Assembly (NCBI GenBank): GCA_024689485.1
Contig: JAILDK010000078.1
Span: 1-44,862 of the forward strand
Direction: 5' to 3'
Length of the DNA stretch: 44,862 nucleotides
From: Fibrobacter sp.
Lineage (GTDB): Bacteria > Fibrobacterota > Fibrobacteria > Fibrobacterales > Fibrobacteraceae
Shown: positions 1 through 44,862 of the stretch, one piece after another
Numbering within the stretch: position 1 is the stretch's first letter
Layout: every line of letters begins with the position of its first letter
Program-made: the position numbers and the translations under genes
The notes under the pieces: model-generated
What the model saw: the letters and a program-made list of their open reading frames with translations, nothing else
The model's database searches: none
Told to the model about the DNA's origin: nothing

Positions 1-68
1 TTGCTCGGCACGAGCTGTTACCGCACAGGGTGCGCACGGCATCCGCCTCTCCACTCGGCTCGAACGGT
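1..68. other. window edge, no feature seen
   Basis: I see no gene start, RNA or clear hairpin here. It lies just downstream of the minus-strand gene ending at 69 and may hold part of a neighbour outside the window. Confidence 0.3.
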
Positions 69-1043
69 TTATTTTAAAGCGCGGATTTGAGTTTCCCAGA
101 CGGCTTCCGGATCGTCGGACGCGAGCCAGGAGAGGTAGGCGTTTCCGCGGTAGGACCAGGCGAAGATGTTTTCGATGCCCGCTTTGCGGGCTTCGGTGGT
201 CGCGATCGTGATGTCGTTTTCGCGGCCTTTTTCGATCTGGTAATTCTTGATCCACATCTGCGGTTCTTTGCCGTACTTTTTCGCGATCTCGAAAATACGC
301 TGGGAGGTTTCCGCGTAATGCTTTTGCACGGATTCCTCTGCGGCACCGCGTTCCCAGTAGGGGTCGCAGGCGATTTCGTCGACGGATTCGAGCTTTGCGA
401 TCTGATCCCAGTCGTCAAGTCCCGCGGGGAACCACGGCGGTAACATGCAGACGCAGTTGCGCTTTCCGCGCGCGTGCACGTCGGCGGTCATTTCGGCGAG
501 GAAATCCACCAGGGAATCTTCCCTGAATTTTTGGACTTCTTCCGTCATCTCCGCAGGCATTTCGTGGTGGTAGCGGAGGCGGAATTTTTCTTTGCAGTGC
601 GGGCAGAGGCACGCCCAGTTTTCGAGCTTGCCTTTTTCAAAATAAAAGTGTGGTTCGTCCCAAAAGATGGTTTCGACCTGGGAGTCGCAGACGCTTGCAA
701 TCCAACGGTGCATGTACGCGCGGAATTCCGGATGGTTCGGGCAGGCGGCGACAGAGGTCTTGCCGTCGAGCGATACCTGGCACATGTCGTGATTGCGGGC
801 GGTGAGTTCCGAATAGGCTTCGCCGCCGAAGACGCGACCGATGCCCCAAGGATTGACGTAAACGTTCAGTCCGAGTTCGACCGACTTCGCGATGATTTTC
901 TGCATCGTCTTCGGGTAATACTGTTCGTCTTCTTCGGACCAGGTGTGCAGAACATGCGTAAAACCAGCGTCGCGGATTTCCTGAAGATCTTCAACAGCTC
1001 GTTCGGGATTGCGGACGCCGAAATAGGCGATACCTTTTTTCAT
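69..1043 (-). CDS. TIM-barrel, glycoside-hydrolase-like protein
   Basis: The 324-residue product starts at the ATG at 1043; the frame is open further upstream, but that part overlaps the preceding gene. No signal peptide is visible, so it is probably cytoplasmic. The sequence has alternating beta/alpha segments like a (beta/alpha)8 barrel. An IFWDEPH motif near residue 125 resembles the acid/base end of a strand in barrel glycosidases, and a cysteine pair follows in LCPHC. I do not recognise a characterised family and the substrate is unknown. It follows the receiver-like gene by only 4 bp, so the two are probably co-transcribed. A sugar-related role is inference only. Confidence 0.6.
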   Translation of the reverse strand: MKKGIAYFGVRNPERAVEDLQEIRDAGFTHVLHTWSEEDEQYYPKTMQKIIAKSVELGLNVYVNPWGIGRVFGGEAYSELTARNHDMCQVSLDGKTSVAACPNHPEFRAYMHRWIASVCDSQVETIFWDEPHFYFEKGKLENWACLCPHCKEKFRLRYHHEMPAEMTEEVQKFREDSLVDFLAEMTADVHARGKRNCVCMLPPWFPAGLDDWDQIAKLESVDEIACDPYWERGAAEESVQKHYAETSQRIFEIAKKYGKEPQMWIKNYQIEKGRENDITIATTEARKAGIENIFAWSYRGNAYLSWLASDDPEAVWETQIRALK

Positions 1044-1047
1044 GATT

Positions 1048-1482
1048 TTAAGGACGGAAGGAGGTGACGTTCGACCACTGCGGCGAACCGGCTTCGACAA
1101 ATACGTGCTGCAGGACTTCTTCCCATTCCGCCTTGCGAATCGGCTTCGGCATAAAGAAGGCGTCGTCGGACTTTTTGGAAACCGGGTAATCTTTTTCGAC
1201 GAGTTCCACGACCCAGGATTCCGGAATGGCATCGCGCAGACGGTTGCCGAATGCGACGGATTCCTTCGTCGGCTTGATGCCGTGGTCGAGGACGATCAGC
1301 GCGGGGGATTCACCCTGCGAAAGCGGAGTGTCCAAAGCCTTTTCGCCCTGCTCGATTCCCTTGCAGGTGTAGATGGCTGTATCCGCCGGTATGTCGTGCG
1401 AAAGCATCCAATCGAGAGTCCAATTGGCAAGCTCCGTCAAATCCGTCTCGCGGTCGTCTGATATAAAAAAGATGTGTCCCAC
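1048..1482 (-). CDS. stand-alone response-regulator receiver-like protein
   Basis: The 144-residue product starts at GTG (1482). The receiver layout is readable: an acidic pair D9/D10 after the first strand, a candidate phosphoacceptor D66 in VLDHG, and the conserved lysine K113 in MPKPI. No Ser/Thr is evident after the fourth strand, so it is atypical. There is no output domain and no histidine kinase nearby. Choosing GTG removes an upstream tail that would overlap thiL on the other strand, and a TATTTT hexamer sits exactly 6 nt before it. It is probably co-transcribed with the TIM-barrel gene. The phosphorylation partner is unknown; a pseudo-receiver is possible. Confidence 0.6.
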   Translation of the reverse strand: MGHIFFISDDRETDLTELANWTLDWMLSHDIPADTAIYTCKGIEQGEKALDTPLSQGESPALIVLDHGIKPTKESVAFGNRLRDAIPESWVVELVEKDYPVSKKSDDAFFMPKPIRKAEWEEVLQHVFVEAGSPQWSNVTSFRP

Positions 1483-1488
1483 GGCTAA

Positions 1489-1494
1489 AAAATA
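1489..1494 (-). promoter_or_regulatory. -10-like TATTTT, leaderless start
   Basis: TATTTT on the minus strand ends 6 nt before the GTG at 1482, with no purine-rich ribosome site between. This spacing would put transcription start on the start codon. The same arrangement recurs at five other genes in the window. No convincing -35 box is visible. Confidence 0.5.
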
Positions 1495-1505
1495 ACTAAA
1501 AAAGT

Positions 1506-1511
1506 TAGATT
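1506..1511 (+). promoter_or_regulatory. candidate -10 for thiL
   Basis: TAGATT lies 9 nt before the thiL ATG in a 38-bp divergent gap shared with the receiver gene. Transcription would start 2-3 nt before the ATG. The spacing differs from the 6-nt group, so support is weaker. The same bases form a TTAGA/TCTAA inverted repeat. Confidence 0.3.
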
Positions 1512-1520
1512 TTCTAAGAA

Positions 1521-2510
1521 ATGACCCATTCTTCGTTGCATTTTCCTCCCTTGGGGGAATTCGATTTTGTTCAAAAGGTGCTGTCGGATGCCCTTCCGAT
1601 GGATGAAAACGCTCCAAATTCGCGTTTTTGGTTTGGAGCGGGGGACGATTGTGCCGCTTTTGACGGTTGGCTCGTAACCAAGGATATGTCGGCGGAAAAT
1701 TCGCATTTTCGCTTGGATTGGTCTTCTCCGGAGCAGGCTGTCGAAAAATGCATCGTTTCGAATGTTTCGGATATTTCGTCGATGGGCGGCGAACCGAAAA
1801 TCGCCTTGCTCGGCATTTGCGTGAACCAGAGTTGGGATAAATTAACCCGGGAGCGCGTGGCGAAGGCTTTTGCAGACGGCTTTCGAAAGCGCGGCATTGC
1901 GCTGATCGGCGGAGATGTCGTGGCGGCGAAGCAGGGACTGTTCTCGATTACGCTGCTCGGACGGGCAGTGGGGGAACCCTTGAAACGTTCGGGAGCCAAA
2001 GTCGGCGATACGGTTTATGTTTCGAGTCCTCTCGGGGCAAGCGGTGCGGGCCTTTGGGCTTTTTTGCACGGCAAGCAGGACGATCCGGATTTAGCGGATG
2101 TCGTTTGTGAACATCTTTCGCCCAAGATCGATGAGCGGATGGGCGTGAAGCTTGTGCAGGCCGGAGTTTCGGGCGGATGCATCGACCTTTCGGACGGGAT
2201 GAGTTCCGAGCTGAACCATTTGGCGCTTTCTTCGGGCGTAAGGATCCAATTGGACGAAAAAAGTGTTCCGATTCATCCCGGAGCGCTTCGCCTGAGTGAA
2301 AAGTATGGCGTCGATGTGCGCGAATTTTGGCTAAAAGGCGGTGAAGATTACCGTTTGCTTTTTACAAGCGACCTTTCAAAAAGTATATTCAAAAAGAATA
2401 ATCTTTCAGTATATCCCGTTGGTGAAGTGCTCGAAGGCTCGGGCGTGGAAATTCGGAATTTGGCTGGAAAAGTGGAAACTCTAAAGGCGGACTGCTGGTC
2501 ACATTTATGA
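1521..2510 (+). CDS. thiL: thiamine-monophosphate kinase
   Basis: ThiL phosphorylates thiamine monophosphate to the cofactor thiamine diphosphate using ATP, in the cytoplasm. The 329-residue length is normal. Family marks include GAGDDCA near residue 35 (metal/ATP site), the SNVSDISSMGG segment near residue 75, GGDVV near residue 130, and the C-terminal WLKGGEDYRLLF block. It is the first gene of the long plus-strand run and overlaps pilB by 4 bp (ATGA), suggesting translational coupling. No other thiamine gene is in the window. The function is well supported; the link to pilB is positional only. Confidence 0.93.
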   Translation: MTHSSLHFPPLGEFDFVQKVLSDALPMDENAPNSRFWFGAGDDCAAFDGWLVTKDMSAENSHFRLDWSSPEQAVEKCIVSNVSDISSMGGEPKIALLGICVNQSWDKLTRERVAKAFADGFRKRGIALIGGDVVAAKQGLFSITLLGRAVGEPLKRSGAKVGDTVYVSSPLGASGAGLWAFLHGKQDDPDLADVVCEHLSPKIDERMGVKLVQAGVSGGCIDLSDGMSSELNHLALSSGVRIQLDEKSVPIHPGALRLSEKYGVDVREFWLKGGEDYRLLFTSDLSKSIFKKNNLSVYPVGEVLEGSGVEIRNLAGKVETLKADCWSHL

Positions 2511-4411
2511 GTCAAGGAAAGTCAAAGATTGGTGAACTCCTGTTACGACAGGGGGTTATTGATGAAGATCAGCTGAAACATGCGATGAGCGAGCATGAGC
2601 GTACAGGCCTTGCCCTCGCTAAAATTCTCGTACGTCTCGGCATGGTCAGCGAAGAAGTCCTGACGAACATTCTCGGTGTTCAGATGCGCAATTCGACGAG
2701 AATGCGTATCGGTGAACTTCTGTTGAAGCACGGTTTTATTACGGAAGAACAGCTGAATAAGGCTCTCGAAGAACAGAAGAGAACCGGTCAGCGCTTGGGC
2801 CGCACCCTCGTGACTCTCGGCTACATGTCAGAAGAACGTCTGGTCGAAATTCTTTCTGCCCAGTTCGAAGTCCCGTACGTCAAGCTTTCCAACTTTAATA
2901 TTGACCCGGAAGCCCACAACAAGATTTCGGAAGACGTCTGCCGCACGTACAAGATCGTTCCGCTGTTCTTTACGGACCGCATTTTGACGATCGCGATGAC
3001 GGACCCGACGAATGTGCGAGTCATCGACATTGTGAAGTTCAAGTCCCAGATGGACGTGGACATCGTGATGGCGAGCGAAAAGGATGTGATGTCGGCCATC
3101 GACCGCACCTACATGACCGCGTCGGGCGATTCCCTCGAAGCGTTGCTGAACCAGGCGAAGGGAAGCGAGTCGGAAGAACTGGAAACGGTGGACCGCGAAT
3201 CGGAACAGAGCCAGGAAGCCGAACTGACGGACGAAGAAGGTCAGCAGGTCGTGAAGATCGTGACGTCGCTCATTCAGGAAGCGATTTCCCGTCACGCATC
3301 CGATATTCACCTGGAGCCGCAGGAAACGTTCCTCAAGCTCCGTTACCGTATCGATGGTGACCTTCAGGTCCAGGCTCCGATCCCAGCCCGTTTGATGAAC
3401 CAGATTCTTTCGAGAATCAAGCTCCTTGCAAAGATGGATATCGCTGAAAAGCGTAAGCCGCTCGATGGTCGTTTTACCGTGCGTTTCCGCGGAAGCGAAG
3501 TCGACTTGCGTGTGAGCTCCTTCCCGGTTTCTTTGCGTAAGCGCGGCATTTGCGAAAAGATCGTGATGCGTATTTTGGACCCGAACTCGGGTCAGTTCCC
3601 GTTGAAGGACATGGGCTTTGCCCCGGTCATGTTCAAGCAGTTCAAGGACGCGATCAACTCTCCGAACGGCATTGTGCTCGTGACCGGTCCGACGGGTTCC
3701 GGTAAGTCTACGACGCTTTACGCTTCCATCCGTGAAATTCTCGACCCGACGATCAACATCTCGACGATGGAAGACCCGGTCGAATTGAATATCGACGGTG
3801 TGAACCAGGGCCAGATCAACGTGGCCGCAGGCTTTACTTTTGCCGCAGGTATTCGCGCATTGCTCCGTCAGGACCCGGACGTGATCATGATCGGTGAAAT
3901 GCGTGACAAGGAAACATCTTCGATGGCTATCGAAGCGGCTCTGACGGGCCACTTGGTGTTCAGTACGCTCCATACGAACGACTCCGCTGGATCGTTCCCG
4001 CGTTTGCTGGAAATGGGCCTCGAACCGTTCCTTGTCGCTACCGTGATGAAGGGCATTCTTGCCCAGCGTCTTGTGCGCCGAATTTGTAAGCATTGTAAGG
4101 AACCGGTGGAAATTTCCCCGGAACTCCGTGAAGAATTGCACCTGTCTCCGGATATGCAGTTCTACCACGGTAGAGGTTGTGAACACTGCGATGGTTCCGG
4201 TTATAAGGGACGTTGCGGTATTTACGAATTCCTCGTGCCGAACGAAGCGGTGCGTAATGCGATTGTGAAACGTGCTTCCGGTGACGATATCAAGAAAATC
4301 GCCATGAAGGAATGCGGCATGATCACGCTGCGTATGGACGGTTTGCAGAAGGCCTTGGACGGTCTTACCACTCTTGAACAGGTGCTTGGCGCATCTAACC
4401 CGGATGACTAA
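2507..4411 (+). CDS. pilB: type IV pilus assembly ATPase, PilB/GspE family
   Basis: This is the hexameric cytoplasmic ATPase that drives pilus extension or type II secretion. Its 634 residues hold two N-terminal MshEN-type repeats (about 6-58 and 66-120; each has GELLL..G and ends near a Gln), a central linker rich in Glu, and the secretion-ATPase core. Walker A is GPTGSGKS at 394-401, and Asp-box and His-box segments follow. A tetracysteine zinc motif (RICKHC, then CEHC) lies near 525-560, which favours an assembly ATPase over a retraction ATPase. MshEN domains can bind cyclic di-GMP in some relatives; whether this one does is not shown. The stop codon overlaps the pcrA start (TAATG). The symbol is by family and could equally be gspE. 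Confidence 0.88.
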   Translation: MSQGKSKIGELLLRQGVIDEDQLKHAMSEHERTGLALAKILVRLGMVSEEVLTNILGVQMRNSTRMRIGELLLKHGFITEEQLNKALEEQKRTGQRLGRTLVTLGYMSEERLVEILSAQFEVPYVKLSNFNIDPEAHNKISEDVCRTYKIVPLFFTDRILTIAMTDPTNVRVIDIVKFKSQMDVDIVMASEKDVMSAIDRTYMTASGDSLEALLNQAKGSESEELETVDRESEQSQEAELTDEEGQQVVKIVTSLIQEAISRHASDIHLEPQETFLKLRYRIDGDLQVQAPIPARLMNQILSRIKLLAKMDIAEKRKPLDGRFTVRFRGSEVDLRVSSFPVSLRKRGICEKIVMRILDPNSGQFPLKDMGFAPVMFKQFKDAINSPNGIVLVTGPTGSGKSTTLYASIREILDPTINISTMEDPVELNIDGVNQGQINVAAGFTFAAGIRALLRQDPDVIMIGEMRDKETSSMAIEAALTGHLVFSTLHTNDSAGSFPRLLEMGLEPFLVATVMKGILAQRLVRRICKHCKEPVEISPELREELHLSPDMQFYHGRGCEHCDGSGYKGRCGIYEFLVPNEAVRNAIVKRASGDDIKKIAMKECGMITLRMDGLQKALDGLTTLEQVLGASNPDD

Positions 4412-6915
4412 TGGCGCGTGTAGTTGATCTTGCGCGCTTACATGAAGAACTGAACGAAGAACAGGTTGCCGCGGCCGCAAAGACCGAAGGCCCTGCTCTC
4501 ATTTTGGCCGGCGCCGGTTCGGGAAAGACCCGAACAATTACTTATAAAATTGCGCACTTGATTTCTTCCAAGGGCGTGGATCCTCGTCGCATTCTCGCGG
4601 TGACTTTTACGAACAAAGCCGCCCGCGAAATGAAAACGCGTATTCAGCAGATTCTCGAAGGCAAGGTGAACCTCGAATGGATGGGAACCTTCCACTCGAT
4701 CTGCGTCCGCATTCTTCGCCTGTGCCTTTCGAACGAACGCATTGGACAGGCACTCGGATGGAAAATCAACAAGAACTTTTCCATCTACGACGATGACGAT
4801 CAGAAAAAGATCTTAAAGGAAATTCTGAAGCCGCTCTTTGGCGACGACATGGATGCGCAGAAGCTGAAACAGGCTCGCAGCATCATTTCGAAGTACAAGA
4901 ACAGCGTGGTGAAGCAGTCGCTCCCGGATGGCAGTTACCGCATCGTTTTGCAGACTCCGACGGTCGCCTTGGAACAGGCCGCCTTCCCGGACCAGCAGAA
5001 GATGGCGGGCGTCTATCGCGATTACCAGGCAAAGCTCGGCGATGCGAACGCGATGGACTTCGACGACCTCCTTTTGAACACGGTGGAACTTTTGCAAAAG
5101 CTTCCGCAGGTGGCGGCGCAGTTTGCGAACCGTTTCCAGTATGTGGTGGTCGACGAATACCAGGATACGAACGACGTCCAGTATGAACTTTTGAAACTTT
5201 TGATCGACCGTTCCAAGCAGAACGTGACGGTTGTGGGCGACGATGACCAGAGTATTTACGGCTGGCGCGGCGCGAACATCGAAATCATCCGAAACTTCTC
5301 GCATGATTTTGACCAGGTGACGTTCTTTAAGCTTGAACGCAATTACCGCTCTTCGGCAAATATTGTGAAGGGCGCAGGTTCCGTGATCGCTCATAACGAT
5401 CGTCCTTTGGAAATGACGAAGAACGTCTATTCGAAGGAACCGGCCGGTGAACCGATTCACGTGGTGAACGTCCTTGCGGACACGTTCGAAGCGGAACAGA
5501 TTGCGAAAAGGATTCTTGCCGCGGGCAAGGAAGCTTATGCGCAGACGGCGATTTTCTACCGTACCAATGCGCAGTCCCGTGCGATTGAAAAGGCTTTGAA
5601 CGATTCCCGAATCCCGTGCGTGATTTACGGCGGTACCCGATTCTGGGATCGCAAGGAAGTGCGAGACATAATGGCGTACATGCGTCTTCTTTCGAATCCG
5701 AAGGACGATGCGGCGCTTTTGCGCATTATCAATACGCCTCCGCGCGGCATCGGCGGCGGCTCGCTCGACGCTTTGCGCATGACCGCGACGATGAGCGCCT
5801 GCTCGCTTTGGGAGGCTCTGCCTTCCGAAATTGCGAAGGGCGGTCGCACGGCGAAGGGCTTTGAAAGCTTTAAGAATATGGTCGACGGTTGGCTCGCTTT
5901 GCTGCATAACGACGAAGCGCTCCCGATCCTTGCGGAACATGTGATTCGCGATACCTTCTACAAGGAATTCTTGAAGAAGGAAGACGAAACGACTTCGGAC
6001 GAACGCGGACGCAACCTTGATGAAATGGTGAATGCCTTCCGCGAATTCGAAGAAGAAAATCCGGACAAGGGACTCGACGAATTCCTGCAGGAAATCTCCC
6101 TTTTGACGGATGCGGACAAAAAGGTCGAAAATGCGCAGACCCGTGTGACGCTCATGACGATTCACATGGCAAAGGGCCTTGAATTCGATACGGTCCACAT
6201 TGCCGGTTGTGACGAAGGCGTGTTCCCGCTGGTGCGCGAATCGAGCATGACGGAAACGCCCGATGAACGTAAAAAGCAGGCAGAAGAAGAAAGGCGCCTG
6301 TTCTACGTGGGCTGCACCCGTGCAAAGCATATCCTTTACCTGTACCATGCGGGACGCCGTTTTTGGCAGGGAAGTCTCCGTCCGTTCCCGCCGTCTCGAT
6401 TCCTCGAAGAAATCGATCCTTCGACGACTTCGATCGAAGGGCGCTGTGCGGATGAAAGCTCGCAGGAATTTACCGGGGAACCTTGGAATCAGGGCCTTCG
6501 CGGTTATGCGGCCCGTGCGGCTGGTACGCGTCCCTCTTACGGCTCTTATGGAAGTTACGGAAGCGGCGGAAACCGTTTCGGAGCTTCGCGCGGTGCGGGT
6601 TCTTCGGGATCGTATCCGCGGTCGTTCTCCTCTGCGGGACGTTCGCAGTCGACTGGCCTTCACAAGACGCAGCGGATCGTTTACAAGAACCCGCAGGTCG
6701 TGGAAAAGGTCGAAAAGGGACCGCGTCTCGTGTACGATGAGGATTGCGATAATCCGTTGCACAGCGGCGTCCGGGTTCAGCATATGAAGTTCGGAACGGG
6801 CGTTGTGACAAATGTGTCAGGTTCTGGTGAGAACACGCGTGTGGAAGTTCGATTTTCTAACGGAATTGTAAGAAAATTGATTTTAAAATACGCTGGACTC
6901 CAAATTTTGGACTAG
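4411..6915 (+). CDS. pcrA: UvrD/PcrA-type DNA helicase
   Basis: This is a superfamily 1A 3'-5' helicase acting in repair and replication restart. In 834 residues: Walker A GAGSGKT (34-40), motif II VVVDEYQDT near 248, motif III GDDDQSIYGWRGA near 275, LERNYRS near 310, and motif V/VI segments TIHMAKGLEF and YVGCTRAK. A low-complexity Gly/Ser/Tyr/Arg linker (about 710-755) precedes a C-terminal PcrA-type Tudor-like domain with VQHMKFGTGVV near 790. The start overlaps the pilB stop by one base. It is longer than usual because of the linker. PcrA is preferred over UvrD because of the C-terminal domain. Confidence 0.9.
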   Translation: MARVVDLARLHEELNEEQVAAAAKTEGPALILAGAGSGKTRTITYKIAHLISSKGVDPRRILAVTFTNKAAREMKTRIQQILEGKVNLEWMGTFHSICVRILRLCLSNERIGQALGWKINKNFSIYDDDDQKKILKEILKPLFGDDMDAQKLKQARSIISKYKNSVVKQSLPDGSYRIVLQTPTVALEQAAFPDQQKMAGVYRDYQAKLGDANAMDFDDLLLNTVELLQKLPQVAAQFANRFQYVVVDEYQDTNDVQYELLKLLIDRSKQNVTVVGDDDQSIYGWRGANIEIIRNFSHDFDQVTFFKLERNYRSSANIVKGAGSVIAHNDRPLEMTKNVYSKEPAGEPIHVVNVLADTFEAEQIAKRILAAGKEAYAQTAIFYRTNAQSRAIEKALNDSRIPCVIYGGTRFWDRKEVRDIMAYMRLLSNPKDDAALLRIINTPPRGIGGGSLDALRMTATMSACSLWEALPSEIAKGGRTAKGFESFKNMVDGWLALLHNDEALPILAEHVIRDTFYKEFLKKEDETTSDERGRNLDEMVNAFREFEEENPDKGLDEFLQEISLLTDADKKVENAQTRVTLMTIHMAKGLEFDTVHIAGCDEGVFPLVRESSMTETPDERKKQAEEERRLFYVGCTRAKHILYLYHAGRRFWQGSLRPFPPSRFLEEIDPSTTSIEGRCADESSQEFTGEPWNQGLRGYAARAAGTRPSYGSYGSYGSGGNRFGASRGAGSSGSYPRSFSSAGRSQSTGLHKTQRIVYKNPQVVEKVEKGPRLVYDEDCDNPLHSGVRVQHMKFGTGVVTNVSGSGENTRVEVRFSNGIVRKLILKYAGLQILD

Positions 6916-6934
6916 CATCTGACTCCGAGTTTTC

Positions 6935-6940
6935 TATTTT
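6935..6940 (+). promoter_or_regulatory. candidate -10 (TATTTT) for gatC
   Basis: TATTTT lies 31 nt before the gatC ATG in the 56-bp gap after pcrA, and a Shine-Dalgarno-like AAAAGG sits 7 nt before that ATG. This is a promoter with a normal leader, in contrast to the leaderless cases elsewhere. Confidence 0.4.
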
Positions 6941-6971
6941 AATAAAGTTGAATTTTTGAAAAGGTTAAAAC

Positions 6972-7256
6972 ATGCTGAGTAAAGAAGAAATTTTGAAGAT
7001 TGCAAAACTTTCCCGTTTGAAGATCTCTGACGCGGAAATTGAATCCTTCTCCGGTCGCTTGGACCAGCTCCTTCACTACATGGAAGACTTGAAGGCTTTG
7101 GATCTTTCGAATGTGGAACCGATGACGGGCGTCGAAGATGCTCCGACCGTTCTTCGCGAAGATATTCCGCAGCCGTCGTTCACGCATGAACAGGCGTTTG
7201 CGAATGCTCCGGAAGTCGAAAACGATCACTTCGTGATTCCGAAGGTGATCGGCTAA
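6972..7256 (+). CDS. gatC: Asp/Glu-tRNA amidotransferase subunit C
   Basis: GatC is the small subunit of GatCAB, which converts mischarged Glu-tRNA(Gln) and/or Asp-tRNA(Asn) to the amidated forms. The 94-residue length fits. Typical features are the N-terminal helix with KLSRLKISDAEIE, the segment LDQLLHYMEDLKALD, and NVEPM in the middle. The gatA and gatB genes are not adjacent, so the complex is encoded at several loci. It probably begins an operon with kdsB (23 bp downstream) and pyrG. Confidence 0.92.
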   Translation: MLSKEEILKIAKLSRLKISDAEIESFSGRLDQLLHYMEDLKALDLSNVEPMTGVEDAPTVLREDIPQPSFTHEQAFANAPEVENDHFVIPKVIG

Positions 7257-7279
7257 GTCTTTAACTCAAAAAGAAGTCT

Positions 7280-8017
7280 ATGGCAGTAGCAGTTCATTGC
7301 GTCGTTCCCGCACGGTACACGTCTTCCCGGTTTCCGGGAAAGCCTCTCGTCCCCATCTGCGGACGGCCCATGATTCTTCGCACGTTAGATAGAGCTGTCG
7401 CCGCCGGGTGTTTTAAGAGTGTCGTCTGTGCTACAGACGACATTCGTATTTTTAAAACGGTTGAAGAGGCTGGATATACAGCCGTTCTCACCGGTCCCGC
7501 TGTAACGGGTTCTGACCGTGTCAGCGAAGCCGCCGAAAAGTTGGGCTTGGACCTGGTGGTGAATTTGCAGGGAGATGAACCTGTTGCGGATCTTCAGATG
7601 CTCCGCGATGTGGCAAAGGCCCTTGCCGAAGAACCGGGCTCCTGGGTGTCGGTCGCAGCCCCGCTTGCAGAAGATGATCGGGACCGTCTTTCCGTGGTCA
7701 AAGTCGAAATCGATTCCACGGATCATGCAACAGAATTTATTCGAAAACTCCCGCCGGAACCGCGCAAGTGGTTCAGACATGTGGGCGTGTATGCGTATTC
7801 CGCAGAAGCTCGCCGGGAATTCGCGAGTCTTCCGCAGTCGGAACTCGAAAAAGAGCGTTCTTTGGAACAACTTCGCATATTGGGCAAACGGCCCATTCGC
7901 ATGGTTCATTGTACATCCCTTTCGGCATCGGTCGACTTACCGTCCGATGTGCAAAAGGTCGAATCCATCTTGAAACAAATGGAAGCAGGTCAAAATGGAA
8001 AATCAATACAACGGTAA
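7280..8017 (+). CDS. kdsB: 3-deoxy-manno-octulosonate cytidylyltransferase
   Basis: KdsB activates Kdo with CTP to CMP-Kdo for the LPS inner core, in the cytoplasm. The 245 residues are normal in length. The nucleotide-binding N-terminus VVPARYTSSRFPGKPL and the VNLQGDEP motif near residue 95 are diagnostic, and CATDD is present near 50. The end overlaps the pyrG start by 23 bp. Placing the enzyme that consumes CTP directly before CTP synthase is a sensible pairing and occurs in other diderms. It supports an outer membrane with Kdo-containing LPS. Confidence 0.94.
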   Translation: MAVAVHCVVPARYTSSRFPGKPLVPICGRPMILRTLDRAVAAGCFKSVVCATDDIRIFKTVEEAGYTAVLTGPAVTGSDRVSEAAEKLGLDLVVNLQGDEPVADLQMLRDVAKALAEEPGSWVSVAAPLAEDDRDRLSVVKVEIDSTDHATEFIRKLPPEPRKWFRHVGVYAYSAEARREFASLPQSELEKERSLEQLRILGKRPIRMVHCTSLSASVDLPSDVQKVESILKQMEAGQNGKSIQR

Positions 8018-9635
8018 AACAAAGTTCATCGTCGTTACGGGCGGTGTGATTTCTGGTCTTGGAAAAGGTGTAGCCGCTGCGAGTATCGGCGCGCTTCTTT
8101 CGAATCGCCTGAAGGTGATTCCGGTCAAGTGCGACGGTTACTTGAATACGGACCCGGGTACGATGAACCCGACAGAGCACGGGGAAGTCTATGTGCTGGA
8201 TGACGGTGGCGAAGTCGATATGGACTTCGGTCACTACGAAAGATTCCTGAATGTCGTGGCGCGTTCGGAATGGAGCCTTACCATGGGTAAGGTTTTTAAG
8301 CTCATTCTGGAAAAGGAACGCCGCGGGGATTACCTCGGTCACACGGTGCAGTTTATTCCGCACGTGACGAACGCGATCAAGGAACACTTCTTTGAAGTGG
8401 CGAACAAGGAAAATGCAGACGTGTTGCTGATTGAAATCGGTGGTACGGTCGGTGACCTTGAAAACCAGTTCTTCATTGAAGCGGCCCGTCAGCTTTCGCA
8501 TGAAGTCGGCAGTGAAAACTGCATGTACGTGCATTTGACCTATGTTCCGATTCCTTCGGGCGTAAAAGAACAGAAGTCCAAGCCGACGCAGATGTCTGTT
8601 CGCGAATTGAACGAACGCGGCATTTATCCGGATATCATCATCGCACGCTGCGAAGAATTCTTGAAACCGCATATCAAGGAAAAGATCGGTCTGTTCTGCA
8701 ACTTGCCGGCATCCCATGTGATTTCGGGCGTGGACGTGAAGCACGTTTACGAATGCCCGCTCGTTTATGACAAGGAAGGCATTCCGGAAATCCTCTTGAA
8801 GAAGCTCCGCATTTACGCACCGCCGAAACTCGACACGTGGAGCCGTCTTGTGGATACGATGAACCGCAACGACAGCAATCCGCGCAAGGTTTTGAACGTC
8901 GCCATCGGCGGCAAGTACACCCGTCTTGAAGATTCCTATGCAAGCATTGTCGAATCCTTGAACCATGCCGCCGCGCATCTCGATGTGCATGTGGAAATCC
9001 GCTGGATCGATACGGAAAAGCTCGAACAGCATCCGGAAGAAGTCGAAGCGGATATGCAGGGAATTGACGCGGTCATCATTCCGGGCGGCTTTGGCACGCG
9101 CGGTATCGAAGGCAAGGTCGTTCTGATTCAGTATGTGCGTGAACACAACATTCCGTTCCTCGGCATTTGCTACGGCATGCAGCTCGCGGTGGTGGAATTT
9201 GCCCGTCACGTCTGCGGCATGAAGGAAGCCGGCACAATGGAAACCGAATCTCCGAAGCATCATGTGAAGGATCCGGTGATCGCTTACTTGCCGGGTCAGG
9301 ACAAGATCAAGGAAATGGGTGCGACCATGCGCCTCGGCGGTCATGACGTTTTGATTCGCAAGGATTCCCTCGCCGAAAAGGTTTACGGCGCATCGGAAAT
9401 CCGCGAACGCTTCCGTCACCGTTACGAAGTGAACCCGCAGTACGTGGAAAAGCTCGAAAAGGGCGGCCTCGTGTTCTCGGGCAAGGCTAAAAATGAAGAC
9501 ATCATGCAGATCATGGAAATTCCGGGTCATCCGTATTTCATGGCTTGCCAGTTCCATCCGGAACTCAAGAGCTCCCTTCTGCATCCGGCGCCACTCTTCC
9601 TCGGCCTGTTGAAGGCGGCCGATGAACGCGCCTGA
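7995..9635 (+). CDS. pyrG: CTP synthase
   Basis: PyrG makes CTP from UTP with ATP and glutamine. The 546 residues comprise the synthetase domain, with KFIVVTGGVISGLGKG at the N-terminus (P-loop-like), and a class I glutamine amidotransferase domain with nucleophile C392 in GICYGMQ and the His/Glu pair in FHPE near residue 525. It lies between kdsB and the comEA-like gene, overlapping both (23 and 14 bp). No frame damage is seen. Confidence 0.96.
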   Translation: MENQYNGKTKFIVVTGGVISGLGKGVAAASIGALLSNRLKVIPVKCDGYLNTDPGTMNPTEHGEVYVLDDGGEVDMDFGHYERFLNVVARSEWSLTMGKVFKLILEKERRGDYLGHTVQFIPHVTNAIKEHFFEVANKENADVLLIEIGGTVGDLENQFFIEAARQLSHEVGSENCMYVHLTYVPIPSGVKEQKSKPTQMSVRELNERGIYPDIIIARCEEFLKPHIKEKIGLFCNLPASHVISGVDVKHVYECPLVYDKEGIPEILLKKLRIYAPPKLDTWSRLVDTMNRNDSNPRKVLNVAIGGKYTRLEDSYASIVESLNHAAAHLDVHVEIRWIDTEKLEQHPEEVEADMQGIDAVIIPGGFGTRGIEGKVVLIQYVREHNIPFLGICYGMQLAVVEFARHVCGMKEAGTMETESPKHHVKDPVIAYLPGQDKIKEMGATMRLGGHDVLIRKDSLAEKVYGASEIRERFRHRYEVNPQYVEKLEKGGLVFSGKAKNEDIMQIMEIPGHPYFMACQFHPELKSSLLHPAPLFLGLLKAADERA

Positions 9636-10068
9636 GAAAAAGGTCTTTATATTAGCCCTCTTTCTTTTTGCCCTGGGCATTCTCGTTCAGGTTTCCCCGT
9701 GGGATCCTGTGCCGCAGATCGAGACGTTCTCGTATGCGGAACAGTCCCGGGAAGCCTTCAAAAATGAAAATGATCCAAACGGACGCGTTCAAAACGAACC
9801 GTCCGGGCTAAAAGAGTCTGCGAAAAAGGGGAATATTTCCCGGAATTCGAAAAAAACAAAGCCTGCGGTCCATTTTCCGATTGCAATTAACCGCGCGACG
9901 GCAGAGGAGCTCTGCGCCATTCAGGGCGTCGGTCCGAAGCTTGCGGAAAAAATTCTTGCATACCGTTCTTCCCATGGGCGCTTTTCAGGGCCTTCGGACC
10001 TCAAAAAAGTCTCCGGAATTGGAAAGAAAAAAGCGGAAAAGATCCTCACCTTTGTTATTTTTGACTAG
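9622..10068 (+). CDS. ComEA-like helix-hairpin-helix protein
   Basis: The 148-residue product has one N-terminal membrane segment (about 6-23), a charged Asn/Lys-rich linker, and a C-terminal double helix-hairpin-helix DNA-binding domain (about 85-147) with GVGPKLAEKIL and GIGKKKAEKIL. This is the layout of ComEA, the DNA receptor of competence machinery, tethered so that the domain faces the periplasm. It overlaps pyrG by 14 bp and is followed 35 bp later by pilus genes, which fits a pilus-linked DNA uptake role. No comEC is in the window, so uptake itself is inference. Confidence 0.8.
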   Translation: MNAPEKKVFILALFLFALGILVQVSPWDPVPQIETFSYAEQSREAFKNENDPNGRVQNEPSGLKESAKKGNISRNSKKTKPAVHFPIAINRATAEELCAIQGVGPKLAEKILAYRSSHGRFSGPSDLKKVSGIGKKKAEKILTFVIFD

Positions 10069-10088
10069 TTTTAAGGGAAATAGGAACG

Positions 10089-10094
10089 TAAGTT
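10089..10094 (+). promoter_or_regulatory. possible -10 for pilM-like gene
   Basis: TAAGTT lies 9 nt before the ATG at 10104 in the 35-bp gap after the comEA-like gene, matching the spacing seen at thiL. No good ribosome site is visible. Weak evidence. Confidence 0.2.
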
Positions 10095-10103
10095 TTTGAT
10101 ACT

Positions 10104-11012
10104 ATGGAAGATACAAAGTTACATCTAGGAATTGAGGCGGGCGAAGTTCTTCTCAAGGTGGCTCTCTACGATCCCCAGGAAAAGAAGGTCGTCAAAACGG
10201 CTATTCTCAACACGGAAACGAATCCGTTGGATGACGTGTCCTCGTTTGAGGGTGCTCTCCAGGCTTGGCTTGCCGAAAATGAAGGCGTTCAAATCGATAC
10301 GGTTTCTTTGACCGTTTCGTCCTTCCGCGCCATTGTGCGTCAGTTGTATGTTCCGCCAGAGGCGAAGAACGTGCGCGAATACCTGCACTGGTATTTGGGC
10401 AACCTCATCAATGCGAATGTCGATGACTATGCGCTCGATTTTGTGGAACTCGGTGGTTCTGCGGAACTCGGCCGTACGGTTTTGATGATCGCAATGCGCA
10501 AGACCTGGGTGAACTCGGTCAGAAAGGGCTTCCGCAATCAGCAGATTGCGCCGAAGATCCTCGAAGTCGATGCGATTTCCCTGATGAATCTTTTGGAAGA
10601 GGGCGGCGTTCTCGATAACAAGCTCCAGTGTGTGATCAAGGCCGATGTGACGGGCGTGATGCTCATGTGGGCTTCGAAGGAAGATTTGCGCGCTCTGCGT
10701 TGCTGCTCGACTCTTGACCTGGCGGGCAAGGATCGCGAAGAAGCTTACGAACTGCTTTCCCAGAATATCGCCAAGCAGGTGGAAGATGCCGCTTTCGCAA
10801 ACGGTGTGGCTGTGAACCAGTACACGCTCTGTGGCGAACTCGCAAGCGACCTTCTCTTTGTGGAAAAGCTCCGCAAGGCGCTGGGTGACAAGCCGATTTC
10901 GCTGATGGACTCCTTCCCGGAAATTCGTCTTCCGGTGGATGAAGAAAGTGCGAACCATGTGCTTTCTTGCGCGGGCGCCATCGGTGTAGCTTTGAGGGGT
11001 GCGAAACAATGA
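10104..11012 (+). CDS. pilM: PilM-like actin-fold pilus assembly protein
   Basis: The 302-residue cytoplasmic protein resembles PilM/GspL-type actin-fold proteins that link pilus ATPases to the inner-membrane PilN/PilO platform. It shows an N-terminal LGIEAGEVLLKVALYD strand pair, a central IDTVSLTVSSFRAIVRQL segment, and a C-terminal SCAGAIGVALRG that matches the end of PilM. It is shorter than typical PilM (about 350), and the phosphate-binding glycine motif is degenerate, so ATP binding may be lost. Its stop overlaps the next gene (ATGA), which looks like PilN/PilO. The context supports the call more than sequence identity does. Confidence 0.65.
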   Translation: MEDTKLHLGIEAGEVLLKVALYDPQEKKVVKTAILNTETNPLDDVSSFEGALQAWLAENEGVQIDTVSLTVSSFRAIVRQLYVPPEAKNVREYLHWYLGNLINANVDDYALDFVELGGSAELGRTVLMIAMRKTWVNSVRKGFRNQQIAPKILEVDAISLMNLLEEGGVLDNKLQCVIKADVTGVMLMWASKEDLRALRCCSTLDLAGKDREEAYELLSQNIAKQVEDAAFANGVAVNQYTLCGELASDLLFVEKLRKALGDKPISLMDSFPEIRLPVDEESANHVLSCAGAIGVALRGAKQ

Positions 11013-12028
11013 TTGAACTGAACTTGATTGATGCGGTGACTCAATCCGCAACGATTCCTTCGATGCCGGTTACGCCGGCTGCTGTTTCGACGTCGAAAAA
11101 GAACAAGCGTCCTCTGATGATTGCGGCTGCCGCTGCGGTCGTGATTGTGCTTTTGTTCGGCATTTTGAAAGTCGCCGGCGTTCCTCATGCGCTGGAAGGC
11201 GTTTTGCCGGCTCCGCTTGTGGCGGCTTTGGGCATTGAAGATCCGAGCCGTACGGGTCCTGCGATGGAATCTCGCAGTGCCGGTCAGACGACCACGGCCG
11301 GTGGTACGATTGCCAGCCGTCGCGCAGAAGAACAGGCCGCTGCGGTGCGCAGGGCCCAGCTGAGTTCTCCGGAACGCGTGGTGCAGGCTGTGCAGCCGAG
11401 CATTTTCCCGACGGAAAAGCGTGGCGATTATGCTTCCAAGCTTCCGATGCAGAAGGTCTTCTACCAGAAGGCGATGGCGGCCCAGGTTTTCACATTTGTG
11501 AATGCGGTGACCCCGGAAGGCATCAGCTTTGCGGACTTGATGTATGCGGCCCCGAACTATTACTTTATTCGTGGCGTTGCAGAAACTCCGGTGATTCAGC
11601 GTAGCTACTTGGAACGTTTGAAGATGGGCAGTACGGAATTCAAGACTCCGGAACTTCCGGAAAACGCGCCGGCGACGGCCGTGACGGTTTACGGCGTTTT
11701 GAATTCGAAGCCGGAATCTACCAATGGCGCAGCTCCGTTTGTGAAGGATGCGGAAGTTGCGAAGGAAATCGAAGCGCTCCGCGGTCTTGATGCAAACAAC
11801 CGCTTGCAACTTTCCGGCTTGAAGCATCCGAAGGTCGAAGACTTTGGTGTTTACAAGAGCTACACGTACAACGTAACGACCCGAGCTGATTTCCAGACGG
11901 TTCTCGGCTTTGTGGACGCTCTTTCGAAGAGCCAGGTCCGCGTTGGCGTGGAAAAGATCAAGATGACTGCCGCTGGCAAGAAGGGCATCTCGACGACGAT
12001 GACTCTTGTCATTTACACTTCGAATTAA
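11009..12028 (+). CDS. PilN/PilO-like inner-membrane pilus protein
   Basis: I chose the ATG at 11009, which overlaps the pilM stop. The 339 residues have a short cytoplasmic N-terminus starting IELNLID (PilN typically begins with a similar INLL-type segment that binds PilM), one transmembrane helix near 33-53, an Ala/Thr-rich stretch, and a periplasmic C-terminal part (about 270-339) with alternating strands like the ferredoxin-like fold of PilO. It may combine PilN and PilO roles in one protein. No separate pilO, pilP or pilQ follows; the next gene is rsmD. Confidence 0.55.
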   Translation: MIELNLIDAVTQSATIPSMPVTPAAVSTSKKNKRPLMIAAAAAVVIVLLFGILKVAGVPHALEGVLPAPLVAALGIEDPSRTGPAMESRSAGQTTTAGGTIASRRAEEQAAAVRRAQLSSPERVVQAVQPSIFPTEKRGDYASKLPMQKVFYQKAMAAQVFTFVNAVTPEGISFADLMYAAPNYYFIRGVAETPVIQRSYLERLKMGSTEFKTPELPENAPATAVTVYGVLNSKPESTNGAAPFVKDAEVAKEIEALRGLDANNRLQLSGLKHPKVEDFGVYKSYTYNVTTRADFQTVLGFVDALSKSQVRVGVEKIKMTAAGKKGISTTMTLVIYTSN

Positions 12029-12031
12029 TCC

Positions 12032-12565
12032 ATGGCCATTCGCATTACGGGCGGCACATTTCGTGGCCGCCAAATCGCCTCGCCTTTGACATCGAAAACC
12101 CGCCCGACGGGTGCGATGGCGCGCGAGGCGCTTTTTAATATTCTCCAAGACGTTGAAGGCTTTCACGTGCTCGACCTTTTTGCAGGCTCGGGCTGCGTGG
12201 GAATCGAAGCGGTGAGCCGTGGCGCGGAAAGCGTGACCGCGGTCGAAAAGAACGGCGCCCAGGCGCGTTCGCTGTCGGCTTCGTACAAGTCCTTGGACGC
12301 TTCCGATAAACTTCATTTGTGCGTAACCGAAGCGCAGAGCTTTTTACAGAAGGCTCTTCTCTCGGAAGAGCGTTTTGACCTGATATACGCGGACCCTCCG
12401 TTTACAGAGGCTTACCCGGATTTGCGCCCGTTTTTACAGCTCTTGAAGCCGACGGGAACCGCCGTGTTTGAAGTCCCGTCGAGGAATGTTCCTGAATGGA
12501 CGAATGAAGGCCGAATCCGCCGTTATGGCGAAAGTTCGCTCGTCTTCTTCTCGGCATCTTTGTAA
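12032..12565 (+). CDS. rsmD: 16S rRNA (guanine966-N2)-methyltransferase
   Basis: RsmD methylates G966 of 16S rRNA using S-adenosylmethionine. The 177-residue length is normal. It has the N-terminal RITGGTFRGR signature, the SAM-binding motif DLFAGSGCVGIEA (about 49-61), and the catalytic DPPF at 121-124. The start is 3 nt after the preceding stop. coaD follows at once, a very common pairing across bacteria. Confidence 0.93.
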   Translation: MAIRITGGTFRGRQIASPLTSKTRPTGAMAREALFNILQDVEGFHVLDLFAGSGCVGIEAVSRGAESVTAVEKNGAQARSLSASYKSLDASDKLHLCVTEAQSFLQKALLSEERFDLIYADPPFTEAYPDLRPFLQLLKPTGTAVFEVPSRNVPEWTNEGRIRRYGESSLVFFSASL

Positions 12566-12568
12566 ATT
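12563..12568 (+). promoter_or_regulatory. -10-like TAAATT, leaderless start of coaD
   Basis: TAAATT ends 6 nt before the coaD ATG and overlaps the end of rsmD. No Shine-Dalgarno lies between. It has the same geometry as at recG, ruvX, GNAT and others, so coaD may also be transcribed from its own leaderless promoter. Confidence 0.45.
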
Positions 12569-12574
12569 TGGGCT

Positions 12575-13060
12575 ATGGACCGTATAGCCGTTTTTGCGGG
12601 ATCCTTTGATCCCTTTACCGTTGCACATTTAGCCATTGTCAGAAGGGCCTGTGCCATTTTTGACCGTGTGATCGTGGTCGTCGGAAAGAATGTTCAGAAG
12701 CATTCCCTTTTGAGCGTGGAAACGCGCATGCGTTTTATTCAAAAGGCGACGGCGAACCTGAAAAATGTGACGGTCGATTCTTTTGACGGCTTGACGGTGG
12801 AATACATGAAAAAGTCCGGGGCCAAGTTCCTTGTGCGCGGAATCCGTTCTGCGGTGGAATTTGACGCGGAAAGAAATCTCGCGTGGAACAATCAGATGCT
12901 GTACCCGGAAGCGGAAACGGTCTTTTTGCAGATCGAACCGGAATACGCTTCGATCTCGAGTTCTGCGGTGCGCGAAATTTTGCACTTTGGTGGTGACGTC
13001 TCGAAGATGATCCCGGCGGAGTTCTTCCCCGACTTGATTTCCGAAACGGAGAAACATTAA
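12575..13060 (+). CDS. coaD: phosphopantetheine adenylyltransferase
   Basis: CoaD transfers AMP to 4'-phosphopantetheine, the penultimate step of coenzyme A synthesis. The 161 residues include the nucleotidyltransferase motif GSFDPFTVAH (9-18), where the usual TxGH is TVAH, and the C-terminal ISSSAVRE motif near 128. Otherwise typical. It is followed with no gap by the rhomboid gene. Confidence 0.95.
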   Translation: MDRIAVFAGSFDPFTVAHLAIVRRACAIFDRVIVVVGKNVQKHSLLSVETRMRFIQKATANLKNVTVDSFDGLTVEYMKKSGAKFLVRGIRSAVEFDAERNLAWNNQMLYPEAETVFLQIEPEYASISSSAVREILHFGGDVSKMIPAEFFPDLISETEKH

Positions 13061-13891
13061 ATGTTTGGATTAAAACCCTTTCGTTATCTTTCTTCTCCCA
13101 TTCGCACGTTGCTGATCATCAATCTGGTGGTCTTCGGCATTTGCTATTTGGCGAGACTTTTCAATTTGGACGGTATTTATACCTACCTCGTCGGCTATGG
13201 GGCGCTGGTGCCGGTGGCTTATGAGCAGGTGTGGCGCTATTTGACCTATGCCTTTGTGCATGTGGATCTTTGGCACTTCCTCTTTAACATGCTTGCGCTT
13301 TGGATGTTCGGCGACGATGTGGCGATGGCGATCGGCTTTAGGCGCTTCTGGATTTTGTACCTGTTCTGCGCGGTGTTTGCCGGTGTGTTCAGCATTCCGT
13401 TCTACCTGTTTGGGGCGATGTCGCCGATGACGTTTATCATCGGGGCTTCGGGTGCTTTGATGGGCGTCTTTGTGGCGTATGCAAGGCTTTTCCCGGAACG
13501 CGGCATTTTGATGTTCTTTATCATTCCGATGAAGATCAAGCATGCGATTTGGATTTTTGTGGCTTTGGACGTGATGTTTGCGGGTTCGGGCGATACGATT
13601 GCGCACTTTACGCATTTGGGCGGTATCGCTTCCGGATTCCTTTGCATGTATCTGTTCGACAACAGCATTTGGGACAAGCTCCGTGGAGAGTTCAAGGAAC
13701 GCCGTCAAGGCAAACCGGCCGGTACGCCGGAGGATCCGCTCGAAGGCGAAGTCCGTTTTATGGACCGTCAGAAGCAGCTGGATTTGATCTTGAAAAAAGT
13801 CAGCGATGGGGGAGTGAATTCTCTCTCGGAAGCGGAAAAATCATTCTTAGTGGAGGAAAGCGCTCGCCGCCGCGGCGGTCGTCGTTTTTAA
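13061..13891 (+). CDS. rhomboid-family intramembrane serine protease
   Basis: The 276-residue protein has about six transmembrane helices in its first 205 residues, with catalytic S130 in GASGALMG and the partner histidine in THLGG (H185; H182 is nearby). Rhomboids cut transmembrane substrates inside the inner membrane. A soluble C-terminal tail of about 70 residues (charged, ending RRRGGRRF) is probably cytoplasmic. It starts directly after the coaD stop, so it is likely translationally coupled. The substrate is unknown. Confidence 0.88.
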   Translation: MFGLKPFRYLSSPIRTLLIINLVVFGICYLARLFNLDGIYTYLVGYGALVPVAYEQVWRYLTYAFVHVDLWHFLFNMLALWMFGDDVAMAIGFRRFWILYLFCAVFAGVFSIPFYLFGAMSPMTFIIGASGALMGVFVAYARLFPERGILMFFIIPMKIKHAIWIFVALDVMFAGSGDTIAHFTHLGGIASGFLCMYLFDNSIWDKLRGEFKERRQGKPAGTPEDPLEGEVRFMDRQKQLDLILKKVSDGGVNSLSEAEKSFLVEESARRRGGRRF

Positions 13892-13899
13892 GGAGTCTT

Positions 13900-14868
13900 A
13901 TGAAAAAAGTTTTAGGATTTGGTGCTGCTCTTGTCGACATGCTCGCTCAGGTTGACGATGCTTGGATTCAGAAGGTCAAGCTGCAGAAGGGCGGTCAGTG
14001 CTCGGTCAATTATCCGACGCTAAAGAAGATTATGGACCAGGTCGAAAATCCGCAGATGGTTCCGGGTGGAGCAGCCTGCAATACGATGGTCGGCGTGGCA
14101 AAGCTCGGCGGTAAGGCTTCCTTTATTTCGAAGGTGGGCCGCGATGAACTCGGCGAACTTTTTGCAAAGCACTTGGCGGACAGCGGTGTCGAAAATCGCA
14201 TGCTTTCTTCTTCGACGGCAACGGGTACGGTTCTTTCGGCGGTGACGCCGGATGCGGAACGCACCATGGTGACTTTCCTCGGCGCTTCGAACGAAGTGGT
14301 CGCTTCGGAAATCACGTCGGAACTTTTTGATAACGTCGGCATTCTGTACCTCGAAGGCTATCGCGCTTATGGCGAAGAATGCTTTGTGAAGACGGTGCAG
14401 GAAGCCCGCAAGCGCGGTGTGATGACCGCTTTTGACTTTGGCGCCTTTGGCGTGGTGAACGATTGCCGCCCGCTCTTTAACAAACTTTTTGCGGGTCGTG
14501 AACTCGACATTGTGATTGCGAACGAAGACGAAGCCAAGGCTTACACGGGTGAATCCGAAGAAGCGGCTCTTGAAAAGATTGCAAAGCTCTGCAAGATCGC
14601 CGTGGTGAAGCTCGGCAAGCGCGGTGCTTTGATTTCGAAGGACGGCGTGGTGACGCGCGTTCCGTGCGGTCCGGCCAAGGCTGTCGATACGACGGGTGCT
14701 GGCGACCTCTGGGCTTCGGGATTCCTTTACGGCATTCTTTCGGGCTGGGACATGGAACGCTCGGGCAAGCTCGGCAGCATCGTTTCGAACGAAGTGGTGC
14801 AGGTTGTCGGTGCAAAGATTCCGGAAGAAGGCTGGGCACGTATCCGTGAGGAAATGAAGAATGTCTAA
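13900..14868 (+). CDS. PfkB-family sugar/adenosine kinase
   Basis: The 322-residue product starts at the ATG at 13900, with AAGGAG 5-6 nt upstream; the frame is open further upstream but overlaps the rhomboid gene. Ribokinase-family features: N-terminal GFGAALVDML, GGAACNT near 52 (substrate-binding region), and DTTGAGD at 263-269 with the catalytic base D269. The sequence most resembles adenosine-kinase-like members found in bacteria, but the substrate cannot be fixed from sequence. It overlaps the next gene by 8 bp. Confidence 0.82.
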   Translation: MKKVLGFGAALVDMLAQVDDAWIQKVKLQKGGQCSVNYPTLKKIMDQVENPQMVPGGAACNTMVGVAKLGGKASFISKVGRDELGELFAKHLADSGVENRMLSSSTATGTVLSAVTPDAERTMVTFLGASNEVVASEITSELFDNVGILYLEGYRAYGEECFVKTVQEARKRGVMTAFDFGAFGVVNDCRPLFNKLFAGRELDIVIANEDEAKAYTGESEEAALEKIAKLCKIAVVKLGKRGALISKDGVVTRVPCGPAKAVDTTGAGDLWASGFLYGILSGWDMERSGKLGSIVSNEVVQVVGAKIPEEGWARIREEMKNV

Positions 14869-15628
14869 TGAAAGTGAACAGCTCGAATGGATGACGCTTG
14901 AAACCTTTGCGACGTCGGAAGAAGGCGAAGCTTTGGCGGCACTTCTCCAGGAAAATGCGATTGAAGCGAACCTGGTGAACGATGCGAACATGGGCGGTGA
15001 TCCGCTCGGGCTGGACTTTCAAAACCGTGGCGCGTCCTCTTGCATTGTGCGCGTCCACGCAAAAGACATCGACGCGGCCCGTCGCATTCTCGAAGCGGCA
15101 GTCCAGGCGGCTGCGGCAGAAGAAGCGGACGATGTGAGCCTTGAAATGCTTCAAAGCTTTAGCGATGAAGAGCTTCTGGAAATTCTGCAGAAGCCCGACG
15201 AATGGAATCCGGAAAACGTTTTACTCGCCAGAAAGATTCTTGCGTCGCATGGAAAAACTTATACCGAAGCGGACTTGAAGCGTTTGTTCGAAGAACGCGT
15301 CGAAGCGCTCCGCAAACCGGTAGAAGTCAAGACTTCGAGCTTGGCGTTTGCCTTTTTGGGCTGCGTGATTGCGCTTGTCGTTGCGGCTTTGCATTTTAGT
15401 TATGCGGGCGAAGCGAAGTTCCTTTATGCGCTTCTCGGCGGCGGCTTTTGCGCCTGTCTTTCGCTGATTGCGGGCATGAACTGGTGCAACCGTAAAAAGC
15501 GTTTGCCGAACGGTGAAAAGGTTTACGTTTTCGAAGCGTCTTTCCGCAAGAAAGCTCTGGTGGAATTGATCGTGGCGGCGCTTTCGCTCGCAGCGGTCGT
15601 TGCGGAAATCTTTATCCGCACCGCTTAA
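14861..15628 (+). CDS. DUF2007-type membrane protein
   Basis: The 255 residues begin with a DUF2007-like domain (about 11-75), a small fold with a short helix followed by a strand that ends IVRVHAKDIDAARRIL. A helical linker follows (about 85-150), then three hydrophobic helices near 163-185, 188-208 and 231-252. The domain is sometimes described as a putative signal-transducing domain; no partner is evident here. It is the last gene of the plus-strand run and ends 6 bp from the convergent recG stop. Confidence 0.65.
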   Translation: MSNESEQLEWMTLETFATSEEGEALAALLQENAIEANLVNDANMGGDPLGLDFQNRGASSCIVRVHAKDIDAARRILEAAVQAAAAEEADDVSLEMLQSFSDEELLEILQKPDEWNPENVLLARKILASHGKTYTEADLKRLFEERVEALRKPVEVKTSSLAFAFLGCVIALVVAALHFSYAGEAKFLYALLGGGFCACLSLIAGMNWCNRKKRLPNGEKVYVFEASFRKKALVELIVAALSLAAVVAEIFIRTA

Positions 15629-15634
15629 ATCTTT

Positions 15635-17674
15635 TTAATGGACGCCGTCCGCGTTTCCTTGCGGCATCAAGGCGTACCATTTCTGAATTTTTTCTTGAAC
15701 CTCTGGAGAAAATCCCGGCTTGTTGTCGAGGATTTCTTCGGCGGTATCCAGAATGCGCTGGATGAGTTCCTTGTCTTGAATCCAGTCGAACCAGCGGAAG
15801 ACCCAGGCTCCGCTCTGTTCGGAGCCTTCGAGGTTTCCGGCGCCACGGTCCTGCATATCCATTTCGGCAATTTCAAAACCGTTGTCGGTACTTGAAAAAC
15901 GGGAAAGCCTTTCGTGCGCAGGGCTTGCTTGCGGAACGATGAGAAAGCACCAGGCTTCTTGATTTCCACGGCCTACGCGTCCGCGGAGCTGGTGCAGCTG
16001 GGCAAGCCCAAAACGGTCCGGGGCGTCGATAACCATGAGGTTTGCTTCCGGAACGTTCACGCCGACTTCGATTACGGTCGTGGCGACGAGAACCTGGATT
16101 TTTCCGGTTGCGAAATCGTTCAGAATGCGGTCGCGTTCTTCTTCGTCCATTTGACCGTGGATCGCGCCGACCTTCCATTCGGAGGTGAAAGAGGCAAGCT
16201 CTTCGGCAACTTCGTCGACGCTTTTCGCGCCGCCTTCGTCATCGATTTCTACACGGCTCACGACCCAGTAAAGACGGTTTCCCGTTTTCACTTCCTTGAG
16301 AAGGAACTTTTTCATGTCGTCGCGCTTGGCAGGATCAACAAGGCGCGTTTTCACGGGCTTTCTGCCGGCGGGCTTTTCATTTAAAACGATTGGGGTCAAG
16401 TCGCCGTAGAGCGTCATGGCGAGGCTTCGCGGAATAGGCGTTGCGCTCATCACGAGCAGGTCGGGAAAATGTCCTTTTTTCAGAAGCGCTTCGCGCTGGT
16501 TCACGCCAAAGCGGTGCTGCTCATCGATCACGACAAAGGTGAGATTCTGGAAAAGAACATCTTTGGAAAACAGGGCATGGGTTCCGATGACGACCTGCGT
16601 CATTCCCATTTGAAGTTCTCCGGAGATGGTCTTTTTTTCGGTGGCGCTGCACGCTCCGAGAAGGAGTGCCGTGCGGATGCCCGCCTTGTCGAAGAAAGGC
16701 TTTAAGTTTTTGTAATGCTGACGGGCGAGGATGTCGGTCGGAGCCATCAGGGCACACTGTTCGCCGCCTTTGGCGACGGCGAGCATCGCGAGCATGGCGA
16801 CGACCGTTTTGCCGCTGCCGACGTCACCCTGGAGCAGGGCGTGGAACTGTTTCTTGCCGCGGAGTCCTTCGCAGATCTGGTTTACGGCATTCGACTGCCC
16901 GGCGGTGAGCGTAAACGGCAAAGAGGCTTTGGCTTCGGCGATGGCGGAATCGCTTAGGCTGCGGGCCTGTCCGCGGAAGGCGAGGCTTCGACGGCGCACG
17001 TTCATGCGCAGGCAGAACGGCAACAGTTCGAGCTTTTTCAGTTGGAGCTTGGCCTGCATCGCTTCGGCAAAAGTCTTTGGCATGTGCAGGCTTTTTAAGT
17101 TCTGCAGCACGGGCTTTAATCCCATGAACTCGGTGAGTTCCGAAGGGGGAGCGTCCGGAACGGAAAGGTTCGGCATCGCAAAAATTTTGGGGTACAGCGT
17201 GCGGAAAAACTTTTGTTCGATTTTTGCGGAATGTTCCTCTTCCGTAATTGTATAGACCGGTTCGATGCCGCCCGAAAAATCTTCGTCTTCGCTCATGCGC
17301 TGCATTTCGGGATGCACCAGCTGTAAACCGCGGTAGTTGCCGAGTTTTCCGATCACGCACCAGCGCGTTCCCACGGAAATCGTTTTTGCCCAGTGACGGG
17401 CTCCGCGGAAAAAGACAAGGCTCACCTGACCCGTTCCGTCATCGAGGACAGCCATATAGCGGGAAGTCCTGCCTGGAATGAATCCGGCGCGGGTAATTTT
17501 ACCGATGAGAATCACGTTCTCCCCGACATGGCTTTCGGATAATTTGTTCAAACGCGTGCGGTCTAGCCAAGTGCGCGGAATGTTGTAAAGAAGATCCGAA
17601 ACGGAGCGAAGCCCGGAAGCGTTGAGCGCTTTGAGGCGTTTCGGTCCGAGGCCTGGGAGAGTAGACAAGTCCAT
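15635..17674 (-). CDS. recG: ATP-dependent DNA helicase RecG
   Basis: RecG remodels stalled replication forks and branches. From the ATG at 17674 the protein is 679 residues, a normal length. It shows an N-terminal helix-hairpin-like LPGLGPKR, an OB/wedge domain (about 55-150), Walker A GDVGSGKT near 283, DEQHRFG near 377, and the C-terminal motif QLRGRVGRG. Extending upstream would add a hydrophobic, low-quality tail that overlaps the divergent gene, so I reject it. A TATTTT box exactly 6 nt before this ATG supports the start. Confidence 0.94.
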   Translation of the reverse strand: MDLSTLPGLGPKRLKALNASGLRSVSDLLYNIPRTWLDRTRLNKLSESHVGENVILIGKITRAGFIPGRTSRYMAVLDDGTGQVSLVFFRGARHWAKTISVGTRWCVIGKLGNYRGLQLVHPEMQRMSEDEDFSGGIEPVYTITEEEHSAKIEQKFFRTLYPKIFAMPNLSVPDAPPSELTEFMGLKPVLQNLKSLHMPKTFAEAMQAKLQLKKLELLPFCLRMNVRRRSLAFRGQARSLSDSAIAEAKASLPFTLTAGQSNAVNQICEGLRGKKQFHALLQGDVGSGKTVVAMLAMLAVAKGGEQCALMAPTDILARQHYKNLKPFFDKAGIRTALLLGACSATEKKTISGELQMGMTQVVIGTHALFSKDVLFQNLTFVVIDEQHRFGVNQREALLKKGHFPDLLVMSATPIPRSLAMTLYGDLTPIVLNEKPAGRKPVKTRLVDPAKRDDMKKFLLKEVKTGNRLYWVVSRVEIDDEGGAKSVDEVAEELASFTSEWKVGAIHGQMDEEERDRILNDFATGKIQVLVATTVIEVGVNVPEANLMVIDAPDRFGLAQLHQLRGRVGRGNQEAWCFLIVPQASPAHERLSRFSSTDNGFEIAEMDMQDRGAGNLEGSEQSGAWVFRWFDWIQDKELIQRILDTAEEILDNKPGFSPEVQEKIQKWYALMPQGNADGVH

Positions 17675-17680
17675 GTGGAA

Positions 17681-17686
17681 AAAATA
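17681..17686 (-). promoter_or_regulatory. -10-like TATTTT, leaderless start of recG
   Basis: TATTTT on the minus strand is followed by 6 nt (TTCCAC) and the recG ATG, with no ribosome site. It lies only 2 bp from the -10 candidate of the divergent gene at 17718, so the two promoters are back to back. Confidence 0.5.
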
Positions 17687-17688
17687 CC

Positions 17689-17694
17689 TATATT
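17689..17694 (+). promoter_or_regulatory. candidate -10 (TATATT) for gene at 17718
   Basis: TATATT lies 23 nt before the ATG at 17718, and AAAAGGA (17706-17712) gives a normal ribosome site 5 nt before the ATG. This is a leadered promoter next to the leaderless recG promoter. Confidence 0.4.
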
Positions 17695-17717
17695 TTTTGA
17701 AAACCAAAAGGATTTCT

Positions 17718-18119
17718 ATGAAAAAGATTCTCGCGATGCTCCTCTTGTTTTCTGCATTTCTTTTTGCCGGCGAATTGACGGTGGAAGGAAAGCTCGCAGA
17801 AATTCCGGGCAAGATGCCGCCTAACGATCTTTATAACTACGTGTACGTTCTCAAGTACAAAGTGACGAAGGTGGTGGACGGCAAATTCGAAGGCAAGGAA
17901 ATCCTCGTCGGCGTTTACAACCCGCTGATCGCCCGCGGCCAGGTGAAAGACAAAATGGCAGACAAGGCGAAGGGTGACGTGCGCGCTTTTAAGGCGGGCG
18001 ACAAGCATACGCTCAAGCTCGTGAAGCTCGAAGGCAATTACGACGGCGCCGTGGAAGACGAATACTTTGACGACGAATCCGAACGTTATTTGGCCGTGGA
18101 AGTGTTGAAGGCGAAGTAA
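17718..18119 (+). CDS. small secreted protein upstream of the O-acyltransferase
   Basis: The 133 residues start with a clear signal peptide (MKKILAML, hydrophobic core, cleavage after FAG or nearby). The mature part has alternating strands beginning ELTVEGKLAEIPG and VYVLKYKVTKVVDG, which could be an OB-like or beta-sandwich fold. I do not recognise the family. It ends 6 bp before the MBOAT gene, so the two are probably co-transcribed and the product may act in the periplasm with that enzyme. The ATG was chosen for its ribosome site and signal peptide. Confidence 0.6.
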   Translation: MKKILAMLLLFSAFLFAGELTVEGKLAEIPGKMPPNDLYNYVYVLKYKVTKVVDGKFEGKEILVGVYNPLIARGQVKDKMADKAKGDVRAFKAGDKHTLKLVKLEGNYDGAVEDEYFDDESERYLAVEVLKAK

Positions 18120-18125
18120 TCTTCG

Positions 18126-19544
18126 ATGGTCTTTTCTTCGCAGATCTTTTTGTTCTATTTTCTTCCGCTCTTTTTTGCGGGGTATTATCTGCTGGTGTGG
18201 CGCAAGGCGCGCCATTCCACGCTGAATTTTTTCATCACCGTTTTCAGTTACCTTTTTTACGGCTGGATGGAACCTTGGCTTGTGCTGCTGATGTTCGGCA
18301 CAACGCTCGTGAACTATCTTGCGGGGCGCTGGATTTCGGCTTCGGGAGCTTCCAATACGCAGAGGAATCTTTCCCTGTTGCTGTCGGTAGTGGTGAATCT
18401 GGGAACCCTTGGATTCTTTAAGTATTACATGTTCACGATGGGCGGTGTGAATGCCCTGGTGGAACTTTTGGGCGGCGAGCCGTTTACGGTGTTGCGCGTT
18501 TTATTGCCGGTGGGCATTTCGTTCTACACCTTCCAGGCGATGAGCTATACGATTGACGTGTGGCGTGGCGATGCGCCGCCTGTGAAAAACTTTGCGACTT
18601 TTGCTTGCTATGTGGCGCTTTTTCCGCAGCTGGTGGCTGGCCCGATCGTGCGTTACAATACGGTTGCGGAAGAGCTGGATACGCGTGAGCATACATCCGA
18701 AAATTGGATGCGCGGCATGACGTATTTCTGCATCGGCTTTGCAAAAAAGATCTTGATTGCAAATCAGGTCGGTGCGATTGCGGACCGCGTTTTTGAAGCG
18801 GCGGATCCGGGTGTTTTGAATTCCTGGTGGGGAAGCGTCGCCTACATGATGCAGATTTACTTTGATTTTTCTGCGTATTCGGATATGGCGGTGGGCCTTG
18901 GGCTGATGCTCGGATTCCACTTTCCGCGGAACTTCAACGGACCGTATCGTTCGGCGAGCATTTCGGAATTCTGGAGCCGTTGGCATATTTCGCTCACCCG
19001 TTGGCTGCGGGATTACCTGTACATTCCTCTCGGCGGAAACCGCGTTTCGAAACAGCGGACCTATGTGAATTTGTTTTTGGTGATGTTTGCTTCGGGCGTG
19101 TGGCATGGTGCGGCGATGACGTTTATCTGCTGGGGCCTTTACCACGCCTTTTTTATGATCGTGGAACGCTTTAACGGCAAACAGGCGCTTTATTCCAAGG
19201 CTCCGAAGATCGCGCAGGTTTTGTTCACGCAGATCATTGTGCTGTTCGGCTGGGTGCTGTTCCGTTCCCCGGATATTGCGTCGGCCGTTCACATGTGGGG
19301 TTCGATGCTCGGCCTTGTGCCGGTGAATCCTGCAAATCCAATCCTGACGGCAGAAATCTTTACGCCGACTTCGATCGTCTTTATGACTTTGGCGTTTGTC
19401 CTTGCGATTTCACCGCTTCGCGCTTATGATTGGTGCCAAAAGCTGAGCCCCGTTCGGACTTTGGCCGCTTTTGCGCTTTTTGCTTTTGCGGTGCTTGCGC
19501 TCTTTACGCAAACGTACAATCCGTTTTTGTATTTCCAGTTTTAA
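18126..19544 (+). CDS. MBOAT-family O-acyltransferase (AlgI-like)
   Basis: The 472-residue integral membrane protein has about ten or more hydrophobic helices. AlgI-type motifs are clear: LLPVGISFYTFQAMSY near 125, FWSRWHISLTRWLRDY (H287), PLGGNR, and ASGVWHGA with the likely catalytic H327. Such proteins move acyl groups, usually acetyl, across the inner membrane to a periplasmic SGNH-type partner that modifies a polysaccharide or cell-wall glycan. A plausible partner (AlgJ/AlgX-like) lies 11.7 kb away at 31280, not adjacent. The AT-richer block starts just after this gene. Confidence 0.88.
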   Translation: MVFSSQIFLFYFLPLFFAGYYLLVWRKARHSTLNFFITVFSYLFYGWMEPWLVLLMFGTTLVNYLAGRWISASGASNTQRNLSLLLSVVVNLGTLGFFKYYMFTMGGVNALVELLGGEPFTVLRVLLPVGISFYTFQAMSYTIDVWRGDAPPVKNFATFACYVALFPQLVAGPIVRYNTVAEELDTREHTSENWMRGMTYFCIGFAKKILIANQVGAIADRVFEAADPGVLNSWWGSVAYMMQIYFDFSAYSDMAVGLGLMLGFHFPRNFNGPYRSASISEFWSRWHISLTRWLRDYLYIPLGGNRVSKQRTYVNLFLVMFASGVWHGAAMTFICWGLYHAFFMIVERFNGKQALYSKAPKIAQVLFTQIIVLFGWVLFRSPDIASAVHMWGSMLGLVPVNPANPILTAEIFTPTSIVFMTLAFVLAISPLRAYDWCQKLSPVRTLAAFALFAFAVLALFTQTYNPFLYFQF

Positions 19545-19622
19545 GGAAAGTAGAATTTTTTTATTTGATTTTTTGTAGTTTTGGATAGGCTCTGGCGGCG
19601 GAATCCCGCTTGCAAGCCTTAT

Positions 19623-19652
19623 TTGAATTGAAAAAAGATCTTTTGCTATATC
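19623..19652 (+). promoter_or_regulatory. candidate promoter for ORF6N gene
   Basis: TTGAAT (19623-19628), an 18-bp spacer and TATATC (19647-19652) form a sigma70-like pair. Transcription would start near 19659, upstream of both plausible starts of the next gene (19676 and 19709). Confidence 0.4.
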
Positions 19653-19708
19653 CCCGATGGAATTTGGGAGTTCTTATGGCAAGAGGTCTTTTTTTTATGG
19701 GAGCGAAA

Positions 19709-20704
19709 ATGAAAAAAGATGAAAGTCATGAGATTGTCGCGTTAAATTCTTTGACAGCGACAGGCATTGAGAAGATGATTCTTGTCATTCGCGATAAACA
19801 AGTGCTACTTGACCGTGATTTGGCAATGCTTTATGGAGTGGAAACGAAGCGTATCAATGAACAGGTAAAGCGTAATATCGAAAGATTTCCAGAGGAATTC
19901 TGTTTTCAATTGAATAGGGATGAGGTTGAATTCGTGAAGTCGCAAGTTGCGACTTCACGAAACAAAGACTTTTTTTCTGGACAAAATGGTGGCAGTCGTA
20001 AGTTTCCTTATGTCTTTACAGAACAAGGCGTTGCCATGCTATCAGCTGTACTTCGTAGTAAAACGGCCATTCAAGTGAGTATAGCTATTATGGATGCTTT
20101 TGTATCCATGCGCCATTTTATGATGCAAAATGGTGGTTTTGTCAATCGTCTTTCTAATGTAGAAGCAAAAATTATAGAGCAAGATAAACAGATTCTTGCA
20201 CAAAATGAGAGAATGCTTGAACATGATCAAAAGTTGGACGAGGTTTTTGAAGCGATGGATCGAGGTGAATTGCGGGCGAAAGGTTTGTTTTATAACAATC
20301 AAGTGTTTGATGCCTATGTGTTCGTGTGTGGCTTGATTAGGCAGGCCAAAAAGAGGATTGTCTTAGTCGATAGATATGTGGACGAGAAAACTTTGGCAAT
20401 GATGCTTAAACGAGAAAAAGGGGTTTCTGTAACTATTTATACTTATGATAAAAGTAAAGTTTTTGAGGTTGACTTGTCGGTGTATAATGCTCAGTATGCC
20501 GAATGTCCTATAGAGATTTTACCCAGTTATGGAATGCATGATCGATTTTTGTTTATCGATGATACTGCATATCATTTTGGAGCTTCGCTCAAGGACTTGG
20601 GTTCTAATACCTTCTTTTTTAGCAAGGAGGAGTTTACCTTGGATGAGGTCATGAAGAAAAGTAATGAAATCGCGAAAGAAAAAGCACAGAATGAAAAATG
20701 CTAG
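19709..20704 (+). CDS. ORF6N-domain protein with PLD-like C-terminus
   Basis: The chosen ATG (19709) has GGAG 6 nt upstream and gives 331 residues; ATG 19676 is an alternative start. Residues about 12-105 match the ORF6N domain (VIRDKQVLLDRDLAMLYGV, then FTEQGVAMLSAVLRS), a DNA-binding-like module common in phages and accessory islands. A Gln/Glu-rich coiled coil follows (about 130-175). The C-terminal part has MHDRFLFIDD around H277 and GASLKDLG, resembling half of a phospholipase-D-like site without a full HKD motif. The exact cellular role of such proteins is not known. Base composition is clearly more AT-rich than in flanking housekeeping genes. A 31-bp palindrome lies within the coding sequence. 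Confidence 0.8.
   Translation: MKKDESHEIVALNSLTATGIEKMILVIRDKQVLLDRDLAMLYGVETKRINEQVKRNIERFPEEFCFQLNRDEVEFVKSQVATSRNKDFFSGQNGGSRKFPYVFTEQGVAMLSAVLRSKTAIQVSIAIMDAFVSMRHFMMQNGGFVNRLSNVEAKIIEQDKQILAQNERMLEHDQKLDEVFEAMDRGELRAKGLFYNNQVFDAYVFVCGLIRQAKKRIVLVDRYVDEKTLAMMLKREKGVSVTIYTYDKSKVFEVDLSVYNAQYAECPIEILPSYGMHDRFLFIDDTAYHFGASLKDLGSNTFFFSKEEFTLDEVMKKSNEIAKEKAQNEKC
19931..19961. repeat. 31-bp palindrome inside the ORF6N gene
   Basis: Two perfect 15-bp arms (TTCGTGAAGTCGCAA and its reverse complement) flank a single G. It lies within codons for the KSQVATS segment between the two halves of the ORF6N domain. The arms are seen directly; the function is unknown. Confidence 0.85.
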
Positions 20705-20756
20705 TTGTCGTTTTGTGTCATTTCATTAAACTATTTTTTATGAAGGAATTAACGAA

Positions 20757-20984
20757 ATGAATGAAAAATTGCAAATTATTGAAAAATCTTTAAAAGAACT
20801 CGGATTTTCAACTGAGCGAGATTTTTTACCTGTAGTTCTCGATAAGTATGTTTCTATGGGTGGCAAGTTCTCGTATTGCGGAGCCACGAATAAAAAAATG
20901 CATTTGGAACTTGATGATGAATTCCAAATGCTTGATAATATCGCCTATTCTTTGGGACTCGAATTTGTAGGATTTAAAAGCTAA
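20757..20984 (+). CDS. 75-residue protein of unknown function
   Basis: The short ORF has a good ribosome site (GAAGGA upstream of ATG 20757) and AT-rich codons like its neighbour. The product is soluble, with an N-terminal amphipathic helix and a mixed C-terminal part containing two aromatic/Gly turns. I do not recognise a family. It lies 52 bp after the ORF6N gene on the same strand and its end overlaps the convergent restriction endonuclease gene by 11 bp. It could be a regulator or inhibitor tied to the restriction system or just island cargo; no evidence decides. Confidence 0.5.
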   Translation: MNEKLQIIEKSLKELGFSTERDFLPVVLDKYVSMGGKFSYCGATNKKMHLELDDEFQMLDNIAYSLGLEFVGFKS

Positions 20985-21816
20985 AGGAAATAAGTTTTGC
21001 GTCTCGCAGATTAGCAGGGTTGTTTGGATCTTTGATGCGTATGTTGGAAATCGTTAATGCCCTTTCAGTTACCGCTAAATTTTCCAAAGATGAGGTGTTT
21101 CCAAGTGTTGCCCATTTTTCATTATTGATGATGCACATAAATGAAAAATGGTTGTTGGAATTTCGCTGGTATACATAAGAAAAAACTTTCCATGGGTTTT
21201 CTATGCCCCACATACCACGAACTCGCATATATGTTATGCCTAGGGGATCGACCTTGTTGATGTGGCCGAGTTCTCGTGATTCGGCAAATTCAATTGAAGG
21301 AATGCTTTCTACGGATTCTTTGATGGTATTCTTTATTCTCAAATAACAGGATTCGTCTGCGCAATAATCCATGCCATAGACTATGCTCAATTGTTTTAGT
21401 TGGTTGCTTTGCACGAATCCGACAACATACATGATATCTTTACAATCCCATTGTTCGGCCTTTTGGCAAGCTTGGCTTATCATTTGACTGCTTGCGAATA
21501 GCTTGTTTTTGGGGTAGCTACTATTTAAAGCTAGTGCAGAATTGGGTGATTCGATTTTCTTGACTTCAATGGCGTCTCCTCCACGTAACATGGCGTCCGG
21601 TGGGTTTGAATTGTTTCCAAGATAAGAGAATGTGTTGCTGATTTTTTCTAGTCGTTGCGCACCGTCTATATTGAATGTTCCTGCAAAAAGGTCTTTGACG
21701 TATTCTTCTAAGCCATCGCCAGAATTGTTAGCTCTGTTGTTTCCCGCAGTATTTTCAAGAAGGGAATTACTTTTGTAATTCACGAGATTGATGATTGCAT
21801 CAATGATATTGCTCAT
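20974..21816 (-). CDS. NgoPII-like type II restriction endonuclease
   Basis: The 280-residue product resembles the NgoPII endonuclease family, whose members cut GGCC. An N-terminal RANNSGDGLEEYVKDLF block and a PD-(D/E)XK site are visible: D74 in PPD, then E84-V-K86 in DAIEVKK. A conserved-looking ALNSSYPKNKL follows. The start overlaps the methyltransferase stop (ATGA), so methyltransferase then nuclease is the operon order, which protects DNA before cutting can begin. GGCC specificity is inferred from both family resemblances. No frameshift is seen, so it is probably active. Confidence 0.82.
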   Translation of the reverse strand: MSNIIDAIINLVNYKSNSLLENTAGNNRANNSGDGLEEYVKDLFAGTFNIDGAQRLEKISNTFSYLGNNSNPPDAMLRGGDAIEVKKIESPNSALALNSSYPKNKLFASSQMISQACQKAEQWDCKDIMYVVGFVQSNQLKQLSIVYGMDYCADESCYLRIKNTIKESVESIPSIEFAESRELGHINKVDPLGITYMRVRGMWGIENPWKVFSYVYQRNSNNHFSFMCIINNEKWATLGNTSSLENLAVTERALTISNIRIKDPNNPANLRDAKLISFSF

Positions 21817-22802
21817 TTCAAATCCTTTTTGATTTGCATTGCCATAGCGTAGGCAAGATTAACAGGAACTGCATTGCCGATGACTTTATAGCCAACAGAA
21901 ACATCTTTATAGATGAACTTGTAATCGTCGGGAAATGTTTGAATTCTTGCACATTCACGAACGCTTAATCGTCTATATTCTGATTCGTGACCTGGTGCGA
22001 AAATTTGCTTGTTCTTTTCGACCTTGACCATCTTGGGCGCTTTGGGGTGAAGTGGAGCTTGTCGTCCGCCCGCTTGAATTGTAAATGAAGGCTCGTCCCA
22101 GCTACGCACTCTATTGCGTGACATGAATATGGGAGAAAACCCTCCAGTCATATATTCATGATTGGGAATGCTTAAGTCTTTATTTGCTTTGTTGAATTTT
22201 TGGGCGGGAACGGCTTCTGGCAAATCGCCAATAGCTTCCTTTAGATTAGGTTTATGTTCTAAAGGTTCTGGATGAATGAATTTTTTGTTTAAATCTTTTC
22301 TGTAACCAACGATGATGACTCGTTCTCTGTCTTCGGGAACATTGTAATCATTTGCATTGACGAGCTTCCAGGAAACATTATATCCGGCTTCTTCGAATTT
22401 ATTTAAAAACTCTTGGAATGATTTATAATGTCTAGAGCTAAGAATCCCTGATACGTTTTCGCATAAGAAAAACTTCGGTTGTTTCGCTTTTAATACGCGA
22501 ATGTAGTCATAAAACAATTGCCCTCGTTTGTCGTTTATCCCTCTTCCAGCTCCAGCTTCGCTCCAACTTTGACAAGGTGGTCCACCAAGAATACCATCGC
22601 AATCTGGAATCTCGTTTTCAGAAATCTCCGTTATACTTCTATGATCTAAAGGAACGCTTGGATAATTGGCTTCGAAAGTTGCCCATATGGATTTGTCGTA
22701 TTCGTTTGCCCATATGATTTTAAATCCAGCGTTTTCAAAACCTTTGTCTAGTCCACCGCATCCCGAGAAGAGAGAGACTATTTTAAAAGCTGTTTTTGCC
22801 AC
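21813..22802 (-). CDS. DNA cytosine-5 methyltransferase, predicted GGCC-specific
   Basis: The chosen GTG start (22802) has GGAG 7 nt upstream and gives 329 residues beginning just before the KIVSLFSGCGGLD SAM motif; ATG 22839-22841 would add 13 residues but has no ribosome site. C5-methyltransferase motifs are complete: GGPPCQSWSE with nucleophile C77, CENVSG, RERVIIVG, VRECARIQTFPDD and GNAVPVNLA. The target-recognition region has IFMSRNRVRSWDEPSFTIQA, closely like M.HaeIII and M.NgoPII, which methylate GGCC. Codon use is AT-rich like the rest of the block. It is paired with the downstream nuclease gene. Confidence 0.9.
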   Translation of the reverse strand: MAKTAFKIVSLFSGCGGLDKGFENAGFKIIWANEYDKSIWATFEANYPSVPLDHRSITEISENEIPDCDGILGGPPCQSWSEAGAGRGINDKRGQLFYDYIRVLKAKQPKFFLCENVSGILSSRHYKSFQEFLNKFEEAGYNVSWKLVNANDYNVPEDRERVIIVGYRKDLNKKFIHPEPLEHKPNLKEAIGDLPEAVPAQKFNKANKDLSIPNHEYMTGGFSPIFMSRNRVRSWDEPSFTIQAGGRQAPLHPKAPKMVKVEKNKQIFAPGHESEYRRLSVRECARIQTFPDDYKFIYKDVSVGYKVIGNAVPVNLAYAMAMQIKKDLK

Positions 22803-22820
22803 TGCTCGCTCCGTGTTGAA

Positions 22821-22836
22821 AGTGAACGAGTTCACT
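22821..22836. promoter_or_regulatory. palindrome upstream of methyltransferase start
   Basis: AGTGAAC-GA-GTTCACT has perfect 7-bp arms and a 2-bp spacer. It lies 19 bp upstream of the GTG start on the transcript or promoter side. The size and position suit an operator for a dimeric regulator, as in many restriction-modification systems, but no controller gene is seen. Confidence 0.4.
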
Positions 22837-22886
22837 CTCATTGGAGCGGTTCTGGCCGATTCGCTTGGCCGGGGTGCGGACAAAAA

Positions 22887-22922
22887 AAGAAAGGGCGGGG
22901 AGCCGACTCACTCCTCGCCTAA
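22887..22922 (-). terminator. intrinsic terminator, minus strand
   Basis: Reading the minus strand, GGCGAGGAG and CTCCCCGCC (one G-U pair) enclose an 8-nt loop and are followed by CTTTCTTTTTTTG. It would end a leftward transcript arriving from the repeat region just before the methyltransferase gene. Confidence 0.65.
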
Positions 22923-23023
22923 AAGCGTGACATTTTCAAAAGAATACAATACACCCGCAACAATCCTGTAAAGGATAGCTTTACCCTTTCAGGGTTCGCA
23001 ATGACACTCAAAAAAGTGTTTCT

Positions 23024-23039
23024 TGCGAATGAATTCGCA
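23024..23039. repeat. second 7-2-7 palindrome
   Basis: TGCGAAT-GA-ATTCGCA has perfect 7-bp arms and the same GA spacer as the palindrome at 22821. The arm sequence differs. No gene start is adjacent. Confidence 0.5.
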
Positions 23040-23137
23040 CAAGCATTGCGAAACGCCCCTGAACGCATATTGCGATTAGGGTACACTACGCCCTATCCCA
23101 CGGGCTATGGCGAGTTATTGCCTTATTCTTTGTGTTT

Positions 23138-23171
23138 GAAAGTGTCTAGTTTCCAGATGAAGAACAAGAGC
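23138..23171 (+). repeat. 34-bp direct repeat, copy 1
   Basis: It begins GAAAGTGTCTAGTTTCCAGA and differs from the copy at 23430 at one base. Weaker similarity (GCCTTATTCT) extends about 20 bp to the left in both copies. Confidence 0.85.
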
Positions 23172-23230
23172 GATACTCAGGTGAGTGTTTGCAATTGTTC
23201 TTGCAGCCAAAATCAATCTTTTTTGGATAT

Positions 23231-23310
23231 AAAAAAGGCGTGAAGTTGAATGCACTTACCATCTGGAGGCCTAGACTGCCCGAACACAATAAGTGCAAAC
23301 AACTCACGCC
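23231..23310 (-). terminator. long hairpin with T-tract, minus strand
   Basis: Arms at 23237-23258 and 23290-23310 pair over 19 bp (7 + bulged A + 4 + 2x2 internal loop + 8). On the minus strand the stem is followed by TTTTTTATA, the form of an intrinsic terminator. The loop holds GTCTAG and TCCAGATGG, complementary to the direct repeats. Confidence 0.5.
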
Positions 23311-23429
23311 CCAAAAGGCCGCTTACATACAGGAAAACTGCTATTTTAGCAATAGACCATATAGCAAAACGATGCGGCAGGCACATGCCAGTCGCAGACG
23401 TGAGCGTTCGCCTTATTCTCCGTATTCAT

Positions 23430-23463
23430 GAAAGTGTCTAGTTTCCAGATGGAGAACAAGAGC
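23430..23463 (+). repeat. 34-bp direct repeat, copy 2
   Basis: It differs by one base (G for A) from the copy at 23138, 292 bp apart. A partial inverted copy lies between them at 23259-23276, where CCATCTGGA and CTAGAC are separated by GGC instead of AA. Confidence 0.85.
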
Positions 23464-23482
23464 AAAAACTCTATTTTCTCTA

Positions 23483-23488
23483 AATATA
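23483..23488 (-). promoter_or_regulatory. possible -10 (TATATT) for minus-strand RNA
   Basis: It is identical to the ruvX hexamer and lies 20 nt before the shared repeat on the minus strand. No clear -35. Weak alone. Confidence 0.25.
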
Positions 23489-23645
23489 GATTTTTGTACT
23501 TAAAAAAACGAAAAAAGATTTCGGGTGCTTTTTTTACCGATGAAAAAACTCGCTAAAACAGGTGATGGATATGTATTGAGAGGATAGAAACCAAAACGAA
23601 TGCTTTTGCTTCCGTTCTAGCTTCTAAAAGGCCAAATTCCTAGCC

Positions 23646-24125
23646 TTACAATTCGTGGTAGTACGGGCAGATGTTTTCGTAATGGCCGTCTTTCATTCGA
23701 AACCCTTTAGGGATGGTGCCGAGCTGGACAAATCCGAGACGTTCGTACAGGTGGCGCGCATGAGTGTTGCTTTCGACAACGGCATTGAACTGCAAAACTC
23801 CAAATCCGTGCTTTTTAGCCTGTTCAAGGCAGTCCTTCACGAGCATTTCGCCGATATGCTTGCCTCTGGATTCTGAAGAAACCGCATAGCTTGCATTAGA
23901 AATGTGACCGCAACGGCCCACGTTGTTCGGGTGCAGAATGTACAGGCCGAAAATTTTGCCTTTTTCTTCGGCAACGGCGCAGTAGGTCTGTGCTGCAAAG
24001 AATTGCTTGCCTGTTTCGGGCGTGAGTTGCTCCTCTTGCGGAAAGGCGATGCCTTCTTCGACGATTTCGTTCCAGATACGGATCATTGCCGTAAGGTCGG
24101 CTTCATTGTATTGTCTAATATGCAT
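23646..24125 (-). CDS. GNAT-family N-acetyltransferase
   Basis: The 159-residue cytoplasmic enzyme begins HIRQYNEADLTAMIRIWNE, typical of the GNAT fold. An acetyl-CoA loop is seen near 82-92 (SSESRGKHIGEML), and NTHARHLYERLGF near residue 120 is the standard C-terminal motif. It resembles phosphinothricin-acetyltransferase-like members, but the substrate is unknown. It lies 36 bp after the UvrA-like gene on the same strand and has its own TAAATT box 6 nt before the ATG, so it may be transcribed separately. Confidence 0.85.
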   Translation of the reverse strand: MHIRQYNEADLTAMIRIWNEIVEEGIAFPQEEQLTPETGKQFFAAQTYCAVAEEKGKIFGLYILHPNNVGRCGHISNASYAVSSESRGKHIGEMLVKDCLEQAKKHGFGVLQFNAVVESNTHARHLYERLGFVQLGTIPKGFRMKDGHYENICPYYHEL

Positions 24126-24131
24126 GACAGA

Positions 24132-24137
24132 AATTTA
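24132..24137 (-). promoter_or_regulatory. -10-like TAAATT, leaderless start of GNAT gene
   Basis: TAAATT on the minus strand, then TCTGTC (6 nt), then the ATG at 24125. No Shine-Dalgarno. The hexamer and spacing are the same as at coaD. Confidence 0.5.
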
Positions 24138-24161
24138 AAATAGGATGCTTTTGGTTTTCGA

Positions 24162-26504
24162 CTATTTCGATTTCCGCTCGAGTAGGCATGTGTATTCGGC
24201 TGCACGGATAAAATCTTCCTGATGCTCGATTGCGATCACGGTATGGCCGTTTTTGCAAAGCTCTTGGATGAGAGCGATCATGCGGTCAATGTCGTTCTTG
24301 TGCAGGCCGCGGGCGGGTTCATCGAATAAGAAAAGCGTGTTCGGGAACTTCGCACGGGAAAGCGCGAGCGAAAGTTTTAACCGGGCCGCTTCACCGCCGG
24401 AAAGATGCGTTGTCGGCTGACCGAGCCGCAAGTAACCGAGGCCCGTGCGCACAAGAGGCTGCAAACGGTCCGAGAACTTGTGCGCAAATCCGAAGATCGT
24501 CGCCGCCCGTTCCACGGTCAAATCCAGCACATCGGCAAACGAAAGCGTCTTAAATCGAATTTCCAAAATTTCATCGCGGAAGCGCTTGCCTTGGCAAACC
24601 GGGCATTCGGATTCTTCGTATCCCGAAGGATCGCGCAGAACGCCTTCGCCCTTGCAGGTTTCACAGCGTCCGCCCGGCGTTGCCGTGCTGAACTTGGACG
24701 CGGAAAACCCTTTGACTTTACTTTCTGGGAGGCCTGCAAACAGGTCGCGGAGTAACGGCGCAATTCCGATCGCGCTTGCGATCGTACTGCGCCGGTTGCG
24801 GAAAAATCCACGGGTGCTGAGCAATGAAATATTCTGAATGCCGAGCTTTTTAAAATCGCCCTTGGCAAATCGCGGCTGGATGTTTTCAAAGAGGACGGTG
24901 CTTTTTCCGCTGCCGCTTTCACCCGAAATGACGCTGAAATGTCCGACGGGGAATTTGGCGCTCACCGGCAGCATGTCGTACTTGGCAAATTTCTGCACGG
25001 TGATGTGTTCCGCATCTTTGATCGCAGGCTTCTTTTCTGCCTTCTTGGATTTTAGAATATCGCGAAGCCAAGCGCCTGTCGGCGAATCCTTTTTCTCCAT
25101 CAGTTCTTTGGGAGTTCCCTGGAAGAGAATTTCTCCGCCGAGTTCCCCTGCGCCGGGGCCCATTTCAATCACCTTGTCCGCCTTTTCGATGAGGATCGGA
25201 TTGTGTTCGATCAAAACGAGCGTGTTTCCGCGGTCGCGAATTTCTTTGAAAATTTCCCAGAGCTTTTCGACATCGGTTTTGTAAAGGCCGCTCGCCGGTT
25301 CGTCGAGGCAAATGCACATACCATCCAAGTGGCCTGTCGCCAAAGGCGAAAGGCGAAGCCTTCCGAGTTCACCGCCCGAAAGGGTGCTGCCGATACGGCC
25401 CGCGCCGAGGTAGCCGAGCCCGACTTTGTTTACCGCGTGGATGCGGGCGTAGAGCATGTCGGCGGTGCTCTTCAAATGTTCGGGCAGGCGTCCGTTAAAG
25501 AGCTTGGGAAGGAGCGTGTCGAGAGTCGCGAAGGACGATTCGAGAATGTCCTTCCAGGAGGTTTCGTCGACAGTCGAGGCGAGAATTTCTTTTTTAAGGC
25601 GCAGTCCGTGGCATTCCGGGCAAATGTCCGGATCGCGGTCTTCCGTTTCGCTGTAGATTTCTCCGTCGCCGTTGCAGCACGGGCAGCGGAATTTTGGAGA
25701 ATGCGGGGTAAAATCGCCCGGTTCGAGCGGGGCGGCGGTCGTGTTGTGCTCTTCGCAGAACGGAATCGTGCTGAAGGTGGTGCGCGTTCCGCCATTATCT
25801 AAAATGACTTTCGTATGCGAAAAGCGGAGAGTCGCATCGACCGCTTCGGCGATGCGGGTGCGGACGCCTTCGCGGATGATGACGCGGTCTAATACGACGA
25901 ACAGTTCCTTTGGCTTGGACTTGCGTTCTGCCGGGGTCAGGTCGCCGAGGGAAAGGCTCTTGCCATCGCAAAGGACGCGCGCATAACCTTGGGAAAGGAG
26001 CGTTGCCGACAGCGCATCGAGCGTCAAACCTTGGACGTCAATCGGCGCAAGAAACTGCAGACGGCTGCCTTCGGGCAAGTTGCAAATTTTGACGATGATG
26101 CTTTCACGGGAATCGCACTGCATCGGCTTTCCGCAGACCGGGCATGCGGGGCGGGCGAGAGCCGCCCATAAAATACGCAGGGGAAATTCACATTCCGAAA
26201 GGGAAAGCGGACTCGATTTAGACGGAGCGTCTCCGCGGGAAGCAGAAATCGCGATACTCGGGCGCAGGCCTTCTGCGTTGTCCAAGGGAATGCTCGTTCT
26301 GCCGCCCAGAACTTTTAAGGCGAAGGGACTGAGCGTTTCCAGGTAACGCCTGCGGCTTTCTCCATGCAACACGTCCATGACGAGCGTGGACTTTCCGCAG
26401 CCCGAAGGTCCGCAGACAACGGTAATCTTTCCGAGGGGAAAATCCGCGTCTAGGTTGCGGAGGTTGCGAAGGTGCGCGCCGCGGAGGGAAATATTCTGGT
26501 CCAT
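24162..26504 (-). CDS. short UvrA-like ABC ATPase
   Basis: The 780-residue protein has the UvrA plan: two ABC ATPase halves with Walker A GPSGCGKST (about 32-40) and GESGSGKST (about 525-533), signature motifs LSGGELGRL near 371 and LSGGEAARL near 698, and Cys-rich zinc segments (CPVCG near 120, CPCC/CPEC near 275-300, CETC/CPVC near 605-625). It is about 160 residues shorter than housekeeping UvrA (about 940), with the shortfall between Walker A and the first signature where the UvrB-binding domain normally lies. It may act in damage or drug tolerance without UvrB, as suggested for other UvrA paralogues. It starts 8 bp after the outer-membrane protein gene. Confidence 0.8.
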   Translation of the reverse strand: MDQNISLRGAHLRNLRNLDADFPLGKITVVCGPSGCGKSTLVMDVLHGESRRRYLETLSPFALKVLGGRTSIPLDNAEGLRPSIAISASRGDAPSKSSPLSLSECEFPLRILWAALARPACPVCGKPMQCDSRESIIVKICNLPEGSRLQFLAPIDVQGLTLDALSATLLSQGYARVLCDGKSLSLGDLTPAERKSKPKELFVVLDRVIIREGVRTRIAEAVDATLRFSHTKVILDNGGTRTTFSTIPFCEEHNTTAAPLEPGDFTPHSPKFRCPCCNGDGEIYSETEDRDPDICPECHGLRLKKEILASTVDETSWKDILESSFATLDTLLPKLFNGRLPEHLKSTADMLYARIHAVNKVGLGYLGAGRIGSTLSGGELGRLRLSPLATGHLDGMCICLDEPASGLYKTDVEKLWEIFKEIRDRGNTLVLIEHNPILIEKADKVIEMGPGAGELGGEILFQGTPKELMEKKDSPTGAWLRDILKSKKAEKKPAIKDAEHITVQKFAKYDMLPVSAKFPVGHFSVISGESGSGKSTVLFENIQPRFAKGDFKKLGIQNISLLSTRGFFRNRRSTIASAIGIAPLLRDLFAGLPESKVKGFSASKFSTATPGGRCETCKGEGVLRDPSGYEESECPVCQGKRFRDEILEIRFKTLSFADVLDLTVERAATIFGFAHKFSDRLQPLVRTGLGYLRLGQPTTHLSGGEAARLKLSLALSRAKFPNTLFLFDEPARGLHKNDIDRMIALIQELCKNGHTVIAIEHQEDFIRAAEYTCLLERKSK

Positions 26505-26512
26505 TGCAGACC

Positions 26513-27106
26513 TCAGTTTTCACCCCAGTTGATGAAGATTGCGCCGAACGGCGTGTTGAAATCGCCGTTGTCAAAGCCGTCTTCAGAAATGCCGAGGAAG
26601 AATCTGTAGCCACCGCCGATACCGAATTCGAGCGCCGGGGTAATCTGGTAGTTCAAATGCAAAGCGGCGTCGGCGACAAAGAAGCCGTCCTTTGCCTTGG
26701 AATTTTCCGTTCCCTGAGTCTGGATGCTGCTAAAGCCTGCGCCCGCGGTCACCGGAATCGAAAGGGAAAAATTGCCAAAGGAAACGGGCTTGAGTTCTGC
26801 GAGGACGCCGAGCGCATTGTAGTCCACGGCAATGTTCTTGCCGTTTTCCTTGGTATTCACATCGTTTGCGACGGTTGCCGCATAAAGCCCTAAACGGAAG
26901 TTCGGGTTCAGGGCGACGCCCCCGTGGATCGAAAAGTACAGGGATCCGTCTTCGACGAGCAAAATATTGTTCGCTTCAAAACCGACAAAGGCTTTGAGGG
27001 AATTGTCGGAGGCGACCGCATCCGTATCCGTAAGGGTGCTGATTTCGGCGAGAGCCGGGGATGCAAAGCCTACGAGGGCGGCAAAAATCCAAAAGAGCTT
27101 TTTCAT
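26513..27106 (-). CDS. predicted outer-membrane beta-barrel protein
   Basis: The 197 residues have a signal peptide (MKKLFWIFAALVGFASPALA, cleavage after ALA). The mature part has alternating short hydrophobic/polar strands with Gly turns and aromatic ends, such as LEFGIGGGYRFFLGI, and ends INWGEN. This suggests an eight-strand OmpA/OmpX-like barrel. No known family is recognised. Its start overlaps the YihY-family stop by 4 bp. Confidence 0.6.
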   Translation of the reverse strand: MKKLFWIFAALVGFASPALAEISTLTDTDAVASDNSLKAFVGFEANNILLVEDGSLYFSIHGGVALNPNFRLGLYAATVANDVNTKENGKNIAVDYNALGVLAELKPVSFGNFSLSIPVTAGAGFSSIQTQGTENSKAKDGFFVADAALHLNYQITPALEFGIGGGYRFFLGISEDGFDNGDFNTPFGAIFINWGEN

Positions 27107-28038
27107 AGTTTACCTTCCTGCTGTACCCAGTTCCACTTTTTGACTCCGGACCTGGGCCAGCAATAAATGGTCCACACGATGCAGTTGCCGTAGAGCATAA
27201 TTGCCCAGAATCCAAAGGCGAACAGAAGAACGAGTGGAATAAAGGCGAGGGAACCGTAGAACAGCGACATACGGCCGACAATGCTCTGCTGCAGCATAAT
27301 CAAAATGATCAGGTAAATGCAGGTGCAGACCCAAATGCCGATGCTCACCAGAAGCGATGGCAAAAAGAGCTTTTTATAGGAATAATGCCCCTTGCGGTAC
27401 GGAAGCAGGAAAATGGCGAAAAAGATCAGCGCAATGAAAATCACGTCGACCGTCACGATCCAGAATGCACTCATGATCTGCGGAACGGTTTCGATCGTCA
27501 AAAAACTCACATTGTTTGCAATATCGAGAAGTCCGCCCTTGATATGGTTCACAAACATCGCAAAGAAAGCGAGTCCGAGAGCGGCGAGAAGCAAAAGCGG
27601 CGTATAGGCGACGAACTGCTTTAGGAACGGTCGGGACGTCTGATTTTCCCAAACCACGTTCATGTTGATTTCCAGGTTCCCAATCGCGAAAATATAGGTG
27701 ATGAAGAGGGAAATCGATCCGACAAGCCCCAAGGTTCTCAAATGGATGTGTTCCGTATTCTCGAGAAGCGGCATGATGTCGTCGAGCGGAAGTCCCAAGG
27801 AGAAGAATTGGTCAAGCACCGGCAGGTACGTGTTGAAGAACGAACCGAGACCGAGGGAAAGCGAAATCGCCGTTAAAAGGATAAAAAACGGGATGACCGC
27901 AAGAAAAGACGTGTACGTCATGGCTGCGGCACGGATCGTCCCATGGTGGAACAGGAATGCCTTTGTCGAAATGATCAGCACACGAAGCGGGATAGGCCAG
28001 TTTCGGGTGAGGCGATCAATAAATTGTTCAAAATCCAT
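27103..28038 (-). CDS. YihY/BrkB-family inner-membrane protein
   Basis: The 311-residue polytopic protein has about six transmembrane helices. The family motif RAAAMTYTSFLAVIPFFILL lies near 35-55, and a VWENQTSRPFLKQF segment precedes the third or fourth helix. The family was once misnamed RNase BN; its molecular role is not settled. It is the first gene of the minus-strand cluster YihY - barrel protein - UvrA-like. The start ATG at 28038 gives a normal length. Confidence 0.82.
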   Translation of the reverse strand: MDFEQFIDRLTRNWPIPLRVLIISTKAFLFHHGTIRAAAMTYTSFLAVIPFFILLTAISLSLGLGSFFNTYLPVLDQFFSLGLPLDDIMPLLENTEHIHLRTLGLVGSISLFITYIFAIGNLEINMNVVWENQTSRPFLKQFVAYTPLLLLAALGLAFFAMFVNHIKGGLLDIANNVSFLTIETVPQIMSAFWIVTVDVIFIALIFFAIFLLPYRKGHYSYKKLFLPSLLVSIGIWVCTCIYLIILIMLQQSIVGRMSLFYGSLAFIPLVLLFAFGFWAIMLYGNCIVWTIYCWPRSGVKKWNWVQQEGKL

Positions 28039-28088
28039 TTCGAAAAGTCCTGAACGGGTGTTTAGAAACTAAAAATAATAAAGATTAT

Positions 28089-28094
28089 TATACT
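28089..28094 (+). promoter_or_regulatory. -10-like TATACT, leaderless start of lipoprotein gene
   Basis: TATACT is followed by 6 nt (TGTTAC) and the GTG at 28101. There is no ribosome site. The 62-bp AT-rich gap is shared with the divergent YihY gene. Confidence 0.5.
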
Positions 28095-28100
28095 TGTTAC

Positions 28101-28997
28101 GTGAAAATTGGCATTCTCGGCAACATTCTACTTTGTATGTGCTTCATTTCCTGTGGCGGGGAATGGACCGCGGGAGATTCTTCGAAGGTTTCCTGCGATC
28201 TTTCGGAAGTGCCGTTTCGTTCTGCGCAAAAAATTTCCCTTTCGTCGGATGGGGAAAACCTTTACATTTTGGACCGTTACAATGACGTGTATGCGTACAC
28301 GCGGAACGGTGCGCGGACTTGCGCCTTTGAACTAGCACGGACTTCGGAAAATTCCGATGGCGAAATTCCGGTGAGCATGGCGCAAGATATTTCGAAGGTC
28401 GGATCTTGGCTGTATTATTACGACGGGATTTCCGTTTTACGCTATGACGATGAAGATTGGACGTGCGATGTTTCGCTGAATGCGATGGCACTCTCCGCTT
28501 CGTACATTTATTATGCGCCTTCGGCGGGACTTGCGCAGTTGAAGATCAATTCGACGGGCTGTGCAAAAACGGGCGTTTCTTATTCGGCGACGCGTGTGAT
28601 GACGCTCGATGTGATGTCGGATTGGATTGTGGCTGTGGAAACTTCGGGAGCGCTCACGGACCCGCCGCAACGGGTTTCGATTTACGATGCAGATGGCGGC
28701 GTCAAGACGCGTGCGGCTTTGGCGGCGAGCGATACGAGCAATTCTTTACATTTTTGCTCGGCGACCCGCGTGCGCTTCGGGACCACCTTTTTTGCGCTTT
28801 TGGATGCGGAATGCGGCTATCTCGGCGTGTTCAATCTGTCGGGAGGGCTGCAGTATCGCATGGATTTGACGGAAATCGGGGTGCGGAATGCGGTCGATAT
28901 CGATGTGATTCAGGATGACTTGTATATTTTGACATCGAGTACGGTGAATCCGTTGATATATTTAGACCTTGCTTCTTACGCTTTTGGCGAAGAATAA
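28101..28997 (+). CDS. putative lipoprotein, beta-propeller-like
   Basis: The GTG start gives a 298-residue product with a short signal peptide ending FISC-GG, so C18 is the likely lipidated cysteine; the lipobox is imperfect (F at -3). The mature part has repeating strand pairs of the type ISLSSDGENLYILDRYN and ALSASYIYYAPSAG, like blades of a beta-propeller, plus several cysteines that could pair. I do not recognise a family. It lies 17 bp before the DAG-kinase-like gene on the same strand. Confidence 0.6.
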   Translation: MKIGILGNILLCMCFISCGGEWTAGDSSKVSCDLSEVPFRSAQKISLSSDGENLYILDRYNDVYAYTRNGARTCAFELARTSENSDGEIPVSMAQDISKVGSWLYYYDGISVLRYDDEDWTCDVSLNAMALSASYIYYAPSAGLAQLKINSTGCAKTGVSYSATRVMTLDVMSDWIVAVETSGALTDPPQRVSIYDADGGVKTRAALAASDTSNSLHFCSATRVRFGTTFFALLDAECGYLGVFNLSGGLQYRMDLTEIGVRNAVDIDVIQDDLYILTSSTVNPLIYLDLASYAFGEE

Positions 28998-29000
28998 TTA

Positions 29001-29006
29001 TAAATT
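29001..29006 (+). promoter_or_regulatory. possible -10 (TAAATT) before DAG-kinase-like gene
   Basis: TAAATT sits 8 nt before the ATG at 29015, with GGAAGGGT between, which could act as a ribosome site on a longer transcript. The two readings conflict, so this is weak. Confidence 0.2.
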
Positions 29007-29014
29007 GGAAGGGT

Positions 29015-30001
29015 ATGTACAAGTTCAGCTTTTTAGTGAATCCGATCAGTGGAGGTGGCCAAGGCAAGGTCATCCTCAACTTTGTACCGGAAATCATGCA
29101 GTCCATGGGATTTGAAGATTCCGAGTGGACGGCTGAACTGACCAGTGGCAAGCGTTTGCGGGAGCAGATCCGCGAAACGGCAGAAAAGACGGAAACCCTG
29201 ATCGCTGTGGGCGGTGACGGGACGATGTCCACGATGCTCTCGGTGATGCTCGAATCGGGCCTTGCAGAAAAGGTGCGCATCGGTCTGATTCCCCTCGGAA
29301 CGGGTAACGATCTTGCCCGCGTCTTGAACCTTTACGAAACCTTCGTGAACAAGGGCCTTCTCTTTTTGGTGCGTCGACTGGTGCAGGCGAAGCATCGCCC
29401 CTTCGACATTTGGAAGGTGAACGGCCAATACGTTCTCGCGAATTATTTTTCGAGCGGTATCGACGCGCGAATTGCACACGATTTTAATGCGGACCGTGCC
29501 TCGGGTAAGATTTCGAGCAATTCGGTCATCGCGAACAAGATGCACTATGTGGACCGCTTTTTTGCAGACCGCAAGCATTGCCTTGGCAAGGCGCATCTCA
29601 AAGTTTTGGATCAGAATGGAAAGTGGATTGAAGAAGATGTTTCCGGTTACCGTACCGTGATTGTCGGAAATATTCCGAGCTTTGCTTCGGGCGCAAATCC
29701 CTTTGACGGTGGCGATATGTCGGACGGCCTTTTGGAAGTCGTTCCGGTGCCGAATATGGCGTCGTTCTTCGGAGCGCTTGCGCTGGGAACCGTTCCTTTG
29801 GTGGGAAAGATTTACAAACGTTCTTTCCTCAAAACGATCCATGCAAAAGAAGTCATCCTCCAGACTTCGGAAGAGGAATTCCACCAGCTCGACGGTGACG
29901 ATTTAACGCACCGCGCAGGCTCGGAAATCCATATTGAATACGGCTGTCGCGTTCAAATGCTCACGCTTGAACAGGACCTCTCTTTTCCAGAGACGAATTG
30001 A
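29015..30001 (+). CDS. diacylglycerol-kinase-family lipid kinase
   Basis: The 328 residues show the DAGK catalytic layout: VNPISGGGQGKV at the N-terminus, GGDGTMSTML near 67, and LIPLGTGNDLARVL near 92, then a beta-sandwich C-terminal half with the LDGDD segment near 292. It is likely a peripheral inner-membrane enzyme that phosphorylates a lipid (YegS/DgkB-like); the exact lipid is unknown. The stop is 2 nt before the ATG of the LpxD-like gene, suggesting a shared lipid-related operon. Confidence 0.85.
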   Translation: MYKFSFLVNPISGGGQGKVILNFVPEIMQSMGFEDSEWTAELTSGKRLREQIRETAEKTETLIAVGGDGTMSTMLSVMLESGLAEKVRIGLIPLGTGNDLARVLNLYETFVNKGLLFLVRRLVQAKHRPFDIWKVNGQYVLANYFSSGIDARIAHDFNADRASGKISSNSVIANKMHYVDRFFADRKHCLGKAHLKVLDQNGKWIEEDVSGYRTVIVGNIPSFASGANPFDGGDMSDGLLEVVPVPNMASFFGALALGTVPLVGKIYKRSFLKTIHAKEVILQTSEEEFHQLDGDDLTHRAGSEIHIEYGCRVQMLTLEQDLSFPETN

Positions 30002-30003
30002 AA

Positions 30004-30960
30004 ATGAAACAGACTTGTGTTGAAGATTTGGCCGCGTTTTTGAACGGCTCCGTGGAATATATCCAGTCCAAAGAAAATTTTGAAATTACGGGATTTGCCC
30101 CGGTGCTGCATGCGGCAAAAGACCAGGTTTCTTTCTTTACCGGCAAGGCTTTGATGGGAGAGCTTCGCGATTCGCATGCGGGGCTTGTTTTGGTTCCGCA
30201 GGACTTTTCGGGTTCGCCGACGGTCGGCGCGCTTTTGCGTGTAAAAAATCCGTATGCGGCGATGGTGAAAATCCTTGAAGAATTTCACCGGATAGATTTT
30301 GCGGAAGGCTCGGTTGCCAGTTCTGCGCAGGTGCACCCTTCTGCGGTTGTGGAAGGCTCGGTCGGCGAAAATGCGGTCATTGGCCCGAACTGTGTGGTGA
30401 TGCGTGGCGCAGAGATCGGCGACGGTTGCGTGCTGCAGGCGAATGTGACCGTTTATTCGAATGTGAAAGTGGGCAAGGATTGCCAGTTTCAAGCGGGTTC
30501 CGTCATCGGTTCGCGCGGTTTTGGCTTTTACTTTGACGATGCCGGCGTGCGCAAGATGGTGCCGCATGTGAGCGGGGTACGCATTGGAAATCGTTGCGAA
30601 TTTGGGGCGAACTCTGTGGTTGCGGCGGGATTTTTGGCGCCGACGACCATCGGGGATGATTGCCATTTTGATTCTTTTGTGCAGATCGGGCATAACTGTA
30701 CGGTTGGAAATCGCGTTTACATGGCTTCGCAGTCGGGACTCGGCGGTACGACCGTGGTGGAAGACGACTGCGAATTTGCGGGCGGTGCGCAGATCGCGGG
30801 GCATTTGTCGATCGGCAAGGGTGCGGTGATTGCGGCGAAGGCCGGGGTGACAAAGAGCATTCCTGCCGGGGCCGTGTATGCGGGGTTCCCTTCGGAGCCG
30901 ATCGAAAAATGGCGAAAAGGCGTTGTGGCTCTTCGCCGCCTGGCTGACGGCAAGCGTTAA
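30004..30960 (+). CDS. lpxD: LpxD-like UDP-GlcNAc-derivative N-acyltransferase
   Basis: LpxD adds the amide-linked 3-hydroxyacyl chain to UDP-3-O-acyl-glucosamine in lipid A synthesis. The 318 residues have an N-terminal uridine-binding domain (about 1-100; SFFTGKALMGEL and NPYAAMVKILEEF) and a left-handed parallel beta-helix of hexapeptide repeats (about 105-280) with the catalytic-type QIGHN near 230. The C-terminus has the usual GFPSEPIEKWRK. I prefer ATG 30004; TTG 29998 would add two residues. It is somewhat shorter than E. coli LpxD (about 341). Confidence 0.85.
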   Translation: MKQTCVEDLAAFLNGSVEYIQSKENFEITGFAPVLHAAKDQVSFFTGKALMGELRDSHAGLVLVPQDFSGSPTVGALLRVKNPYAAMVKILEEFHRIDFAEGSVASSAQVHPSAVVEGSVGENAVIGPNCVVMRGAEIGDGCVLQANVTVYSNVKVGKDCQFQAGSVIGSRGFGFYFDDAGVRKMVPHVSGVRIGNRCEFGANSVVAAGFLAPTTIGDDCHFDSFVQIGHNCTVGNRVYMASQSGLGGTTVVEDDCEFAGGAQIAGHLSIGKGAVIAAKAGVTKSIPAGAVYAGFPSEPIEKWRKGVVALRRLADGKR

Positions 30961-31189
30961 AAAGGAAAGAGGAGTACTGGCGTACTCCTCCCCGGATTGA
31001 ATTTGCTTTGTCGTTTTTCGGATGCTCAGGTGAATGATCATCTCCCCAAACTCAACCCGGGTGCAAATTACTTTTTGCCGACTTCGCTTTCAATGATTTG
31101 AGCGGATGGAAAAGTTTTTGCGTATTCTAACGGAATACGCTCTTTCGCTCCTTGGAAAGTCAAGAATTTTCTATATTTTAGCCCAAGTT
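30961..31189. other. intergenic region with two perfect hairpins
   Basis: Between lpxD and the tRNA are GAGGAGTAC/GTACTCCTC (30969-30990, 4-nt loop) and GCGTATTC/GAATACGC (31120-31140, 5-nt loop). Neither is followed by a T-tract, so they are not classic terminators. No small ORF stands out. Confidence 0.5.
31152..31179 (+). promoter_or_regulatory. promoter of tRNA-Arg
   Basis: TTGGAA (31152-31157), a 16-bp spacer and TATTTT (31174-31179), ending 10 nt before the tRNA 5' end. This supports TATTTT/TATATT as real -10 boxes in this genome. Confidence 0.5.
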
Positions 31190-31262
31190 GCCCTCATAGC
31201 TCAAATGGATAGAGCACGCCCCTCCTAAGGGTGAGATCTACGTTCGATTCGCAGTGGGGGTA
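31190..31262 (+). tRNA. tRNA-Arg (CCU anticodon)
   Basis: A 73-nt cloverleaf: acceptor GCCCTCA with TGGGGGT (two G-U pairs), D-stem GCTC/GAGC, anticodon stem CGCCC/GGGTG around CTCCTAA (anticodon CCT), 4-nt variable loop, and T-loop TTCGATT. The T-stem CTACG/CGCAG has one A-C mismatch. Discriminator A; the CCA end is not encoded. It reads AGG. It is followed by a T-tract and, 17 nt later, by the AlgJ-like gene. Confidence 0.9.
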
Positions 31263-31279
31263 CTTTTTTTAAGGGGCCT

Positions 31280-32761
31280 ATGAAACGCTTAACCGTTTTA
31301 TTTACCGCGATATTCTTTGTGATGCTGCTTCTGCCGGTATCGTGGGAATTGGCTCACTCTTTTCGGAGCGGGGAAGCTTTTGCTCCGCTCGATATTTTCC
31401 GAGATGTGGCAAGCCCGTTTGCGCGGGAAGCTGTTTTGAAGCGAGAAGCGGATTCGCTGAACGCGGGAATGGAACAGGTTCTTTCGCTTGCGAAATCAGA
31501 AGATTCGACTTTAGCGGAAAAGATTGCGGATTTGGACGGGGTCGCTCAGAACTTGAAACGCAGTCTGATGGAAGTCAATTCGTACATGCCTCTGGATTCG
31601 ACGGACTCTGCGGTTGCCAAAATTTCGGACTTTCAAAAGAAACTCGCGGAACTTGAATCCGATGTGTCGCTGGGCGATAGCCTTTTGCAGATGACTTCGG
31701 AAATTCGGAACGCCTATGCGAGTTTTTCGCTTGCGCGCGTGGCAAAGGCTTGGTGGAATCACGGCATTTTGAACGGTAAATATTTGCGCGCCTATGAAGG
31801 TCGCATGGAAAAGGAAAATTCCTTTGTGAAAAAGACGCGGCCCGTTTACCAGGCTTTTGCTTGGAAAGTGCTCAAGGATCCGGGCGAAAAGGCGGTTTAC
31901 GCGGACTCGAACTTTTTGTATTACCGTCAGGATGTAGATTTTTTGGTGAAGCCTGCTCCGTGGACCCTCGACAGTCTCGACAATCCGATCGAAGCCGTTT
32001 TGGATTTTAAAGCAGAACTCGCCAAGCGCGACGTGGAACTGCTTGTGGTCGTCGTACCGGGCAAGCCTTCGATTTACCCGGAATTTTTGAACCCGACGAT
32101 GTACAGCTTGTTCGAAAAGGAATTTTCGCTCGGACTGCGCTTTGTCGATACGCTCCAAACGCTCGGCGTAGAAACGGTGAACCTTTACCCGGTCTTGAAA
32201 AAGGCAAAAGAAAAAGACCGCAAAGGCGATTTCCTTTACCTGAATACGGATACGCATTGGACGCCGCGCGGAGCGCGGATTGCCGCAGAAGCGATTGCGA
32301 AAAAGGTGAAGCAGATGAATGTTGCGAAAACGCTCCCGAAACTCGCTCTGACGGATTCGCTCGTGACCGCTGTTCGCACGGGGGATATTGCGACGATGGC
32401 GGACCTCGAATACGCTTACCCCGATCAGACGGTGGAAGCGCATCAGGTGAAGAATGCAAAAACAGGCGCACCGCTGCGCAGCGATTTTCGCAAGTCCCAG
32501 ATTTTGATTTTAGGCGACAGCTATTCGCGCATCTATGAAACGGACGCGCCGATGTCTGCCGGCTGGATTTCTCAATTCGCAAGTGAATTGCAGACCCCGG
32601 TGGCGAGCATTATTTCGGATGGCGGCGCAAGTACGCTTGTCCGTGAAAAGCTTGCGCGACGTTCGGGCGTTTTAAAGAACAAGAAACTTGTCATTTGGGA
32701 ATTTGTGGAACGCGATCTGCGCTTTGGTGCAGAAGGCTGGAAAAAAGTGAGGTTTGACTGA
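31280..32761 (+). CDS. AlgJ/AlgX-like SGNH acyltransferase-domain protein
   Basis: The 493 residues have an N-terminal membrane anchor (3-22), a helical, coiled-coil-like stretch (about 50-150), and an AlgX/AlgJ-type SGNH domain. The catalytic residues are visible: D324-T-H326-W in DTHW and the nucleophile S414 in GDSYSR. Such proteins take acetyl groups passed by an AlgI-like MBOAT protein and transfer them to an extracytoplasmic polysaccharide. A candidate MBOAT partner is at 18126. A good AAGGGG ribosome site precedes the ATG. The stop overlaps the hemL start (TGATG). Confidence 0.8.
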   Translation: MKRLTVLFTAIFFVMLLLPVSWELAHSFRSGEAFAPLDIFRDVASPFAREAVLKREADSLNAGMEQVLSLAKSEDSTLAEKIADLDGVAQNLKRSLMEVNSYMPLDSTDSAVAKISDFQKKLAELESDVSLGDSLLQMTSEIRNAYASFSLARVAKAWWNHGILNGKYLRAYEGRMEKENSFVKKTRPVYQAFAWKVLKDPGEKAVYADSNFLYYRQDVDFLVKPAPWTLDSLDNPIEAVLDFKAELAKRDVELLVVVVPGKPSIYPEFLNPTMYSLFEKEFSLGLRFVDTLQTLGVETVNLYPVLKKAKEKDRKGDFLYLNTDTHWTPRGARIAAEAIAKKVKQMNVAKTLPKLALTDSLVTAVRTGDIATMADLEYAYPDQTVEAHQVKNAKTGAPLRSDFRKSQILILGDSYSRIYETDAPMSAGWISQFASELQTPVASIISDGGASTLVREKLARRSGVLKNKKLVIWEFVERDLRFGAEGWKKVRFD

Positions 32762-34038
32762 TGGCTGAAAATTCTTGGTGGAATCGTGCTTTAAAAGTTT
32801 TGCCGGGTGGCGTGGATTCTCCGGTGCGCGCCTTTGGCGGCGTGGGCGGTCAACCCGTTTTTGTGAAACGTGCAGAAGGTCCGTATCTGTTTGCCGATGA
32901 CGGTACGCAGTATGTGGACTTTATTGGTTCCTGGGGCCCGATGATTTTGGGTCATAACCCGCCGGAAGTCACTGAAGCTTTGCACGATCAGCTGAGCCGT
33001 GGCCTGAGCTTTGGCATGGGCACGGACATTGAAGTCGAACTTGCGGAACTTATTCTTTCAAAAATTCCGGGCATGGAAAAACTGCGCCTGGTGAATTCCG
33101 GAACGGAAGCGACGATGAGCGCGATCCGCGTGGCACGTGGCGCGACCGGTCGAAATAAGATTATCAAGTTCCGCGGCTGCTACCACGGTCATGGAGATTC
33201 CTTTTTGATTCAGGCGGGCTCCGGCGCTTTGACGCACGGCGCTCCGAGTTCCTTGGGCGTGACGCCGGGCGTTGCACAGGACACTTTGATTGCGGACTAC
33301 AATCATTTGGAACAGGTAGAGGCTCTGTTCGCCGCTCATGCAAGTGAAATTGCGGCGGTGATCGTAGAACCGGTCGCCGGCAACATGGGATGCGTGCCTC
33401 CGAAGGCCGGCTTCCTCGAAGGTTTGCGTGATATTTGCACCAAGAACGGTTCCGTTCTGATCTTTGACGAAGTGATGACGGGCTTCCGCGTTTCGGACGG
33501 CGGTGCCGCCAAGCGTTTTGGCGTTCAGCCGGATATGATCACCCTCGGTAAAATCGTCGGCGGGGGAATGCCTCTTGCCGCTTATTCGGGCAAAGAATCT
33601 TTGATGCAGAACGTGAGCCCGCTCGGTAAGGTTTACCAGGCGGGAACGCTTTCCGGTAACCCGATGGCAGTGACCGCGGGCCTTGCACAGCTTAAGCTTT
33701 TGTACAAGGTAAATCCTTGGGAAGCTTTGGAACAGAAAGGTTTGAAACTCGAAACGGGTCTTCGCAAGGCTGCAGAAGAAGTCGGGACTACCGTACAAAT
33801 TAACCGCGTCGGTTCCATGTTCACCGTGTTCTTCTCGAACGCTCCGGTCGTTGATACGGAAACGGCTCTTGCCGCAGACACAAAACGCTTTGCAACATTC
33901 TTCCATGAAATGCTCAGCCAGGGAATCTTCTTCCCGCCGTCCCAATTCGAAACGACCTTTATCGGCGCTCAACATTCCGACGAAATTTTGGACAAGACTC
34001 TCGCTGCGGCGAAAGTTGCATTTGAAAAGGTAAAGTGA
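32761..34038 (+). CDS. hemL: glutamate-1-semialdehyde 2,1-aminomutase
   Basis: HemL converts glutamate-1-semialdehyde to 5-aminolevulinate for tetrapyrrole synthesis by the C5 pathway. The 425 residues are normal. The family start PGGVDSPVRAF, the VNSGTEATMSAIR block near 117, YHGHGDSFL, and the PLP lysine K264 in LGKIVGGGMP are all present. It overlaps the preceding and following genes by one base each, suggesting coupled translation. No other heme gene is in the window. Confidence 0.95.
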   Translation: MAENSWWNRALKVLPGGVDSPVRAFGGVGGQPVFVKRAEGPYLFADDGTQYVDFIGSWGPMILGHNPPEVTEALHDQLSRGLSFGMGTDIEVELAELILSKIPGMEKLRLVNSGTEATMSAIRVARGATGRNKIIKFRGCYHGHGDSFLIQAGSGALTHGAPSSLGVTPGVAQDTLIADYNHLEQVEALFAAHASEIAAVIVEPVAGNMGCVPPKAGFLEGLRDICTKNGSVLIFDEVMTGFRVSDGGAAKRFGVQPDMITLGKIVGGGMPLAAYSGKESLMQNVSPLGKVYQAGTLSGNPMAVTAGLAQLKLLYKVNPWEALEQKGLKLETGLRKAAEEVGTTVQINRVGSMFTVFFSNAPVVDTETALAADTKRFATFFHEMLSQGIFFPPSQFETTFIGAQHSDEILDKTLAAAKVAFEKVK

Positions 34039-35366
34039 TGAATATTTCCGAAGCCGTCCAGTTCCTTGCAGAAGAAGCGAAAAAATCCGCAACTGCTTTT
34101 GACATCATCGGTGGACATTCCAAATCCGAAGGCGTTTCCGTTTTCCAGGGAAAGGTCCAGAATACAGAAATCTCGGAATCGGTCGGCGTCGGCATTCGCG
34201 CTTTCCAAGGTGTAAAACCGGGCTACGCTTACACGGAACGTTTGACAGAAGAAGCTCTGCGCCAGACCGTGAAAGACGCTTTGCTGCACACGCAGTTCAC
34301 TAAGGATCTTCCGATTGAACTGCCGCATCCGGAAAATCATCCGCTGCGCAAAATCGAATACAATCCGGACTTGAAAAATGTGACGCTCGCTCAGATGGCG
34401 GAACTTTCGATCGACATCGAAAAGCGTTGCTTTGCCCTTTCGAAAGATGTGAAGAACGTGCCGTATCTCGGCTGCCAAAAGGATGAATCTTTGACGGTCT
34501 TTGCAAACTCGAACGGCGTTTACTTTGAACGTCGCGACAATGGCATTGGCGCGGGCGCCGGGGTTGTCGCGGAACGCGGCGATTCGAAAAAGCTCGGCGG
34601 CTTCGATCAGGACAAGATGAAGTTCGAAGACCTTTCGGCGGAAACGATTGCAAAGAAATCCGTGGAACGCGCCTTGGAACTTTTGGAACCGAAGAAGATT
34701 GAAACCGGTAAGATGCCGGTGATCCTTTCGGAACGCGTCGCGGGCCAGATCCTTGGCATGTACGCGTCTTCCTTTGTAGCAGAAATGGTGCAAAAGGGAC
34801 AGTCCCGGTTGCAGGGAAAGCTCGGTCAAAAGATCGCCGGGGCAAACCTCACCATTTTGAGCGACCCGACCCGCGAAGATCTTCCGGGAGTCAAGACTTA
34901 CGACTCCGAAGGCACTTATGCGGACAAGGTGACCGTGGTGAAGGACGGCGTCCTTTCGGAATTTTTGTACAACTTGGAAACGGCTCACGTCGAAGGTCGA
35001 AAGAGCAACGGCTGCGCCTTGCGTTCTTATGAAGGCAAGGTCGGTGCGGGATTCTCGAACCTGGTCGTTTTGCCGGGTGAGCATACGACGGCAGAGCTTT
35101 TGAAGCTCTTCCCGAAGTGCCTGCTCGTGGTGCGCCTGGAAGGCAATTCCGGTTGCAGTGCGATCAGCGGTGAAATGAGTATCGGTGTGCAGGGCATGTA
35201 TGCGGAAAACGGTCAGATTCTGCATCCGGTGGAAGGCGCAACCTTGAGTGCGAATTTTATCGATTTGCTCGGTACTTTGGTCGCGGTCGGTAAAGATTAT
35301 CCGGAATCCTATACGAGTCGTCAGGTTCCGGCGCTGGCTTTCCCGGAGATTGCGGTTTCCAATTAA
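34038..35366 (+). CDS. pmbA: TldD/PmbA-family protein, PmbA-type
   Basis: The 442-residue cytoplasmic protein belongs to the TldD/TldE (PmbA) protease family. It has the N-terminal SEGVSVFQGKV and SVGVGIRAFQG segments and a C-terminal NSGCSAISGEMSIG. The HExxxH zinc motif of TldD is not seen, so it is the non-catalytic or TldE/PmbA-type partner; tldD is not in the window. The ATG at 34038 overlaps the hemL stop by one base; GTG 34035 would add one residue. In E. coli the pair processes microcin B17 and CcdA; the target here is unknown. Confidence 0.8.
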   Translation: MNISEAVQFLAEEAKKSATAFDIIGGHSKSEGVSVFQGKVQNTEISESVGVGIRAFQGVKPGYAYTERLTEEALRQTVKDALLHTQFTKDLPIELPHPENHPLRKIEYNPDLKNVTLAQMAELSIDIEKRCFALSKDVKNVPYLGCQKDESLTVFANSNGVYFERRDNGIGAGAGVVAERGDSKKLGGFDQDKMKFEDLSAETIAKKSVERALELLEPKKIETGKMPVILSERVAGQILGMYASSFVAEMVQKGQSRLQGKLGQKIAGANLTILSDPTREDLPGVKTYDSEGTYADKVTVVKDGVLSEFLYNLETAHVEGRKSNGCALRSYEGKVGAGFSNLVVLPGEHTTAELLKLFPKCLLVVRLEGNSGCSAISGEMSIGVQGMYAENGQILHPVEGATLSANFIDLLGTLVAVGKDYPESYTSRQVPALAFPEIAVSN

Positions 35367-35467
35367 AGCTTTGTCATGTTTTTGTAAAAAAACGAAACTT
35401 TTTCTCCCTTTGCTGCAACCGAGCGTTGGCTTCCATCATCTAAAGGGGGAGTAAACGGTAGGTAAAT

Positions 35468-36577
35468 ATGAAGATTTATTCCGCGATTGCAGCAGTTTTC
35501 CTCGGCTGTTTTTTGCTTGTAGCCTGTTCTTCGGAATCCGCGGATTCCGCTTCCCAGAAAAAAGCTTCTTCTGCAAACAAAGCTTCTTCCGCAAACGGTA
35601 AAATGCGCACGTTGCGCGTTTCCGGCTACATCGCTGTTCCGGATTCGACGTCGGGAACTTATACGGCCGACGGTGAACTTGTCGCCAAGGCGCAGGTCGA
35701 TCTGAAGGCGGAAACGTCGGGAAAGCTCGTGAAGCTGTATGCGAAGGACGGGCAGAAGGTTTCCAAGGGAACGCTCCTTGCAAAGCTCGATGACGCAGAA
35801 CTCCAGGCGAATCTCAAAAGTGCAAAGACCGCTTTGGAACTTGCAGAAAAGAAAGCGGCCCGCACCAAGACCCTTTATGAAAAGGACGGCGCAACGGCAG
35901 AAGAACTCGAATCCGCAGAAAGTGCCGTGGAATCGGCAATGGCTTCGAAAGAACTGATCGAAGCTCAACTTCAAAAGACCGAAGTCCGCGCCCCGTTTGC
36001 AGGAACGCTCGGCGTAGTCGAAGTTTCGGAAGGCGCCTGGATGACTTCCGGGGCGCAGATTGCAACGCTCACGAATACGAGCGAACTCAAGGTGGAATTT
36101 GAACTGCCGCAGCGTTTTTCCCGCAATGTCAAGGTGGGAAACAAAGTCGTTTTGATCGACACGGAACAGGGAATTCAAGCCGACGCCAAGATTTGCTTTT
36201 TGGACGCGACGATGTCGAATTCGAGCCGTACCCGTAAGGCGCGTGCGCTTTTGAAAAATGCAGACGGAAAATATTTGCCGGGAACGTATGTGCGTGTAAA
36301 ACTCGATTTTGGCCAGGGCAATCTTGTGGGAATCCCTGTGCCTTCCGAAGCGGTGACGCTCGATGCGAATGGCGCCTACGTTTTTGTGGTCAAAGACGGC
36401 AAAGCGAAAAAGGTGGACATTCAGACTGGTTTAAGAACCCCGATTACGGTCGATGTGGTGCAGGGCCTTTCTGCGGGCGATACCGTGGTGGCTTCGGGCC
36501 TCATGAATGTGCGTAACGGCATGGGCATCGAAATCAAGGAAATTTCGAATAACATGAGCTACGGGGTGAATGAATGA
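35468..36577 (+). CDS. RND efflux periplasmic adaptor lipoprotein
   Basis: The 369 residues begin with a lipoprotein signal (LLVAC, lipidated C20) and a Ser/Ala/Lys linker with a duplicated KASSAN. The membrane fusion protein plan follows: a lipoyl half (VDLKAETSGKLVKLY near 78), an alpha-hairpin of about 65 residues rich in Ala/Glu/Lys, the second lipoyl half (RAPFAGTLGVV near 176), and a beta-barrel and membrane-proximal domain. It bridges the pump and outer channel across the periplasm. It overlaps the pump gene by 4 bp. A possible promoter lies in the 101-bp gap before it, but I cannot fix it. Confidence 0.9.
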   Translation: MKIYSAIAAVFLGCFLLVACSSESADSASQKKASSANKASSANGKMRTLRVSGYIAVPDSTSGTYTADGELVAKAQVDLKAETSGKLVKLYAKDGQKVSKGTLLAKLDDAELQANLKSAKTALELAEKKAARTKTLYEKDGATAEELESAESAVESAMASKELIEAQLQKTEVRAPFAGTLGVVEVSEGAWMTSGAQIATLTNTSELKVEFELPQRFSRNVKVGNKVVLIDTEQGIQADAKICFLDATMSNSSRTRKARALLKNADGKYLPGTYVRVKLDFGQGNLVGIPVPSEAVTLDANGAYVFVVKDGKAKKVDIQTGLRTPITVDVVQGLSAGDTVVASGLMNVRNGMGIEIKEISNNMSYGVNE

Positions 36578-39500
36578 GTTTTTCCACACTTTCCATTCGT
36601 CGCCCGGTGCTCGTGACGGTGCTCTCTTTGGGCATTGTCCTGATCGGCGCTTTTGGCGCTTCGAACTTGGGCATTCGAGAATACCCGAATGTGGATTCTC
36701 CGATTATTACGGTTCGCACCAGTTACACGGGCGCAAATGCTTCGGTGGTGGAAACGGAAGTCACCGAAATTATCGAAGCGTCGGTGAACAGTGCTTCGGG
36801 CATTAAATCGCTTACGTCGACGAGTTCCGATGGAAGCTCCACGATCCGTGCGGAATTTGAAGTGGGGACGGACCTCGAAGCGGCGGCGAACGATATCCGC
36901 GACCGCGTTTCCCGTGTGCAGAGAAAACTTCCCGATGGGGCAGATGCGCCTGTCGTTTACAAATCCGATTCGGATTCCGATCCGATTTTGATTGCGAGCC
37001 TGCTTTCGGATACCCGCGATGCGATGGAACTTTCGGAAATTGCGACGAACGTGGTGAAGGAACGTTTGCAGACGATTGCGGGCGTTTCGGAAGTGAACCT
37101 GTGGGGTTCGAAAACGCCGGTGGTGCGCCTTTGGCTCGATCCTTTGCGCATGAAGGCGATGGGAGTGACCGCGTCCGATATTTCGTCTGCGCTTTCCGTG
37201 GAAAACGAAGAACTTCCGGCGGGTAAAATCGAAGGGCAGACGATGGACCTTTCCATTCGAACGCTTGGCCGTTTGAACAGCCCTGCGGATTTTAATTCGA
37301 TCCCGGTGAAGACCGCTGCGGACGGCTCCATTGTAAAGCTTTCCGATGTGGCGACGATTCATTACGAGCCGAAGGATACGCGTACCGGTTTTAAGCGCAA
37401 CGGCAAGAACGTGATTTCGGTGGCGGTGATTGCGCAACCCGGTTCGAACCATGTGGCGATTGCCGATGACTTTTACAAGCGTGTGGAAGCGCTCCGCCGC
37501 GATTTGCCGTCGGATATTCAGATTTTGAGCGGGCGCGATACTTCGGTGAATATTCGTTCCTCGATTCAGGAAGTAATCGAAACGATCTTCATTTCCTTTT
37601 TGCTCGTGATTGCGGTGATTTTTGTGTTCTTGCGCGAAGCGCGGACGACGCTCATTCCGATGGTCGTGATTCCCGTTTCGATTGTGGGAAGTTTCTTTGT
37701 GCTTTACCTGTTCGGCTTTTCGATCAACGTGTTGACGCTCCTTGCGATGGTGCTGGCGATTGGCCTTGTGGTGGACGATGCGATTGTGATCGTGGAAAAT
37801 ATTTACCAGAAGATTGAACGCAATATGTCGCCGAAGGCGGCTGCGGTAGCGGGCATTCAGGAAATCTTTTTTGCGGTGATTGCGACGTCCGTGGTGCTGA
37901 TGGCGGTGTTCGTGCCGATGCTTGCCTTGGGCGGAACGACGGGACTTCTCTTTCGCGAATTCGTGGCGGTGATGATCGGGACTGTGGTGATTTCGACCTT
38001 CTGCGCCTTGACGCTCACGCCGATGCTCTGCTCCAAGATTTTGCGTGTGCAAAAAAAGGGCGTTCTTTACAATGCGACCGAGCCTTTCTTTGAATGGCTG
38101 AACGAAATTTACAATACGCTGTTGAACGCTTTCCTCCGCGTCCGTGGACTGATCTTTGTGATCATCGGTGCGCTGATGGTGGCTGCCTATTTTTGCTTCA
38201 CGAACCTTTCGACCGAAATGGCTCCGCAGGAAGACAGCAACATGTTCATGGTGAACATCTCTGCGCCAGAAGGAACGGGTCTCGGTCAGACGAAAAAAAT
38301 GTCCGAAGCTTTTGTCGAAGAAATGACGAGCCTCATGGATTCAATAGAGTACGAAGAAATTCAGGCGGGCGCACGCTCGGGCGGAAGCTCCATGATCCGC
38401 GTGACGCTAAACCGCGACAAGTCCAAGCGCCGTTCGCAAAGCGAAATCGCAAGACAGGTTCAGGTCTTGGGCGCGAGCTATCCGGACTTGCGCGTGATGG
38501 TCTTTGAACCGCAAAGCATCAGCACGAGCCGTGGAGGCTTACCGGTACAGTTTGTACTGCAGGCGGGAGACATCGAAGTGCTCCGCGAGCTGCTTCCGAA
38601 GTTCACCGCCGAAGCGGAAAAAAGTCCAGTATTCAGCGTGGTCAATGCGGACCTCAAGTTCACCAAGCCGGAACTTCACGTAGAAATCAACCGTGAAAAG
38701 GCTCACGACCAGGGCGTCTCCGTTGATGCCATTGCAAAAACAATCGCTCTGACGATGGGCGACCAGACCTATGGCGAATTTTACAAGGAAGGTCGCCAGT
38801 ACGATATCATCGGAGCGGTGCCGTATCAGTATCGCGCGTCTCCGACGCACCTGGATGAACTCAGCGTTCGCAACGGTTCCGGGGAAATGGTTTCGGTTTC
38901 GAACTTTATTACTTATAAAGAAAAGTCCGCATCGCCTTCGCTGCCGCGTTATAACCGCTTTAGTGCGGCGACGATTTCGGCGGGCCTCATGCCCGGAAAA
39001 ACGGTGGGCGACGGCGTCGCGGAAATGCGCCGCATTGCGAAGGCGGTAATTCCGGATTCGCTGAATATCCAGACGGAACTCACTGGAACTTCGAAGGAAT
39101 ATGAAGAAAGTTCTTCGGGACTTTACGTTGTCTTTTTGCTTGCACTTGCCTGCATTTTCCTAGTGCTCGCGGGGCAGTTTGAAAGTTACCGCGCTCCGTT
39201 TGTCACCTTCTTTACGGTGCCGCTTGCGATTGCGGGCGCTGTGATTTCGCTGTACTTCTTTGGACAGACCTTGAACATCTTTAGTGAAATCGCTCTGATT
39301 TTGTTGCTTGGCCTGGTGACGAAAAACGGCATTTTGATTGTGGAATTTGCCAACCAGATTGCTGAACGCACGGGTTGTTCTCGTCTTGCTGCGGCAAAGA
39401 AGGCTGCCCGTTTGCGCTTCCGTCCGATTCTCATGACGAGCCTTTCGACGGTTCTCGGCGCGCTTCCTCTGATTTTGACGGGAACGCCGAGCCGCATTGC

Positions 39501-40980
39501 GATGGGCGTGACGATTGTGTGCGGCTTGACCTTTGCGACGTTCTTAACGCTGTTTGTGGTGCCGGCGGCGTATTCGTTCTTTGCGAGCAAGCCGAGCCGC
39601 AGTGCAAAAATCGACCCGGAGGCGAATGCGGATCCGAATACGGGCGTAAAGCTCGCTTCGATGCTCTTGCCGATGCTTTTTGCGGGAATCATGCTCCTTC
39701 CGCAGACGGCAAATGCGGCGGTACTTTCTCCCGAAGAAGCGGTGCAGACGGCGATTGAAAAGAATGCATCTGCTTTGATTTATGAAGAGAACGTGAAAAG
39801 CGCCGAAGCGAGTGTGAAGAGTTCGCGCAAGGGACTTTTGCCGACCGTGGACCTTTCGCTTTCGCGGTATTACACCTATGGCGATGCATATTCCAAAACG
39901 CAGGCCGGTGTGACGTCGGATATCGATGATGATTTGGGCCACAGTGACGCCTTTCAGATTGCGGTTAATTATACGGTCTTTGACGGCTTTAACGATATTT
40001 CTGCGTACAAGGCGAGCAAGGCTCAGGTCGAAAGTTCCAAGGCCGCGTTACGGGCCGAAAGGGAATCCTTGGCGGCGAATGTGCTGACCGCTTATTTCAA
40101 TGCGGTGAATGCGAAGTCGGCACTTGTCCTTGCGGATTCGAACCTTTCCGTTTCGAGAGAGCGCCGCGAACTGGCGAAGAACAAGTATGAAGCGGGCTCG
40201 ATGACGCGGCTCGATTTTCTTTCGGCGCAAATGGACTTTTCGAGCGACAGCTCCAAGCACCTTTCGCTCGAATCGAAACTTTCTTCCGCCATCCGAACCT
40301 TGGACGAACTTTTGGGCGGTGGCGTCGTTCACAGCGGAAGCGATCTGCCGGATTCGATCGACGTCGAACGGGAACCTTCCTGGAAAACAGAAGAAGGCCT
40401 TGCCCGTGCCAAGGAACGCGCCTTGGAAAACAATGCGGACCTCGCGGCGGCCAAGGCGCAGATGAAGTATGCGCAGGTGAACCGTCAAGGTTCGAATTCG
40501 AATCTTTACCCGAAGCTCAATTTGCACGGTTCTTGGAATGCGACCGCGAGCGAATCGGACAAGTCGAACCCGGAAGAAGCGAACAGCCAGTATTTTAAGG
40601 TTGGCGCCGCTCTGACGTGGAACCTGTTCAACGGTCTTGCGGACAATGCGGCTTCGGAATCGGCGAAGATTGCGGAACGGTCTGCGGAACTGCAGGTCGA
40701 AAATGTGCGCCTGAATGTCGAAACGAAAGTTTCGAATGCGGTCGATGCGCATCTCCGCTCCTTAGACGCTCTGCAGGTCGCCGAAGGCAATGCGGAACTC
40801 GCCGCGGAAATGCTAAAGCTCGGGGAAGAACGCTTAAAGGCGGGAAGCATCACGAACTTTGAATTCCGCGAAACGCAAAGTCAGTGGAGAACGGCGCGCG
40901 AATCGCTCCTTTCGGCGCGAATCGCCTCTCGCACCGCGGAAATCCAGGTGAAACTTTTGACGGGCGATATTTTGAAGTAG
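36574..40980 (+). CDS. RND efflux pump fused to TolC-type outer-membrane factor
   Basis: A single 1468-residue frame. Residues 1-1010 are an HAE1/AcrB-like proton-driven pump: SIRRPVLVTV at the N-terminus, the TM4 acidic pair D401-D402 in GLVVDDAIVIVEN, and TM10 lysine K917 in GLVTKNGILIVEFANQ. After a charged linker (1011-1024) comes a signal-peptide-like stretch (K1026, hydrophobic 1027-1042, then QTANA-A, likely cleavage after A1048). Residues 1049-1468 are an outer-membrane efflux protein with two helical-hairpin repeats and barrel segments. Since the AcrB C-terminus faces the cytoplasm, an added signal sequence would place the TolC part correctly in the periplasm. No ribosome site for separate translation is seen at the joint. 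The substrate is unknown. Confidence 0.9.
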   Translation: MSFSTLSIRRPVLVTVLSLGIVLIGAFGASNLGIREYPNVDSPIITVRTSYTGANASVVETEVTEIIEASVNSASGIKSLTSTSSDGSSTIRAEFEVGTDLEAAANDIRDRVSRVQRKLPDGADAPVVYKSDSDSDPILIASLLSDTRDAMELSEIATNVVKERLQTIAGVSEVNLWGSKTPVVRLWLDPLRMKAMGVTASDISSALSVENEELPAGKIEGQTMDLSIRTLGRLNSPADFNSIPVKTAADGSIVKLSDVATIHYEPKDTRTGFKRNGKNVISVAVIAQPGSNHVAIADDFYKRVEALRRDLPSDIQILSGRDTSVNIRSSIQEVIETIFISFLLVIAVIFVFLREARTTLIPMVVIPVSIVGSFFVLYLFGFSINVLTLLAMVLAIGLVVDDAIVIVENIYQKIERNMSPKAAAVAGIQEIFFAVIATSVVLMAVFVPMLALGGTTGLLFREFVAVMIGTVVISTFCALTLTPMLCSKILRVQKKGVLYNATEPFFEWLNEIYNTLLNAFLRVRGLIFVIIGALMVAAYFCFTNLSTEMAPQEDSNMFMVNISAPEGTGLGQTKKMSEAFVEEMTSLMDSIEYEEIQAGARSGGSSMIRVTLNRDKSKRRSQSEIARQVQVLGASYPDLRVMVFEPQSISTSRGGLPVQFVLQAGDIEVLRELLPKFTAEAEKSPVFSVVNADLKFTKPELHVEINREKAHDQGVSVDAIAKTIALTMGDQTYGEFYKEGRQYDIIGAVPYQYRASPTHLDELSVRNGSGEMVSVSNFITYKEKSASPSLPRYNRFSAATISAGLMPGKTVGDGVAEMRRIAKAVIPDSLNIQTELTGTSKEYEESSSGLYVVFLLALACIFLVLAGQFESYRAPFVTFFTVPLAIAGAVISLYFFGQTLNIFSEIALILLLGLVTKNGILIVEFANQIAERTGCSRLAAAKKAARLRFRPILMTSLSTVLGALPLILTGTPSRIAMGVTIVCGLTFATFLTLFVVPAAYSFFASKPSRSAKIDPEANADPNTGVKLASMLLPMLFAGIMLLPQTANAAVLSPEEAVQTAIEKNASALIYEENVKSAEASVKSSRKGLLPTVDLSLSRYYTYGDAYSKTQAGVTSDIDDDLGHSDAFQIAVNYTVFDGFNDISAYKASKAQVESSKAALRAERESLAANVLTAYFNAVNAKSALVLADSNLSVSRERRELAKNKYEAGSMTRLDFLSAQMDFSSDSSKHLSLESKLSSAIRTLDELLGGGVVHSGSDLPDSIDVEREPSWKTEEGLARAKERALENNADLAAAKAQMKYAQVNRQGSNSNLYPKLNLHGSWNATASESDKSNPEEANSQYFKVGAALTWNLFNGLADNAASESAKIAERSAELQVENVRLNVETKVSNAVDAHLRSLDALQVAEGNAELAAEMLKLGEERLKAGSITNFEFRETQSQWRTARESLLSARIASRTAEIQVKLLTGDILK

Positions 40981-41054
40981 AATCCCGCAGTCTTTGGACA
41001 ACTATTTCAAGTTTTTTTACATCCCACCGAGCAAGAATAATCTAATTCATAGAT

Positions 41055-42068
41055 ATGAGTAGAATTCTGTGTTTGGTGGTATGTTTAGCGGCCTTCCTCT
41101 TTGCCGAGGAAAAGCTCCCGGTTTATAAAACGGACAATCCCTCTTCCAAGATTATCGGCTACCTGACCGTTTCGGACAAGGTGGAAGAACTTCCGATTCC
41201 GCCGAAAAAGAAGAAGGTGGTGAAGTACGTGAAACAGCGCAATTCCAAAAAGAAAAAGCGCGTGGTGAAGTACGTGGATCTTCCTCCTGGACCGCCGCCG
41301 GAATACATTCCGGTGAAGACCCGCTTTGCGAAAAAAGGCTATGTGCGCCGTGCGGATCTTGCCCGCATGAAGGAACGCGCGACGGACTTGAGCGGTATCT
41401 ATTCTTCGCCGACGGGAAGCGTTGTTCTTTCCAAATCTCCGAATTCTCCGGGGCGTTTCAATATTGTCATTCAGAATGGGCATGGAAAGTTCCGTGCCGC
41501 GATCTCGATGGGAAACGTGCAGGCGAGGGATCAGTTCGGGCATACGCGCTTCAACTATACGGAACCGGGCTGCGTCGTGGATGTGGATCTTTATGAACGC
41601 AAAGTGCGCGTGGCGCAGAAGGGCTGCGAAGAATACAACAGCCCGCGAAACAAGCTCGAAGGCGCGTACAACGAGTACAAGGAATACCGCCACCGCGCCG
41701 AAGTCTTTAACGATCCGGAATTCTCCCGGACTTATGAAAAGTATGTCTGGTGCCCGGAAGGTCCAAGCTCCTGCGAACGGATCAGCGATGAAGAAGACTG
41801 CGACGTTCAAATCATCTGGAGCAAGGATTCCCGCGGCATGATCGAACGCCACTGCGGCGAACACGTTCACAAGTACCGCCCCATGGAAAGCATGATCCCG
41901 CACAAGCAGGACTTTTACAAGGGCGAAAAGCCGATCATGGTCAAGGCGAAGCGCACCGACATGGCGAACGAATGGATGATCTGGTCTTACTATCCGGAAG
42001 CGAAACGCTTTAAGATGGTGCGCCACGGCATGCGACCGGACGCCGCCTACATGGAAATTTACGAGTAA
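41055..42068 (+). CDS. secreted SH3-like protein with Lys-rich repeats
   Basis: The 337 residues begin with a signal peptide (cleavage near residue 17, LFA-EE). Residues 18-105 look like a bacterial SH3 domain (LPVYKTDNPSSKIIGYLTV, then KKGYVRRADL) split by an insertion with two copies of a KKKK(R)VVKYV motif (51-59 and 65-74) and a proline run. The C-terminal part (about 110-337) is unfamiliar, rich in Tyr, Lys and Cys, and has several possible disulfides. The protein is likely periplasmic or surface bound and may bind polyanions or peptidoglycan; that is inference. Confidence 0.6.
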   Translation: MSRILCLVVCLAAFLFAEEKLPVYKTDNPSSKIIGYLTVSDKVEELPIPPKKKKVVKYVKQRNSKKKKRVVKYVDLPPGPPPEYIPVKTRFAKKGYVRRADLARMKERATDLSGIYSSPTGSVVLSKSPNSPGRFNIVIQNGHGKFRAAISMGNVQARDQFGHTRFNYTEPGCVVDVDLYERKVRVAQKGCEEYNSPRNKLEGAYNEYKEYRHRAEVFNDPEFSRTYEKYVWCPEGPSSCERISDEEDCDVQIIWSKDSRGMIERHCGEHVHKYRPMESMIPHKQDFYKGEKPIMVKAKRTDMANEWMIWSYYPEAKRFKMVRHGMRPDAAYMEIYE

Positions 42069-42079
42069 TCTTTAACAAA

Positions 42080-42107
42080 AAAATCCCGCGGAATTCCGCG
42101 GGATTTT
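42080..42107. terminator. bidirectional intrinsic terminator
   Basis: A perfect 28-bp palindrome with AAAATCCCGCGG and its complement at the ends. Its T-run works in both directions, between the convergent secreted-protein gene and typA. Confidence 0.85.
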
Positions 42108-42126
42108 CTGTTCGAAATCCAAACGA

Positions 42127-43983
42127 TTAATCTTCGTCTTCTTCGACCGGAGACTTCGATTCCTGCTTACGCTTGTGCGGATCGAGCGTGATCTTGCGAA
42201 GGCGGAGAGCCTGCGGGGTCACTTCGACGCATTCGTCATCATTGATGAACGTAACGCATTCTTCGAGGGTCATGCGGCGGTACGGCGTGAGCTGAATGTT
42301 GTCGTCGGAAGCCTTGGAACGCATGTTCGTCAGGTGCTTACCCTTCGTCGCATTCACGATGATATCGGTCGTACGGTTGTGTTCGCCGATGATCATGCCC
42401 GGATAGACTTCGGTTGCAGGCGGAATGAAGAGCGCGCCACGGTCTTCGAGCTTTGCGAGAGCGTAGCTTGCTGCTGCACCCGGTTCCTTTGCAATGAGAA
42501 CGCCGTTCGTACGAGCCGGAATGTCACCCTTGTACGGTTCGAAACCGAGGAAGAGAGACTGGGAAATCGCGTAACCCTTGGAAAGGGAAAGGAGCTTGGC
42601 ACGGACACCGAGAAGGCCACGGCTCGGAATCTTGTATTCGAGGCTCACGCGGTTGTTTTCGTCGGTCTGCATGTCGACCATTTCACCCTTGCGACGGCCG
42701 AGTTCTTCGATGATCGGGCCGCTGTATTCGGACGGGACTTCCACCTTGAAGGTTTCCATCGGTTCAAGAAGCTTGCCCGCTTCGTCCTTCTGGAAAATCA
42801 CCTGCGGAGAACCGATGGTGAATTCGTAAAGTTCGCGGCGCATGTTTTCGACGAGGATCGTCAAGTGGAGAATGCCACGGCCAGAAACCTTGAACGTGGA
42901 TGCACCGTCTGCCTTTTCGACGAGGAGGGCCGGGTCGGCCATGTGTGCGCGTTCGAGACGTTCCGCGAGGTTGTTACCCGTGAGGAACTTACCGCCGTCC
43001 TTGCCGGCGAGCGGGGAAGTGTTCACCGTGAAGAGCATGGAGATGGTCGGCGGGTCGATGTGAATACGCGGCAAGTGCTGCGGATTGTCCACCGGAGAAA
43101 GCGTATCGCCGATGTCAAAGCTTTCGAGACCTGCGATCTGGATGATTTCACCCGGACCGGCTTCGTCGATCGGAGTGGAAGAGATGCCGTCATAGTGCAG
43201 GATCTTCTGGATACGGATGTTCTTCACCTTCTGGCTCTTTTCGTCGTCATCGGTGAGGAAGCTCTGGGCGACCGTCATACCGGTCTTGAACGTACCCTGT
43301 TGGACGCGGCCCACAGCCATACGTCCGAGGAAGCTCGAATATTCGAGGGTGCTGATCTGAAGAAGCGGAGCCGCTTTCGGATCGCCCTTCGGAGCCGGAA
43401 TCTTGTCGATGACGAGATCCATCAAGATGCGAAGATCGCCATCCGGATCGTCGATTTCCTTACGGCAGATGCCCTTACGGCCGCTGGCGTACACGCAAGA
43501 GAAGTCAAGCTGAGATTCGTTTGCGTCGAGTTCGCAGAAAAGGTCGAAAACCTTGTCCAACGCATTGTGTGGGTTGCAGCCATCGCGGTCGATCTTGTTG
43601 ATGACGACGATCGGGGTAAGGCCGAGCTGAAGAGCCTTCTGCGTCACAAAGCGCGTCTGAGCCATCGGACCTTCGAAAGCGTCCACCACGAGGAGCACGC
43701 CGTCAACCGTACCGAGAACGCGTTCCACCTGGCCGCCAAAGTCCGCGTGCCCCGGTGTATCGACGATGTTGATGTGGTACCCTTTATAGTTCACACTGGC
43801 GTTCTTCGAAAGAATGGTAATGCCACGTTCGCGTTCGATAGCTCCAGAGTCCATCACGCGTTCGTTCACTTCTTCGCCTTCGTGGAACGTGCCGCATTGT
43901 TTAAGAATCTGGTCCACGAGTGTTGTCTTACCGTGGTCGACGTGTGCGATAATCGCAATGTTTCTGATTTTGTTCTGATCCAT
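42127..43983 (-). CDS. typA: ribosome-associated GTPase TypA/BipA
   Basis: The 618-residue translational GTPase has G1 AHVDHGKTT (14-22), the [11 protein letters not shown]3 motif near 76, and NKIDR G4 near 130, followed by EF-G-like domains and the TypA-specific C-terminal domain. A Glu/Asp tail (EEDED) ends the protein. It acts on the ribosome in assembly and stress or cold adaptation. The plus-strand 620-residue frame opposite it is a mirror artefact. The gene stands alone with its own upstream region. Confidence 0.95.
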
Positions 43984-44066
43984 CTTGGATATCCTATTTT
44001 GGGTACGCTGGTACTCTTAATTTGCGGCGAAATTTAGAAAAATTTCAAAGCCTTGGCTTTTGTTTT

Positions 44067-44072
44067 TATATT
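44067..44072 (+). promoter_or_regulatory. -10-like TATATT, leaderless start of ruvX
   Basis: TATATT, then TGGGAC (6 nt), then the GTG at 44079. A short GGGAC touches the start codon and is too close to act as a ribosome site. Confidence 0.5.
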
Positions 44073-44078
44073 TGGGAC

Positions 44079-44489
44079 GTGAATTATTTAGGCATTGACT
44101 ACGGTGAACATCGCGTCGGGATCGCTTTTGCGGATTCCGAAATGAAATGGGCATTTGCCCGTGAAACGATCGATCAGAAGAAGACCGACCTGATGACTCG
44201 CCTGGCCGAACTCGTCAAATTGAATAAAATTGACATTTTTGTAGTTGGCATGCCGTACCGCCCCGACGGAAGAAAGGACGGCAAGAACGTGGTCGTCGAA
44301 GAATTCGTGCGCACGCTCGCGGAACGCTTTCCCGAGATTCCGATCAAGACGGAAGACGAAGCCTATACGTCGGTCGCCGCCTTGCAGGAAACGAGTTACC
44401 TGAAAAAGAAAAAGAAGCAGCAGGACAAGGGCCTTGTGGACCGCCTCGCCGCGCAGCATATTCTGCAATCCTATCTGGATAATCATTAG
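44079..44489 (+). CDS. ruvX: YqgF/RuvX-type putative Holliday junction resolvase
   Basis: I chose GTG 44079, giving 136 residues that begin NYLGIDYGEHRVGIA, as the family does; the longer upstream reading adds an unlikely aromatic tail. The RNase H-like fold has D6 (first acidic residue), GMPYRPDGRKDG near 57, and TEDEAYTS near 90 with acidic residues. The family functions in 16S rRNA 5' end processing and possibly junction resolution. It stands divergent from typA. Confidence 0.88.
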   Translation: MNYLGIDYGEHRVGIAFADSEMKWAFARETIDQKKTDLMTRLAELVKLNKIDIFVVGMPYRPDGRKDGKNVVVEEFVRTLAERFPEIPIKTEDEAYTSVAALQETSYLKKKKKQQDKGLVDRLAAQHILQSYLDNH

Positions 44490-44500
44490 TCTAAGAAAAC

Positions 44501-44533
44501 TGTCATTGCGGGAAGCGGTGGAATGTCATTGCG
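44501..44533 (+). repeat. two copies of decamer TGTCATTGCG
   Basis: Copies are at 44501-44510 and 44524-44533. An inverted copy (CGCAATGACA) lies at 22997-23006 in the repeat region. Similar GTCATTGCGAG-type intergenic repeats are known in many bacterial genomes. Confidence 0.6.
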
Positions 44534-44590
44534 AGCGAAGCGCGGCAAACCAGAATCGTGGGTAGGTAGAAATTTTAAGGAGAACAGAGT

Positions 44591-44862
44591 ATGAAACATC
44601 TGTTGAAAAAGTTTGAAATTAAAAGGCTGATTGTGGCTGCTCTGACAGCATTTGCATGCGTAAGCATGTGGGGATGTAGTGATCAGGTGGAGTTTAAATG
44701 GGTTGGAAGGGGGAATATGTCAATTGCCGGTTTTATAGACGATTCTTTGGTTGTCGCTTACGATTGCAGAGGGTGGCTTGAAACTACCGAAACATGGAAT
44801 GGCGGTTATAGCGAAGATGAGTCTTGTGGTCATGATCGTCTGCTTGTCTATAATTACCGAGT
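44591..44862 (+). CDS. N-terminal part of a lipoprotein (runs off the window)
   Basis: ATG 44591 has AAGGAG 8 nt upstream. The 90 codons seen encode a basic N-terminus, a hydrophobic segment and a lipobox-like MWGC (C29), followed by a polar, Trp/Gly-rich part with two further cysteines. The 3' end lies outside the window. No family is recognised. Confidence 0.65.
   Translation, partial: MKHLLKKFEIKRLIVAALTAFACVSMWGCSDQVEFKWVGRGNMSIAGFIDDSLVVAYDCRGWLETTETWNGGYSEDESCGHDRLLVYNYR

Follow-up and report, generated by a model that had tools for sequence, protein, structure and literature searches.

How can a single open reading frame supply both an inner-membrane pump and an outer-membrane channel? 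The question is raised by a frame of 1468 codons (36574–40980, forward strand) that lies, uninterrupted by any stop codon, in the window, the 44,862-nucleotide stretch of Fibrobacter sp. DNA analysed here. From the ORF list, Pfam and NCBIfam, its product (1468 aa, ATG start) reads as an RND pump fused to an outer-membrane factor (OMF). The frame very probably encodes a two-protein precursor, or polyprotein, of a tripartite drug-efflux pump, which would be cut at an internal signal peptide and would go back to an ancestral fusion followed by later losses of the channel.

The AcrB-type RND pump occupies residues 1–1003 (36574–39582, forward strand), almost all of which belong to a full-length ACR_tran domain (residues 4–1003, 896 bits; Pfam). 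The top NCBIfam match of the fused frame was NF033617 RND_permease_2, with 975 bits against a curated cut-off of 1250; TIGR00915 scored 702 bits against 940. The CzcA model TIGR00914 scored 336 bits against a cut-off of 701, below the level of CzcA/CusA-type membership. Because the multidrug RND permease models rank first and CzcA lies far lower, the pump is, judged by sequence, HAE1-like, as the original prediction held, though it stays below every curated subfamily cut-off. The proton-relay residues, expected to be intact, are indeed in place: in an alignment with solved MexB/AcrB-type chains, D401, D402 and K917 fall on the corresponding relay residues, and R950, assigned by eye and by motif only, lies in a matching RxRP motif.

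Directly upstream, in the same operon, lies the gene for a periplasmic adaptor of the RND_mfp type with the lipobox LVAC (35468–36577, forward strand; TIGR01730, 245 bits, cut-off 94.9; HlyD_D23). Its stop codon overlaps the start of the pump by 4 nt (ATGA), and its translation is probably coupled to that of the pump–channel frame. The locus holds the same three parts as AcrAB-TolC and MexAB-OprM, in the same order of adaptor, pump and channel and with similar pump and channel folds; in those systems, however, pump and channel each have a gene and an N-terminus of their own, whereas here they are fused. Downstream of the fusion, a gene at 41055–42068 (forward strand) encodes a protein of 337 aa that carries a signal-like stretch at its N-terminus and has no Pfam match. 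Elsewhere in the window, on the reverse strand, a gene for an NgoPII-type type II restriction enzyme overlaps a C5-cytosine methyltransferase gene (20974–22883), forming a complete restriction-modification pair, and a UvrA-like protein (24162–26504) that contains a UvrA interaction domain but, at 780 aa, is shorter than the usual ~940 aa is possibly a UvrA2-type paralogue.

The second half of the fused frame, residues 1049–1468 (39718–40977, forward strand), contains two OEP stretches, the better of which spans residues 1053–1248 (194 bits; Pfam); the TIGR01844 type_I_sec_TolC model scored 134.7 bits on the fused frame, below its cut-off of 225. An AlphaFold2 model of the joint and the channel reached a mean pLDDT of 74, with low confidence in the joint itself. 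In this model the channel half forms four strands and two helices of ~70 residues, and its best PDB matches are TolC and OprM (TM 0.6–0.7). As modelled, it is thus a complete TolC-type protomer, which agrees with the complete OMF that had been proposed to follow the pump. Between close relatives, dN/dS was 0.05–0.09 for the OMF, 0.03–0.05 for the pump and 0.14–0.48 for the linker together with the signal. By these ratios, strong purifying selection acts on the channel half, at a level close to that on the pump.

The claim that pump and channel form one polypeptide, and the survey of relatives suggested to check it, were both borne out. The same full-length fusion recurs in 11 further genomes, with identities down to ~60%, and so in 12 genomes from five genera of Fibrobacteraceae; the carriers are gut and environmental relatives of Fibrobacter intestinalis. 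It is found in every one of the six genomes of the window's genus, among them a single-contig assembly of 3.1 Mb and the genome of the isolate F. intestinalis ATCC 43854 (L094); the window's own genome is a 132-contig assembly. Outside this genus it occurs in genera g5 (G062, G064), g7 (G145), g9 (G147) and g10 (G148, G149), with one copy, in G064, interrupted by a contig end. The recurrence in 12 genomes, an isolate and a single-contig assembly among them, rules out a sequencing or assembly error, the first of two ways in which the original prediction could have failed. More generally, the probability that two genes were joined by chance or error, through loss of a stop codon or faulty assembly, is negligible: nothing speaks in its favour, and both halves are under strong purifying selection. 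The second way, separate genes in close relatives, fares no better, as the locus there holds either the fusion or a channel-less pump and no separate OMF. In Fibrobacter-type genomes, no separate OMF gene was found downstream within the flanks read, and no match to the fused-type OMF at E ≤ 1e-12 was among those listed for that genus.

How the two halves could be separated is suggested by the joint. Behind a variable hydrophilic linker defined by the joint alignment (residues 1004–1024; 39583–39645, forward strand), residues ~1025–1048 (39646–39717, forward strand) form a 13th hydrophobic segment with the features of a signal peptide, namely a Lys, a hydrophobic core and ANA↓A, where the arrow marks the predicted cut. 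The joint reads KPSRSAKIDPEANADPNTGVKLASMLLPMLFAGIMLLPQTANA↓AVLSPEEA, with A1049 at +1, and the signal-like region predicted at about 1025–1049 was therefore correctly placed. All 12 joints of Fibrobacteraceae share one layout, in which a linker of charged or polar character leads into a hydrophobic core with an A-x-A motif close behind (ANA, SNA, ASA, VEA, AAA, SFA, AFA, VHA, VYA and others), some with several possible A-x-A sites. As a control, the same simple rule (A at −1; A, V or S at −3; a fixed distance window after the core) was passed by 55 of 253 ordinary pump helices (22%); the 12 joints being related and non-independent, the contrast of 12/12 with 22% is supportive and is not a probability.

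In length and hydrophobicity the segment would suffice for a membrane helix, and it lies within one open reading frame; it might instead remain uncut and serve as a membrane anchor, with pump and channel on the same chain. We consider this very unlikely. All 12 fusions retain the A-x-A motif, although the joint otherwise evolves fast, and OMF homology begins only ~10 residues past the hydrophobic core, a distance that, from the geometry of tripartite pumps, would be far too short to reach a channel sitting in the outer membrane. Moreover, the A↓Q and lipobox joints of other fusions, described below, fit peptidase sites and not tethers.

The channel could also be produced, partly or mainly, from an internal translation start, in which case the fusion would be only partly used. 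A search of the joints for in-frame ATG, GTG or TTG codons with an upstream anti-Shine-Dalgarno match gave candidates in some genomes only. Several fusions have an ATG in the n-region of the signal (SKMA), and G003 has a GTG-Lys ideally placed for such a start. At this position G000 has GTA, however, and G004, G064 and G001 are without a well-placed start before the positive residue of the signal; Shine-Dalgarno matches upstream of the n-region candidates are weak or missing, and across the fused joints neither a start codon nor a Shine-Dalgarno sequence is conserved. We therefore give internal initiation a very slim chance. Because the start candidates are not conserved and three genomes lack a well-placed one, synthesis of the channel most likely requires the pump part to be translated first.

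From these features we infer the topology, export, cleavage and stoichiometry of the polyprotein as follows. Pump and channel would be translated as one chain, of which the AcrB-like part would insert with its C-terminus in the cytoplasm, the established topology of the AcrB family; by the same analogy, the linker is presumably cytoplasmic. As the pump ends in the cytoplasm, segment 1025–1048 would enter the membrane as a type I signal whose C-terminal side faces the periplasm, the orientation that A-x-A cleavage needs. Acting as an internal Sec-type signal peptide, it would re-start export and take the channel part into the periplasm, where signal peptidase I would cut after A1048. The channel would then trimerise and go to the outer membrane, and the signal would either stay on the pump, giving it a 13th membrane helix, or be trimmed away. 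Cleavage would supply pump and channel at a fixed 1:1 ratio, matching the 3:3 ratio of known tripartite pumps. The closest known precedent may be the cytochrome b/c1 precursor FbcH of Bradyrhizobium, which is cut by signal peptidase and in which an internal signal peptide and an exported protein come after a polytopic membrane protein with a cytoplasmic C-terminus. The layout is the same as in the pump–channel fusion, but FbcH belongs to a respiratory complex and both of its products stay in the inner membrane.

Fusions from other lineages give a comparison that weighs more than the count of the 12 related joints. They were counted only where the joint itself was read, given that the length of an open frame can span a stop, and no frequency is claimed; four candidates (L195, L197, L198 and L199) were rejected, as their long open frames span a stop and each consists of two separate ORFs. 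CzcA-type RND–OMF fusions, whose occurrence in Bacteroidetes had been pointed out in the original prediction, appear to be common in Bacteroidia. These proteins (~1450 aa; L172, L173) also combine an RND permease, an in-frame TolC-family protein and an internal signal peptide, but their pump is of the CzcA/CusA type, with TIGR00914 above cut-off, unlike the HAE1-like pump of Fibrobacteraceae, and the two are separate lineages. All 12 joints sampled from Bacteroidia (L180–L191) read A↓Q, matching the Q-rule of Bacteroidetes signal peptidase I substrates (PMC5837995).

The contrast drawn between CzcA-type fusions in Bacteroidetes and the HAE1-like pump found here holds, but it needs extending, since HAE1–OMF fusions also occur in Ignavibacteria/Kapaibacteria-type genomes (L107, L111, L115) and in family f7 of Fibrobacterota (L046, L048). 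These likewise join a multidrug-type RND pump to an OMF through a signal-peptide-like joint, which reads AEA↓R, VSS↓Q, TAAS↓Q, SNA↓G or SHA↓Q among the Kapaibacterium-type, Melioribacter/Ignavibacteria-type and f7 fusions. Their OMFs, however, are ~25% identical and fall outside the Fibrobacteraceae clade, and the f7 pumps are ~28% identical; they are probably independent of the Fibrobacteraceae fusion. In two further fusions the joint is a lipobox: L174 (1438–5985) combines an HAE1 pump above the TIGR00915 cut-off with a NodT-type OMF above the TIGR01845 cut-off through LQSC, and the RND–OMF fusion L196 has LLGSC. Such joints would be internal type II signal peptides, that is, they would yield a lipoprotein from mid-chain. 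Across the fusion lineages the joint matches the signal type of its OMF and phylum, as would be the case if the joints were used and cut, and this speaks for a functional signal peptide at the joint in fusions of both signal types.

The history of the locus was read from two trees. On the pump tree (IQ-TREE, 34 rows), the fused pumps do not form one group, as the unfused pumps of g6 (Fibrobacter type), G150, G152 and G063 lie among them; a single clade of fused pumps is rejected (AU test, P = 4e-52; 0.0026 without G063). On the OMF tree, by contrast, the fused OMFs form one clade (100/100) with no stand-alone member, and the only other OMF homologues found in the phylum are distant. The unfused g6 pumps end in DASKMA directly before the stop codon, a tail that matches the n-region of the internal signal, whereas fused relatives read DASKMAGFLLP... 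at the same point, and the fused proteins of g5, g7, g9 and g10 continue with DASKMAGFLLPL..., DVSKMAGLLGPV..., DATKMAGFLLPV... where g6 stops. In G063 (g5; L044), 56 nt within the first ~150 bases past the pump stop align with the beginning of the signal/OMF part in its sister G062. This alignment scored 24, against a maximum of 19 in 20,000 shuffles and 7–9 at seven other unfused loci, and shows loss directly, the sequence having the appearance of decaying remains of the channel half behind an unfused pump. Such a relic was detected downstream of the pump in G063 only, and not in g6 genomes or G152.

Conversely, each genus might have acquired its own fusion, the DASKMA tail being an old pump tail. 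The state does change several times on the pump tree, whose support near the base is moderate, but we regard this order of events as unlikely, given the single OMF clade without stand-alone members, the G063 relic and the outgroup pump tails read, which are without DASKMA. Taken together, the two trees, the DASKMA tails and the relic indicate loss of the channel half in G063 at least; on the simplest reading, g6 with G150 and G152 lost it too. The pattern thus looks like one fusion in the ancestor of the Fibrobacteraceae pump clade, then several channel losses, the counts of loss and gain, and the age of the fusion, hinging on weakly supported branches (G152 and the unfused f2 genome G046). 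In outgroups of the phylum the OMF has its own gene, located behind that of the pump (L050, L052, L057, L060), a likely starting state. Several losses of the channel with the pump kept amount to a natural experiment and raise the question of which OMF the orphan pumps use now; possible partners are the separate efflux proteins of the outer membrane that are expressed in F. succinogenes (PMC4619616).

The RND–OMF fusion as such is already known from the CzcA type of Bacteroidia; a search of a paper collection with few subscription titles found no description of an RND–OMF fusion or its processing. As far as the searched literature goes, the HAE1-like fusion in Fibrobacteraceae, the cross-lineage evidence for a signal-peptide joint and the scars of loss are new. 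Textbooks give few examples of bacterial polyproteins whose parts must end up in two different membranes. With cleavage, export of an outer-membrane protein would begin in mid-chain, behind a 12-helix membrane protein, and the culturable F. intestinalis makes a direct test possible. In a wider reading, to which we give an even chance, a cleaved inner-/outer-membrane polyprotein is ancestral in Fibrobacteraceae, and the combination of RND pump, internal type I or II signal and OMF arose several times independently as a recurrent way of the FCB group to fix a 1:1 supply, with a 13th pump helix left over.
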